Shown: positions 1 to 64,000 of the stretch, one piece after another
Layout: each line of letters begins with the position of its first letter
How positions within the stretch are numbered: the stretch's first letter is position 1
Source: Panorpa germanica
Lineage: Eukaryota > Arthropoda > Insecta > Mecoptera > Panorpidae
Length of the DNA stretch: 64,000 nucleotides
NCBI GenBank assembly: GCA_963678705.1
Contig: OY783223.1
Coordinates: 7,658,721 to 7,722,720, forward strand
Direction: 5' to 3'
Program-made: the position numbers and the translations under genes
The notes under the pieces: generated by a model
Told to the model about the DNA's origin: nothing
The model's input: only the letters and a program-made list of their open reading frames with translations
Databases searched by the model: none

Positions 1-834
1 ATGATAGGCTACAACACTGCCTAATAAATTTATGATTATGTAAGCATATAATTTGATTATAAACAAATCCAGAAAATACTAATATTAAATAATTTAAAAA
101 TGTGGTAAATATTTTTAACAGTGTAGTATTACACAAGATACGTTTTGAAATTAATATTTTTTCCGTGTTGTATTAATTCGCACTGGTGAATCCCGCGTTA
201 TAGGAGGGTCTATTGCAGTATTGTCGTAATCTTTTTACACAAAAACACAAATGTGTCTAAAGACAATTTAATTAAAAAAACAGATTATTATAAATATCAC
301 TTTCACATCATTTATGGTATATAATTATAACAACAACTGTATATCACACTGATTTAAACCGTGTTATTAAGGTGTTCATTTCGTTCGAAGATAACAGTAG
401 AATTTAATCAAATTTTAATATTTGATTCGAATGAAATAATTAAAATTATAATAAATTTTTGTTATTATTTTTAAACTAATAAAATAAAATACCGTTTGAT
501 GAATAAAAAAAAAGAAACAACTGTTAAAAAATATGATACATATGTTTCTCAGTCGATAACAAAAATTAAACTAATTTACTTTTATAAGAGAAGTAACTTT
601 TATAAAATAAGAAGAAAAAAAACCAGGTCTCGTGAATGAGAGTTATAGATCGCATAAAAATGTTGTAAACATAGTAATTATAAAACATGGAACATAGCTA
701 TGCTGTGTAGAATTAATTATCAAAGAACATTCTGGAATCAGCAGCACGAAAGCAAATTACTACTGCATAGTAATATTAATTAAAAATGCACAAAAATTAA
801 ATATTTGAAAGTAAAAATATCACAACCATTTTCA

Positions 835-1444
835 ATGGGCTTGTGTCCTATGTCTTAATTTCTATAAAAGTGTACTATATATTGATACAGTGGGTTACTA
901 GAACCTCAAATATTCAATTATTTTTTAATAACTCATTATATGTTAAGAGATATTAACAATTAAAAAAGTCATTTTGTCTCTTTAATTATTAAAGGGATTC
1001 AACGTTGTACACATTCCAACTGCATGTGACATCATAATCCTTGTGTAAGGTTACCAACCTTACAGATCATAAATCTCTGCTATATGTATTTATATATCAA
1101 AATATCAAATATTATTTACAGCTATTTCAAGGAACAATAAAATTTCAATATTATGTCTGCCTTAGCAGGGTTAAATAAAATAAAAACTTATTATTCTTTG
1201 ACTTGATTATTTGACTACCAACAGCTACAAAACATTACCACAGCACTGATCTACTCAACAAATAACTGACGTTAAAATGCATTTCACGTCATACAAATAT
1301 GGCCGACCATTTCTAGCGCTAAAACTACAATTCAAACTTTTAATTGCTATATCTCCGTCAATATTTAGATATTTAATAAAATAGACACGCCAATACACAT
1401 TTGTTAACATCAATTTCAATCAACAATTGAAAACACAAGCCCAT
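835..1444 (+). mobile_element. ~600 bp TIR element family, copy 1
   Basis: It begins ATGGGCTTGTGTCC and ends with its inverted counterpart, ACACAAGCCCAT. The interior matches the other nine copies almost continuously, including the short palindrome GTAAGGTTACCAACCTTAC. The right end lacks about 20 bp present in other copies. There is no open reading frame, so it would be non-autonomous. No clear target-site duplication was found. Confidence 0.85.
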
Positions 1445-3114
1445 TGGTTATGTCTACAATGTGTACAAACAATCTGCATAGCTGTCACGATCATTTCTGT
1501 ATTTCTGAGCGAACAAAACACCTCTTGATGATTAATGATTATTAAATAAAAATCGCATATTCTAATTAGTATGTAAGATTCTAAGTAATTAACATACTTC
1601 GTATTTATTTAAGTGATCTGCTTTGCTCTTGAACTCGACTTCGTCACGCATTACGAACTCCTGGGTAACTCTTGTACCGTGAAAGAAATTTTACCATAGG
1701 CCACATATACGTACTAGGATGCAGGGCTATTAAAACGGAATAATCAGAAATGTCTATGACATCTACAAATAATAAGTAATATAGATCACAAAATGTTCGT
1801 AAATTTAAGTCATAATTTTTAATAAAAATTAATATTTTATATATCTATCTTCTGCTGTTCGTTGAAAAGCGCATCACTTGAGAATGCCTGGACCGATTTG
1901 GCTAATTTTTTTGAAAAAATGTTCGTAACAGTTTTAGGGAAAGTAAAATTAAAAAATTTACCCGAAAAATTGCAAAATTCCGGGATTTTTGCTATTATAT
2001 GCGTAAATGATGTAGTTTTTTTTAAAGGTTATATACCCCTGATATAATTGATAAATATTCATGCAGAGTAGTAAAAGAACAAAGGGCTGAACGTGCGTAG
2101 CTAACAAAGAACGTCACGCTGCGTAATTAAAGAAAAAAGTTCGTCTGGTTTAAATTTAAATATTTTTTTCTATTTACCTGTTTAACTCATCAACTGCTAC
2201 AAGCCCTTTTTTGGGATCTTTTATAAAAATTAAACAGAAATGAGAATTATGCGATGAAAGCATTTACTCCCCCGGACCAGAGGCCCCGGGCGGCCTCACA
2301 TTCTCGCGCAACAACCCCAGTAGAAAAATTCATTACTATATATCGTCATTAGGGGCGCAAAAAATATACAAATATTAATTAGCGATAGAATTTAAATTGA
2401 AAATGATATTTTTTTCGCGGCGGAAATATTTTTTTTTTACTTTTCGAGATTGACATCGATAAAACACTCGACAACACTAAATATAACAAAATAACACGTC
2501 AGCATATTGGCAATGGCCTCCAGGGAAAATATAAATAAGAAAAACTGATGTAGCAAAAAATTGGAGATATCTTTCTCATAAATGAAATGCAATATCACAA
2601 ATATGATGATTTATTCACCAAACAGTGCTTGTCAAAATGTAGTTGCTTAAAAAATGGAGGAAATATATTTTAGGTATCTAAAATTAGAATTGAAACAAAC
2701 AGTCCTAAAGGGAAAAATTCAAAGCCAGTGCTAGACACAAATAAGTAGCAACAAATTGAGATTGATTAAGGAAAATACAAAAAAGCGGGAAACTTCTAAT
2801 CAGAGTAACAGACAATTTGAAAAAGCCATCTTCAGACAACAAACAGGACATACGAGGTTGACGCATCAACACTTAATCAGTAAAACAACAGCTCCGCAGT
2901 GCAGACGCAAATAACAGTCTATCATCTACTAGTAACCTGCCCACAATATAAAACTCAACGAACAAAACATCTGCATCAGTGGTGAACTAAAGAACATGCT
3001 TTCAGACAATTCAGACTGATGAAATTTAACTAAAATAAAATAACTTTAGACTACAGAATTTGCATTTGTCGGCTAAAGACAGAGATAACACTATTTGAAT
3101 AATTGAACACATTA

Positions 3115-3757
3115 TCGTAATGTACATTTATTTAAGTACACACACAGAAAATTTCAACTCAATTTGGCGATTATTTTCGATGTTATATAAGTTTAAAAAT
3201 TTTGAAACCTTATATGCATTTTTCTGAAAACTGTGTTTTTAAAGTCGACGACCAAGATTTCTTGGAAACGGCTGAACCGATCAGTCCCAAATTTTAACAC
3301 AAGTTTCTTAAGTATATTTTTTAGCGATTAATCGAAGGTTTTTTCTCACCGATAAATATTATCCTTTTTATAAACAATTTAAGGTTAAAAATTGTTTTTT
3401 TTTTTTTTGAGAAGCCACCATTTTGTCAAAAGAAATTATTTTGCTTATTCCTTCGATTAATTACTAGATGATACATTACTTTAACGAAATCCGTTCGGTT
3501 TTTTCATTTTAGATGATTCACTCCAGAGATATCGCGGTCACCGCAAGATGCCTTTTTTAAGAGGAGCTCCGGGAGATCAGCTATAGCAGCTTTAAAATTA
3601 TCATTTTTACAAATATAAAAATGTAAAAATACAGTTAAAAGTTACCTTAATATTTGTACAAATTTTTACATTTATACATTCAAAAGTCTTCTCAGGAAAA
3701 ATTCTTAAAAAATTGCTATTTTTGGGCCTAATAACTGTATATAACCCGTTAAGTAAA
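3115..3757 (+). repeat. Dispersed repeat, copy A (inverted mate at 40.4-40.9 kb)
   Basis: This segment starts near 'cgtaatgtacat...acacagaaaattt' and ends at 'ataacccgttaag'. It matches the reverse complement of 40374-40948 over nearly its whole length, with moderate divergence and small indels. No coding potential or clear terminal inverted repeat was seen. It is probably an old non-autonomous mobile element. Confidence 0.75.
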
Positions 3758-4626
3758 AACATAAAAACTTGTAATACATCTATATCTTCCAGAGTATATT
3801 GATTTTTGTATAGTAACCCGCATGTATATATATATTTATATCAATATCATAAACGCGTAACTTTCTAAGGCCCTTATGGCTACGCTACGATCAAATAAAC
3901 CCTCAACTTTAATCAGAGACAACGTTTTCCCCTAAAATTTCATTGCTATACGTTTATATTTGTAGTAAAAGCTCGATATTCGCGACAAAAAATAAAAATA
4001 ACCAACAAATTTGCTACCACTACCAAACTATTGTGGATATGACAAAACATAAATTTAAATATACAAACTTTAGAACTGTATTCTGAATATGAAGCTTTTA
4101 CTATATGTGAGAGCCGGTAAAGTTTACTATAGTTCTCAAAATTGCGATTTTGATGACTATTATTTGACACATCACGAACACTAGTGCCTCTAGCGGTGAG
4201 CAGGCGTACCACTCGCAGCAATGTACCTGTATCAAAAACCAGAGCGGTATTTAAATTGATTAGTAGTCTCCAATGACGAATATAGGAAAATGTTACAGCT
4301 GACATTGAAATATACAAGAATATATTAAGTTATAAAAATATAAATAAAAACAAAACGACCTAGATAAAAATAATGAAAAAATATTTGTTTATCTCTTCGT
4401 ATTACAGAGAAACAAATATAACAAAAAAAATCAAAAACATCCTCCCGATTCCCTGATTCAATTTCTTTCTCCGGCTTGGGCCGGCTTGGGTCGACTGATT
4501 GCAAACGCGAGCCCCGAATCTGCCCGAACTGAATGAGAATTCAATTGTGTTGTTAGTGAGAGAACGCACGTGTATACGAGTGAGAGAACACACACGGCAC
4601 GAACGAAACTAAACTGATATGAAACT

Positions 4627-4865
4627 AGTTTTGAGCACGTTTTGAGCGACTGTGTTTCTAGGTCGCAGGGCAATTACGTTGCATGCTTTTGATGGTGACA
4701 TCATGAGCAGAGATGTGCACAGATACTATTCAAAAGTATTTAAATACATACATACATACAAATATCTCACAATAAAATCCCCTATTATGCTATTGTTAAA
4801 AATTCTATAGTCACGAAACACGGCTCGACCCGTGTGCAGACGAGCTAAGTATCTTGTAACCTCTT
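4627..4865 (+). repeat. hAT-related dispersed repeat, copy A
   Basis: The sequence shares long stretches with 62533-62780, including 'gcgactgtgtttctaggtcgca' and the region around the 'tacatacatacata' run. From 4704 it contains CAGAGATGTGCAC followed by a hairpin-like 'caaaagtatttaaatac'. This is the same terminal sequence as the hAT-like element at 11639-12477. The matching opposite end was not found, so this is a partial or chimeric copy. Confidence 0.6.
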
Positions 4866-5395
4866 TTAGGCATAAATCGTTGCGGCTATATACGACACCA
4901 ACTTAAACGTATGCGGTCCTCTATGTGTGTACGAGATCATGGACATATGTAGTGTACTTTCAACACAGTGGTGTATTGATAAATATTAAGCTATAAGCTT
5001 CTCTTGATAAAATGTGCTAATGTGAAACAACTCCAATACTAACATGGTCTGTTGCAAAGTGAGAACACCTTAACTACTATTAATGTATTCAATAGAAGAT
5101 GGTGTACCATCTTTCTATTTATATTATACTCAAATTTAATTTAATTTATTTATATGAACAAGTATGAACTTGTATTCATCTATAAGCCAATACACTTTCT
5201 GATTTAATATAAATAATACAGTAGGTTAATATGCTGACACATATTTTTAGTATTTAAAATTATTGCATCCTCAAATTTACATATTGAAATTAAAATTTAT
5301 TAGATTATAAATAATTTAAAATCACTCGTAAATTATTATTTAAATCATTTCAAATTTAGATGTATTTCAGATTTCAAATACGTTTCTCAAACTGT

Positions 5396-5705
5396 GTTCT
5401 CATTCCCAGTCACTGTTTTGATATTTAATTTACTGTTTTTATTTAATATTGTAATCTAGATTTCAGGTTTTCGTTTAAGCATTCCTTTTCACATTTGTGT
5501 TTTAATTTAAGTTTAGTTAATTTATTTTAATAACAATTAGTAATAGAAATTGTTTTCTCTTCTATATTTTTCGAAAACTGACAATAAACTTCTTTTAAAA
5601 GTAAATCCTACTGCATTTTGACAGATTATCACATTTTGGAGGTTATAATATAATATAGTGTTTCTTAATTTAATATTTTTAACTTAAAACATTTTTTTGG
5701 GTGAC
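5396..5705 (-). repeat. Fragment related to the 34.4-kb TIR element
   Basis: The run from 'ctcattcccagtcactgttttg' onward is an approximate reverse complement of about 34600-34913. Both carry the conserved 'tttttggaggttataat'-type segment and a nearby 'attttgacagattatc' segment. Only one end (CTCATTCCC) is preserved. Confidence 0.6.
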
Positions 5706-7197
5706 TGCAAAAACATATCTAAAATTCTAATTTTAAATAGCTATACCTCTTAAGAATTATTAACAATTTGAATAGTTGAGGTCCTAATATTCGAGTTTAT
5801 AAACTAATTAAGAGGCAATTATAATAAATGCAATCACTTTCAGAGTGCATGTGCACCCACTAAACCATAATACAGGTGAAAGCTTTGCACTAATTTATAA
5901 ACCTAAGTTTAATAGATTTGAATAATTATAATTATAATAAATATATATTTTCTTTTATGCAAATACGTAAATAAAATTATTATTCGTTTATAACTTAAAA
6001 ACATGCAAAAATAATGAAAAGTTATAATTAATATTTAATATACAATTAAGCAAACATTTATTTTAATTTCGTATCGTTTATCGTTAATTTCTGTAATGTA
6101 AGAACTTAAAGAAATGTATATGTAACTGTCAAATAAACTAAGTAAGAATAATGGGCTAATTTTCAGAGTTTTGTTAATATAAAATCACTGTATATATTAT
6201 AAGATATAATTCAGAAAAGATAATATATTTCAGATATATAATGTCAAAACATATCGTCATTATTACTCATGACGATCTTTAAATAAAGCGACTGGATTAG
6301 ATATTACGTAATGTACGCAATAGATTTCGATACAAATTAAAAGAAAACTTAAATTCAATTTAAAACAACACATAAAACATTAAAAATATAACTTTTTCTA
6401 CGAGTTTTATTCTCTACTGATGAATCATAATAGCAATAAGAATAATTCCTTGTGTTTGTAGCATTTTCCATGTAAGATAAGTAAGAGAAGCAGTTAATTG
6501 CAATTAATTATAAAGTTTAATTGTTTTACAGAATACCTTGTATATGTAATAAAAATATAAATAAAGGAACATTCTTTACAGGAGTAAAGATAATTAGTAT
6601 CTTAAAAGATGTGTGCCGGAGATTAGTGCATATGATTTTAATTTGACAGTTTTAATACTTAATTAGGGTTATAAATATTACATGTGACAGTAATATGCAC
6701 TGATTCTAATTGAAAATTAGCATTAGAAGATCTATTTTAATTAAAATGTATGCATATACAGAATTAATAAGTAATATTTATATAAAAATAATGTATACAA
6801 CAACATTTTGACATATATATAACGAAACATAAGAGTTTATTTATATTAATTTCGGAAATTAATGACATGTAAATGTTTGGAAATGGTGTTCAGTTAACTT
6901 AATTATTGTATTAATAACTTTAATAATTACTTACGATTTGTAGAAAAACAGGAAAAATTATTAAATAATTCTTGACACAACACATTTCTTGAAAACATTC
7001 ATCACGGCCATTGCCACTAACTAGTTACAAATTCTAACACAGTAACGCTAGTAGTCAAAATATTTGTAAATAACTTCATGTTATTTTCTGTGACACTCCT
7101 GTCACTGTCAAATCAAGACAATAAGTTAGATTGTAGATAACCTGTAATTAATATAATAAAGTAAATTAAAATATATATTTGAATTATCTAATTAAAA

Positions 7198-8790
7198 ATG
7201 ATTTTAAATTTAAATGTCGGTGTTTTGGGTCATGTTGATTCAGGGAAAACTTCATTAACGAAAGTTTTAAGTCAAGAAGCTAGTACTGCAGCTTTTGATA
7301 AAAATCCTCAATCAAAAGAACGAGGTATTACTTTAGATTTGGGATTTAGTGCTTTAACAGTAGACCTTCCCGAACAATTAAAAGATAAAACAGACTGTAC
7401 GAAACTACAATATACGTTAGTGGATTGCCCCGGGCATGCCAGTTTAATTAAAACTATAATTGGTGGTGCTCAAATTATTGATTTTATGTTGCTTGTTATT
7501 GATGTGACTAAAGGTATGCAAACACAAACTGCTGAATGTTTAATCATAGGAGAAATAACCTGTAAGAAAATGATAGTTGTTTTAAATAAGATTGATATGT
7601 TAGACAGTAGTAAACAATCGGCGATGATTGAAAAAATAACGAAAAAAATCAATATAACTTTAGCAAACACTTTATTCAAAAACTCACCTATAGTCAGTGT
7701 TTCTGCTTTATCCTGTGAAAAGTCTACAGGTATTGATATTTTATTATCAACTATGAATGATTTTGCATTCATTCCAGTCAGAAATAGTGCTCTGCCATTT
7801 TTGTTTGCTGTTGATCATTGTTTCGGTATAAAAGGCCAAGGTACAGTAGTTACTGGGACTGTTTTACAAGGATCTGTTGGAGTGAATGATTCTGTTGAAA
7901 TTCCATCATTAAAAATAACAAAGAAGATTAAAGCAATGCAGATGTTTAAGAAGCCGATATCGACAGCAACGCAAGGTGATAGATTAGGAATATGTGTCAC
8001 ACAGTTTGATCCAAAGTTATTGGAAAGGGGAATTGTTTGTTCTCCAGGATATGTACCATTCATTAACGCCGCTGTTATCGACGTGCACAGGGTCAAATAT
8101 TTTAGAGGAAAAGTTCTGTCCAAAGCAAAATATCACATAACAATGGGACATGAAACAGTTATGGCCACACTGACGTTCTTTGGAGTTAAAGATAATAAAA
8201 ATTTAGAATTTAACTTTGATAATGATTATTTATACCAAAAAGAATTATACGAAACAAATTCCAGTGATGAAGGATTACTAGATTATCCAGATAAACAATT
8301 TGCTCTTTTAGAGTTTGAACGTCCGGTTCTAGCTGCTCCACATTGTTTAGTTATTGGCTCGAAATTAGATGTAAATATTCACTCAAATACTTGTCGACTA
8401 GCTTTTTACGGTACATTACAGACCACCATAGAACAAAAGAACTACCAAGTGAACGGCACCCCGTTGCTAAAAGTTTACAAAAACAAAACTAAGACTGGAT
8501 TTATAGACCGTCTTGTCAACGATAACGAAATTATAGCCAAGAATCTCTTTAAAAAAGAAAGCAATCTACAAATATTTATAGGACTTTCTGTGTTCCTATC
8601 CACTGGTGAAAAAGGTCGAATCGAAAGTGGTTTTGGTCAAAGTGGAAAAGCTCGAATATATTTTTCCGGAGGCCTAAAAACAAGTACCCTTGAATCTTTT
8701 GTTAATAAAACGAGAAATAGTGAAAAGATTGAAGTTAATTTACAATTTAAAAGGTATATATATGATGTAAACAAAAAAATAATTCAATAA
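7198..8790 (+). CDS. eEFSec: Selenocysteine-specific elongation factor eEFSec
   Basis: This GTPase delivers selenocysteyl-tRNA to the ribosome at recoded UGA codons, working with the SECIS-binding protein SBP2. The 530-residue frame is uninterrupted. It has all GTPase motifs: G1 GHVDSGKT (11-18), G2 RGIT (42-45), G3 DCPGH (76-80) and G4 NKID (130-133), followed by EF-Tu-like barrel domains and a conserved C-terminal domain IV around the GEKGRIESGFGQSGK segment. Length is a little under that of vertebrate eEFSec. ATG 7198 is the natural start, because motif G1 begins only ten residues later. There is no intron, and an AATAAA lies about 90 bp after the stop. Nearest neighbour is syntaxin 6 on the opposite strand, tail to tail. 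Many insects have lost selenoproteins, so an intact factor is informative. Family assignment is secure; current use in Sec incorporation is inference. Confidence 0.95.
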   Translation: MILNLNVGVLGHVDSGKTSLTKVLSQEASTAAFDKNPQSKERGITLDLGFSALTVDLPEQLKDKTDCTKLQYTLVDCPGHASLIKTIIGGAQIIDFMLLVIDVTKGMQTQTAECLIIGEITCKKMIVVLNKIDMLDSSKQSAMIEKITKKINITLANTLFKNSPIVSVSALSCEKSTGIDILLSTMNDFAFIPVRNSALPFLFAVDHCFGIKGQGTVVTGTVLQGSVGVNDSVEIPSLKITKKIKAMQMFKKPISTATQGDRLGICVTQFDPKLLERGIVCSPGYVPFINAAVIDVHRVKYFRGKVLSKAKYHITMGHETVMATLTFFGVKDNKNLEFNFDNDYLYQKELYETNSSDEGLLDYPDKQFALLEFERPVLAAPHCLVIGSKLDVNIHSNTCRLAFYGTLQTTIEQKNYQVNGTPLLKVYKNKTKTGFIDRLVNDNEIIAKNLFKKESNLQIFIGLSVFLSTGEKGRIESGFGQSGKARIYFSGGLKTSTLESFVNKTRNSEKIEVNLQFKRYIYDVNKKIIQ

Positions 8791-11458
8791 ACTGAATTTT
8801 GTTTAATGTGTTATTTTTATTATTATTTAACCAAACAAATCTCCCACATCTACAATCTGTGTTACCAATTACATTTATTAATAAACTATTTACATAAACA
8901 ATCTCTTATTTTTGTTCTTATATATTATATTAGAAATACATCAATTATATTATAGGTCCCGTGCAATTTTGCACACTATTTTTATTGTTTATATTCTATA
9001 AAGGAAACATTAATAAATTATAAATATAAACATAAATCAGTCTAAAAATCATAATTAGGAATGAATTAGAAATGTATTTGATGCACGTAAGACATTTTAT
9101 ACAGCATTTCATATTGTCATCTGTCTTTCTCACACTACTGCCATTAGCAAATTACAAAATTGGTCTTTCCTTTTAATAAACACTATGCTTGGATATTATA
9201 CACTACACATTTTTGTAACAAATTCCTTAATATGCAATATTTGGTAATGAATAAAATTTTTAACAGCATCTACCTTTTTTCTTTATATTATGTTTTCTAT
9301 TTAACAATATATATTACTCTATGGCCCGGTTTTATGGTTCGTCTTACTACCGAACTAAATAGCTAACTCCCGAATTAAACGAAAAATGAGTTTTATCATC
9401 AAGGGTTAACGCTAACTCGGAACTAAAATCACGGAGTAAGATATCCCGTCATAAATCAAGGTAATAATATTTAACCCGGAGTAAGTGTGCAACAGAGATA
9501 AAATATCATGCTATCTCAGCCAGTTTAGCTATCATTATTATAATATTTTAGGTTATAATATTAAATTATTGTTTATTATGAATTTTGTGAGTGACCTTAA
9601 TCAATTATCAATAACAGATGATGAGGAAGATCATCTATTATACAAATATAGTACTAAGTTGAGAAATCCGTCATTTTTAAAACAATAATTAAACTGAATC
9701 TTGCATTCCCATGGATTTACAACTGTAAACAAATATTCGAATTTCTTAAAATATGGTTTACGTCTCTACTAACTAACTCGGGATTAAATTTGGACCATAA
9801 AACCCGATACAAAAATAAGTACCGAACTAAGCTAACTCGGGGTTTCGTAACCCCGAAGTAAATAAAAGACCATAAAACCGGGCCTAAATTGTTTTAAAAT
9901 TTAATAAAAAATTGAAAAACTTTATGATACATGTTTTAAAAATGTTTTCAATTTAATTTTTTAGGCAATGACATTGTAAAAGAATTGCATGCATTAACAA
10001 AAGTAAAGTAATTAAAGAAAAGAAGTAATTCTTATGTTTAAAAATAAGTAAGCTATATGCCCTCTAAACACAAAACGTTAATTCATGTAATATTTTTTAT
10101 CTAACGTTACGTTTCATTATTTACCAAAGTTAACATAATTTTGTTACATAATCATTAAGTAAATGTAAAAGATCTTTTACTAATATATTATTTTAATATG
10201 TAACGTTATATAATCTTGCATAAAAAAGCTTTATTAACGTCAGAAAATATAAATTGAAAGATACTTTTGTTATGTAATCTTACAACATATTAACCCATAA
10301 AATATGATGTAATAGGTTAACTTTTTTATGTTAAATAAACCTTAAATATATATAACTGTGTTTCGCGGATATTTAACAATTTTGCAACTGTTCAAAACCA
10401 TTAATTGAAATATGAAAAAAAGTTCGGTATTTGGAGATTTATAATTCTTACAAAGTTATACAAACCTTTGTTTTTTATTTAGAAAAACCTTGAAGAAAAG
10501 GATTATAATTTAGGGCATTTTTCGTATTACAATCCACAACCCACAACTAGTGTTGAAAACCACCTATGTAAGGGTTTCTCACACTAGAACAGACTACTTT
10601 CGACGCCGCCTTTAACAATATGATGTAGTTTTGCATTTAAACACTTAAAGTCAATAAAAGTGCGCCCCTCTCGAGGATCTGCTATCCATGATATCATAAA
10701 TACAAATATGACCGCGCACTTACAGTAAAAAATTTCTTTCATGATATTGTAGCTAATGCGGAGCAACATCAATGCACAATAAAATTCCAGTGTGAGAACA
10801 TCTTAATGCTTAATTTGTACTCACGTTTGATAGCAACCTTAACTTTTGAATTATTAAAGAAATATGATATTTGTTTAAAAATGTTAATAAAAGTCCTAAT
10901 TTTAAAATAAAAGTCCTAATTTTAAAATAAAATTGCTACTAATTATTATTAGAATATTAAAATATCACAGTTACAAAAAGACCAAGCATTTGCAATCGCA
11001 ACGCAATAAAATAATTAATATTAGCTAAAATATTCCAACGCATACAAAAATTATAAAATATTTTCCACACGCATGTATGTAAATAATAATTAATGTTTAA
11101 AAATAAAAACCTTAATTAATTTTATAGTGATTGTGAATATGAGAAATTTATCAAAATTGCTACTAAAACTACGTGAAGAGATGGTCTATATAATTCCAAA
11201 ATAAATTTTAATTATTATTTTAATAAATATGAAATGCTCTATAAACAATTATATATCTAAAATTATTATAATGTATAGAGGAAGTATAAATAAATATAAA
11301 ATTGCTATGTCCATTTGGCTATTTAAAGGAGAATATTTCGTTTTGTTTTTTTTAACTTAACAGACAATTAAACAGAGTCGAACTCTACTTATTTATCCTT
11401 TTCTCTATTTTCTTCTTTCCTATGTTATAATGTTTTTTTTTAATTTAGTGCTAGGTAA
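8791..11458. other. Intergenic region between eEFSec and syntaxin 6
   Basis: This convergent intergenic space contains a PIF/Harbinger-like TIR element (9323-9884) and an AT-rich dispersed repeat near 10130-10330. The repeat's reverse complement recurs near 26210-26400, with a weaker relative near 31855-31990. Two tandem copies of 'aaaagtcctaattttaaaat' lie near 10890-10930. No gene is supported. Confidence 0.5.
9323..9884. mobile_element. PIF/Harbinger-like non-autonomous TIR element
   Basis: The ends are perfect 16-bp inverted repeats, GGCCCGGTTTTATGGT and ACCATAAAACCGGGCC. Inverted sub-terminal motifs built on 'aactcgg' and 'gaactaa' recur inside. The flanks are TAT and TAA, which could be a decayed 3-bp TWA duplication typical of PIF/Harbinger. 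A short acidic open frame starting near 9579 may be a remnant of a coding ancestor, but I cannot identify it. The superfamily call rests on end sequence and possible target site only. Confidence 0.6.
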
Positions 11459-14213
11459 TCACATAACGAAAAACAATATTATCACAATTAACAAAACGGC
11501 TGTTAGAATACCAATCGCCATCCATTGTCGTTTATCTGAAAATTAATGAAATTTAGTGTAATATTTAATGTATGTGATAAGCTATCACAACTTGGCAACG
11601 CTGTATATTATTAGGCTCTCCGCGTGAAAGCCTACATGCAGAGATGTATGTTTTTCAAATACATATACTCAAAATGCAAATACAAAATAGTAAATACCTA
11701 TATTTTGTATTTAAATATTTTTTAAGAGTATAGAATTTTATATTTTATTTGAAACCTTTTACAATCCTATTTCCTATTTGGAAAATACAAAATACTTTTT
11801 TCATTTTTGTTACTTCATAGTGTTAATCAGTAAATATTATTTTTTGAATATAAACTTAAAACCCCACCAACATTAGCACCAGTTATGATCTAAAAGTATC
11901 TGCACAATTGTCTTAATAATTCTAATTTAAAATGATAGATGTGCCTATTATTTTATTATCCTTCCTGTTACCCCCACCATAAGACATCTGATTTTCGTTT
12001 ACCTAAATTTGTTTATCATATTTTCTCGTTCATTATTTGTTTTACTACAAGACAATCACTCCACTACATTCCTTACTGAAATATATATACATAAATATGT
12101 ATTATTTCACCTACTTTTTACGTACAGTACACTTAATTGTACTTTTAACGTACAGACTAGTGCGACATAAACATGCGACACTAATAAAACCCTTACTTTT
12201 GCTATTTTTAAAAATTCTAGGTAGTATTTTTATGAAACAAAGATGTTTCAAAACGAAGTCGATCTTTATCAAAGAGAATTCTCATAATTATTTAAAAAAA
12301 TAACATTTATATTAGTAACATAAAGAGTATTCTTTTTTCTCAAATGTATTTTTGAAATACGTATTTTGTATTTAAATACTAACATGAAAATACTAAGAAC
12401 AGGAAATACTAAGAAAATAACGAGGTATTTGCATTTTGTATTTAAATGCTTTTGAAAAGCATTTGTGCACATCTCTGCTTACATGATGAAAATATAATAC
12501 CATTCAATTTGTATTTAATATCCTACTCAGTTCAGTTCCCTGTAAAGTAAAAGACACTTATAGATTATTATATACGTACCATTTGACATATGCAAAACCT
12601 TTGCTACTTTCTTCATAGTAGAATCCAACTTGGAATCTGTGTTCTCGATTTCATTTCCAAAATCATCCAACATTCTAAATAAAAATGAAGTTTGTGTTAA
12701 TTTTATATGATACAATTTCGAAGTATATATTAAAAAATTAAAATCTTACACAGCCTGTTCATCAAGTTCAACTCCAATTTGTCGAGAAACGGTTTTCAAA
12801 GTACCAATTGAATCTGAGATAACATCTAATTGTTCATCTTGCCCTTGCAGCATCCTCTGTTGTACAGATACGCTCTCACCGAGAAATCCATGGCTTGGAC
12901 TATCCAGAACACCATTACGTGAATAATTTCCTGGACTATCTAGCGTATTTTCAAGTTTGGAATATTTTGTACCACTATGCCTTGGGACTGATATTGCAGG
13001 GCTGCTTTCTAAAATATAATATGCATCGATTTAAAGCCTTCGTAAATTAATGTGGTCTTGATAGGATTCATTTGGCGTGTATTTTTCTATAAGTGCACAA
13101 TGTGTGATGCACCAGAATGAATATTTATTGTTCTACTAGTAAAACAGGTGAGTAAACAAGACCTGGGTAAATAAATATGACGCAAATGTTTGCTTAAGCC
13201 ATATCAGTATTTACAATTGCACATGAAGCTTCTATTTATAACAGTATTGTTAAAAATATAAAGATAATATTCAGAAACTGCAAAATAAAGTTGTAGTGCA
13301 ATTTTAATTTACTTTTCTTTCTTTTATAATTGTTATTTCCAAAAACTATATAGAAAAGATAATTTTATTTATAATTATAACAATCTCTAAGAATATATTT
13401 AGTAACTTTTAAAGCAGCGATAATATTTGCAGTTGATATAAACATATTTTTAAAGATTACAAAAATAGAGATAAGTTATATCTTCTGTTAGGTTTAATGA
13501 ATTTTGCAACAACTATTGTTTTCTTTAAGCTATAGTTTTAAAATTAATACATTTTTAACGCTGTCATGTTAACTGCTTAGTTAATTAGAGAGAATATTTA
13601 TAAAATTAGTCATGTCTTATTTATTTGTCCTTGTATTTATTTAAGTAATTATATAATCATAAGTTTAATCGAATCAAATATATTTATTATACTCGTACTA
13701 TCAAAGAGAGGCTGCGTTAGCAATTAAAATAACTTTTGTTACTCACCCAAAAGAGGTTGCCTTGCAGTGCGATCGCGATCTCTATTTCTGTTAATATTCA
13801 TTTTATCTTTCATGGATTTCACTTCGTCTCGAGTATTGTCAATAAAGCTTCTTCTGCTAGAAAGTTCTTTATTTTCAATTTTAAACTTTGATGGATTTTT
13901 TTCTACGATACGTAATTATTAGTTAAGGAATTTATAGTATTGTTCTTTTGTTGTTGCCACAAATATTTATTAAAATATAACAATGTATTAGTAATTTAAA
14001 AAGGATATTAATTGTATCTTCCAAATCCTCCAGGTCCCATTCAATACTTCGTAATGCATTTCTTAATTCTGTAGTGGTCCACTCAGCTTCTGCACCAGCA
14101 GGTCCTTCGGAAGCATCCCCAAGCTCTAGCCAACGTAAGTATAAACCACGAGTTTTGTTTAGTGCTTTAAAAACCTCGCTGTAAGAATAATGAAATGCGT
14201 CAGATCGTGACAT
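11459..14213 (-). CDS. Syx6: Syntaxin-6 (trans-Golgi/endosomal t-SNARE)
   Basis: This is a Qc-SNARE for fusion at the trans-Golgi and early endosomes. Exons on the minus strand are 14213-14009, 13911-13747, 13008-12750, 12674-12580 and 11535-11459. Together they give 266 residues, against about 255 for vertebrate syntaxin 6. The N-terminal helical domain contains WDLEDLEDTI, the family's conserved stretch. The SNARE motif spans roughly 180-242 with the zero-layer Gln in DEQAVMLDDF (Gln208). A single C-terminal membrane anchor covers about 247-266. All junctions keep frame; introns 2-4 are GT-AG. Intron 1 (14008-13912) is different, with AT-AC ends and U12-type signals, and is listed separately. 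Intron 4 carries a hAT-like element. The gene lies head to tail with the nucleoside diphosphate kinase gene. Identification is very secure; exon ends were read by eye. Confidence 0.93.
11639..12477. mobile_element. hAT-like non-autonomous element with 8-bp target duplication
   Basis: The element begins CAGAGATGTATG and ends CATCTCTG (GTGCACATCTCTG on the top strand), matching the CAG...CTG ends typical of hAT transposons. It is flanked by CCTACATG on the left and CTTACATG on the right, 7 of 8 identical, consistent with an 8-bp hAT target duplication. The interior is rich in 'gtatttaaata' motifs and codes for nothing recognisable. It lies in syntaxin-6 intron 4. Single-end relatives occur near 4.70 and 62.60 kb. 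Confidence 0.85.
13912..14008 (-). other. U12-type AT-AC intron in syntaxin 6
   Basis: Read on the minus strand, this 97-nt intron begins ATATCCTTTTT, an exact match to the U12 5' splice site consensus. It ends TTCCTTAACTAATAATTAC, with a perfect U12 branch site TTCCTTAAC about 11 nt before the terminal AC. Removing it joins codon phase 1 to 2 and restores the family sequence DTISIVEKNPSKFKIENKE. No GT-AG alternative in the region keeps the frame. Confidence 0.9.
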
Positions 14214-15104
14214 TGTCGTTTCAGCTTCTCAGCTAGACTACTTACATGCTCTACATTACAGAAGATTTTATTGTTATCTTTTATTATTTTAATCGAACGA
14301 GATAAATAAAATATGCTTGATATGGTGACTAATATATTATGATAATATGGTGGGGATTAATGTCAAATCATTTGACATATTTATCCGCCATTTTCTATTA
14401 CTATTATTAAATGTCAACTTACTCCTTAACTACGAAAAATGGGTCTTGTAACGTCATGTCAGTTACAAAAATGAAAGGACCACGGCAATAAAGCACCTAG
14501 CTCCTGGAGGTTGACCATGGATGCAATATTTATTAATCACAAGAGACACTATTTTAGCACCATCGTTATTTTGATATATAACTATAAATTCATTTTTCAA
14601 TTTCACCCCTTCAAAGGTTGATTATTGACAAACTCACCGTGATTATATTATTTGAATCGAACATGCGTCAACAATCCATCTCTTCCTTGCACAAGGGTTG
14701 AAAGGGGAAAGAATATGTTTTTACACGCTCTGAATACATACATTGTAAATAATGTAATGACGCCAATATGAACGTCTCGACGCCATCTATACAGCATCTC
14801 GGTATGCAAAACAAAGGTTTGTTTCCTCGTCGCTTGGATAACTGTAACGACGCTCAGGTGAAGACAAATTTCTTATCAAACAAATAATATTTATCGAACT
14901 GCAAAAGGTCTTACGTAACAAGAGGTTAATTACAAAATCAATATGCTTAAAATAAATACATATAATTCACGACATCAATCAAATCTATTTGAATGAAGCC
15001 ATTCAATGACAGTTCTAAATAAAACACTTTTTATGATTTAAATAAAATTTATTAAACAAAGGCAGGTGGTCCAAATTAAATTAAAAATATAAATAAATCA
15101 CAAA
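14214..15104. other. Spacer between syntaxin 6 and NDK
   Basis: This holds the likely syntaxin-6 promoter and 5' UTR at its left end. At its right end is the 3' UTR of the kinase gene, with an AATAAA on the minus strand near 15050. I see no further gene, repeat or RNA in between. Confidence 0.5.
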
Positions 15105-15646
15105 TTATTCATAGACCCATCCTTCGTTAGCTGGGGTCCAGGAGACGACTTCCTTTTCGGTGAACCAAAGACCAATTTCTTTCTTTGCACTTTCAACTCC
15201 ATCAGAGCCATGAAGGATGTTGCGGCCAACTTGGACGCACAAATCTCCACGGATTGTTCCAGGGGCTGAATCTGCAGGATTTGTAGCTCCAAGAAGAACA
15301 CGGCCGGTCTTGACAGCATTCAAACCTTCCCAAACCATGGGTACAACGGGCCCAGAGCTCATGTACTTAACTAGACCTGGGAAGAAGGGACGAGCTGAAA
15401 GATCTGCGTAGTGCTGTTGGAGGAGCTCTTCAGTTGGCTATACAAAAATACATGAAGATTAAATAAAGATAACAATGAAAATGACCACGAGGTTTTAAGG
15501 TTAGTTTCACTCACCCAAACAAATTTCAATGCAACCAGCTTGAAACCTTTTTGTTCGAAACGTTTGATAATTTTACCAACTAGTCCTCTTTGGACTCCAT
15601 CAGGCTTAACCATGATGAAGGTCCTTTCCTTATTTGCGTCAGCCAT
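15105..15646 (-). CDS. awd: Nucleoside diphosphate kinase (awd/NME)
   Basis: This enzyme transfers the gamma phosphate of ATP to nucleoside diphosphates through a phosphohistidine. Exons 15646-15515 and 15437-15105 are joined at a GT-AG intron in phase 0, giving 154 residues, the usual family length. The start is the ATG of [10 protein letters not shown]. Visible motifs include [15 protein letters not shown] near the N-terminus, [20 protein letters not shown], and NILHGSD with the catalytic His120. The C-terminus ends WVYE as in animal enzymes. The frame continues upstream of the start through a pyrimidine-rich stretch ending in CAAG. That is probably a 5' UTR intron acceptor, so the longer frame is not favoured. 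AATAAA lies close after the stop. Family and start are secure. Confidence 0.97.
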
Positions 15647-18075
15647 AATGCTTGAAATAAAAGAATAAATACAAAGCAAAACACAGATCATACAGCGACC
15701 CCGAGAAAGAATGGAATGGAAAGATTACTTCAACCTTCAAAACGACGTGCCGGTCGAATGTCGTAATGTCCGGTTTAGAAATATTTATTTTAGTGGAAGG
15801 GGACATGCACCATATTGATAGCCTCTAGCCCAAAGCTTCTACAATTTGAAATACGTTAAATATATATTGTTTAACACTGAATGTACAATTCTGATAAATA
15901 AAAATAATAATATAAATCTTTTAGCTACTATTAAAACCATTATTACATTTATATTTGTTATAAAATAAATATTTAATCCAATTTTGATTGCATCTATATC
16001 CGGTATCAATGCGATTTTTACTACACCATGGTACACATTCTTTAAGACTATTCAAAATGGAAAATGGTCGTCGTCTTAAGAATTTGTATCAAAGAGTTTA
16101 TCTCAACAGAGTTTGAGCAAAAAAAAAATTATGATAAATGTATTTAATAAATAAAGCTGTAACAGTGTCGTTAATTATGATATATAAAGCAAATCTTTTA
16201 TATGAAAAATGAATGAATTAATTTGGATTTCAAATGTTGGTGAGTTATAAAATAATATTTATACCTTCCACACATTAGAGTTGTTGTATAAATTGATCGT
16301 TTTAAAACTGGTGATAATAATATAGGAATAGCCATTTATTGTTCCTCAGCTATATTTGTTTTATTTTTATTTGACGACTGAATTTAATAAAGAAAAACTA
16401 TTAACTGATTCTAGTGTAGTGTCTCTTATATGGCTTGTTTTTAATTAAATCAACTGTAGAGCATTGCAATTACATGTCTATTTTTATCGTAATACTAATT
16501 TACCCTTGTGAAATATTTACTTTGTGAAATATTAACAATGGGTCGAGAAATAGAGATTTAAAAAAGTACTGCATATAAATCCGAATTGAATTTATTTCTT
16601 GTTTTATCAGTCTTAATTTGAAATATTGTTTATTGATAGTGACAGCTAAATTATTTGCTAACGAAATAGATGTCTTAATAAGAATTACAATATATTATAG
16701 TGCCTTAAAATAAAGGAAATCTTTTTGACACATATTTTGACGTTTGCTGAGCATGTTATAGATATTGTTTACTTTCTTAATCTTTATTCATTTTCGTGTT
16801 TAACTTAAACCTAGTACAATTAAATAACAAACTTTTCTGATGTTTCTAAAACTAATTGGAAACTTTTCTTGTAGCTTCTAGTAATATTCCCATGTTTTTA
16901 TTTCAGCAGGAATTGAAGAAGATAATATTACCAGAAGATTGATACTCTAGCAACAGGATAAAATTATTGCAATAGCAAATATGAAAGATGGAATACAAGG
17001 AGCAAAGCATGATATTATCGTGAACGAAGAAGACAAACTCCTTCTGTAGCTGATGTTTTCTAGAGGTGTAAGAAACTAAACACAACTTGGAAAAGCTAAA
17101 AGGAAGAAAGTGAGTTCTAAAACATTAACATAAAGATGAATTATTAATAATCAGTTGGTAATACAGTTAGAATTAGTAAAGTTTGTTTTATTAAATATGG
17201 TTTATTATATTTCTTTTTTTTATTTGTAGATTCAAATAACAATGATGACCTGGAGATCGAACCATCAAACAAACGAGAAGAAAGAAACAAAAACTCGAAT
17301 GTATAAATGATTTAATATCAATATAATAATTCGTAATTTCATTGGATATTTTTATTCTATTCTTAAATTAAAATATTTGGCTTTATTATAATTATATGAT
17401 GCTTGACGCTGACTGCTGTGTTTTCGGGTTCGATCACCGGACCAGAGCCCCTATTCCTGAGTATTGCGAACAATGTTCGTTATTGAACATATCTGATTTA
17501 TATGAGTGAAACATTTTACGAATCGCTCAGGAATACGGGCACAGATATATATTTTCTGGGTTTAGTTGTTAGCAACTTATATTGATTATGTACCGACGTA
17601 ATCGTACACTTATTAAGCAGCGGTGTAGTTCACATATATGAGGCCACGACAATACAAATACTGCATACATTAAAGGAGGTCTTCGGTGAATTAAATAAAT
17701 GAAAAATATATAATTATTCTTGATTTTAATTAAACCATGAGGTAGTTTTGGTTTAAATTGCTCCTACAGCAATTATTTATATGAAAACAATTAATAAGTA
17801 GAACTTTAAAAAATGTTCTTCAAGGTAATAAAGAAATTTGTAATGCTTGTTGCCCTCTACCACCATCTATGGGACCTATAAGACAACAACAAAAATAATA
17901 AACGCATGGCAATAATAAAATGGCGGGATTAGTATCTGTTTGTGAAGTAGCTGTCATTCAGTGTCATGGTTATATTAATCTTTAAAATTAAATAGAGAAG
18001 GATTAATTATAGGTGTTTTTGTTAATTTTTTATGCAGTGTTAAGCAACCGATTACGTTGCATTTTATATATTGAT
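15647..18075. other. Intergenic region between NDK and CHRAC-14
   Basis: There is no supportable coding gene. Two blocks, 16907-17109 and 17230-about 17305, have splice-like borders (TTTATTTCAG / GTGAGT and TATTTGTAG), but every frame of the first block is closed. GGTTCGATCAC at 17427-17437 resembles a Pol III B box without a tRNA or SINE body. A GGCGGGA motif at 17922-17928, about 150 bp before the CHRAC-14 start, resembles an E2F site. Confidence 0.4.
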
Positions 18076-18545
18076 ATGGCTGAAAAACTAGAAGATTTAA
18101 ATTTACCAAATGCTGTAGTAGCTCGCTTAATTAAAGAAGCCCTACCTGATGGTATTAACGTAGCCAAGGAGGCCCGAACTGCTTTAGCTAAAGCAGCATC
18201 AGTTTTTGTCTTGTATGTAACATCCGCATCAACAAATGTAGCTAAGAGAAATAATAGAAAAACAATAAGTGGTTCAGATGTGCTAGACGCTATGGAAGAC
18301 ATAGAATTTGAACAATTTGTAGAACCTCTTAAAGAATCCCTAGAAAGTAAGCAAATTGTATTATTTTATTCATTCGCCAAGACTTGTTCGTATTATTAAC
18401 ATTGTTCGTTGATTGATTTTTAGGTTATAAGAAATCTCAAAAGGTTAAAAAAGATGCCACAGCTAAACGTAAGCTGGAAACGCATAAGGAGGATGATAAA
18501 GAAGTTGAGCTAGAAGATGATGTTGAAACTGTTGAACTAGACTGA
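18076..18545 (+). CDS. Chrac-14: DNA polymerase epsilon subunit 3 / CHRAC-14 histone-fold protein
   Basis: This small histone-fold protein pairs with a CHRAC-16/POLE4-type partner in DNA polymerase epsilon and in the CHRAC/ACF chromatin-remodelling complex. Exons 18076-18346 and 18424-18545 are joined at a GT-AG intron, giving 130 residues, close to the family norm. The fold covers about residues 5-95. It includes [35 protein letters not shown], and the [18 protein letters not shown] helix-loop-helix. The tail is lysine-rich, then acidic ([12 protein letters not shown]), as in relatives. The upstream in-frame ATG at 18034 would add a hydrophobic leader absent from the family, so [11 protein letters not shown] is preferred. 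AATAAA follows about 130 bp downstream. Confidence 0.95.
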
Positions 18546-20810
18546 TATATAAGGAACATGGTGTATTATATTAATACAACAATATCACAATGCAAAAATT
18601 ACCACCTTCTTGAAGCATCATCTTATGAATACAATAAACAAATTTTGTTTTACAATGTATTTAATTTGTATATGTATTTAATAAAACATTTTGTTAAAAG
18701 TTATTATTTTTTTTACGTTTTTTTATATATATATATATTATTTTAACTTTTATTATATTGTAACTTGTGTATTGAAAATAACTATAGTTCAATTTATGAG
18801 AGATTCACATGCTTAAAAATTGTGTACGAGATATCGCGCTAAACTAAGTTATCTGTTACGTAAATTATGTTAAATAACATACAACGTTTTGTGACCTATT
18901 TTCCTGCTGTTTGAAGAATATTTCTACATCTGTCATTAACATAATCGTAAAATACCCTTTTAAGGATTATACAATTTTAAGAAGTTCTTTTTAAGGATTA
19001 TAAGCTCCGCGCGTTTTGCACAAAGGAAGTGCAGTTAACATTAGCTTTAAATACTGATTTTTATAATAACTTTCAATGCACAAGAACATATATGATTTAT
19101 GTATGTATATGAATAGCATATTTTTAAAACTTTTGTTAGAAATTTTATGTTAAGGTCACTTATAGTATAATATATATTGAGTAAACTTGTGCAATTAGAT
19201 AGATTAAATTTTATGGCACACTTTATCCAAGCAACACAATGTGATCCCAGTTTTTTATAGAGTATTTCTTTTAAATAGCTTACAATTTCAAAATAAGAAA
19301 AATTCTTACTTTCAGAAGCAGTGAGCGATTATATTTATTATAAATAAATTGGATTTATATTTAAGTGATTACGACGATAGCCAAACGAATGTCTTTTTAA
19401 TAAAGTAATAGTTTTTAAGACAAATCGCTCACAGACTTTTCTTAGTTTATAAATCAGAGTATTCATGCTTTTTGAGGGTCGTTAAGTAGTTCCTATAGAC
19501 AAGACTGTCTTAGAGTCTGCGTATTCAGGCAAGCCCGTGAAAATATATAGATACTACACTTGAGACATGATGGTCAACGTTTTCAAGTCCTTAATATATT
19601 CACCCTACCTTCTCCTTTGTAAATAAAGGGATTGATATAATGAAAGTTACCCAATAAGGCAAATTTTAATGAGAAAGTCACATTACTAATTGACTAACGC
19701 CGTATGTAAGTTTGATATTAATATTATTCAAAATACGAAGATAAAAGTAGTTTACGTTTCAATAAAATTTGATAAATATTATGGCGTCAAAAAACACTGA
19801 TTGTAACGTTAAATATTGCAAGCTTTACAATTAAAATTTAGATGTTAATTGTATTATTTGCAGAAACATACTACATATTAGTTAGAGCTATATAATAATG
19901 AATGTATTGCATATATTTGTCAATTACTATTGTTAAAAATATAAATGTAATTTCCGCTGAAGACAGTTATTTGTATTTCAGATTTATCTTAAATAACAAA
20001 AGTTTCCCGTTGCTTAAACAGTGTGACCTATTTTTCGACTTCTGAATAATAACTTACATATTACTAAGGTTCGTATAAGTAAAATATTACAGTAATAGAG
20101 AGGTGACATTTAATTATTGTGTCCAGCGGGTTGTTTATCCATCGTAGCACTATTTTTACTGTGATGAACAAACTACTGCCTAAATATTAAAATGTTGTAT
20201 GTTTGTACAAATATGTAGAAGATCTTCCATCTAAATTTACAAGCGAACCACAGTATTAAATTTCATTTCAAATATACTTATTTTAAAATTATATTTCAAA
20301 GTATTTTTTATATCCACTATCCTTTTTATATACTAGCGGTTCTAAAATATTAATATTTCTTTAAATATAACTAGAAATGTACATGGATGTATAAATATAT
20401 GCATCGAGGCGTGTTTTTAGTAAATAATATAATATACTTCATTATATAATAATTAATTTCTCAAGTTTTCCTGTAAATAATGATTTTATTCGTATTTCTA
20501 TCAGAGTTAGCGATATGAAAATCTCTATATTGTATACTAAGAACACACCTACGTTAATTTGTAAGATGATTAATTTAATTTATTGAGTATTTTTTTTTTG
20601 GTATATATTTGAAGGTAATTAAAAAAGGTATCGTTGAATTGTCTTTTGCGCAATGATCACAGCAAAATAAATGAAGTAATTTGTTTATAAATAAATACCC
20701 AAATTGTACTAATCCACAACCATAGACTAGTTAAACACATACGTTAAGTATTTTTGATAAATGATAGATAAAATATGAAAATTTAAAATAGGTATAGTTA
20801 TATTGAAAAC
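18546..20810. other. AT-rich intergenic space, no gene seen
   Basis: The region separates the convergent 3' ends of CHRAC-14 and LRSAM1. It is very AT-rich. I found no open frame with domain, start or splice support, no terminal inverted repeats, and no long match to other parts of the window. The last 200 bp probably hold the LRSAM1 3' UTR. Confidence 0.45.
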
Positions 20811-23800
20811 TTATGGCAGCATAACTCGAATTTTTCTTTCAATTTTACAACGACACATTGGACAGTCTTCTACACCAGGATCTCCAGCACAATTACTGCA
20901 GCAGCACATATGTCCACAGGGAACAAATATAACTTGGCACTGAAAATACGAAGTAGAATCTGAAGAATTGTTGAACCATATAACTAGCATTATAATATCC
21001 GCAATTTTAATAGAAAATTTCACAAACCGTAGATATAAATTGTTAAAACCAATTACCTGCGCATCCATGCATATAACGCATTCTGCAGACTGTAGAGAAT
21101 CAGATCTAGCATAGCTGTCGGCACTGACAGCCCCCAATGAAATCGGAGCGCTTGGCTGTTCCATTTCTGATGTACTTGGTCTATCAAGTTTCTTATCAGT
21201 GGCTTGCCTTTCTTCCATATACAACCGTATTGCTCGGAGAAGAGCTTCTCTGTCTCGAGTTAGCGTTACACCGGCGTCATGAAGATCCTCTTCCGATAAC
21301 TCCAATAGGTTAGCTATTAATATCACATAAATTTAGTTTTACTCTATTAGTTATATCGTAATAATAAGAATAAAAAAGATTTATCACCATCTGAATGTAT
21401 CCATTTTGCTAAGAATGGTAAACAATGTATAACTTCCTCGGATAATAAATAGTTTGCTAAAATGGGGTCCAATTTTCTGTTAGATTTCGTAACATGTTCA
21501 GGTCTGGAATCCATGAGGCGTTGATATTGTCGTAACCAGAAATAATCAGATGATTCTTTATCACGTTCCATTTGATTAAGCGTATGCAAAAGTTGATTCC
21601 TTCTTTCACCTTGTTGCGATAATAAATCAAGTAATAAAGCAGATAAATTCACTCTCATATCGGCTAAATCGTTCTAAAAATATCAATTAATAATTTAGTA
21701 AAAACGAATTACATTTTTTATAAAGCAAAAAATAAATAAAATACCAATTGTTCATTGACGTGAAGTTTTCTCCTTTCCATTTCAATAGCTGTTAATTCTG
21801 CTAACTGATATTCCACCAGCATAACTTGTTGAACAAGTCCCCAACTTCGAGCATCACCGCGTTCTAAAAGAGCTCCAACTGCGGCTCTTTGTAGCTCCTC
21901 ATCCTTTTGCAGGCGCGACACAATATTTGATTGCGTTATACCTTGTACTTTAAGTAAATTTGACAATGTTATATCACTTTCTATTTCTCTGCAAAAAACA
22001 AATTACAAATTAGAAAAAAAAGACAATAAAATCGTAAATATTCCTTCAGTACTTACTGCTGCAATACATTCTGAGCAGTGGCTGCTCTATCTAGTTCATA
22101 TTCTCTCATAAATTCGCCGTGTTCATATTCTTCTTGAATTAAACCTTCCATAGCAGAAAGCACATCTTTTGTTCTCAAAGACTGATACTCCAATTGCATT
22201 GCAGACAGCAAACGCTCTTCTTCTAAACGTTCTTGTTCTAATAAATTTTGCACATATTCTTGATTTTCTTTTAGTGACAATAATTGCGAAACAACGGAAT
22301 CTGCTTTATTTTCAGCTGAAATGAAAATGTTGAATGTATTTTTGAACTAGTATGATATTACAAATCGAGAGTTTACCTAACAACAAAGATTCCATCAAAA
22401 CAGCTCTCTCGACATCTTTTTCCTGCTGAAGTTTTAACACATCTAATTCCAACTTCTTTTGTTCATCCAATAAATCAGATAAAAACTGAAATAAAAGTTT
22501 GTATTGGATATTTATACTTTGCAGATATATTTAATAAATATATTATATGAGGGAACCTATCAATTTTGTTATATTTTTTCACTCACTCGTATCTCAAAAA
22601 TACCCAATTAGAATATGAGTTTGATCTGGCAGAGAAAGATTCTTCAGCGGCGGCGCGTATTTTACCATAAATCAATAAAAACATTCTAAACGAATACTCC
22701 AGAATTTTAATGAAAACATTATTACTAATGTAAAATACATAAATTCCACAATTTAGAAAATATCGTCTATAAACTTTCCTAACAGTTGGAAATTAGCTAA
22801 TAGAGTTCCCTCCTCCTAGGTACATTACGTGTATTACCTTCTGTTTGTTAGCTTTTTGTGCATCATGCATTTCCAATTCTTGTTTTTGAATCATGTCATT
22901 ATATTGCTCTAGAGCTAAACGTTCTGCGTGCCTTTTTTCCTATAATTAATTTATTTAGAAAATACAATTAAAACCATAAATATTGTGGATTTCTTTATTA
23001 AATTTTCAACTATACCTTTATTTTTTCCAATTCAGCAAGTTTTTCCTGATAAATAGAAAAATTATATATTAAACAATCTATCATCTGTTAAATTAATGGG
23101 CTTGTGTCCTTTATCTTAATTTCTATAAAAGTGTACTATATATTGATAAAGTTGGTTACTAGAACCTCAAATGTTCAATTATTTTTTAATAACTCCTTAT
23201 ATGTTAGGAGATATTAACAATTAAAAAAGTCGTTTTGTCTCTTTAATTATTAAAGGGATTCAACGTTGTACACATTCCAAGTGCATGTGACATCACAATC
23301 CTTGTGTAAGGTTACTAACCTTACAGCTCATAAATCACTGCATTTACAGCTATTTCAAGGAACACTCAAATTCCAATATTATGTCTGCCTTAGCAGGGTT
23401 AAATAAAATAAAAACTTATTCTTTGATTTGACTTGATTATTCGACTACCAACAGCTACAGAAGATTACCACAGCACTGACCTACTCAACAAATAACTGAT
23501 GTTAAAATGCATTTCACGTCATACAAATATGGCCGACAAATTAGAGCGCTAAAACTACAATTCAAACTTTTAATTGCTATATCTCCGTCAACATTTAGAT
23601 ATTTAATAAAATAGATACGCCAATACACATTTATTAACATCAATTTCAATCAAAAATTGAAAAATCGACACTTATTGCTAATAGCTTACTTCCAATGCAG
23701 CGTCTGTATTTCTCCAATCGTTGTTTCCATCAGTTGCATCTTTTCGTCTTCTTACTGGAGTCTTGTAAGTTTCTCCATGAGCTAGAACATCAGAGATTTA

Positions 23801-24787
23801 TACATGAAAACATAAATCATACGTAAGTATTAATAAATGTAAAAAAAAAATTACCGTCAGCCAGATATTTCATAATTGCAGTATGTCCATCTTGAACCAC
23901 TTCCTTCGGAGGGAATGTAAAAGACTCATTGTCTAAGACAAGGTCTGTCAGTTCACTACATTTACAAAGACTAGTTGGTAGCCTATCTAAAGGATTTCCT
24001 TTCAATCGTAAAAGTCTTAGAGCACTTAAATCACCTATGCATTCTGGAAGTTGTTTAATTTTGTTGTTAGTTATGTCTAGCACCTCCAAATTGATTAGCT
24101 CACAAATCGTATCGGGAAGATATTTTATTTTATTGTCATTTACATATAATTCCTGTAATAAGAAAATAAAACATATGGAAATTGACAATTAATAAACGTC
24201 ATAGATAATATTTTATAAAAATCGAACAAACCCTGAGATTGATAAGTTGGTATAGATCTGGAGGAAGCGAAGAAAAACTGTTACTATGAATGTTCAGAAC
24301 TTCTAAATTTGATAAATCGTCTAAGTCACCACCTCCAGACAAATTTGACAGCTTATTGTTTTGTAGCAACAAGGTGTTTTTCCGAAACACTTTGCAAAGT
24401 GAATAAATTCCATGGGGTACATTATTTAAGTTGCAGTCCGCTAAATCAAACAGAGGTTCTGGATTTTCTCGTGCCTATTAATTGAGATTATGCAACAATA
24501 AACAGTTTATATAAACATACAATCAGAGAAGTAAATTTTAACATATACAAAGAATGGTAATACTTTGCTGACGCAACAGATCGATGTTTTGATAGTAGGA
24601 ATAATAATATGGTAATACACACATGCAATACATTCTATAACAAAGAAAAAAGTCACATAACCTATTAATAAGTACATACCAAGTATAATTTATGTTCCAA
24701 ACGGGATTTATAATCCACTATTTTATTTCTTTGAGGCATGGCACCGTCTGCAACTGTCTCTTCTGCATTTGAAATAGTACAACCCAT
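20811..24787 (-). CDS. Lrsam1: LRSAM1-type E3 ubiquitin ligase (LRR-coiled coil-SAM-RING)
   Basis: In vertebrates LRSAM1 (Tal) ubiquitinates TSG101 and acts in endosomal sorting and antibacterial autophagy. Twelve exons on the minus strand: 24787-24680, 24474-24232, 24152-23855, 23781-23690, 23045-23016, 22939-22838, 22485-22377, 22315-22057, 21988-21745, 21673-21388, 21313-21057 and 20939-20811. All junctions are GT-AG and keep frame. The product is 718 residues; human is about 723. Leucine-rich repeats occupy about 60-200 and a long coiled coil about 225-560. A SAM domain spans about 565-625. A PSAP motif (644-647) could bind the TSG101 UEV domain. A C-terminal RING follows (Cys669, Cys672, Cys684, His686, Cys702, Cys705). 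Exon 5 is a 30-nt microexon. The N-terminus, MGCTISNAEE, fits N-myristoylation with a neighbouring palmitoylatable Cys. Intron 4 is almost entirely a TIR element. Architecture is secure. Confidence 0.93.
23096..23669 (+). mobile_element. ~600 bp TIR element family, copy 2 (LRSAM1 intron 4)
   Basis: The left end is intact (ATGGGCTTGTGTCC). The right end is truncated at '...attgaaaaatcgac', so its inverted repeat is missing. The copy makes up 574 of the 644 bp of LRSAM1 intron 4, about 20 bp from the donor of exon 4 and 50 bp from the acceptor of exon 5. Confidence 0.85.
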
Positions 24788-27700
24788 TCATTTGTATCAG
24801 AATGTAAATCCAATAATTTAAATTGTTTTTAACACTTTCATAAACTATAAGATGAACTTTTATATTTGTTATCACCTACTATCACTGTCATTTAATAAAA
24901 GAATACGATGAATCATAGCTTACAAGAACAATTAACTTACTACGTAGCTTTTATTATTGATTTAGGTTTTATAACTTTTATAAATGTTAATTTATGTAAG
25001 CATATTTATTTTTCACATCTTTAACGTGTTAATTAATTAATTTTAAATAAAATATATTTTTTATAATTTTACAGAATGATGTTTCATCCTTCAACGCAGA
25101 CATGTTGTCGATAAAACAGTTTTCGTTTCGAGGATTTACGAATATAGCCGATACTTGAAATGATAGTACAGCCATTTGAATAACTTTTTATTTATTCTTT
25201 ATTTTAAAAACTAAATAAATATATCTAATATATAATAATTTACAAATAATATAGCTTATTCTTTATTTGTATACCCTATTTAATTAACTCTTTTTCTATA
25301 CACCATTTTAGGTACAAAGCTTTTTCTATAAAATATGTTTATGTTAGGTATGTTATCTTTCGATTGAATATTTTCTCTATATATATTTATCCACCATATA
25401 TGTTTCGCAATCATATAAAAGACAGCTCCTGTGTATATTTCAAATTACACAGTGTGCAGCAGCCGCTAGTGAAACTGCTATAAAAACTTATTAAAAACTT
25501 AAGTTTACAAATTGTATTTAAATTGTTGTGATTTTTGTGAAGCAGGAGTAAGTTTAAAAAAAACATAATTTGCTTTTAAATCTTAAGCCTAAACTATCAT
25601 TATTTTTGCTTCACTATTCATTAATTATTATTTATTTAATTTCCAATATTCATCATTCATTATAAACGATAACGAAAAATGAAATATTTGCAAATGAATT
25701 ATCCATATGTTAATTACCGGCAGACAAAATAATATTGCTAGAGAAATATACAAAAATATGAATGGAATGAGAATCCCTTTTTCTGAATTAAAGCAATAAT
25801 TTTCTTATGCTCGCCTAAAGTAAATAGCTTGCTTTATTTTTTTTTTATAGTGCCTGTTGTTTATGAACAGTCATCCCAATATCTTTAGCGCTTTATAAAA
25901 ATCGCGTTATAGGAGAGTCTATTGTACTTTTACAATACTGTGGATTAATCGATATATTTAGAAGTGCGTTTGATTATTGATTATTGGTCCCTACTATTAT
26001 CTAAACTATATTTTGTATAATCTACATGATCGGCTCTAGGTTGAGGTCTCAGCTAAACTCATTTACCTTTTACCTTTAACGTAAATGATTTAATGCAATA
26101 AATAATATTATACAACCTTAAGAAGTCCTTTTTAATGGTTAAGGCATTTTAAAATATCTCTAAAATAATAAAATAATGATATTTCCCGCTAAACACAGTT
26201 ATCATAAAGAAATTTACTTTTTACATATTTTTTTAAGATTAATGTAATGCAAAGTTACATAAAAAAAGTTATCTTTCGACTTAAATTTATGTTTTCTGAC
26301 TTTAATCATGTTTCTTTTGTAAGATTATGTAATGTTACATATTAAAATAATATATTACTAAAAGATTTTGAATGTTTTTTACATTTATTTAATGACAATA
26401 CACTGTTAAACTATAAACAAGTTCGGGTTTAATGTTTAGCAGGTTTTGATTAAATATTACCAGGTTTTGTTGAGGTAAAATATTACATTAATGTAAGGTA
26501 ACATCCATATTTATTTATTTGATGGATACCTGTTTTAAAATTAAGAATGGGCTTGTGTCCTATGTCTTAATTTCTATAAAGTTGTACTATATATTGACAA
26601 AGTGGGTTACTAGAACCTCAAATGTTCAATTATTTTTTAATAACTCCTTATATGTTAGGAGATATTAACAATTAAAAAAGTCATTTTGTTTCTTTAATTA
26701 TTAAAGGTATTTAACGTTGTACAACATTCCAAATGCATGTGACATCACAGCCGCTAGTTGCTGTGTCTTTTATATAACAGAGCGTAAAAGAGATAGCATA
26801 TTCTTGATAGAAGTTTACAGGTTACCAACTTTACAGCTCATAAATCTTTGCTATATGTATTTATATATCAAAATATCAAATATTGTTTACAGCAAAATTT
26901 CAATATTATGTCTGCCGTAACAAGGTTAAATAAAATAAAAACTTATTATTCTTTGACTTGACTTGATTATTTCGACTACCAACAGCTACAAAACATTACT
27001 ACAGCATTGACCTACTCAACAAATAACTGACGTTATAATGCATTTCACGTCATACAAATATGGTCGACCATTTCTAGCGCTAAAACTACAATTCAAACTT
27101 TTATTTGCTATATCTCCGCCAACATTTAGATATTTAATAAAATAGACACGCCAATACACATTTATTAACATCGATTTCAATCAACAATTGAAAAATCGAC
27201 CACTAGAAAATGAGGACAAAAGCCCATTTAGAGGCGTCATGCACCTTAGAGGCGAGACGGCCTATATACATGTATGAACACGTATATAATTGTATATTTG
27301 TATATTACAATATATAAACAGAGATTTATTACTTCCAAGAAGCTCTAATCTTCATCTTTCAATATAGCTATATTTTTTAATAAAAACGGACGTATCAATG
27401 CTTTTGCTTGAGTAGCGCTGTGATTCTCTTTCCGATGTCGCTAGAAACATTAAAAATTATTAAATATTGATGCATCTTCAATATGATGCAAAAAAGTGAC
27501 TGCAAAATATTTACTGGAAACTGTTTAAGCTACTCGAGAACTTTGTAATAGTCGAACATTTTGTTTGTTTGAAAGGTGCTAAAGGCGATAATGTTTATTA
27601 CTTATTAAGTATAAGATTGTGCTCTGATATTTACCATTTCAAATGCTTATTTCAATGTAATATTATAGTAACTGTAATAATAGTTATTATATCGATTGAA

Positions 27701-28544
27701 AAATATTCGAATTTATATTTTATTTGGAAACAAATGTATGAAACGCTCCAAAAAATATCTTTTATGATTTACTGAGCCTAAATAACTAGTTACGTCATTG
27801 TCTTAGAAAATACTATGGGGGGTACAAATTAATTGCAATCTCTGCTGCAGCTTTTGCTTGGTGTGTTTCTCATTATTTTAATAATATTCTAGGGCCCTGA
27901 TTTGTATTAGTGGTCGATAGGGTTTCAATACCCACCGGGTCCGGGCCAATATTTAGGAAATCCGACGAATCCGGGTCCAAAATTAGACAAATATAAAAAC
28001 ATCTAAATTTTCAAGTTATTACATAATAATTTTACAACCTATTTTGTTTTACTAGCTCTAATATAGTGATATTTGAGAAACACCAAAGCATTAAGAGATT
28101 TACCCAACCAATGTAAATCTTAAGTTTGTTGCAAAAATTTGTGTTTTTAAGAAGAGCAAATTCCTGCTTTAAATTTCCAAAATCATCAGTCTCTAGATTT
28201 AATTCCTCTGTTGTTAATTCAACTGTAATCGACCAATAATGATTTCTCCAAGTTGTTCATAGAATTGACTGCCAAGTCCGAGATAACTCTACTCATTAGC
28301 AACAGTCATTTTGTAATAGAGCATAAAATAACTTTGCTAATTTAAAGTTAAGCAAAAAAAAATGCAAAACGAGTGTAACATTTTTTGGTGAATAGAAAAC
28401 GCATATGGTTCACAAACCAATTTATACTTCAGATGACAAAAACTAGCATTGAAAAAAGGAGAACATTAAAAGAATTTACATTTAAAACAGATATTTCTAG
28501 TCTTTCTTAGCCAGATGTGCAAATAAAACAAAATGATGCATACC
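24788..28544. other. Intergenic region between LRSAM1 and the 28.5-kb gene
   Basis: Contains element copy 3 (26547-27227). A repeat at about 26210-26400 is the reverse complement of 10130-10330. A short match to the first 250 bp of the window lies near 25903-25930 ('cgcgttataggag'). The stretch near 27920-27990 has repeated 'ccgggtcc' motifs. I see no supportable gene. Confidence 0.45.
26547..27227 (+). mobile_element. ~600 bp TIR element family, copy 3 (long variant)
   Basis: Both TIRs are recognisable (ATGGGCTTGTGTCC ... GGACAAAAGCCCAT). This variant carries an extra ~70 bp near 26750-26820 with an 'agagcgtaaaagagatagca' stretch. The same stretch in inverted-pair form is seen near 32757 and 44580. 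That indicates at least two sub-families. Confidence 0.85.
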
Positions 28545-29586
28545 TTATTCTTTAACAATTTGAGATTCTTCAGAAATTTGCTTTTGTAATTGCAGTTTTT
28601 CTAAATGATCTTTTTCCTCGCATTTTTTCCGCAGCCTATATTCGGTTGGAGTCAGCATACCTCTGAGGATGGTGTCAAATGCGACCACAACTCCTTTAGT
28701 GGACATTCTTTGGTACATTTGCCAGCATTCCTTTTCTTTTTGTGAATAAAATATTGGTATTTCACTGTCACCGGATATTTTATTGATATCTTCATTTCCG
28801 TTTCCTGATACGGTTGATTTTGCATTGAATGCATTCTTTCCTTTTAAATTTGAAGCAGGCTCGTTCGATTTGCTGAAATTGAAAAATATGTATATAGTAC
28901 TTGAATGTGCTTGTGTCCTATGTCTTAATTTCTATAAAACTGTACTATATATTGATAAAGTGGGTTACTAGAACCTCAAATGTTCAATTATTTTTTAATA
29001 ACTCCTTATATGTTAAGAGATATTAACAATTAAAAAAGTCATTTTGTCTCTTTAATTATTAAAGGGATTCAACGTTGTACAACATTCCAAATGCATGTGA
29101 CATCACAACCGCTGCCAACCTTACAGCTCATAAATGTCTACTATATGTATTTATATATCAAAATATCAAATATTATTTACAGCTATTTCAAGGAACAATA
29201 GAATTTCAATATTACGTCTGCCTTAGCAAGGTTAAATAAAATAAAAACTTATTATTCTTTGATTTGACTACCAACAGCTACAAAACATACTACAGCACTG
29301 ACCTACTCAACAAATAACTGACGTTAAAATGCATTTTACGTTATACAAATATGGCCGACCATTTCTAGAGCTAAAACTACAGTTTAAATTTTTAATTGCT
29401 ATATCTCCGTCTACATTTAGATATTTAATAAAATAGACACGCCAATACACATTTATTAACATCAATTTCAATCAACAATTGAAAAATCGACCACTAAAAA
29501 ATGAGGACACAAGCCCATTTTCTTTATTAGAATCCATATTTTCTATATTTAGACTTAACTTAGACTTACTTTAGAAAATAACACAT
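28545..29586 (-). CDS. Unrecognised small protein, two-exon model
   Basis: I do not recognise the family. The main exon is 28872-28545, with a clear acceptor (TTTTTCAATTTCAG) and a TAA stop. It ends in a conserved-looking block, KECWQMYQRMSTKG ... FDTILRGMLTPTEYR, followed by a charged helix. A consistent 5' exon is 29586-29570 (ATG TGT TAT TTT CTA AA), with the strong donor GTAAGT and a matching phase, giving 114 residues. The intron between them is mostly element copy 4. A second ATG at 29537 abuts the element but offers no acceptable donor. The main exon is well supported; the first exon and start are tentative. Confidence 0.55.
28905..29518 (+). mobile_element. ~600 bp TIR element family, copy 4
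   Basis: Nearly complete copy with left end ATGTGCTTGTGTCC (one substitution) and intact right end GGACACAAGCCCAT. It lies in the proposed intron of the 28.5-kb gene, about 30 bp upstream of the acceptor. The immediate flanks (ttga / tttc) show no convincing target duplication. Confidence 0.88.
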
Positions 29587-30036
29587 TACAAAGTATATAA
29601 ATTGTTATTATATAACTAATAAATAAATTAAAATTTACTTACAATTGTATTTTTAAAAATATATCTTATTTAAAAATCATTTGGTAAAGATTTTCATCTT
29701 CAAACATTTCTACTGTAGCAGCGCTAAGTTCTTACTATGAGATTTCATTTCTTACGAAAGTAATGAACGATTCAAGTATATTTTTACTCAACTCATGCGA
29801 AAAATAGTGATCCCCACATGTATATTCATTCTAATCTACATGTTTATAAAATACGCTTGTAGTTGTTGCTACCAGAAATGCTTCCAATACTTTAATACAA
29901 AATTGTTTTGTTACAAAAAATAACAAATCGGGGAATCCCAGTTATACTTCACGCTGATTCTTTAAGCAGTGGGGATCTTGTACCAAGTAAATAGGAAAAA
30001 TTTGAGTAAGCAGTTGTATGTAAAATTGTACCCTCT

Positions 30037-30673
30037 ATCTTGTGTACTCATTTTTTAGTGGTCTATTTTTCAATTGTTGATTGAAATTGATGTTAATAAA
30101 TGTGTATTGGCGAGTCTATTTTATTAAATATCTAAATGTTGACGGAGATATAGCAATTAAAAGTTTGAATTGTAGTTTTAGCGCTAGAAATGGTCGGCCA
30201 TATTTGTATGACGTGAAATGCATTGTATACGTCAGTTATTTGTTGATTAGGTCAGTGCTGTGGTAATGTTTTGTAGCTGTTGGTAGTCGATATAATCAAG
30301 TCAAGCCAAAGAATAATAAGTTTTTATATTATTTAACCCTTTTACGGCAGATATAATATTGGAATTTTATTGTTCCTTGAAATAGCTGTAAATAATATTT
30401 GATATTTTGATATATAAATACATGTAGCAGAGATTTATGAGCTGTAAGGTTGGTAACCTTACACAAGGATTGTGATGTCATATGCAATTGGAATGTTGTA
30501 CAACGTTGAGTCCCTTTAATAATTAAAGAGACAAAATGACTCTTTTAATTGTTAATATCTCTTAACATATAAGGAGTTATTAAAAAATAATTAAATATTT
30601 GAGGTTCTAGTAACCCACTTTATCAATATATAGTACATTTTTATAGAAATCAACACATAGGACACAAGCCCAT
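30037..30673 (-). mobile_element. ~600 bp TIR element family, copy 5
   Basis: Reverse-orientation copy. The right end is intact (GGACACAAGCCCAT); the left end is degraded (cttgtgtactcattttttagtgg). The interior aligns along its full length with the other copies, including the GTAAGGTTGGTAACCTTAC palindrome. Confidence 0.85.
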
Positions 30674-31088
30674 TAAATACTTAGATAACTCATAAATGCA
30701 ACCAAACAAAATTGTGAACTTTTATCCATATTTGTCACGTCCCACAATTACTTTAAAATAAAAAGCGATCGTAAAGAAGATTTTGGAATAGGCTAGTTAA
30801 CTCTGGTTTATTATAAACCTCAGTTCTGATTTTAATTCGATAATTCGGTAATTATAACTGTAGCCTAACTAAAAATGTATGTTTAACTAACTGTTAAAAA
30901 TTAGAGTTTTCCAATTGTCAGTTTAACTTCAGTTGTGGTATTTTTAGATCACAATTCCAACACAAAACCAATTCATTTATTTTATTCAAAATTAGCCGAA
31001 ATGTTTTTTTTTAAAAAACGTGACAATTTACTTTAAAAATTAGTAGTAACATAATAAAACAAAAATATGCAACAAAATTCATAACATA

Positions 31089-31703
31089 TTAAATAATTAT
31101 TATTTTAATACAAGATTGAGAGCCATTGGTATAAAAGATAACAGTAGTTTTTTTGTATTACGTGGAACGTGGATATACGTAGTCCAATGTGTTCGAACTA
31201 ACGTTTAAACATGGGAATCCCTATTTTCTGTACAAGCGCTGATTGGGCCACGTCTTTTTCAAGGTGTTTGACCTTGCGCAATGTCACAGCTCTCATCTGG
31301 CTGGCTCCACAGTCAACTTAAATTGCCTCAGAAGATTCTAGAATAAAATACGTACCAAACGAAAAAGTGGGATTTCCCTGTTAACTTTTATATGTGTTCT
31401 ATAAATAGAATGCTACATATGCTTTTATGTATGTATATGTACATTATATATGTCGCCACATGAGTTGGCTGCATGGCCAGACGAGACAGTGACTCATGTG
31501 AAGGTCAAATCCATTGAGGAATACGTGGACCAATCAGCGCGCGTACAGAAAGCAGGGATTCCCATGTTTAAGCATTAACCGAAGATATTGGAGCACGAAT
31601 GCAACAACGCGACGCCGTGGATCGTGTAGTTCAATGAATACTAAGAAGTACTATTATATCAATGGCTCCAAATCTTTTTATTAAAATAATAATTATTTTG
31701 AAT
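31089..31703. mobile_element. Foldback-type element with ~225 bp inverted arms
   Basis: About 31089-31315 and 31470-31703 are imperfect inverted repeats. Landmarks pair up along both arms: 'aacatgggaatccct' with 'agggattcccatgtt', 'gctgattgggccacgt' with 'acgtggaccaatcagc', and 'gagccattggtata' with 'tatatcaatggctc'. The ~155 bp spacer is unique in the window and holds a heat-shock element and a TATA box. No coding frame is evident. Confidence 0.75.
31331..31408 (+). promoter_or_regulatory. Heat-shock element plus TATA-like box in foldback spacer
   Basis: GAAGATTCTAGAA (31331-31343) is a perfect three-unit heat-shock factor site (GAAnnTTCnnGAA). CTATAAATA (31400-31408) downstream matches a TATA box. 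Both lie in the spacer of the foldback element. No downstream gene was recognised, so promoter activity is inference. Confidence 0.4.
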
Positions 31704-34448
31704 TACTTATTTCTGCCTTTTTCTATCATACGAATATTATTACCTGTTTTTTTTTTAATTTTCAATTTTTTTAATTATCTTTGAGGATTTATACGGTGAC
31801 ATGCAGTGTTGCAATGTCATCAAATAAATAAAATCACATTAAAAAATCACACACATTATATAATTCTTACATAAAAGGTTTTATTAACTTCAGAAAATGT
31901 AAATTTAAATCTTGAACTAAATAAATTTATGTAAAGGTTAAACTTTTTTGTGTTAATACAAAATATATTCTTTTTAAGGGTCCTATAATTTTTATCATCA
32001 AAAGCCTACTTTTAGTGTCCTACTACTTAATGATTGATGATCAAATTGAAAAGAAGCTGATTACATGTTAATTTACTGAATTAAAAATAGAACTAATTTA
32101 GAGATAAGAGATACTATTTATTATCAAATTCCGATGGCGTATGTGCAATATAATTATATCTGTAAAGTCAAGTATATAATTGAGGGTTTTCCCCATATCT
32201 ATTGTACATATTTAATATCGTTTTTTCCTCATACGTATACAGAGAAATGTATGCCCACACAAGTTTGGGAATCACTATTTTATTCATATCTAGAATGTTC
32301 TCAATGGATTTTAGTCGGGACACAAACCAATGAGAACATATTGGGTTTGTATGATCGCTTTAACAGTGGAGTAAAATATAGTACTAAAAATAGTCGTGTA
32401 GTTGGCGCTACTACCTTGAGTTCACATTACTGCAGAATATGAATTACAATTAAAATATGAAGTAATTATGCAAATTATGAATGAATTCCCTAAAGAAAGT
32501 AAAAGTCACGCAATAGGCGGGTATACATATCATTTTAATTGGCTATATATTAATTAGTTTTATTATAATATACTTAATAAGTTATATTTATAGGAACTGT
32601 TATATTTTGATTATAATTATCTTAATATTTATATATTATTAATTACTTAATAATACGTTCTTTAGAGGTCGTTTTTTCATTAAATAAATTAAATAATAAT
32701 TTAATTATTGAGAGGGTCAAAAGTTATAAAAAATAAGCTACCTTTTCCCTTCTATATATTGCTATCTCTTTTATAAAACAGAGAGTAAAAGAGATGGATA
32801 AATTTCTAGTCAAACATCATTTGCTATTGCTATAAAGAGTATAATATATAAAATATATAATTACATAACTTTATAAACTATTATAAAACTAATTTAAAGC
32901 TGTGTAAAAAACATTTTTACCTAACAATGATTTTTTTTGATAAAAACATTAATTTTCTTATTTAATAAAAAATATATTACACAATTCTCAATTCATTGTG
33001 ATTGAATTCAAATATTTTGACCTAATTCTGTCAAAAAGTAACCTGGTTTAGTAACCCGGTCCGACCTGTGAGTCCTCCCGCTCGTATTCTTCCTCCCCCT
33101 CCCCCTTCTCCACCGTTAGGACCAACAAAACGTCTGTTTATTTGCAATGAAAATGGAAAATTGCGAATGGAAATGACTGATAGGTTCTTTAAATCATATT
33201 TGTGCACAATTATATGCAGCAATGAAGTTGTACGTACGTTTGTTTTAGATATGTAGTGAAAACTGTGTGTAGGTTACGATGCGAAATATTACGCGCGTTC
33301 AATTTTATTCAATAATATAGAATTATAGTTCAGCGTGTGAGAAATTGTACGCATATGAAGTGAAACTTCTTTCTAGCATAATGTAACACATTTTACATAT
33401 TCTAAAGCGAATAAAATGGAGCTACATAGCTTATGGATGGTCAATTATTTGCTCGTTTACCGAAAATAATGAATAACAAGCTGGATTTGTCGTTTCTATA
33501 GTTAATTTCGCGCAACAACCCAAGTTGAAAAATTCATTACTATATCTGAATTTGAATCTCGCGCCTCGCTCCTTAAAAATCCTACTAGAATCACTGCGGA
33601 TATCTTTTAAGGCATTCATGTGCCTTAGTTTATCATTATTAATATTTGTCGTCTTTGTGCTTGTTAACTTTTATAAAACTTCCAATATAAAATTTTATTT
33701 CTCGTCAATTATCATCAAAAATACTTACTTACAATTTACATTAATTAAATGGCTAAGACCGCCCCTGCTTTATGTAATAGAATATGCCCTCTATATAATC
33801 CAATGATTGCTTTTTGTTCAAGGGTCATTAGGGGCGCAGAAAATATACATATATTAATTAGCGATAGAATTAAAATTGAAATTATTTAATTATTTTTTTC
33901 GCGGGGAAATATTAATTTTTTTCGCGGCGAAAATATTATTTTTTAATTATTACTTTTTTTATTTATTTACTTTTTTTTAATTATTTTTTATAATTAGAGG
34001 GATTAACCCCTAGGTGACCATGACATGGTTCTTGACTTAGCTAAATAACAATAAGAATTAAAATTCCACTCATAACCTTGAAAAATCCTTATAAATCATA
34101 AAATATTTTTTCTTATTACCACAACTGAATATATTATAAAACAAATAAATAATTCAACCCTAAAAAATATTCGTGGATACACAAATTCACCGTTTTTGCT
34201 CGGAGGTTAGGAACGGCGACGTCGCCACCCCCTACCACCCACAGTTACCCATCCCCCCTACGTCTCTCGATGTAATAGTACCATCGGGTTGCAATACCTC
34301 GCACATTGAGCATCAACCAGTAGTGCTGGGAAATAGGTTGATATAAAATATCGACGATGTATCGAACAGGTATTTTATTTTAAAAATTACGTTGGAGGTT
34401 AAACCTTAAACCTTTTTCGCTACTGCAAGTTTGTTTTATATTTATTAA

Positions 34449-34913
34449 GGTCTCATTCCCACTCACTGCTTTAATTTAATTTTGTATTTTGTATTTAATT
34501 TAAATTGTTTAGCATATAACAATAGGCGTAGTCATTCACAGTACCATTTTTAATTTAATTTAATTTTTAAGTTTTCTTACTTTTTTTAGTCTTAAATTAA
34601 AAATATTAAATTAATAAAAACTATATTATATTATAACCTCCAAAATGTGACAATCTGTCAAAATGCAGTTGGATTTATTTTTAAAAGAAGTTTAATGTCA
34701 GTTTGTCAAAAACAAAGAAATAAAAACAATTTCTATTACTAATTGTCGAACTGTCAAAATTAGTAAAGACGTATGCGCACCAACTAAATTAATTAAACTC
34801 AAATTAAAACACGAATGTGACTAGGAATGCCTATTCTGAAAACCTGAAATCTAGATTACAATATTAAATAAAAACAGTAAATTAAATATCAAAACAGTGA
34901 GTGGGAATGAGGC
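34449..34913. mobile_element. TIR element ending CTCATTCCCACTCACTG
   Basis: The left end, 'tctcattcccactcactg', is mirrored at the right by 'cagtgagtgggaatgag'. The interior has no coding frame. A reverse-complement relative lies at 5396-5705, and a third end ('cagcgagtgggaatgggg') near 35127-35150. Confidence 0.7.
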
Positions 34914-36479
34914 TTTACTGAGTTTTAGTGTTAATTTAAGGTTTAAAACTAAAATGCAAGTCAGCTTGTGAAATATACAGAAATAAAATTAATTATATTA
35001 TACACAATAATTTATATTAAATAAGATAGTAATTATTACAAGATAAAATATATTACTGACGCATAATGCATAATCCCATAACTTTAAAATTACATTTAAG
35101 GTTAAAACCTTTAATTAAAACTAAAAACAGCGAGTGGGAATGGGGCTTAACAATTATTCTATTATTTTAGCCTATTTTTGTGATTCGGGAATCAAATATG
35201 ACGGACAGCAGTCTGGTTGAATGGAGCTTTGAACTCATTTTTTAAATATCTAACTTTCTAAAATTTGTATTTCAGTTTTGCCGTCAAATTTTGACACCAC
35301 AAGATTAGTATTATCACCTTCATTATTTACTGATTTTTTATATTTAGGTTTAATTTTTACAATGTTGAATATATCGATGTTTCAATATCGACATCGATAT
35401 CGGTTTCACATCACTATTCTATAGAACAGGTCAATCACTTTCCTGTCGCTCATACTGTATTGTATGTATGGTGTGATGTCGATGTGGCATTGGTATAGGG
35501 CATAAGAAGGCATAAGCCCTTATAACATGTACTCGATATTATATATATTATTATTACTCAAACCAATATATTACTCAAAAATAGTTTTCATTTTAAAATA
35601 ATGTCAAATGTATTATGACAGATATCGAATTGAATAATGTTATAGGCAAATTCACAATAATTATTTAAAGAAATACTAGTAGGTTAAAAAACGTGCAGTA
35701 GAATGTCGTGTGAACCTAGCCTTACTATTTGTATTTTTTTGGAAATATTTTCCCATCAATAAATAGCTTTTATTTATCGTTCTTCTATTTTATTTTTATT
35801 TTTGACAAAATATAAATTCCAATATTACATAATTTATTATCTGTATAATCAATTGATTGTTATCGTTTGCAAATTTCACAATAACTACTACAAATCATGA
35901 TGATGTTGCCATACTTTAATATTAGCTATTTATTAGCATTCAATCGGATTGGAAAATCATAAAAATTCTCATTTTAATAACCTTGTATTATTTATTGTAA
36001 TATGGAGTTATGCAAATATATTGGAAATGTATTTTTAAATATAAATTGAATAGGACAAGGCGAGAACAGAGTCGGATGTATAGATATCTGAGGTTCCCGG
36101 TTCTTGTGACTTTTAACTACCAATTTTGGTGGACCTTGTGGTCCTACCGCTAAGACAGAAAAAACTAGGAAATGTTGTATATCCGAATAGGAACTTGATC
36201 ATGTTTACTTCAAAAGCTAGACCTAATAGACGTAACCTGGTGGCCATTTTGGATTTTGTGCCCAAAAGTTACCCAAAAACACTTAAAAATCGCCAATATT
36301 TGGCCAGTGTCATCAATCAAATAATATATAAACGGTAGAAAAATGTAAACGTTTCAAAGTTAATGAAAACGATAGAGAAAAGATAGAATTGTGGCATTTT
36401 CGTTTCGTGACAGTGTTGCACTGTATTTTACAGTTTTACACCAGTTTTGTCGTTCTTTTGGGTACGAATAGAAGACAAA

Positions 36480-36900
36480 AATTGCACTACATAAATACCA
36501 AAAATACAGTAGAGGCAGTGAAGGGAGGCAGGAGACAGAAAGAAGTAGCAAGGAAACAGTTAAACTTCAGTCCAGAAAAATAGAGGATTTGCGGAAAGGA
36601 GATAAGGACAAGAGGTGGATGACGGAGATAGAGACAATAATAAAATAGTAAAGGAAGAGAGTCAAGAAGAAATAGTAAAGTAAGAGAGTCAAGAGGAAAT
36701 AGTAAAGATAGAGTGTTTATGCCTGTAATAGACATAAGTGGAGAAGTGAAAACGAAGAGAGAAGGCAGGAAAGATAGTGAAAAGATAATAGAGGGTTTGT
36801 CGAGAGGAGACAAGGAAGGCAAGAGGTGATAGATGCAGGAAACGATGTGAATAAAGGAGGAGTAGGGGACATGAAGAGAGAGAATCAAGAGAAGAAGAAA
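36480..36900. repeat. Purine-skewed low-complexity block
   Basis: The top strand is strongly A/G-biased. It carries near-tandem units of the type 'gagagtcaagaggaaatagtaaag' around 36650-36710. The opposite-strand 133-residue frame is a by-product of this composition. The flanking 36050-37050 could be the tail of a degraded retroelement, but I recognise no domain. Confidence 0.45.
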
Positions 36901-37171
36901 CAGAAAGTACCATTCGAATTAGTAATAGTCTAGAATAGTTTAAGTTTAGTTTTAACTTTGAATTTATATGAAATGCATTAAGAAATATAATAATGTAGAT
37001 TGTAAAGCCGAAAGGCACACAATTAATATAATAAATTAATAATACTAAACACAGTAATGCACAATAACATTTTTCTTATCTTTATTAAATAAGAACCCGA
37101 GTTGAAATTTTAGACCTATCGTGATCCTAAAAGGGATCTATATACTCCTCTTTTCATACTAAATAAAGGTC

Positions 37172-40100
37172 TCACCCTATTCGGAAGATCATGGCGCAGT
37201 CGACTCCAGTAGCTTCCGCACGTTCCGTCAGTCGATCCTCCGGGTCCACGTTCATCGTGGGGGGCCCATCGTGCTCGTCATCATTTTCATCGTTCTGATA
37301 TTCTAATTCATCTTGGTCCCCCGCTGTGTATCGCGTGAAGTTTCTAGCGGTGGTGGCGCTACTAGCACGGGCCAACGCACGGGGCGCCATCGAACCACGA
37401 CGTAGGGATAACATCGCCGACAAACACCGACCCGTGGGGTTACCGGGTGGTAGGATCGCATCGTCGATGTCTTGGAAGGAAACTGGAAGAAAACAAATTG
37501 TTTCTGGTTACTTTTTACCAAAATTTAATTACTTAAAATTTGAATTTCATTTTTTCCCGCCTTACGCTATGACGCCATGTTTGATACGTCACGTGTTTAA
37601 AAAGTTGGGCTAGATCAGTTACGTCGTTTAATATAAATTTGCTTTGTAAAAATGTTGAAAGTTTTGTTAAAAAATAATCTTAATAGACACGCATATTTAA
37701 AATCGGTTAAAAGCTTAAAACTATAGCAATAAATATTTTCTTGTCTACGAAAACTGGAAAGTCATTTAACGACTGATGGAAATGAGTTTTTCGTTAAAGC
37801 AGGTCGTAGGTTTTAGTTCCAATCACGCATTAGCAGTATATATTAATTATGTTTTGTCGATATTTTTTATATAATGCTTGTGTCATATTTTCTATGTTGA
37901 ATATTAAAATGATTAATTAACTATGGAACGACTAGGACAACGCGCAGGGTCAGGGTGCAACGAGCTCACAGAGAAAGACTTCCACCACCGTTTATCGTTT
38001 TGAACATTGGAAAATGGCCATGGAGCAGTGTAGGGGATGTAAACATCGTGACGATATTTTTTCTACGTGACGATGTTTTTTCAACGTGACGATGTTTTTT
38101 CAACGTGACGATGTTTTTTCAACGTGACGATGTTTTTTTTAACGTGACGATGTTTTTTCAACGTGACGATGTTTTTTTCAACGTGACGATGTTTTTTCAA
38201 CGTGACGATGTTTTTTCAACGTGACGATGTTTTTTCAACGTGACGATGTTTTTTCAACGTGACGATGTTTTTTTAACGTGACGATGTTTTTTCAACGTGA
38301 CGATGTTTTTCAAAAAAAACATATTATGTAACAACAGTATCAGTACACAAGTTTGACTTGGTGTACTGTCGTATCGGTACGTGGTGTGTATGTATTATGA
38401 CACAACACATGCAAAGAACACAGGAGTCTGCTTGCTATGAAAGTTTTAGCCGATTTACTCCAGAATTCGCCGTCACGAACTATCATAAGTCGAGCCGATA
38501 TTTCACAAAGTTTCTCATGACGTACCTCGGCTAACGTAAAATAAATTGCTTCACTCATTTGTTAATCTATATTCTACAAGATAAGTAACACGATTTTATG
38601 AAAAGATTTTGATAAGAAATATAATGATTGCGAAACGCGAAATTCTAAGAAGCCTATTGTTTAATTCTTTAAGGAAAGAAAACAATTTATATCTTAAATT
38701 GACAATAGGTCTTATCAATTACGTACCTTTCGCGCGGTTGTAAGGTTACTAGGTTTTTCTAAATTCTCGAATGTGTATAATTTTATTTGATTGAACGATT
38801 TTTTGTATATAACATCTTCTGTAATACAAGTTTCTAAGCAAATGAAAATTGACGTAAAAACCTTTGAGTCATCGGGAGTTCGCGGTTGAAACTTGCATGC
38901 ATACCAATTCATAAGACAAGTTAACCATTTCATCCATTAAATAGAAAACTTTTAAACGTAAAACTCATTTAAAAGTTTACGTAGTTTTTAAGTTGCAATT
39001 AAAAACAGTTCCCACTTCAATACTCAGATATTCATGTACGTTCATTCATTCGCCCGCTTGGCTAAGACAATGTTGAAGTTAGGTACTAATTAGCACTTTA
39101 ATTGAAGCTGAAGTAACGAACGAATATTTCGCGGGCATTTCATAGTTATTTTGTTATGTAATCAGGAAGGGTTGGAGCTAGGAAGTTGGTGGATAGGGGA
39201 GTGGGGTATATGCGAGTAGAACACGCAAATATTGTGTATTAAGTTTATTCTTATTATGATAAATATTTAACAAAAGTTTACATAAGTTTGCGAAAGTACA
39301 AGAACTTTATAATTATTGTAAGAAGAAGATTTTTAACACCTTTTAATTTCTATTTTATGTGTAGTTGTTATAATTACTTGTGTTTTTAGTGGATTGAATG
39401 ATTTCCAAAATTCACGTCCCAGTAAACATTTTGGAGTAAATTCTACTTAATTTCTATTACATATCATGAGTTTTTTGTCTGGAACGGAATAAATATTTAA
39501 ATGAAGAAATAAATAGATGTAATCTTTAGTACGGATCGTGATTTTTTTAATGAATATTATTCATCTTCAACAATACTCGTTATATTAGTTTTTTACATTG
39601 TTTTGGTGATTCAAAAATCCACGATCGGCAGGTCTGCGTTAGGTTTAAAACCTCTGTCTTACCATCGCTAGATTCTATCTTCGTTTATATACATTCTATT
39701 CGGGGATTGAGGGAGATAGCGTCTGTCTATTACCATTAAAGAAATATTTGTTGAAAAAGGATAGCATATACTTTAAGCATACTGTACTGAACAAAATACT
39801 ATACAAGTATAACGGTGAAAAATATATTTTACTTGTCTAACCGCATCTCGTTTCTCTCTCACTTTGGAATAAATGAGATGAAAGTGAACTTAAAAAAAAT
39901 ATATCCATGTGGGAAAGAAACAGAAATACTTAATGAATGATGTTGGAAAAAGAAAGAATATTATTATGAAAAAATTCTAACAACTAACACAAAATCTGTG
40001 ACAGGTAGAGAACTTGTAAAGCGTTAGAATAGAATTGTACGAGTGACTCGAACTTCACCAAATAGGGCACTTCACCAAATTGTTTACTGGGGTATTAGAA

Positions 40101-42127
40101 CTAGACCGTTAAAAATCCTTTTAAATTATACAGTATATGTTCATATACTGTAATCAGTTTAAGAGATATGGGCAATATTGTTTCTTTTTTGAATAATTAC
40201 TAATTTTTAGTGCAGTGCTCTACTTTATAGCGATGCTGCTCAATATCTGTGGGATATACATACAAATGACGTATACAAAAATTGTAGGAAATTTAGTCCT
40301 CTCTGAGATTGATAATAACTATTTTTATCATAGGACCCACTACTAAGGAGATATTACCTTATTCTTTAAGGGGTTATATACAGTTATCAATCCCAAAAAA
40401 AGCGACTTTTCAAATAAATTTCCTGAGAAGACTAATAATTGTATTAATGTAAAAATTTGTACACATGTTATGGTAACTTTTAACTGTATTTAAATATTTT
40501 TATATTTGCAAAAATATTAACTTGGTGATCTCCAGGAGCTCCTCTCAAAAAAGGCATCTTGTGGTGACCCCTATATCTCTGGATTAAATTATTTAAAATG
40601 AAAAAACTAAACGGATTTCGTTAAAGTAATGTATAATCTAGAAATTAATCGAAGGATTAGGAAAAATAATGTTTTTTGACAAAATGGCGGCTTCTCAAAA
40701 AAGAAACATCGATTTTTGACCAAATTTTTGGCCTTAAATTGTTTATAAAAAAAAAACTAATTATCAGTGAGATAAAACCATCGATTAAATTCTAAAAAAT
40801 ATACTTAAGAAGTTTGTGTTAAAATTTGAGACTGATTGGTTCAGCCGTTTCCGAGTTTTTTTGGAAACACCATTTTGAGAGTACAATATTTTTTCAACTT
40901 ACATACTTGAAATTTTCTGTGTGTTTACTTAAATATATGTACATTACGAAGGACACGTTATAGGGCAAAAATATCCTTACCTGATTTGCCGCTTTTCCTC
41001 AAACTTGCCAATCGTTTCTGCGCCTGCGCATACGGAAGTGGATTTGGGGTATTTCTAATAGCAATAGACTTAGCGTTATTTATGATCATCTGTTGTTTAG
41101 TTTTCTTATCATCACTTTCCGAATCGCTAGCTGTTGGACTGATCAGAGAAACCATTGTCACAACTTCAGCACCAGCCACAGATCTAGACCTCGCCAATCC
41201 TTTCCTTCCTCTGGACTTACTATCAGGACTCATCTTATTCTCATCCTCACTGGATTCACCACCATCTTTATCCTTGTTAAATCGTCTTCTGGTTTTAAGT
41301 TTCCTTTTATTCTGTGACATTTTACTTTCTTCTTCTTTCGGGGCTGGTGAAGGCATAGGATTAGAAAGCGCTCTTTGAAGCGGTGGTCGTGGTTTGTCCA
41401 CTGTCGCGTTAAACGCACTTTGACGGGACTGATTCTGGAAGCTGCTTCTCCTCATCGCAGCTGTCATTGGTGTAATTGTCACGTTGTTAACACCCGCGGA
41501 ATCAGGAACCGCATCCTGAGATACTTCCGCGACGTTTTCCTTCTGCTCCACGTTAAAATGAAAAGCCTTCATCGGTTTTGGGGCGGTACTTGGTCTAGCT
41601 TTCCCAGATGGTGGTATCATCTTCGTCTTCGTCTTCGTAGGGGTAACAGATGCGGAGATAACGCTATCCGCCGTTTCAGGAGCATCCATTTGATCTACAT
41701 CACTCATAACATCTTGAATTTGAGTATTTGGCGCTAGAAATATATCTAAATTTTGTTTTCCCTTCTCTCTTTCCCTCCACGCTTTCCTAAGCCTCTCTGC
41801 TAGTTCCTGCCGGGTATACAGGATGTCTTTGTCAGTCAGTAACATCCTCGATTGACGATGTTGCTCACATTTCTTCGCCACAACTTCCACGTGATCTGCA
41901 GAGTTTTGTTTCTTCTCTATCCAAGCAGCTCTAACTCGGGGTCCTGATGATATATTTGGTTTGGTTTTGTTTTTTGGTGGTAATGATATTTTCAAGCCGC
42001 TCTCGCTTGCTATCATAGGGGTAATTTGTTCTTCAGATAGTTGCTTCCTGAGTGGAGCACGTTTTGGAGGTTGCTGCTGCAGCGATTGCTGCCGGACTAT
42101 GCCGGACCTTGGACGAGCACTTGTCAT
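37172..42127 (-). CDS. Unrecognised basic Ser/Pro-rich protein, two-exon model
   Basis: I do not recognise this protein. Exon 1 (42127-40981) encodes about 382 residues from MTSARPRSGIVRQQ. It is basic, rich in Ser, Pro and Gln, with a charged helical stretch (TRQELAERLRKAWRERE, about 105-125) and nuclear-signal-like runs (KRKLKTRRRFNK). It ends at the donor TCAG|GTAAGG. Exon 2 (37482-37172) has the acceptor TTTTCTTCCAG and exactly the complementary phase, joining as ...KSGKSVSFQDIDD. It ends in a stop directly at GGGTGA, total 485 residues. GTGAGA at that point is also a good donor, so further exons are possible. Exon 2 is markedly more GC-rich than its surroundings. The 3.5-kb intron holds a minisatellite and two repeats. 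A cytoskeletal or nuclear role would fit the composition but is only a guess. Exon 1 is confident; the linkage is tentative. Confidence 0.6.
38045..38315. repeat. 19-bp minisatellite, 14 units
   Basis: Fourteen tandem units of CGTGACGATGTTTTTTCAA differ mainly in T-run length and an occasional C-to-T change. The first unit is the most diverged. Each unit carries ACGTG (bHLH-PAS/HIF core) overlapping TGACG (CREB/ATF half-site). It lies in the intron of the 37-42 kb gene model. Confidence 0.95.
39418..40091 (+). mobile_element. CCCAGTAAACA-ended element, copy 1
   Basis: The left end, CCCAGTAAACATTTTGG, pairs with the right end, CCAAATTGTTTACTGGG, as terminal inverted repeats. The body is about 95% identical by eye to 45828-46637, apart from a ~170 bp segment missing here. 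No transposase frame and no obvious target duplication were found. CCC-starting ends recall piggyBac-type elements, but no TTAA flank is present. Confidence 0.8.
40374..40948 (-). repeat. Dispersed repeat, copy B (inverted mate of 3115-3757)
   Basis: Reverse complement of the 3.1-3.8 kb repeat. Landmarks such as 'ggttatatacagt', 'ggagctcctct' and 'gttcagccgtttcc' are shared. It ends about 33 bp before the exon-1 donor of the 37-42 kb gene. Confidence 0.75.
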
Positions 42128-42292
42128 TTTACTATTTTTATTTCACTGAGGGAATACATTGTTCTATTATCTTTTCAATAGACATGTTTCTTTATTGTTT
42201 ATTACTACATCAACACAAAAATAATCAAATTATAAATTTATTTATTAATTATCCTCATATATGAATAAGCAGAGGCGCACCAGGCTTCTGAC

Positions 42293-42819
42293 AGGTGAAA
42301 CGATACTTGGCCATTTTTAACTCGCGAAATATAGATGGCGATACTATACAACATGTTAAATATTATCAAAAAAGCCATGTTTTTTTATGTTTAAATCGTT
42401 TTATGTAAGTAACTATAAACGCGAATCAAAATCTAAAGCTGCAATTAGTTAGATGAATAACGTATCTACATTTTAAGCTTTCTTCCACTGACTTATAATG
42501 AGTTGGAACCGCAAAATTAAGTTTTAAATATGATATATTTTCTAGTTAAATTTCAATTTTTATATGACTGGTAACATTTCTAAGGGTTTGTCATAAATAA
42601 AGATTATAAAATTAATAAAAAAAGTCAAAAAGAAGTTTAAAATGTAGATACGTTATTCATCTAACTAATTGCAGCTTTAGATTTTGATTCGCGTTTATAG
42701 TTACTTACATAAAACGATTTAAACGTAAAGAAACATGGTTTTTTGATAATATTTAACCTGCTGTATAGTATCGCCATGTATATTTCGCGAGTCAAAAATG
42801 GCCAAGTATCGTTTCACCT
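42293..42819. mobile_element. Foldback element with ~190 bp inverted arms
   Basis: Arms 42293-about 42480 and about 42640-42819 are near-perfect inverted repeats. They run from AGGTGAAACGATACTTGGCC at one end to its complement at the other. The ~160 bp loop is unique in the window. There is no coding frame. It lies about 165 bp upstream of the start codon of the 37-42 kb gene. Confidence 0.88.
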
Positions 42820-44720
42820 TAAGTAAACCATAAGTTTACGTTTTGGGTTTAGCGGGTATTTGATTTAAAATCTTAATCCATAAAAAAACTAACTTAGAAA
42901 TTATTAAACAGAAATATATATCACAATAAATTAATAATATTTACAAATATAAAAACCGCATTAAACCATAAGATTTTCTATCCAACTGTATATTTACATA
43001 TAATATTAAATTTATTTAATGTACACATATGTAACTTTTTTGTTTTATTTACTTTTGTGTTTTTTATATGTATTTACTATTTACGTGCGAAGGGCTAAGA
43101 CACAGCGCTCCCTAAAACCTGGAGCTGCCCTAAACCAACCCCCTGAGAGGTCGAGTTCGTACTGATCACAGAGATATTGAATGAACACAACCAGCAACGT
43201 GGTTTTCAGTGTTAGAGCTCATTTATTATTGATCAAAAACTATCCTTGTTTTAAAACAAATCAAAACCCTACGTTAAGGTACATAGTAGTATTGAGGACT
43301 GGCGGATACCAACCCTAAAGCACAACGGATATAACTGCATCAAAACTTTCAAGAAAATTTCATTTACTTTGAAGTGAGTTTTTGAGAAAAGATTCAAATA
43401 TTTACTTATTTATATAAATAAATAAATTAATATGAATATTTAATATAATTAATACATATTATTATTATAGACAAATTGTTTAAAATAAATATGTAAAAAC
43501 CGTTGTCAAAAATAACGCAGAAGCTATTGCAGGTGCAGGAACAAGAACGTTTGGGTCATTTCATAAACAACAGGCACAAGTTCCCGGCGAGCAAAACTGC
43601 TTGTAAAAATGTAATATTATAGTATGGACACATTCACATTCTAATAGAGAGTGGGGGGTTTCGAGAGAGTATGTGACAAGACGTGACAAGGTGGGGGAGG
43701 GGGGGGGCACAATCAAAAGATTCGTGACATTACTAATAATCTATAATTCACCTTCCAAAAAAAAACAAGACCAAAAAATAAATAAGACTGAATTTGTTTT
43801 TTTCTTTTCAAATGTGTGACAAGCAGAGAAGGCGAAATTGCTAACAGGGTGGTTAAAGTCTTGTTACAAGTAATCCCTACTACCATTATTCGCAGACAAT
43901 AAAACAAACTATGGGGGCTTCGTAAGTTTGAGGAGCCTACAGATGTGTTAATTTATCTCTGGCTGATAGCTTTGCTTCCCATCGTCTTAGATCGTAATGA
44001 AGTCTTTGTCTTGACCCACTTCAAGCCGATTTAACCACTTTTCCGTAAACAAATTAAACTATTTTAATTTCATTGAGAAGAAATTATAAAAATAATGAGG
44101 AGAGGTAAAGAAGTATTACTTCTAACTCGCCTACTGTGTAAACGTATTCTGTTGACATATGAAATTAATTATGAAATATTTGTGAACCACAGAGCCCCTA
44201 TAAATGGGCGATTCTTAGTTTTAGAACGCCATACGTTGTCTTTAAATATAATATGACATAGATACATTTGTAAACTAGGTTTAGCTATAAAACCACTTAA
44301 ACAAAGGATAAAAAAAAGTTTTCGTTATTGAATTTTTCAATAAAATTGCCTGTGAACATCATATAAAAATGTTATATTGGAAATAGCAGACAAAACATGT
44401 TGGCATGGTTACCGAGGGCTAAAGAAGGCCAGAGCCGTATTGGGACGGGGTAGATTTAATGTATTTCTAATAGTAGTGGTATTATAGTCCTAGCAAATAT
44501 CTAGTTTTAGTCTTTAACTGAGTTATAAAATAGTCGGCCATATTTATGACGTAACATGTCTGTACTATTGAAATAATATACTATCTCTTTTACGCACTGT
44601 TGTTGTATAAAAGAGATAGCAATTTAACGATCATGACGTCACATGTCTTGGAATATTCTACAACGTTGAATCCCTTTAATAATTAAAAAGAGAAAATGAC
44701 TTTTTTAATTGTTAATATCT

Positions 44721-45061
44721 AAAAACCCTGTTACGGCAGACGTAATATTGGAATTTGATTGTTCCTTGAAATAGTTGTAAATAATATTTGATATTTTGAT
44801 ATATAAATACATATAGCAGAGATTTATGAGCTGTAAGGTTGGTAACCTTACACAAGGATTGTGATGTCACATGCACTTGGAATGTGTACAACGTTGAATC
44901 CCTTTAATAATTAAAGAGACAAAGTGATTTTTTTAATTGTTAATATCTCTTAACATATAAGGAGTTATTAACAAATAATTGAACATTTGAGATTCTAGTA
45001 ACCCACTTTATCAATATATAGCACAGTTTTATAGAAATTAAGACATAGGACACAAGCCCAT
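44721..45061 (-). mobile_element. ~600 bp TIR element family, copy 6 (truncated, composite)
   Basis: Reverse-orientation partial copy with the intact end GGACACAAGCCCAT at 45061. It is preceded at 44518-44720 by a diverged piece of the long variant that repeats the segment 'caacgttgaatccctttaat'. This indicates nesting or unequal exchange between two copies. Confidence 0.75.
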
Positions 45062-45395
45062 TCTGCCGAAAATATTGCTTCAATATTTCCAATTAACAAT
45101 AAAATAGAAGATTACTACATCATTAAAAATGGCCGCTGATAATTAATATGTTATATTTAGCAGAGATAAACTATTAATTTATATTAATCAGGTTTATTAT
45201 TTAATTAAAATGTACACATGAGCTATGGAGTCACAGAGTATAGAATTACATAGTAGGACGGTATTACAGAGTATAGTATTAACTACAGTATTACCGTGTG
45301 TAGAAAGAAAGATACAATAGTGTCAATACCGAGAGGGCGCTAAATTTAAATCCAACATAATATAAATTTATTTTTGACTTTACAGATAGTCGACA

Positions 45396-48300
45396 ATGAT
45401 GGACGAACGCAAATATAAACCAATGTCCCATACTTTGGACTACATTAACGCCAATTTCATTTCTATTAAAAAAGAAGATAGAACAAGATACAGCGAAATA
45501 TTAATTGATGTATTAAATCAATTCAAAAATAAGATGATGAAAGTGAATACGCTTTACAACGCCCTCAACGATGGAGACATAATATACGCGGGCAGTACGT
45601 ATGACAACATAAAAGTTGGCAAGCCTAATGAGTTCGACCTGAATGTACCTTTGAAACTACCTATTAACTACAAAACGGAATTAATGGTAAGTTTTAATTT
45701 CGCATGTGTTGTGTCACAATACATACATACTGGTAAACACAACATTGAGAATCATTTAGCAGCTTTTCGCATTAAGACAGTTTCAGTATGCAACCACTTT
45801 TTATAATTTTTGTTTGTAGGCTAAGAACCCAGTAAGCATATCATGAATTTTTTGTCTGGAACGTGTTCGTTTTCTATTCAGTCGTTCATAGAAAGGCCCT
45901 TTTTATGACCTACAGAGATCGCAACGACGGTTCACTGCTGAATTAAAAGCGGAGTCGGTTTATGATTTATGACCGGAGTTATAAACTTAAAACTAGCAGG
46001 GGTATAAAACTTAATTGAATTCTACATTTTAGAGTCTGCAAAATATAAATATTTAAATGAAGAAATAAATAGATGTAATCTTTAGTATGGATCGTGATTT
46101 TTTTAATGAATATTATTCATCTTCAACAATACTCGTTATATTAGTTTTTTACATTGTTTTGGTGATTCAAAAATCCACGATCGGTAGGTCTGCGTTAGGT
46201 TTAAAACCTCTGTCTTACCATCGCTAGGTATTATCTTCGTTTATATACATTCTATTCGGGGATTGAGGGAGATAGCGTCTGTCTATTACCATTAAAGAAA
46301 TATTTGTTGAAAAAGGATAGCATATACTTTAAGCATACTGTACTGAACAAAATAGTATACAAGTGTAACGGTGAAAAATATATTTTACTTGTCTAACCGC
46401 ATCTCGTTTCTCTTTCACTTTGGAATAAATGAGATGAAAGTGAACTTAAAAAAAATATATCCATGTGGGAAAGAAACAGAAATACTTAATGAATGATGTT
46501 GGAAAAGGAAAGATTATTATTATGAAAAACTAACACAAAATCTGTGACAGGTAGAGAACTTGTAAAGCGTTAGAATAGAATTGTACGAGTGACTCGAACT
46601 TCACCAAATAGGACACTTCACCAAATTGTTTACTGGGAATAATGTTTACTATAAATCGCGAAGTTTCTGAATTTTGACCGTTTAGAACCCGAGATAATTA
46701 ATAACCAAAGAAAACATCCTGTTCGCCCAACTGTTTAATATTATACAGAAAAAAATCTCTGGAAAGAATTTTGAAAAAAAAATAGGAGCAAAAAAATGTT
46801 TTTTAAACAAATAGCACTTCTTCGTTTCGTATTCGAGGTATAATAATTTAAAATATAATTTTTTTAATTGCAAGACGTTCTTTTCATGATCAATAGTGAT
46901 CCGGCAACGCTGCACGCAACATTATCTCGAATAGTGCAGAATTCCAAGAACAGAATTCCTAATACATTTTTAACAATGCAACCATCGAAATATTTGATAC
47001 TATATCTGACAATAGTAAATATTCTGACAATACGCTAGAACTACCTTAAGTGATTTAGAGCCATTTCTTATGTTTCTAATGTTTTTTTTATTCTACAGAT
47101 TGAAAATGTAAACAAGGAACCTGGGTTCACTAAGGTAGTCTTCACCTCAGAAGGATGGGAACGTCTACAAAAGCACAATAATTGGACAATATATAGGTAA
47201 TCAAAACCTTACACATAAAAGTTTCTAGAGAATTTTACTAACACCAACATTTTTTAGGTTATTATTTATGTCAAAACACTTATTTAAATCGATTTTTTAG
47301 TAAAATGCTAGGCTGGGTCAACGAAGAACGCCAGCTCCTGCAGGATAAATTCCTGCAGTGGATGCAAGGAGTGGTTATCTCTACGATTGAGGAAATTAAA
47401 AAGGAGTCGAAAAACCCCATACCTGTCATTGTTACAAAAACAAATAAATCGATTGAGGTATGTATTCTTCGATTGAAAGAGTTTTGTATAAAAAGCTAAT
47501 GACAGTCAGATCTTGGGTTCAACTAAATAAATAAACTATACATGCATAACAAAATCATGATTAAAACTTACCACGATCAAGTGAAGATTATTAATTTGAA
47601 CATCTTCAATGATTTTGACAAATAACCTAACTCATACACTAAACCACCGGATTTAAAATGCACACATCTATATTTATTTGCACAGATAATTGTCTAACCA
47701 ATAACACATTTATTTATATTTTAATAACTTAACTTTTACTCATTTATTAACATATTCTAAATAATTTTAACCATCCTAAATGTTATTTCAACTTAATTTA
47801 ATAATTTACTTGACACTTTTAAAATTTAAAGACGTGCTAAAAGATGACAGATTCAATAACAAAATGTTTACTTTCATGCTCCATCTCATGGGCAATAGTT
47901 TAAGTTGCATGGTTTGAATATTTAATAGCATCATTGAGATTAATTATATTTCTTTGGTTCTAGATAACGTCTACTACATCAGGACCAGCGCTTACACTTC
48001 ATCTTAAATACCAAGACATTCTTATAGACGTGGATTTAGTCCCTGTGATCAGATTTAATAATTCACCAGAAGAGAACCATTGGCCTAAGTCGCCTGTTAA
48101 GCCTCTACCATCCAAGTGTATTAAGGTATTGCAAACAATTCAATAATTTCGTTTTGTTAACGCACTATTCATTGTTAAAATAACTCTATTATTATTTTCA
48201 GAGAACATTTGTTGCGGTTCCAAAACCGAAGCGAAATAGCAACGGCGGAGCCATAATTCCAAAGAACCCATCCTGGAGATTGTCTTTCCATGAACAAGAG

Positions 48301-49596
48301 TATGATCTTCTTGCTGGAACCGGAGAATTAAAGAACTGTCTTCGCCAAATAAAAGTATGATCCAAGGATATTGTAGAAATAAATTAGTATTTACTTATTC
48401 GTTCGTTATTCATTTTTTAGAAACTGCGTGATAACAATCCACATTTAAAATGTGTGGCAAGCTACTGGATCAAAACGTTGTTCATTTGGGAAAATGAAAA
48501 TCCGGGAAATGCAGAGCTCTGGAGGAAACCTAAAGGAGTGATTTTTATGCATGTAAGAAATTAAATGAACTGTTATATAACTTGGAAATATTGAAGATAA
48601 CTTCTGCGTTTGTTTCAGATGCTCAATAAATTTCTGGAATATATTAAAGTTGGTAAAATTCCATTTTATTGGGACCCCAACCACAATCTATTGAGCCCAA
48701 TTAATAAGAATAAGTTGAATGGAATTCGTGAAGTACTGCAGGGCATAATTACCAAAATTGATAAGAATGTGGAAGGGAACCCGGCATACATTGCCGAAAT
48801 ATTGCGTAAGTTGTTACTTCAAAGGGCTTTTGTCCTCATTTTTTAGTGGTCGATTTTTCAATTGTTGATTGAAATTGATGTTAATAAATGTGTATTGGCG
48901 TGTCTATTTTATTAAATGTCTAAATGTTGACGGAGATATAGCAATTAAAAGTTTGAATTGTAGTTTTAGCGCTAGAGATGGTCGGCCATATTTGTATGAC
49001 GTGAAATGCATTTTAACGTCAGTTATTTGTTGAGTAGGTCAGTGCTGTGGTAATGTTTTGTAGCTGTTGGTAGTCAAATAATCCAGTCAAGTCAAAGAAT
49101 AATAAGTTTTTATTTTATTGAACCCTGTTACGGCAGACATAATATTGGAATTTGATTGTTCCTTGAAATAGCTGTAAATAATATTTGATATTTTGATATA
49201 TAAATACATATAGCAGAGATTTTTGAGCTGTAAGGTATAAGGAATGTGTTCAACGTTGAATCCTTTAATAATTAAAGAGACAAAATGACTTTTTGAATTG
49301 TTAGCACACAAGCCCATTAACAAAGCCACATTAAACTATATAAACATGACATTTTGTGTTTTATGATTCTATTAATTAGAAACAAGATTAAAAGGTTCAT
49401 TTGTGTTATTATTTCAGTGAATGCCGAGGAACTGGCACGCTTCAAGGAAGGATATGTTCCTGTAGCATCTTCCAGCGGTTCTGTCAATGGCAATCTTGCA
49501 GGTAGGCTGGGCTCTTTGCAAATACCAAATAGCAAACCACCACAAGTCGTGGTTAAAGAATCACAAGAAAATGAATCAAGATGCACTGTGCAATAA
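45396..49596 (+). CDS. cGAS-like receptor (cGLR, Mab-21 nucleotidyltransferase), short isoform
   Basis: cGLRs sense cytosolic nucleic acid and make cyclic dinucleotides that activate STING. Eight coding exons: 45396-45686, 47099-47196, 47301-47457, 47964-48125, 48202-48354, 48421-48552, 48619-48805 and 49418-49596. All introns are GT-AG and in frame, giving 452 residues. The active site is complete: Gly66-Ser67 in YAGSTYDNIKV, Glu79 and Asp81 in NEFDLNV, and Asp206 in LIDVDLVPV. The C-terminal helical lobe includes NPSWRLSF and CVASYWIKTLFIWE. I see no His-Cys-Cys zinc thumb, as in insect cGLRs. The first ATG of MMDERK is used; an acceptor just upstream suggests a non-coding first exon. Introns 1 and 7 carry mobile elements. 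A competing donor inside the last exon leads to the long isoform. The subtype, ligand and product cannot be told from sequence. Confidence 0.9.
45828..46637 (+). mobile_element. CCCAGTAAACA-ended element, copy 2 (cGLR intron 1)
   Basis: Begins CCCAGTAAGCATATC and ends TTGTTTACTGGG. It matches 39418-40091 closely, with a ~170 bp segment after the left end that the other copy lacks. Entirely within cGLR intron 1. Confidence 0.8.
48823..49317 (-). mobile_element. ~600 bp TIR element family, copy 7 (cGLR intron 7)
   Basis: Reverse-orientation copy bounded by GGGCTTTTGTCCTC and ACACAAGCCCAT, with a ~130 bp internal deletion relative to full copies. It begins only about 18 bp after the exon-7 donor and makes up 495 of 612 bp of the intron. 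Confidence 0.85.
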
Positions 49597-50117
49597 TTCA
49601 TAAAGTTATTTTATGTGGGGATTTTATTTTAATGTTTGCTTATTTTTTGTTTGAACTTTTATATATATATTTTATATTTGTAATAAATATAATCGATTTT
49701 ACACAAATAATATTAATTATTGTACAAGGAAGGCTATCGTATGTGTAATGTCCTAAATTTTCTATTGATGAATTGTCATGTGCTTTTATAGTATTGTAGA
49801 AAAAATTATATTGAGTTTTATCAAGGTTTTAATGTATGTATAACGGATTTTACTGGACTAAAAATAAGGAAATAATGATAACTTCTACAATTAATTAAAT
49901 CTTAATCTAACACAATTTTAACTTCAGAGTTGTATTATATAATAGTAATCTAAAAGAATGTATTGTAGGATTTGTTACTTGAAAAAATATCACTTTTCTA
50001 TCATATATTTTGATATTACTATTAACTAACTTAAGTGGGCCCTCGTACAGTATTAAACTTAAAGTTAACAAGGCTATTTTATTTAATTCATCATTGTATT
50101 AGTGTATTCTTTATTAA

Positions 50118-50330
50118 GGACCGTTTTTTTAATTATTGATTTAAATAAAGGGTAATATGTGTATATTGACGTTCTTATTTTTTAAATAACCAAGTCTTAA
50201 CTGACTTATAGCTATGTCAAATTTGAATTACAGTTTTACAGCATGTTTTATTCTGCATATGACATCACAGAAGCAATAAGTAATCGAGATTATGTTTCCT
50301 TTTCACAGCCATCGCTAAAATTAAAGAATA
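50118..50330 (-). repeat. Old fragment of the ~600 bp TIR element family
   Basis: Diverged but collinear with one end of the family. It reads 'gaccgttttttt...attattgatttaaa', 'gtgtatattgacg', then 'atagctatgtcaaatttgaattacagtttta', then a trace of 'gacatcaca'. It lies between the two alternative last exons of the cGLR. Such decayed copies show the family has been active over a long time. Confidence 0.55.
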
Positions 50331-50653
50331 TAATAAAAAATGATGGTAATTATGTATATGGTTTTAAACATGGATAAAGATTGATTTTTTTAATTTAGAA
50401 AGTATGGAGTATACATATATATAAAACTAAAATAGCAATTAGTGGCTGCAAATGATACTTTAGAAGAAAGATTCTTTTGAATCTGTTACACATCAACTGC
50501 CTAAATAATTTACTATGTGTTAAAATGACCCCATTTAGCGCGTTTTGTCGTCTAAACACATCGTAAATAAAGTACTGTGCGTATAAAAATTATTAACACT
50601 GTTTTCTAGCTAGTTTGTTCGCAAAAAATAATGAAATACTGTTTTCATTTTAG

Positions 50654-51051
50654 GAAATGCAAGTACTGATAAAGACAAAAACCTACAACGTAACGGCAGC
50701 GGAAGTGGAAACACATGTGATAGTTCTGTAACGGGTAATACTTCCCGTTCCTTAACTACTTCATCAGGTGTAAGCACTAATAATTCAAATGACAACGAGA
50801 AAATTTTAGCTATGTTAAAAACAATTCAAGGGCTTTTATCGAAAAATGATTCTGCTATGGAAAGTATGAAGACAGAAATACAAAATTTAAATGCTAATTT
50901 GATCGATTTGAAATATGAATTAAGTGAAGTTAAAGATGAACTGAAAATTTGGAAGAAGAGCACAAAAATTGATAAAAGTTTTAATGTTCCACGTCAGTTA
51001 GATTTATTGCAGCCTGAGATATTGAATTCTAAGTTATTGGATTTGGAATAA
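50654..51051 (+). CDS. Alternative last exon of the cGLR: coiled-coil C-terminus
   Basis: A 398-nt open block has a clean acceptor (GTTTTCATTTTAG) and ends in TAA. Splicing from a donor inside the preceding exon (CTTGCAG|GTAGGC, exon end 49501) joins in frame as ...GNLAGNASTDKDKN. This replaces the last 32 residues of the short form and gives 553 residues. The new tail has a Ser/Thr/Asn-rich linker, then about 55 residues of heptad-like sequence (ILAMLKTIQGLL ... LKYELSEVKDELKIW). That should form a coiled coil for oligomerisation or partner binding. An AATAAA-rich 3' region follows. It could instead be an exon of a separate transcript. Confidence 0.6.
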
Positions 51052-53383
51052 TTGCTGAATATATATATATCTATGATATAATGCAATCATATGAACGACA
51101 GCATTTAAACAATATTGACATATATGTACTAAATATATTTACAAAATATAAAATGAATAAAGCAAATAAATCTTAAATATTAGAAGTATATTTTACCCAT
51201 ACTTATTGTATCTAGTCTTTTCTAAGTGTAACTGGCATACGTTAATTTTTGTCGATTTGTCAAAAGCATATATTTTCTAAATTAGGCTATTTATGCTCAC
51301 TGCAAGATATGCAATTTATTTTGTCCTTTTTTTAAAGTTAGCTGATAGTTTTGGATAAACTTACATAAAGCCTAATTTAAAAGATATATGCATTTATAAA
51401 AATCGCTCTTTAGACAAAGATTTCACTTTAATTTAATAATTCATTTATTCAATTTTATCAATTCATTTTAATAATTAATTTTAATGCGGTAAACTGTCGA
51501 AAAAGCTGGTTTATAATTTTTTCTGACTTATTTGTAAGTTCTGTATCGAAATATTACATTTACCAGTTTCAATTTTGATGGATTATACCTCCATCTTGAA
51601 AAAATGGCGGCTAAAGACGATTCCTTTTTGCAATATCTTTTTGCCTGTGCGTTTTAAGAAAGAAATAGTTGAATAGAATATGAAATTGTAGGAAATTGAG
51701 TCGTTTTTTGTATATCAACAACGACATTTAACATCAAGTGCATGCACTTACAATTTTAGTCATATTTCTTAAACCCATTATAGTATATAAACATATTATA
51801 TATCATTTTAAAGGGTTTTTTAACATTCTACAACTTTTATTTAAACATTTTTTAAATAAAGTAAATAGTTACTGCCAATTTTCCACATTCAGGTTTTTTA
51901 GGCAAGTGATTTTTAAATTAAAAGAAAATAAAAAATATAACCGAAATAAAGCTATGTTAAATATGGTATAGAATTTTTACGTAAATATCATAATTATTGT
52001 TCCCTTCAAGAGCTCTTATCTCGTTATATGATATTGCTATTAATAAAGAAGTAATTAATTATTCATGTAAACGCTTTATTGATGTATTGCTATATTATTT
52101 AAGTCTATATTAAGAAAGTAAACTACATATATTTACAGTTACTTTAATAGTTAAGCATTACTATTACTTACAAATTTTTGTAAAATTAAATATTGGAAAT
52201 ATATAAATACTACTGAGCAACCCGTTTCTATTTCCATGTCCCTACATACCCCTAATAAAAAAGATTTATTACTCTTCTGTTACTGATAACAAATGAAGCA
52301 GAAGGATACCAAAACGTTGACTTTTATTTCTTTAAAAAATTAATAAAAATTTCTAAAAAAAAATAAATTCAATTCAAAATTTTATAGTTTATTTTTAAAA
52401 AAGTTATGCTTCTTTTATCTCCCACTGCAGCGCCACTGGGTCCTATTATCTCTGTTATGAAATTGCCATATGTGTAAAACTTTTTTAAAAAGAGCTGCAG
52501 GAATGATCACTGGAAAGAACTAAATGTTACAGAGTTTCTCTAGTCCTAAAAAATACACTCGCCCTGTAATAAATAGTAATTTAAATCTTCTGGAGGCTGA
52601 TTTAAAAAGTTCTACAAATTCTTTTAAGGGTTTATTTAATCTTAAATAACAAATTATAAGTTAGCATTATTGAATTTATGTATATTATTTAAAATAAATA
52701 GAAAACTAATTCATTTACATATGATATATATGGCAACCTAAATAGCTTTTCTAATATTTTACAAAAGGAAATCGTCGAGGTCATATTTAAAGCCTTCATG
52801 ATTATAAAAACAATAGCAGTGTTGCAAGAGTTTTTCTATGTGTGTTTCACATTTTATATAATACAGAAAAAATACGGCAAAAGATAAAAATATAATTCTA
52901 TATTATTGCTCATTTAGTTCTGCGTTCTTTTTAAGTTATTAGAAAATAATTACAGCTTTTATTTGTATTGAAAAGAAATATTATTTTAAGCATTTGACAA
53001 GTTGATCAAAATATTAACTCTGGTAATAAGTGAGTTCAAGGCACTGAACTCCGTTGTTCGGCATGCTCGGAAAACTACGCATGGCGATCGCCCGGCTCCG
53101 AGCTGTGTTCTATTGTGGAATGTCAGCGTACCCCCAAAAAACAACTGCACAGCGAACAAGGAGTGTGGTAGAACAGGCGAGGCCCCAATATCAAAATGGC
53201 CGACTAATCAGAGACTCCGCAGCAGTATACTTTTTATTCAGTATCACCTCTGATACCGTTCGTGTTCATTAAAAAAAAGTGTAAATATTGTTTAATAATT
53301 TTGTGTTCATTATTGTTGTACAAATATTTTGTATAATTTGTAAAAAAGTATCAGCATTGTGAAATATTTTTATTTTCTAAATA
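51052..53383. other. Intergenic region between cGLR and ZAD zinc-finger gene
   Basis: AT-rich with no supportable gene. The last ~350 bp (about 53030-53250) are much richer in G+C and include CAAAATGGCCGAC, which resembles a YY1/Pho-type core. This is a plausible promoter and 5' UTR for the zinc-finger gene. Short frames there overlap in two phases and look non-coding. Confidence 0.45.
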
Positions 53384-55448
53384 ATGGAAGAAACAGGATA
53401 CATCATTTCCAATTTTACATCGATTTGTAGGTTGTGCTTGAAGAAAGATGGGGTTATGAGTTGTATATTTAATAATATAACTAATGATAGCTACTCCGAG
53501 CCACTACACGAAAGAATTACAGATTTTTTTCATGTCCAGGTATGTTTAACCTATATCTTTATGTCTGAATTTTAGATATGTCACTACATAGAATTAAATA
53601 TTATTTTTATGTTTGTGTTGTAGATTAATATCATTAAGTATTGGCAAGCCTGTTAAGATATATTATTATTATTATTTAAACTTTAATTACAATAATTTCT
53701 TATGTAAAATACACGCATAAAAAGGTGATGCAAAAGCCTCATGATCTTACTGCTTTAATATTAATGATATGTTAATTAAACCAAATTTAATTATATTTTA
53801 GATTGGTATGAACGATGGGTTACCTACAAATATATGCCACCGCTGTTTGTACAAGACAGAAAAATGTTCAAAGTTTCGTCTACAATGCGTAAATAACGAC
53901 TTAAAACTTCGTCAGTTAATGGAGCTACGTGATGCAGTCCAGCAAAACTTTGGGGAACACATAAAGCAGGAAATAATGGACAACAACGAAGAAAATCCAG
54001 ACTACGATGGCTCAAATAGTAGCATCGAAGCTTACCCCATCGAAAACGGAACCACCAGTCAATATTTAAATAAGAAACTAAATAAATCTATTGTTGATGG
54101 TTTAGACGATGTAACAATTAGTAAAATACATGGGATACAATTTCCTGGAGATGAACACGTTGAGAGTGTAGTGATGGTTGTGGACCCAAGTATGGAGTAC
54201 GATAGCACAGATCAGTCTGATGTTAATTCCGATAATGATAATGAAGAACCAATAGATAATACTGAATTTAACAATCACGAAGGCGATTTAAAGAATGCCT
54301 TTATGTGCAAATACTGTGACATTGCTTTCAGGGACCAGGAGAAATGTCTCACACATGAATGCACCGAACACAATCCTAACGCCCCATTTTCTTGCCATCA
54401 GTGCACCGAGATGTTCCAGGAGAGAAATACATTTATAGCACATATGAGAACAGTCCACGAGATCATCAAACCTTTCGTCTGCTTGGAATGTGGGAAAGGT
54501 TTTCGAAGAAGATCCGATTTAAGAAAGCACACAATCGTCCACACTGGTGTTAGGCCGTATTCCTGTCCAATTTGTCAAAAATCATTTTCTAGAAATACTA
54601 ATTTAACAAAACATTTGAGGATTCATTCAGGACAAAAGCCTCACATTTGTACACATTGCCCCAGGTCGTTTATATCGAAAGGAGATTTATCCAGGCATAT
54701 GTTAATCCATACTGGAAATAAACCGTTTCAATGCTCTAAATGTGAGCTAAGTTTTGCGCGCAAGGACAAGCTACAAAGGCACGAGAAGATCCATGAAACT
54801 AATACTGTACCTGAACCCGCCAAGGAGTCCGAAGAATCGGACACCGAGCACGACAGCATGGTGGTAAATGTGAATCCATATAGAAACGAAAATTTTGAAG
54901 ATAACATGAACATTAAAATGGAAAGTGAAATGAATCAAGATTTCTCATCGTTACCAAGTGTTCCAGATCACATTTCTAGAGACGTGCAACAACTACAAGA
55001 CATGATTTATCCAGCTATTCCACAACATATTACTGGAGACAGTTTTTATGATAATTTAACATTAAATGGTGGTGGGGACCTAGAGGATCCAACATTTAGC
55101 AAAGTAAAGAAAACAATAAAGTGCGAACAGTGTCCTAAAAAGTTTTCTAGTCTGGCGACCTTGAGGAATCATATGAGCATTCATTTAGGAATCAGGAATC
55201 ATGTTTGTACCATCTGCAACAAGTCTTTTGTAAGAAAAAGGGAACTAGATCGTCATAGTGTCGTGCACACAGGATTTAAACCATTTGGATGCCCCCAGTG
55301 TGATAAAAAGTTTGGAAGAAAAGACAAATTGGTTAGACATCAACGAATCCATAGCGAGTTTAAAATTTATCATTGCAGCGAATGTTTGGCGAGTTTTAAT
55401 AGAAAAGATGGTTTAATTCTTCATCAAAAAGTGCACGCAAAAACTTAA
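53384..55448 (+). CDS. ZAD plus ten C2H2 zinc-finger transcription factor
   Basis: A DNA-binding regulator of the insect ZAD class. Exons 53384-53539 and 53802-55448 join in phase 0, giving 600 residues. The N-terminal zinc-finger-associated (dimerisation) domain has CRLC (Cys15, Cys18) in exon 1 and CHRC (Cys64, Cys67) in exon 2. The intron thus splits the ZAD. An acidic linker (about 100-215) follows. Six C2H2 fingers come at about 218-383, a second acidic spacer, and four more fingers at about 491-598. Several linkers match TGxKPF/Y, typical of sequence-specific binders. The protein ends six residues after the last finger. AATAAA lies about 75 bp downstream. The orthologue and target sites cannot be named from sequence alone. 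Confidence 0.93.
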
Positions 55449-58400
55449 TTAGATCTATTTTTTTAAATTCTAATCCAAAGTTTAAATCAATTATTGTATA
55501 ATACGTTCCTGACTTTTCCAAATAAATGTATAAATTATACATAAAATTAAGACATATATTTTTTGGGATTGACTTTTTTTTCTCTCGTTATATTTTTAAA
55601 CAAATAGTATTATTATTATACAATGTTTTTAAAATATTAATATATTAGTATTAATTATGATACCAAATGATTATGTTATAATTTTAAATTATAATTATGT
55701 GTGACTAAGCTTATTAGAAATGTTTTATTTTATAATTAGCAAGAAGAAGTTATTTTCTGAATAAATTTTGAATTAAGAATTGTTTCTTTTATTTGTTCAT
55801 ATTCAGATAAGGTATACGAATGTACTTTTAATAATTTAAGATTAAATATATTATTCATTATTTTTCCTCTTTATTCACTAAGCAAATCTAATGTTATAAA
55901 CAAGGAATAAATAGTTTGTTTTGTGACTTCCATGAATTGTCATCTCTATTATACAACACCCACTATACACTAATCTTAATTTACATTTACTAGAACCTCA
56001 AATGTTCAATTATTTTTTATAACTACTAACAATTAAAAAAGTCATTTTGTCTCTTTAATTATTAAAGGGATTCAACGTTGTACACATTCCAAGTGCATGT
56101 GACATCACAATCCTTGTGTAAGGTTACCAACCTTACAGCTCATAAATCTCTGCTATATGTATTTATATATCAAATATTATTTACAGCTGTTTCAATGAAT
56201 AATAAAATTTAAATATTATGTCTGCCTTAGCAGGGTTAAATAAAATAAAAACTTATTATTCTTTGATTTGACTTGATTATTTGACTACCAACAGCTACAG
56301 AACATTACCACAGCATTGACCTTCAATATTATGTCTTAGCAGGGTTAAATAAAATACAAACTTATTGATTTGACTTGATTATTTGACTACCAACAGCTAC
56401 AGAACATTACCACAGCACTGACCTACTCAACAAATAACTGACGTTAAAATACATTTCACGTCATACAAATATGGCCGACCATTTCTAACGCTAAAACTAT
56501 AATTCAAACTTTTAATTGCTATATCTCCGTCAATATTTAATAAAATAGACACACCAATACACATTTATTAACATCAATTTCAATCAACAATTGAAAAATC
56601 GACCACTAAAAAATGAGGACACAAGCCCATTACCTTAAGAAGTTTTATGAGGTTTTTTAATAGATAAACAAGTAGACTTATTTTTAAAACCTAAAAGAAG
56701 GATCACAAACGTTATATATTAGGTGAAAGTTTTTACGTAACAGTTAACTTTTGTTATGCTAGATAAACTAAAATATGTAAACCGCCCCAGTGTAAAGGAG
56801 ATGCTTTATAAAACAGTCAGTGATACAACAGCTGCTTCATGCAATCTATAAATTTTTATATTATGAACGTTGTGAATAGAAAAAAACAAAATCAATTACT
56901 TATTAATGTACAGTTGAAAATTAAGCAGGAAAACAGAAAATCAAATTTTAAATAGCTATATCTCCGTCAACTTTTGAATATTTAAGAAAATAAAAAGTTC
57001 TGAGATGTACAGTTATTTTTTAATTGATCAGAAGACATTAAATGACCTATTTATACATAACGTAAATATGCCTGCAGCCAGCATGTGGTAGGGAAGAAAT
57101 AGTTTAAAATTTTAATTAGTTACATTAACATCCGGTTTTCTTTTTCGTTTTAATAATAAGCAATGTATATATGTCCTTCAGAGTAGAGTCGAGAGTAGAG
57201 TACTTTTTGTATTAAATATTTTGAAACTTTATAAATCGAAAAATATGACTGCATATATAAAATTGTAATATACGCATGCGTCAGAACATGCACTCTAGGA
57301 GATGAAATCTTCTGTCAATTTATTCTAGTGTACGAGTACATTTACTGCCTTACTAATACTTCAATAAATTAAGCTTTAGCAAGGTAATACAGAAATCTGT
57401 AAAACAATAATAAAAATAAACACCACGGAAAATATATCAAACGTATATACTCATATAACAATATGGAAATGACGCGAAAATACTGATTATGAGGCGTCGC
57501 AGGATGACGTATTTTTTGTCTCTTTAAATCACACTTTTTATGACTAATATTTTTTTAGCTTTAACAAACTTTTTACACAAAGGACACTACCCTAAAATTT
57601 TTTAATATCTGTGACAATCTCTTAGTAAAGTTACAATTTTTTATTTATGTAAATTTCAGGTAACATAGATGTTTATATTTTATATAATAATTAAAACGAT
57701 CGTAACAAAAATTGAATATACAATTTTAGATTTAAATATAAATGTATAGTATTCGTATGTTAATTCTGTTTTGTGTTTAGGAGGGAGTTTTAGTTTTTAA
57801 TTAATATTTCTAATAAATTTTTAAGGAACATCGTGGCCAATCAGAGTTCTGCTGCTAAACCCTTGTGATTGGTCGTAATATACGTCAATAAAGTCAAGGT
57901 TTTAATTAAATTTACCTAATGCACCCCTGTTATTTAGATAAACTATGTAATAATAAATAAAACAAAATTACATCCAAACTCGTCTCACATTAAATATTTT
58001 GTTTACAGATATAGAATACCATGAATCATATTTAAAAATATAAATATAACATTAAATTACATTAAAGATATTTAATAAAAGAAAACATTTTTTTATTCTA
58101 CCAGTAATTATTTATTATTGTATTAAAAATTACAGTAATAATATAAGGTATATTATAAAATGGTTTTGTTTTGTATTGATTTTATATTCGTGTTTTTATA
58201 TACACTACATTCTATTACTTATTATGCAGCCAACTTCATGTATATTTATAAAATAAAACTCAATATTTATTTAAACAACCGTTGCTGGATTCAAAAAAAA
58301 AAACTAATATCATTAATTAAAATATGCGTTGTTGTTGAGATGAAAATTTATACTTTTATTTAAGCTTACGCCATTTTCGATATATTATATTCTGCAACGG

Positions 58401-58834
58401 GTTGGGTCAAACAAAGAAAAAGTGTAAACAAAAAGAAAATAGCTGGAATATAAATATATGCAGAGCATTGTTTATTAGTGAAACAAAAGGGTGGTGTCCC
58501 CAGGTTTATATTGAACCAGATATAGTAATATGGTCGCCGCTGGCTTTTGAGAAGCCATTATACAAAATACATATCAATAAATATATTTAGAAAAATGGCG
58601 CGCACATAATTATGTTCTAATAATATCATATATAAATTTATAAAATACAAACTCAGTGCGTACATTTACAGTTCTTTATTAAACTTAAAAATGAAAATTA
58701 TTTTTTTCACAATAAATTTTATACAAATTACAAATTACATTTAAAATATCAGGAGCGCTTATACAAAAATAGGATTTCAGAAAACTAAAAACTAAAATGA
58801 ATGAAAAATAATCAGTCAAAATATGAAATGGCAG
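55449..58834. other. Intergenic region between zinc-finger and HMGA genes
   Basis: Contains element copy 8 (55988-56630), a diverged family fragment near 56938-57000 ('aatagctatatctccgtcaac'), and a pair of inverted CCAAT boxes (CCAATCAG near 57838, GATTGGTC near 57868). Short frames at 58160-58363 and 58402-58590 lack any support. AATAAA for the minus-strand HMGA gene lies at 58675-58680. Confidence 0.5.
55988..56630 (+). mobile_element. ~600 bp TIR element family, copy 8 (internal duplication)
   Basis: The left TIR is lost (starts at 'actagaacctc'); the right TIR is intact (GGACACAAGCCCAT). A ~110 bp internal tandem duplication spans about 56200-56420, covering 'ttagcagggttaaataaaat' through 'acattaccacagca'. 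It lies downstream of the zinc-finger gene. Confidence 0.85.
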
Positions 58835-59152
58835 TTACTCGTCAGATTCGGAGGCTTCCTCATCCTCCTCATCATCATCATTTTCATCCTCAGATTTTTC
58901 TGCAGGTTTAGCATTCTTTGGAGGTCGTCCACGACCTCGTCCTGTGGCTGGAGCACTTTTGTTTGGTTTCGAAGGAGCTTTAGCCTTAGCTTTGGTGGTA
59001 GTTCCCTTAGGACGTCCGCGACCCCGTTTTGCAGGACTTTTTCCTTCATCTCCTGAAGCCTCTTTCATTACGCCATTTTTTGGTTCTGCTGTTCTTTTTC
59101 CTGCACGTCCTCGTTTCTTTACTTCTACAGAGCCTCCTTCATTGTCAGACAT
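58835..59152 (-). CDS. HMGA-like AT-hook chromatin protein
   Basis: A small architectural DNA-binding protein for AT-rich minor grooves. It is one exon of 105 residues. Two canonical AT hooks are present: KRGRGRPKG (about 42-50) and GRGRGRPPK (71-79). A weaker basic patch, KKRGRAGKR (12-20), lacks the RP core. The rest is Lys/Ala/Pro-rich, and the protein ends in an acidic tail (about 87-105). This layout and length match the HMGA (HMG-I/Y) family. Ser residues in the tail (SESDE) fit CK2 sites. The start, MSDNEGG, is preceded closely by a likely 5' UTR and then a GC-richer upstream region (59220-59400). Overlapping frames on the other strand are shadows. A vertebrate HMGA has three full hooks, so this could also be a lineage-specific AT-hook protein. 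Confidence 0.88.
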   Translation of the reverse strand: MSDNEGGSVEVKKRGRAGKRTAEPKNGVMKEASGDEGKSPAKRGRGRPKGTTTKAKAKAPSKPNKSAPATGRGRGRPPKNAKPAEKSEDENDDDEEDEEASESDE

Positions 59153-60094
59153 TGTAAAATTTGTTTTTTAATTAATAACTTACACAAAAACACAAAATTA
59201 TACTTCAAAAGCAAGCCAGAAAATGAACAGCACAAAGTTGAACAACCGCACAGTACTATAGCTTAACGCTGTATGCCGCGATGCCGATTTGAACATTTGT
59301 CTACCCCGCTGTACCGATGCCGTCCCGCAGACCCCCTTCATCCTGAAGATACAGCGTCTATCTTTCGCGCTAAAAGTAATCGATTATTTCCGTGAACGTT
59401 CGTACAACTACACACATCAAGAGCTGAGATGAAAATAAACTTTATAAAATTCTATAAAACTACCCGCGAATAACAAACAACAAATAAAATATAATATATT
59501 TAATCAACCCTTTGATTAAAAGCATCAGACAATAAATCTATGTTCCACATATCAAAGTAATTGTCGTTCATTTTCACGCTGACTGTATACGCACTATTTC
59601 TGCGTTTAAACTAACGCTTATTGTTTTTAATAATTGCTGTATCAAATTCCTAATAAATAGTTTGCAAAGTGATCTTTTGCACATAACAAATATGTGTTAT
59701 ACCTAATTTTAATATAAGAAACATCATCGTCCATTTAATTATTTATTTCAGGCTATATATAGAATAATATCCAAATATTGATTATTTTGTTGTTGTACAA
59801 CAAGGCTTAGACGATTCATTTTGCAACCATGGCGGATGAGCGCGCATTATCCCTTGCGCAATTGTATAATAATACGATATTAAAATAAATGGATATACGT
59901 ACAATAAAATAAAAAATAATTATTGCGATATTTAAAGAATTAAGTTTTACTAGTAATGGCTTTCACGATATTATACATTTCAATTATTTTATCGCGATAG
60001 CATCCATATTGTATTCATCCGCAAAAGTCTCAATTGTATTGTATCTAGATCTTAGCCACTATTGAAATTATTATTTAAAAAGATTGCCTTTAAG
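59153..60094. other. Divergent spacer upstream of HMGA-like gene
   Basis: 59220-59400 is richer in G+C and is the likely HMGA promoter. At 59829 an ATG in strong context (ACCATGG) opens a short frame, MADERALSLAQLYNNT, that closes after about 19 codons. It could be a 5' exon, but no donor that matches the downstream phase was found. Confidence 0.4.
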
Positions 60095-61864
60095 ATGAGA
60101 CTACCAAAAGATTGTTTCTTACAGCAATTGGCTGTGACCACGACTACTGATAATAAACGCAGCCCTTTGCTGAAGAAGATTGGTCTCCTCTGCGCAAGGA
60201 TTATTCCTGGAACTCCAAAATTCAAATCACCGACTCGTATGCATACGTATATGTATAGTATTATATACAACAGAATAATTTATTCAGTTATATGAGACAA
60301 GGTTAAGAACAATTTGCAAGTTAAAATATGATAAATTCTTGTGATATGAATATAATTTGTGATTGCCAAACCCTTAATATGCTATAATTTAAATTAAAGC
60401 TGAAATATATTAGATACATTTTCACCCTCATGTTGTAATGTATCTATACATACTTACATGGAATTTAACCTTGTGATCCTAATGCAGTTGCAACACTGCA
60501 AAGAGATGAAATAACATCGACATTTTTGCGTTGTCTTGTAGATACTTCAAAATAACTTTAGAATTAAAATTAGGTGGCGAAGAATAATGGGCTTGTGTCC
60601 TATGTCTTAATTTCTATAAAAGTGTACTATATATTGATAAAGTGCGTTACTAGAACCTCAAATGTTCAATTAGTTTTTAATAACTCCTTATATGTTAAGA
60701 GATATTAACAACTAAAAAAGTCATTTTGTTTCTTTAATTATTAAAGGGATTCAACGTTGTACAATATTCAAAATGCATGTGACATCACAACCGCTGCCAA
60801 CCTTACAGCTAATAAATCTCTGCTATATGTATTTATATATCAAAATATCAAATATTATTTACAGCTATTTCGAGGAACAATAAAATTTCAATATTATGTC
60901 TGCCTTAGCAGGGTTAAATAAAATAAAAACTTATTATTCTTTGACTTGACTTGATTATTTCGACTACCAACAGCTACAAAACATTACCACAGCACTAACC
61001 TACTCAACAAATCACTGACGTTAAAATGCATTTCACGTCATACAAATATGGCCGACCATTTCCACCGCTAAAACTACAATTCAAACTTTTAATTGCTATA
61101 TCTCCGTCAACATTTAGATATTTAATAAAATAGACACGACAATACACATTTATTAACATCAATTTCAATCAACAATTGAAAAATCTTCAAGTTTTACAAG
61201 CACAAACATACGCAGGCTGATTTTTATATAATAAAGATTATATTAGGATCTTTCAACAGGACACGTTGGACATCACAGATGCAGGAGTCATTGTGCATGT
61301 TCTATGACGTCAGAGGTCGGTAAACTAGTCTATAAACACAACATACGCGCCGCGCCATGTGTTCAAATCTTTAGGGTTGCATTGAGAACAACTCTCCCCT
61401 GTAATAATGTACCCGGGCGATTTATATGGGTGTAGAGACATATCGTACACAGTATTCCGTTATTCGTATGTAGGTACATAATATGTCTCCCCAAGTAAAT
61501 AGTAATGGATATATAGAGAACGACTTCTGAAGTAACAAAACAATGATTATAAATTGGTATAGTTTGCTTTGTAGTAATTATTGATTAATTGGTATATCGA
61601 AAATATAAACGAAAAACTAAAGGACAAATATTGTTTCAAGGATAACTGTTAAACCATTTTGATATTTAAAGAAATTGTGTTTTATTTTATAGATTCAAAG
61701 GAGAGGGGGTGAAACAAATACATTCAAAGGGACGGGTATATGGTGGTATAGAGCTTGTTATCCTGAAAGAAAAGGCAGATGGCAAAAGTCCACAACAAAA
61801 GAAACGCCACAAGTCGTTGTTTAAAAAATTTACAATAGATAGTTTGAAATCTGAGATTTTCTAA
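60095..61864 (+). CDS. Tentative two-exon small basic protein
   Basis: Not a recognised family. Exon 1 (60095-60246) encodes MRLPKDCFLQQLAVTTTT through TPKFKSPTRMH and can end at a GTATAT donor in phase 2. Exon 2 (61693-61864) has a good acceptor (TTTTATTTTATAG) and an open frame in the complementary phase, containing FKGEGVKQIHSKGRVYGGIE and a Lys-rich C-terminus ending SLKSEIF. Joined product is 107 residues, strongly basic. The composition of exon 2 looks coding, and AATAAA follows the stop immediately. The donor is weak, and an upstream exon is possible. Element copy 9 sits in the intron and copy 10 starts 42 bp after the stop. Confidence 0.4.
60587..61185 (+). mobile_element. ~600 bp TIR element family, copy 9
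   Basis: The left end is intact (ATGGGCTTGTGTCC); the right end stops at '...caacaattgaaaaatc' without its inverted repeat. The same truncation point, within a few bases, is seen in copy 2. Confidence 0.87.
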
Positions 61865-61905
61865 AGAAATAAAAGTAAACAAGAGGTAGACTTGCATAGA
61901 TCATA

Positions 61906-62520
61906 ATGGGCTTGTGTCCTCATTTTTTAGTGGTCGATTTTTCAATTGTTGATTGAAATTAATGTTAATAAATGTGTATTGGCGTGTCTATTTTACTAAA
62001 TATCTAACTATTGACGGAGATATAGCAATTAAAAGTTTGAATTGTAGTTTTAGCGTTAGAAATGGCCGGCCATATTTGTATGACGTGAAATGCATTTTAA
62101 CGTCAGTTATTTGTTGAGTAGGTCAGTGCTGTGGTGTTCTGTATCTGTTGGTAGTCAAATAATCAAGTCAAGTCAAAGAATAATAAGTTTTTATTTTATT
62201 TAACCCTGACATAATATTGAAATTTGATTGTTCCTTGAAATAGCTGTAAATAATATTTGATATTTTGATATATAAATACATATAGCAGAGATTTATGAGC
62301 TGTAAGGTTGGTAGCGATTGTGATGTCACATACATTTGGAATGTGTACAACGTTGAATCCCTTTAATAATTAAAGAGACAAAATGACTTTTTTTAATTGT
62401 TAATATCTCCTAACATATAAGGAGTTATTCAAAATTAATTGAACATTTGAGGTTCTAGTAACCAACTTTATCAATATATAGTACACTTTTATAGAAATGA
62501 AGACATAAAACACAAGCCCA
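61906..62520 (-). mobile_element. ~600 bp TIR element family, copy 10
   Basis: Reverse-orientation, nearly complete copy: ATGGGCTTGTGTCCTC at the left and ACACAAGCCCA at the right. It includes the 'aacatataaggagtt' and 'gtaaggttggta' signatures. It abuts the hAT-related repeat at 62533. Confidence 0.87.
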
Positions 62521-62532
62521 ACTGATTTGATA

Positions 62533-62780
62533 TTGGTTTTGAGCGACTGTGTTTCTAGGTCGCACGGAATTACTTTGCATGCTTTTGATGGTAAATTTTA
62601 TGAGTACAGATGTGCACAAATACTTTTCAAAAGTATTTAAATACATACATACATACAAATATCTCACAATACGACACAATAAAATCCGCTATTATGCTAT
62701 TGTTAAAAATTCTATAGAGTCACGAAACACGGCTCGACATGCGCGACTAGTTTGGAATCAGCCGACACGTGTGCAGACGG
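62533..62780 (+). repeat. hAT-related dispersed repeat, copy B
   Basis: Matches 4627-4865 over most of its length, including 'gagcgactgtgtttctaggtcg', the ACAGATGTGCACAAATAC hAT-type end near 62604, and 'cacgaaacacggctcgac'. It has an extra ~30 bp near 62740 relative to copy A. No partner end was found. Confidence 0.6.
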
Positions 62781-64000
62781 TCTTATTGTTTAGAAAAAGA
62801 AAAGCAATATTATTTTCAAACAAAATGAGTTTTTATATTACAATGAATACAGTATTTGTTTAATTGGCTTAATTTGATATAGTATTTGAATGTACATTTA
62901 TTATTTTAAATGGCACTACACACTCAACTATTACAGTAAATTGCGGGACATATTAATTACGATCCTTAAACAAAATTAGAAACAAATTCTTTCAAGTCAC
63001 CTTACTTAGAATACTGATTACAGAATAAATTTAATTTATTATTTCAAAACGTTTCCTTAAATAATCTTATAAAAAAATGATTGATGGTCAACAATAAAAG
63101 CCTAAAACCGCAATAGTATTTAGGGCCCCTTTTTTATCGATAATTTTTTTTGACGCCCTGGCTAATCTGCGCCTATAAAAATATAACGTACAAAAATTTA
63201 ATTATTTTAATATTATTTCAACTAATCCAAATATCAAACGCTTTATTAGTTTCGAAGCTTGGAGCAAAAATTCTCTCCAGAATTAATCGTATCTAGTCAA
63301 ACCGTTACCAATTTTTGACGTGCCTCGATTTGTATCACGCCACTCTGAATTACAGGCTCTAGAACTGTTCCTTACATGTCGATTGATCAATTCAAAGAAA
63401 CGTAAAAACGATTAGGCTGCTGGCACACTGAAACAAACTACGTGCGATCACCATACGGACAATTTACAGTAGAGTGACTTTACTTTAATATTTACCAATC
63501 GTGCGCAAATTTCTTGTACGCATTTCTAACACCACAATTATTTTCTGATTTCGTTTATAAATCGTAAAAAAAATTTAATCCCAAATTTGATATTCGTTAA
63601 ATATTTATACTAAATCTTATATTAAATATTTTCTAAATTAATAGGCCGTAAATTTTATATATATATTATATAAATGTAACATATTCCAACAAGGGGGATA
63701 ATTATATTTTAAAAGTATTTTACTCCTCACTTAAATTAAAATTATTATATTTTAATATAAAATACAAAAAAAAAAAATGGAGTCCAATAAACACAAATAT
63801 AACATTTACAGTGATGTAAATGCTACATAACGCTTTAGTGGGAACTAAGTATCAACAAATTTACAAAATTTTATCGTTCTTTTTACATTTGGTGTACATA
63901 GATATATTATTTTGGTGTATTTTTCATAATGTTGTTTTTATACGTATTTTTATAATTTAAAAAACAAGTAAACATAAAATAAACAGTTATGTAACATGTT
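62781..64000. other. AT-rich right edge, no gene seen
   Basis: I found no supportable coding region, RNA or repeat with a second copy in this window. A gene continuing beyond the edge cannot be excluded. Confidence 0.45.

Follow-up and report, generated by a model that had tools for sequence, protein, structure and literature searches.

A cGAS-like receptor gene of Panorpa germanica with an in-phase downstream exon for a predicted coiled-coil C-terminus

The insect cGAS-like receptors (cGLRs) studied so far are known chiefly by their catalytic core and ligand groove (PMC8410604). The enzyme of Tribolium castaneum (XP_969398.1, PDB 7LT2) is activated by dsRNA and makes 2'3'-cGAMP (PMC8410604). 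Alternative C-termini have been described in OAS enzymes, i.e. antiviral nucleotidyltransferases related to the cGLRs: human OAS1 (p42/p46) and OAS2 (p69/p71) acquire them by splicing (PMC13372824; PMC6950736), and the tails of OAS2 determine virus specificity (PMC13372824). Similarly, human ZAP is an antiviral nucleic-acid sensor which gains a C-terminal part in its long form, and the extra part of ZAP-L over ZAP-S alters the site of action (PMC10747524). Here we report a cGLR gene from the scorpionfly Panorpa germanica in which, as in OAS1 and OAS2, one enzymatic core is encoded with two possible tails. The tails differ in kind, however. Those of OAS consist of a prenylation motif in OAS1 p46 and of short peptides, predicted to be disordered, in OAS2; neither is a coiled coil. 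ZAP is a different protein, which in its long form gains a PARP-like domain carrying a CaaX box. The preliminary description of the locus knew of no switchable coiled coil on an insect cGLR. Among the titles and abstract openings listed in searches of the cGLR literature, none mentions a coiled-coil tail or splice isoforms of an insect cGLR, yet switchable C-termini as such are known from the related OAS1 and OAS2.

The gene occupies positions 45396-51051 (+ strand) of the window, i.e. the whole stretch of 64,000 nucleotides that was analysed. Reconstruction of the gene model at single-base level gave GT-AG introns throughout and an intact frame in both forms. Read-through of exon 8 (49418-49596) yields a short form of 452 amino acids; splicing of 49501 to 50654 (49418-49501 joined to 50654-51051) yields a long form of 553 amino acids. 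The features are as follows.

45396-45686, + strand: coding exon 1, start ATG ATG; G66-S67, E79 and D81; Pfam Mab-21
47099-47196, + strand: coding exon 2, from the gene model
47301-47457, + strand: coding exon 3, from the gene model
47964-48125, + strand: coding exon 4, carrying D206, the third catalytic acid, within DVDLV
48202-48354, + strand: coding exon 5, from the gene model
48421-48552, + strand: coding exon 6, Mab-21_C
48619-48805, + strand: coding exon 7, Mab-21_C; phase-1 donor, also in phase with 50654 (525 amino acids if exon 8 is skipped)
48850-49303, no strand assigned: dispersed repeat copy in intron 7, without part in the mechanism
49418-49501, + strand: exon 8a, present in either form; last part of the conserved core and Ser/Gly linker
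49502-49596, + strand: tail of the short form only, 31 codons including the straddling codon, then TAA
49502-49507, + strand: donor GTAGGC within exon 8, the sole strong GT among the exon's 9
49682-49687, + strand: candidate poly(A) signal AATAAA of the short form, weak, 85 nt past the short stop
50654-51051, + strand: tail exon; linker, 49-residue heptad repeat, C-terminal LLDLE, TAA
51156-51170, + strand: two AATAAA signals of the long form, at 51156 and 51165

By its sequence the predicted product is a cGAS-like receptor. Pfam Mab-21 matched with 124.3 bits (8.6e-36) and Mab-21_C with 69.9 bits (2.2e-19; cut-offs 24.1), and the Tribolium cGLR structure 7lt2 aligned to residues 10-409 of the core (E 1.5e-42). 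The G[S/G] loop and the [E/D]h[E/D] pair of the active site are G66-S67 and E79-F80-D81, and D206 aligns with D193 of 7lt2; the GS and EFD...DVD residues are shared with the Tribolium enzyme. The published criterion places the third acid 50-90 residues after the acid pair (PMC8410604); D206 follows D81 by 124 residues, and the same count gives 120 in the active Tribolium enzyme. The latter is described as lacking a Zn-ribbon (PMC8410604), and the cGAS Zn-ribbon is likewise absent here, the 452-residue form having four scattered Cys and no CC pair. The preliminary description was right in calling the gene a cGLR with all catalytic residues present. The same genome contains four STING_LBD matches, all on C18, two of which exceeded the cut-off alone or with neighbours.

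The tail junction was scored with splice matrices trained on the gene's own seven introns, the candidate sites being excluded. The donor at 49502 (CAG/GTAGGC) reached 7.3 bits and the runner-up among the 9 GTs in 49418-49596 only 0.5; the seven known donors, scored leave-one-out, spanned 2.4-6.9 bits, compared with its 7.25. A score at least this high was reached by 101 of the 6572 GTs on the two strands of the window, the candidate counted. The acceptor before 50654 had 6.1 bits, a score attained by 189 of 5971 AGs. Both sites are phase 1, as are no other donors of the gene than those after exon 7 and exon 8a. The intron comprises 1152 nt and the tail exon 398 nt, in agreement with the preliminary description, which had the donor in exact phase with an open exon of that length 1.15 kb downstream. 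Among 579 acceptor-phase combinations scoring at least as high as this acceptor, 5 stayed open for at least 131 codons: three in a zinc-finger ORF, one in an eEFSec ORF and the tail exon itself. Of 2000 simulated non-coding stretches of 3.8 kb, 2 contained an acceptor in a compatible phase that was followed by 131 or more open codons. As a separate observation, tRNA-Sec and eEFSec are both present in this genome, and its mitochondrial tRNA order is I-Q-M; as of 2017 selenoproteins were encoded by no known lepidopteran (PMC5330540). Both features speak against a lepidopteran source of the DNA.

Codon usage of the tail exon is coding-like (0.167 per codon compared with -0.185 ± 0.065 in simulations, reached by 0 of 2000). 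Composition shuffles equalled it in 4 of 5000 cases; for the linker half alone 184 of 5000 matched, i.e. it is weak under composition control. This test has low power on short pieces: 1317 of 5000 shuffles equalled exon 6, which is a certain exon, and 2 of 5000 equalled exon 4. When open frames of 25 codons or more were scanned without knowledge of the exon edges, the best coding-like run in the tail frame began at 50653, one base ahead of the predicted edge. No in-frame ATG was found upstream of the helix in the frame of the tail exon. The tail exon therefore is very probably real, given the rarity of an in-phase open acceptor in simulation, the coding-like codons and the missing ATG before the helix. 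A stand-alone microprotein gene was rejected since an open, coding-like linker lies before the first in-frame ATG. A transposon ORF was rejected as well: a search of the own genome with the tail, in which 5 candidates were scored at E up to 10, returned the exon itself only.

The predicted tail consists of a Ser/Thr/Asn-rich linker followed by a heptad repeat which is unbroken over 49 residues, the criterion being at least 4 heptads. The a/d positions read LILNMMILLLLVLW; 13 of 14 are hydrophobic, and when the helical half was shuffled 2000 times the pattern was never equalled. The linker and heptad-like helix of about 55 residues in the preliminary description were thus recovered, the helix at 49 residues. 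The tail ends in LLDLE, which resembles a clathrin box. The clathrin-box pattern occurred anywhere in 13% of tail shuffles and in 26% of shuffles of the tail's second half; exactly at the end it occurred in 0.11%, by a test chosen post hoc. We treat LLDLE as a clathrin box only as a lead.

Relatives of the tail were sought at several levels. Single-protein queries, which are sensitive to close relatives only, found none in IMG/VR or, with the long form, among the GTDB species genomes; this says little as the two collections cover viruses and prokaryotes only. A query with the short form likewise found no relative in IMG/VR. Against solved structures the tail had five weak matches at E up to 1 (best 0.021) and the short C-terminus no match at E up to 10. 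Pfam gave seven weak matches to the tail, the best at E 0.0032 (WDCP), 0 above cut-off. Elsewhere in the genome Mab-21-type matches were located twice on C21, with Mab-21_C alone on C9 and C4 and below cut-off on C7. With the long form as tblastn query (E up to 10) on stretches of C4 (9.9 kb), C9 (9 kb), C21 (7 kb) and C18 (9 kb, STING), just the two C21 genes matched, in the core, and no paralogue with the same tail was seen.

Which ending is used? The gene resembles an IgM-type composite terminal exon in that a potential last exon contains a donor and an in-phase second last exon follows downstream. Possibly, then, a regulated switch produces comparable amounts of a short soluble protein by intronic polyadenylation and of a long coiled-coil protein by splicing, although we consider this unlikely. 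The short-only stretch is GC-rich as far as its stop and falls directly after (0.40 vs 0.154 right past the stop, Fisher p 1.1e-4), its codon score of 0.337 is exon-like (0 of 2000 simulated), a single coding-like run covers 49417-49593 in the open-frame scan, and an AATAAA is at hand. Exon 8a with the short tail also forms a coherent terminal exon, which counts against a predominantly tailed product. Yet 317 of 5000 composition shuffles matched the short tail, and a coding-like run (49428-49562, score 14.4) appeared on the antisense strand of exon 8 as well; part of the signal therefore is composition. An open read-through of 31 codons is unremarkable, as that of intron 1 extends over 39. An AATAAA as close to the short stop as 49682 occurs at 26% of local non-coding points, and two as close as the pair of the long form at 9% of non-coding points. 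Overall, the sequence evidence for the short tail is modest. Human composite terminal exon poly(A) sites are associated with weak donors and large introns, and in a CstF-77 reporter intronic poly(A) use was almost lost once the donor had been strengthened (PMC3708835); here, on the contrary, a strong donor borders a short intron.

That only the 452-residue form is made, the exon at 50.65 kb being a relic or belonging to another transcript, seems improbable to us. The short form would be complete as a cGLR, a candidate poly(A) signal follows its stop, and the tail is without detectable relatives. Against this, the tail retains its open frame, its codon use and its heptads, and its exon is phase-matched without a start of its own; furthermore, the open-frame scan of 49597-50652 detected no other + strand coding-like run with a score of at least 9, i.e. 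none within 1 kb upstream. Most improbable is skipping of exon 8, in which exon 7 joins 50654 and the whole of exon 8 and exon 9 are alternative last exons. This would preserve the frame, but it would cut the core since residues 395-409 of exon 8a align with the Tribolium cGLR, and it would leave the donor at 49502 without a role.

Our preferred reading, at a probability of roughly 0.55, is that the main transcript splices 49501 to 50654 and that the short form is minor or conditional. The strength of the donor at 49502 and the shortness of the intron (1.15 kb) make it more likely that the tail is added by default than as an option. Hence, of the plain sensor with an alternative tail proposed earlier, the in-phase and coding-like tail exon stands, whereas switching and a plain default are disfavoured. 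The 553-residue product would carry, after the cyclic-dinucleotide synthase core, a flexible linker of about 50 residues, a coiled coil of about 50 residues and a short acidic-hydrophobic end. As the tail begins in a Ser/Gly stretch right after the conserved core, catalysis should not depend on it. Judging from the heptad pattern, the coiled coil may link two or more cores, which would raise avidity for a presumed ligand, long double-stranded nucleic acid, and might also ease assembly of the active enzyme. Alternatively, it may dock the enzyme on a partner. Skipping of the donor, with the RNA ending in the intron, would give an untethered 452-residue form as from a composite terminal exon. The Tribolium cGLR counts against oligomerisation: it is active, its solved chain has 399 residues and the alignment stops at its residue 381, which leaves no room for a tail of 140 residues. 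A further and rather doubtful idea is a cGLR with its own clustering module, in which the coiled coil pre-assembles the sensor or LLDLE ties it to vesicles, and the choice of the 3'-end of exon 8 tunes a clustered low-threshold against a free high-threshold form.

A tail for oligomerisation or docking that is part of the enzyme itself would be a second means of setting the activation threshold of a cGLR. If, in addition, splicing selected the tail, the gene would have a counterpart in the vertebrate OAS enzymes.

The window sits in a 464-Mb genome and carries a gene for a cGAS-like receptor (cGLR), from which two forms can be read:

45396-51051, + strand: cGLR gene, exon edges set by GT-AG borders and reading frame
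stop at 49596, + strand: short form, 452 aa, by read-through of exon 8
exon 8 left at 49501, last exon 50654-51051 (398 nt), + strand: long form, 553 aa

The preliminary description had proposed a cGLR with all catalytic residues, and this was borne out. Pfam domains Mab-21 (8.6e-36) and Mab-21_C (2.2e-19) were matched, the closest solved structure was the Tribolium cGLR 7lt2 (alignment across residues 10-409), and G66-S67, E79, D81 and D206 are present. In common with other insect cGLRs the Zn-ribbon of cGAS is absent (no CC pair). Elsewhere in the genome both Pfam domains were found only in two genes on contig C21, interpreted as mab-21 itself; these searches could have overlooked a cGLR that is divergent or split. 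Contig C18 carries STING-type exons. On contig C4 a gene fragment (L024, a stretch of assembly G000, 3815-4348) is listed with a Mab-21_C match and none for Mab-21; tblastn of the long form against this stretch gave no match. Immediately 5' of the start codon lies a good acceptor-like stretch, TTTTTGACTTTACAG (45370-45395), which suggests that another, untranslated 5' exon lies upstream of it.

A dispersed ~460-bp repeat has copies at 48850-49303, filling most of intron 7, and at about 44724-44942; others lie near 0.95-1.43, 23.2-23.7, 26.8-27.2, 29.0-29.5, 30.0-30.6, 56.0-56.6, 60.7-61.2 and 61.9-62.4 kb. It recurs in at least 39 other places at 89-97% identity (40 of 3799 candidates scored). 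A 603-bp direct repeat (96.5% identical) links intron 1 (46045-46637) with 39489-40091 upstream of the gene. A 394-codon open frame at 40958-42142 (-) had no Pfam match over a cut-off.

The tail exon is very probably real. As had been claimed, an exon 8 donor is in phase with an open 398-nt exon downstream; an equally long in-phase exon arose in 2 of 2000 simulations of non-coding DNA. With splice matrices, small because drawn from the gene's own seven introns, donor 49502 stood out from the other eight GTs of exon 8, and the tail acceptor was average for the gene. By eye, CAG|GTAGGC matches seven of nine positions of the donor consensus. Open frames of 25 codons or more were scanned for coding-like runs without exon edges supplied; the scan recovered seven of the eight exons that had trained the model (exon 6 was missed). 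It also found the tail, which had not trained it, starting one base from the predicted edge. No other run scoring at least 9 was present on the + strand of 49597-50652. Three further + runs (43085-43150, 43649-43792, 53077-53187) came from the scan between 43.0 and 53.4 kb, as did three - strand runs, including two that lie opposite exon 8. The tail codon score (0.167 per codon) was matched by none of 2000 simulated cases and by 4/5000 composition shuffles; for the linker half alone it was 184/5000. No ATG precedes the helix, therefore an upstream exon is required; the phase fits only for the donors that follow exons 7 and 8a. Exon 7 (48805) being in phase with 50654, a transcript lacking exon 8 would keep an open frame and encode 525 aa.

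The Ser/Thr/Asn-rich linker and heptad-like helix described initially were likewise recovered. Ser, Thr, Asn or Gly make up 32 of the first 46 tail residues. In the next 49, 13 of 14 a/d positions are hydrophobic, the exception being one Asn, a pattern equalled by 0/2000 shuffles. A hydrophobic-acidic piece follows, with LLDLE at the C-terminus. The tail had no Pfam family match over a cut-off, just five weak matches among solved structures (best E 0.021), and in its own genome matched only itself.

We put the probability that some tailed form is produced at about 0.85. Whether the gene switches between forms is uncertain. Of the proposed plain sensor with an alternative tail, the tail very probably stands, whereas a regulated two-form switch is rather unlikely; judged from sequence, the long form is most likely the default. 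In favour of the short form, GC content drops from 0.40 before its stop to 0.154 after it. The short-only stretch has a codon score of 0.337, reached in 0/2000 simulations, yet 317/5000 composition shuffles equalled it, and a coding-like run appears on the antisense strand of exon 8 as well. AATAAA lies 85 nt beyond the stop, but 26% of non-coding points have one equally near. Nor is a 31-codon read-through unusual: intron 1 has no stop for 39 codons. Also against a switch, donor 49502 is strong and the intron short, whereas human intronic poly(A) sites of the composite-terminal-exon type have large introns and weak donors; stronger donors suppressed such sites in one reporter (PMC3708835).

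A lepidopteran origin, assumed at the outset, is improbable. In 10,000 bases of the mitochondrial contig (C249) the tRNA order is Ile-Gln-Met, with Leu(UAA) immediately after COX1. Ditrysian Lepidoptera have Met-Ile-Gln; some early-branching moths retain Ile-Gln-Met. COX1 fragments are numerous elsewhere (C1, C3, C5, C16, C21 and others); 19 of 20 matches lay outside C249, with internal TGA or other stops, and are probably nuclear copies. Two further genes bear on the order:

G000:C7:14980317-14980402: tRNA-Sec gene, 77.8 bits, the only one among 16 matches to exceed the gathering score
7192-8790, + strand: eEFSec (selenocysteine elongation factor), intact complete single-exon ORF

With both present, the species seems to keep the machinery for selenocysteine, whose loss is known from several insect orders. 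As of 2017 no selenoprotein-encoding lepidopteran was known, according to extracts of PMC5330540. Together with the tRNA order this points to a genome probably from another insect order.

The preliminary description knew of no switchable coiled coil on an insect cGLR, and in open-licence papers we found no coiled-coil tail on a cGLR. The principle itself is known: OAS enzymes carry alternative spliced tails on one nucleotidyltransferase core, setting localisation or virus specificity (PMC13372824, in extract). The cGLR tail starts in a Ser/Gly linker, beyond the final residues common with the Tribolium enzyme, so its addition would leave the active site untouched. That enzyme is reported to be activated by dsRNA and to produce 2'3'-cGAMP, and condensates of a fly cGLR1 with dsRNA are reported in the same extracts (PMC8410604). 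Human cGAS oligomerises on DNA. The simplest role of the heptad repeat would be to hold several cores together, and cores so joined should favour multivalent binding of long dsRNA. The tail may alternatively dock on a putative partner coiled coil or, via LLDLE, on clathrin.
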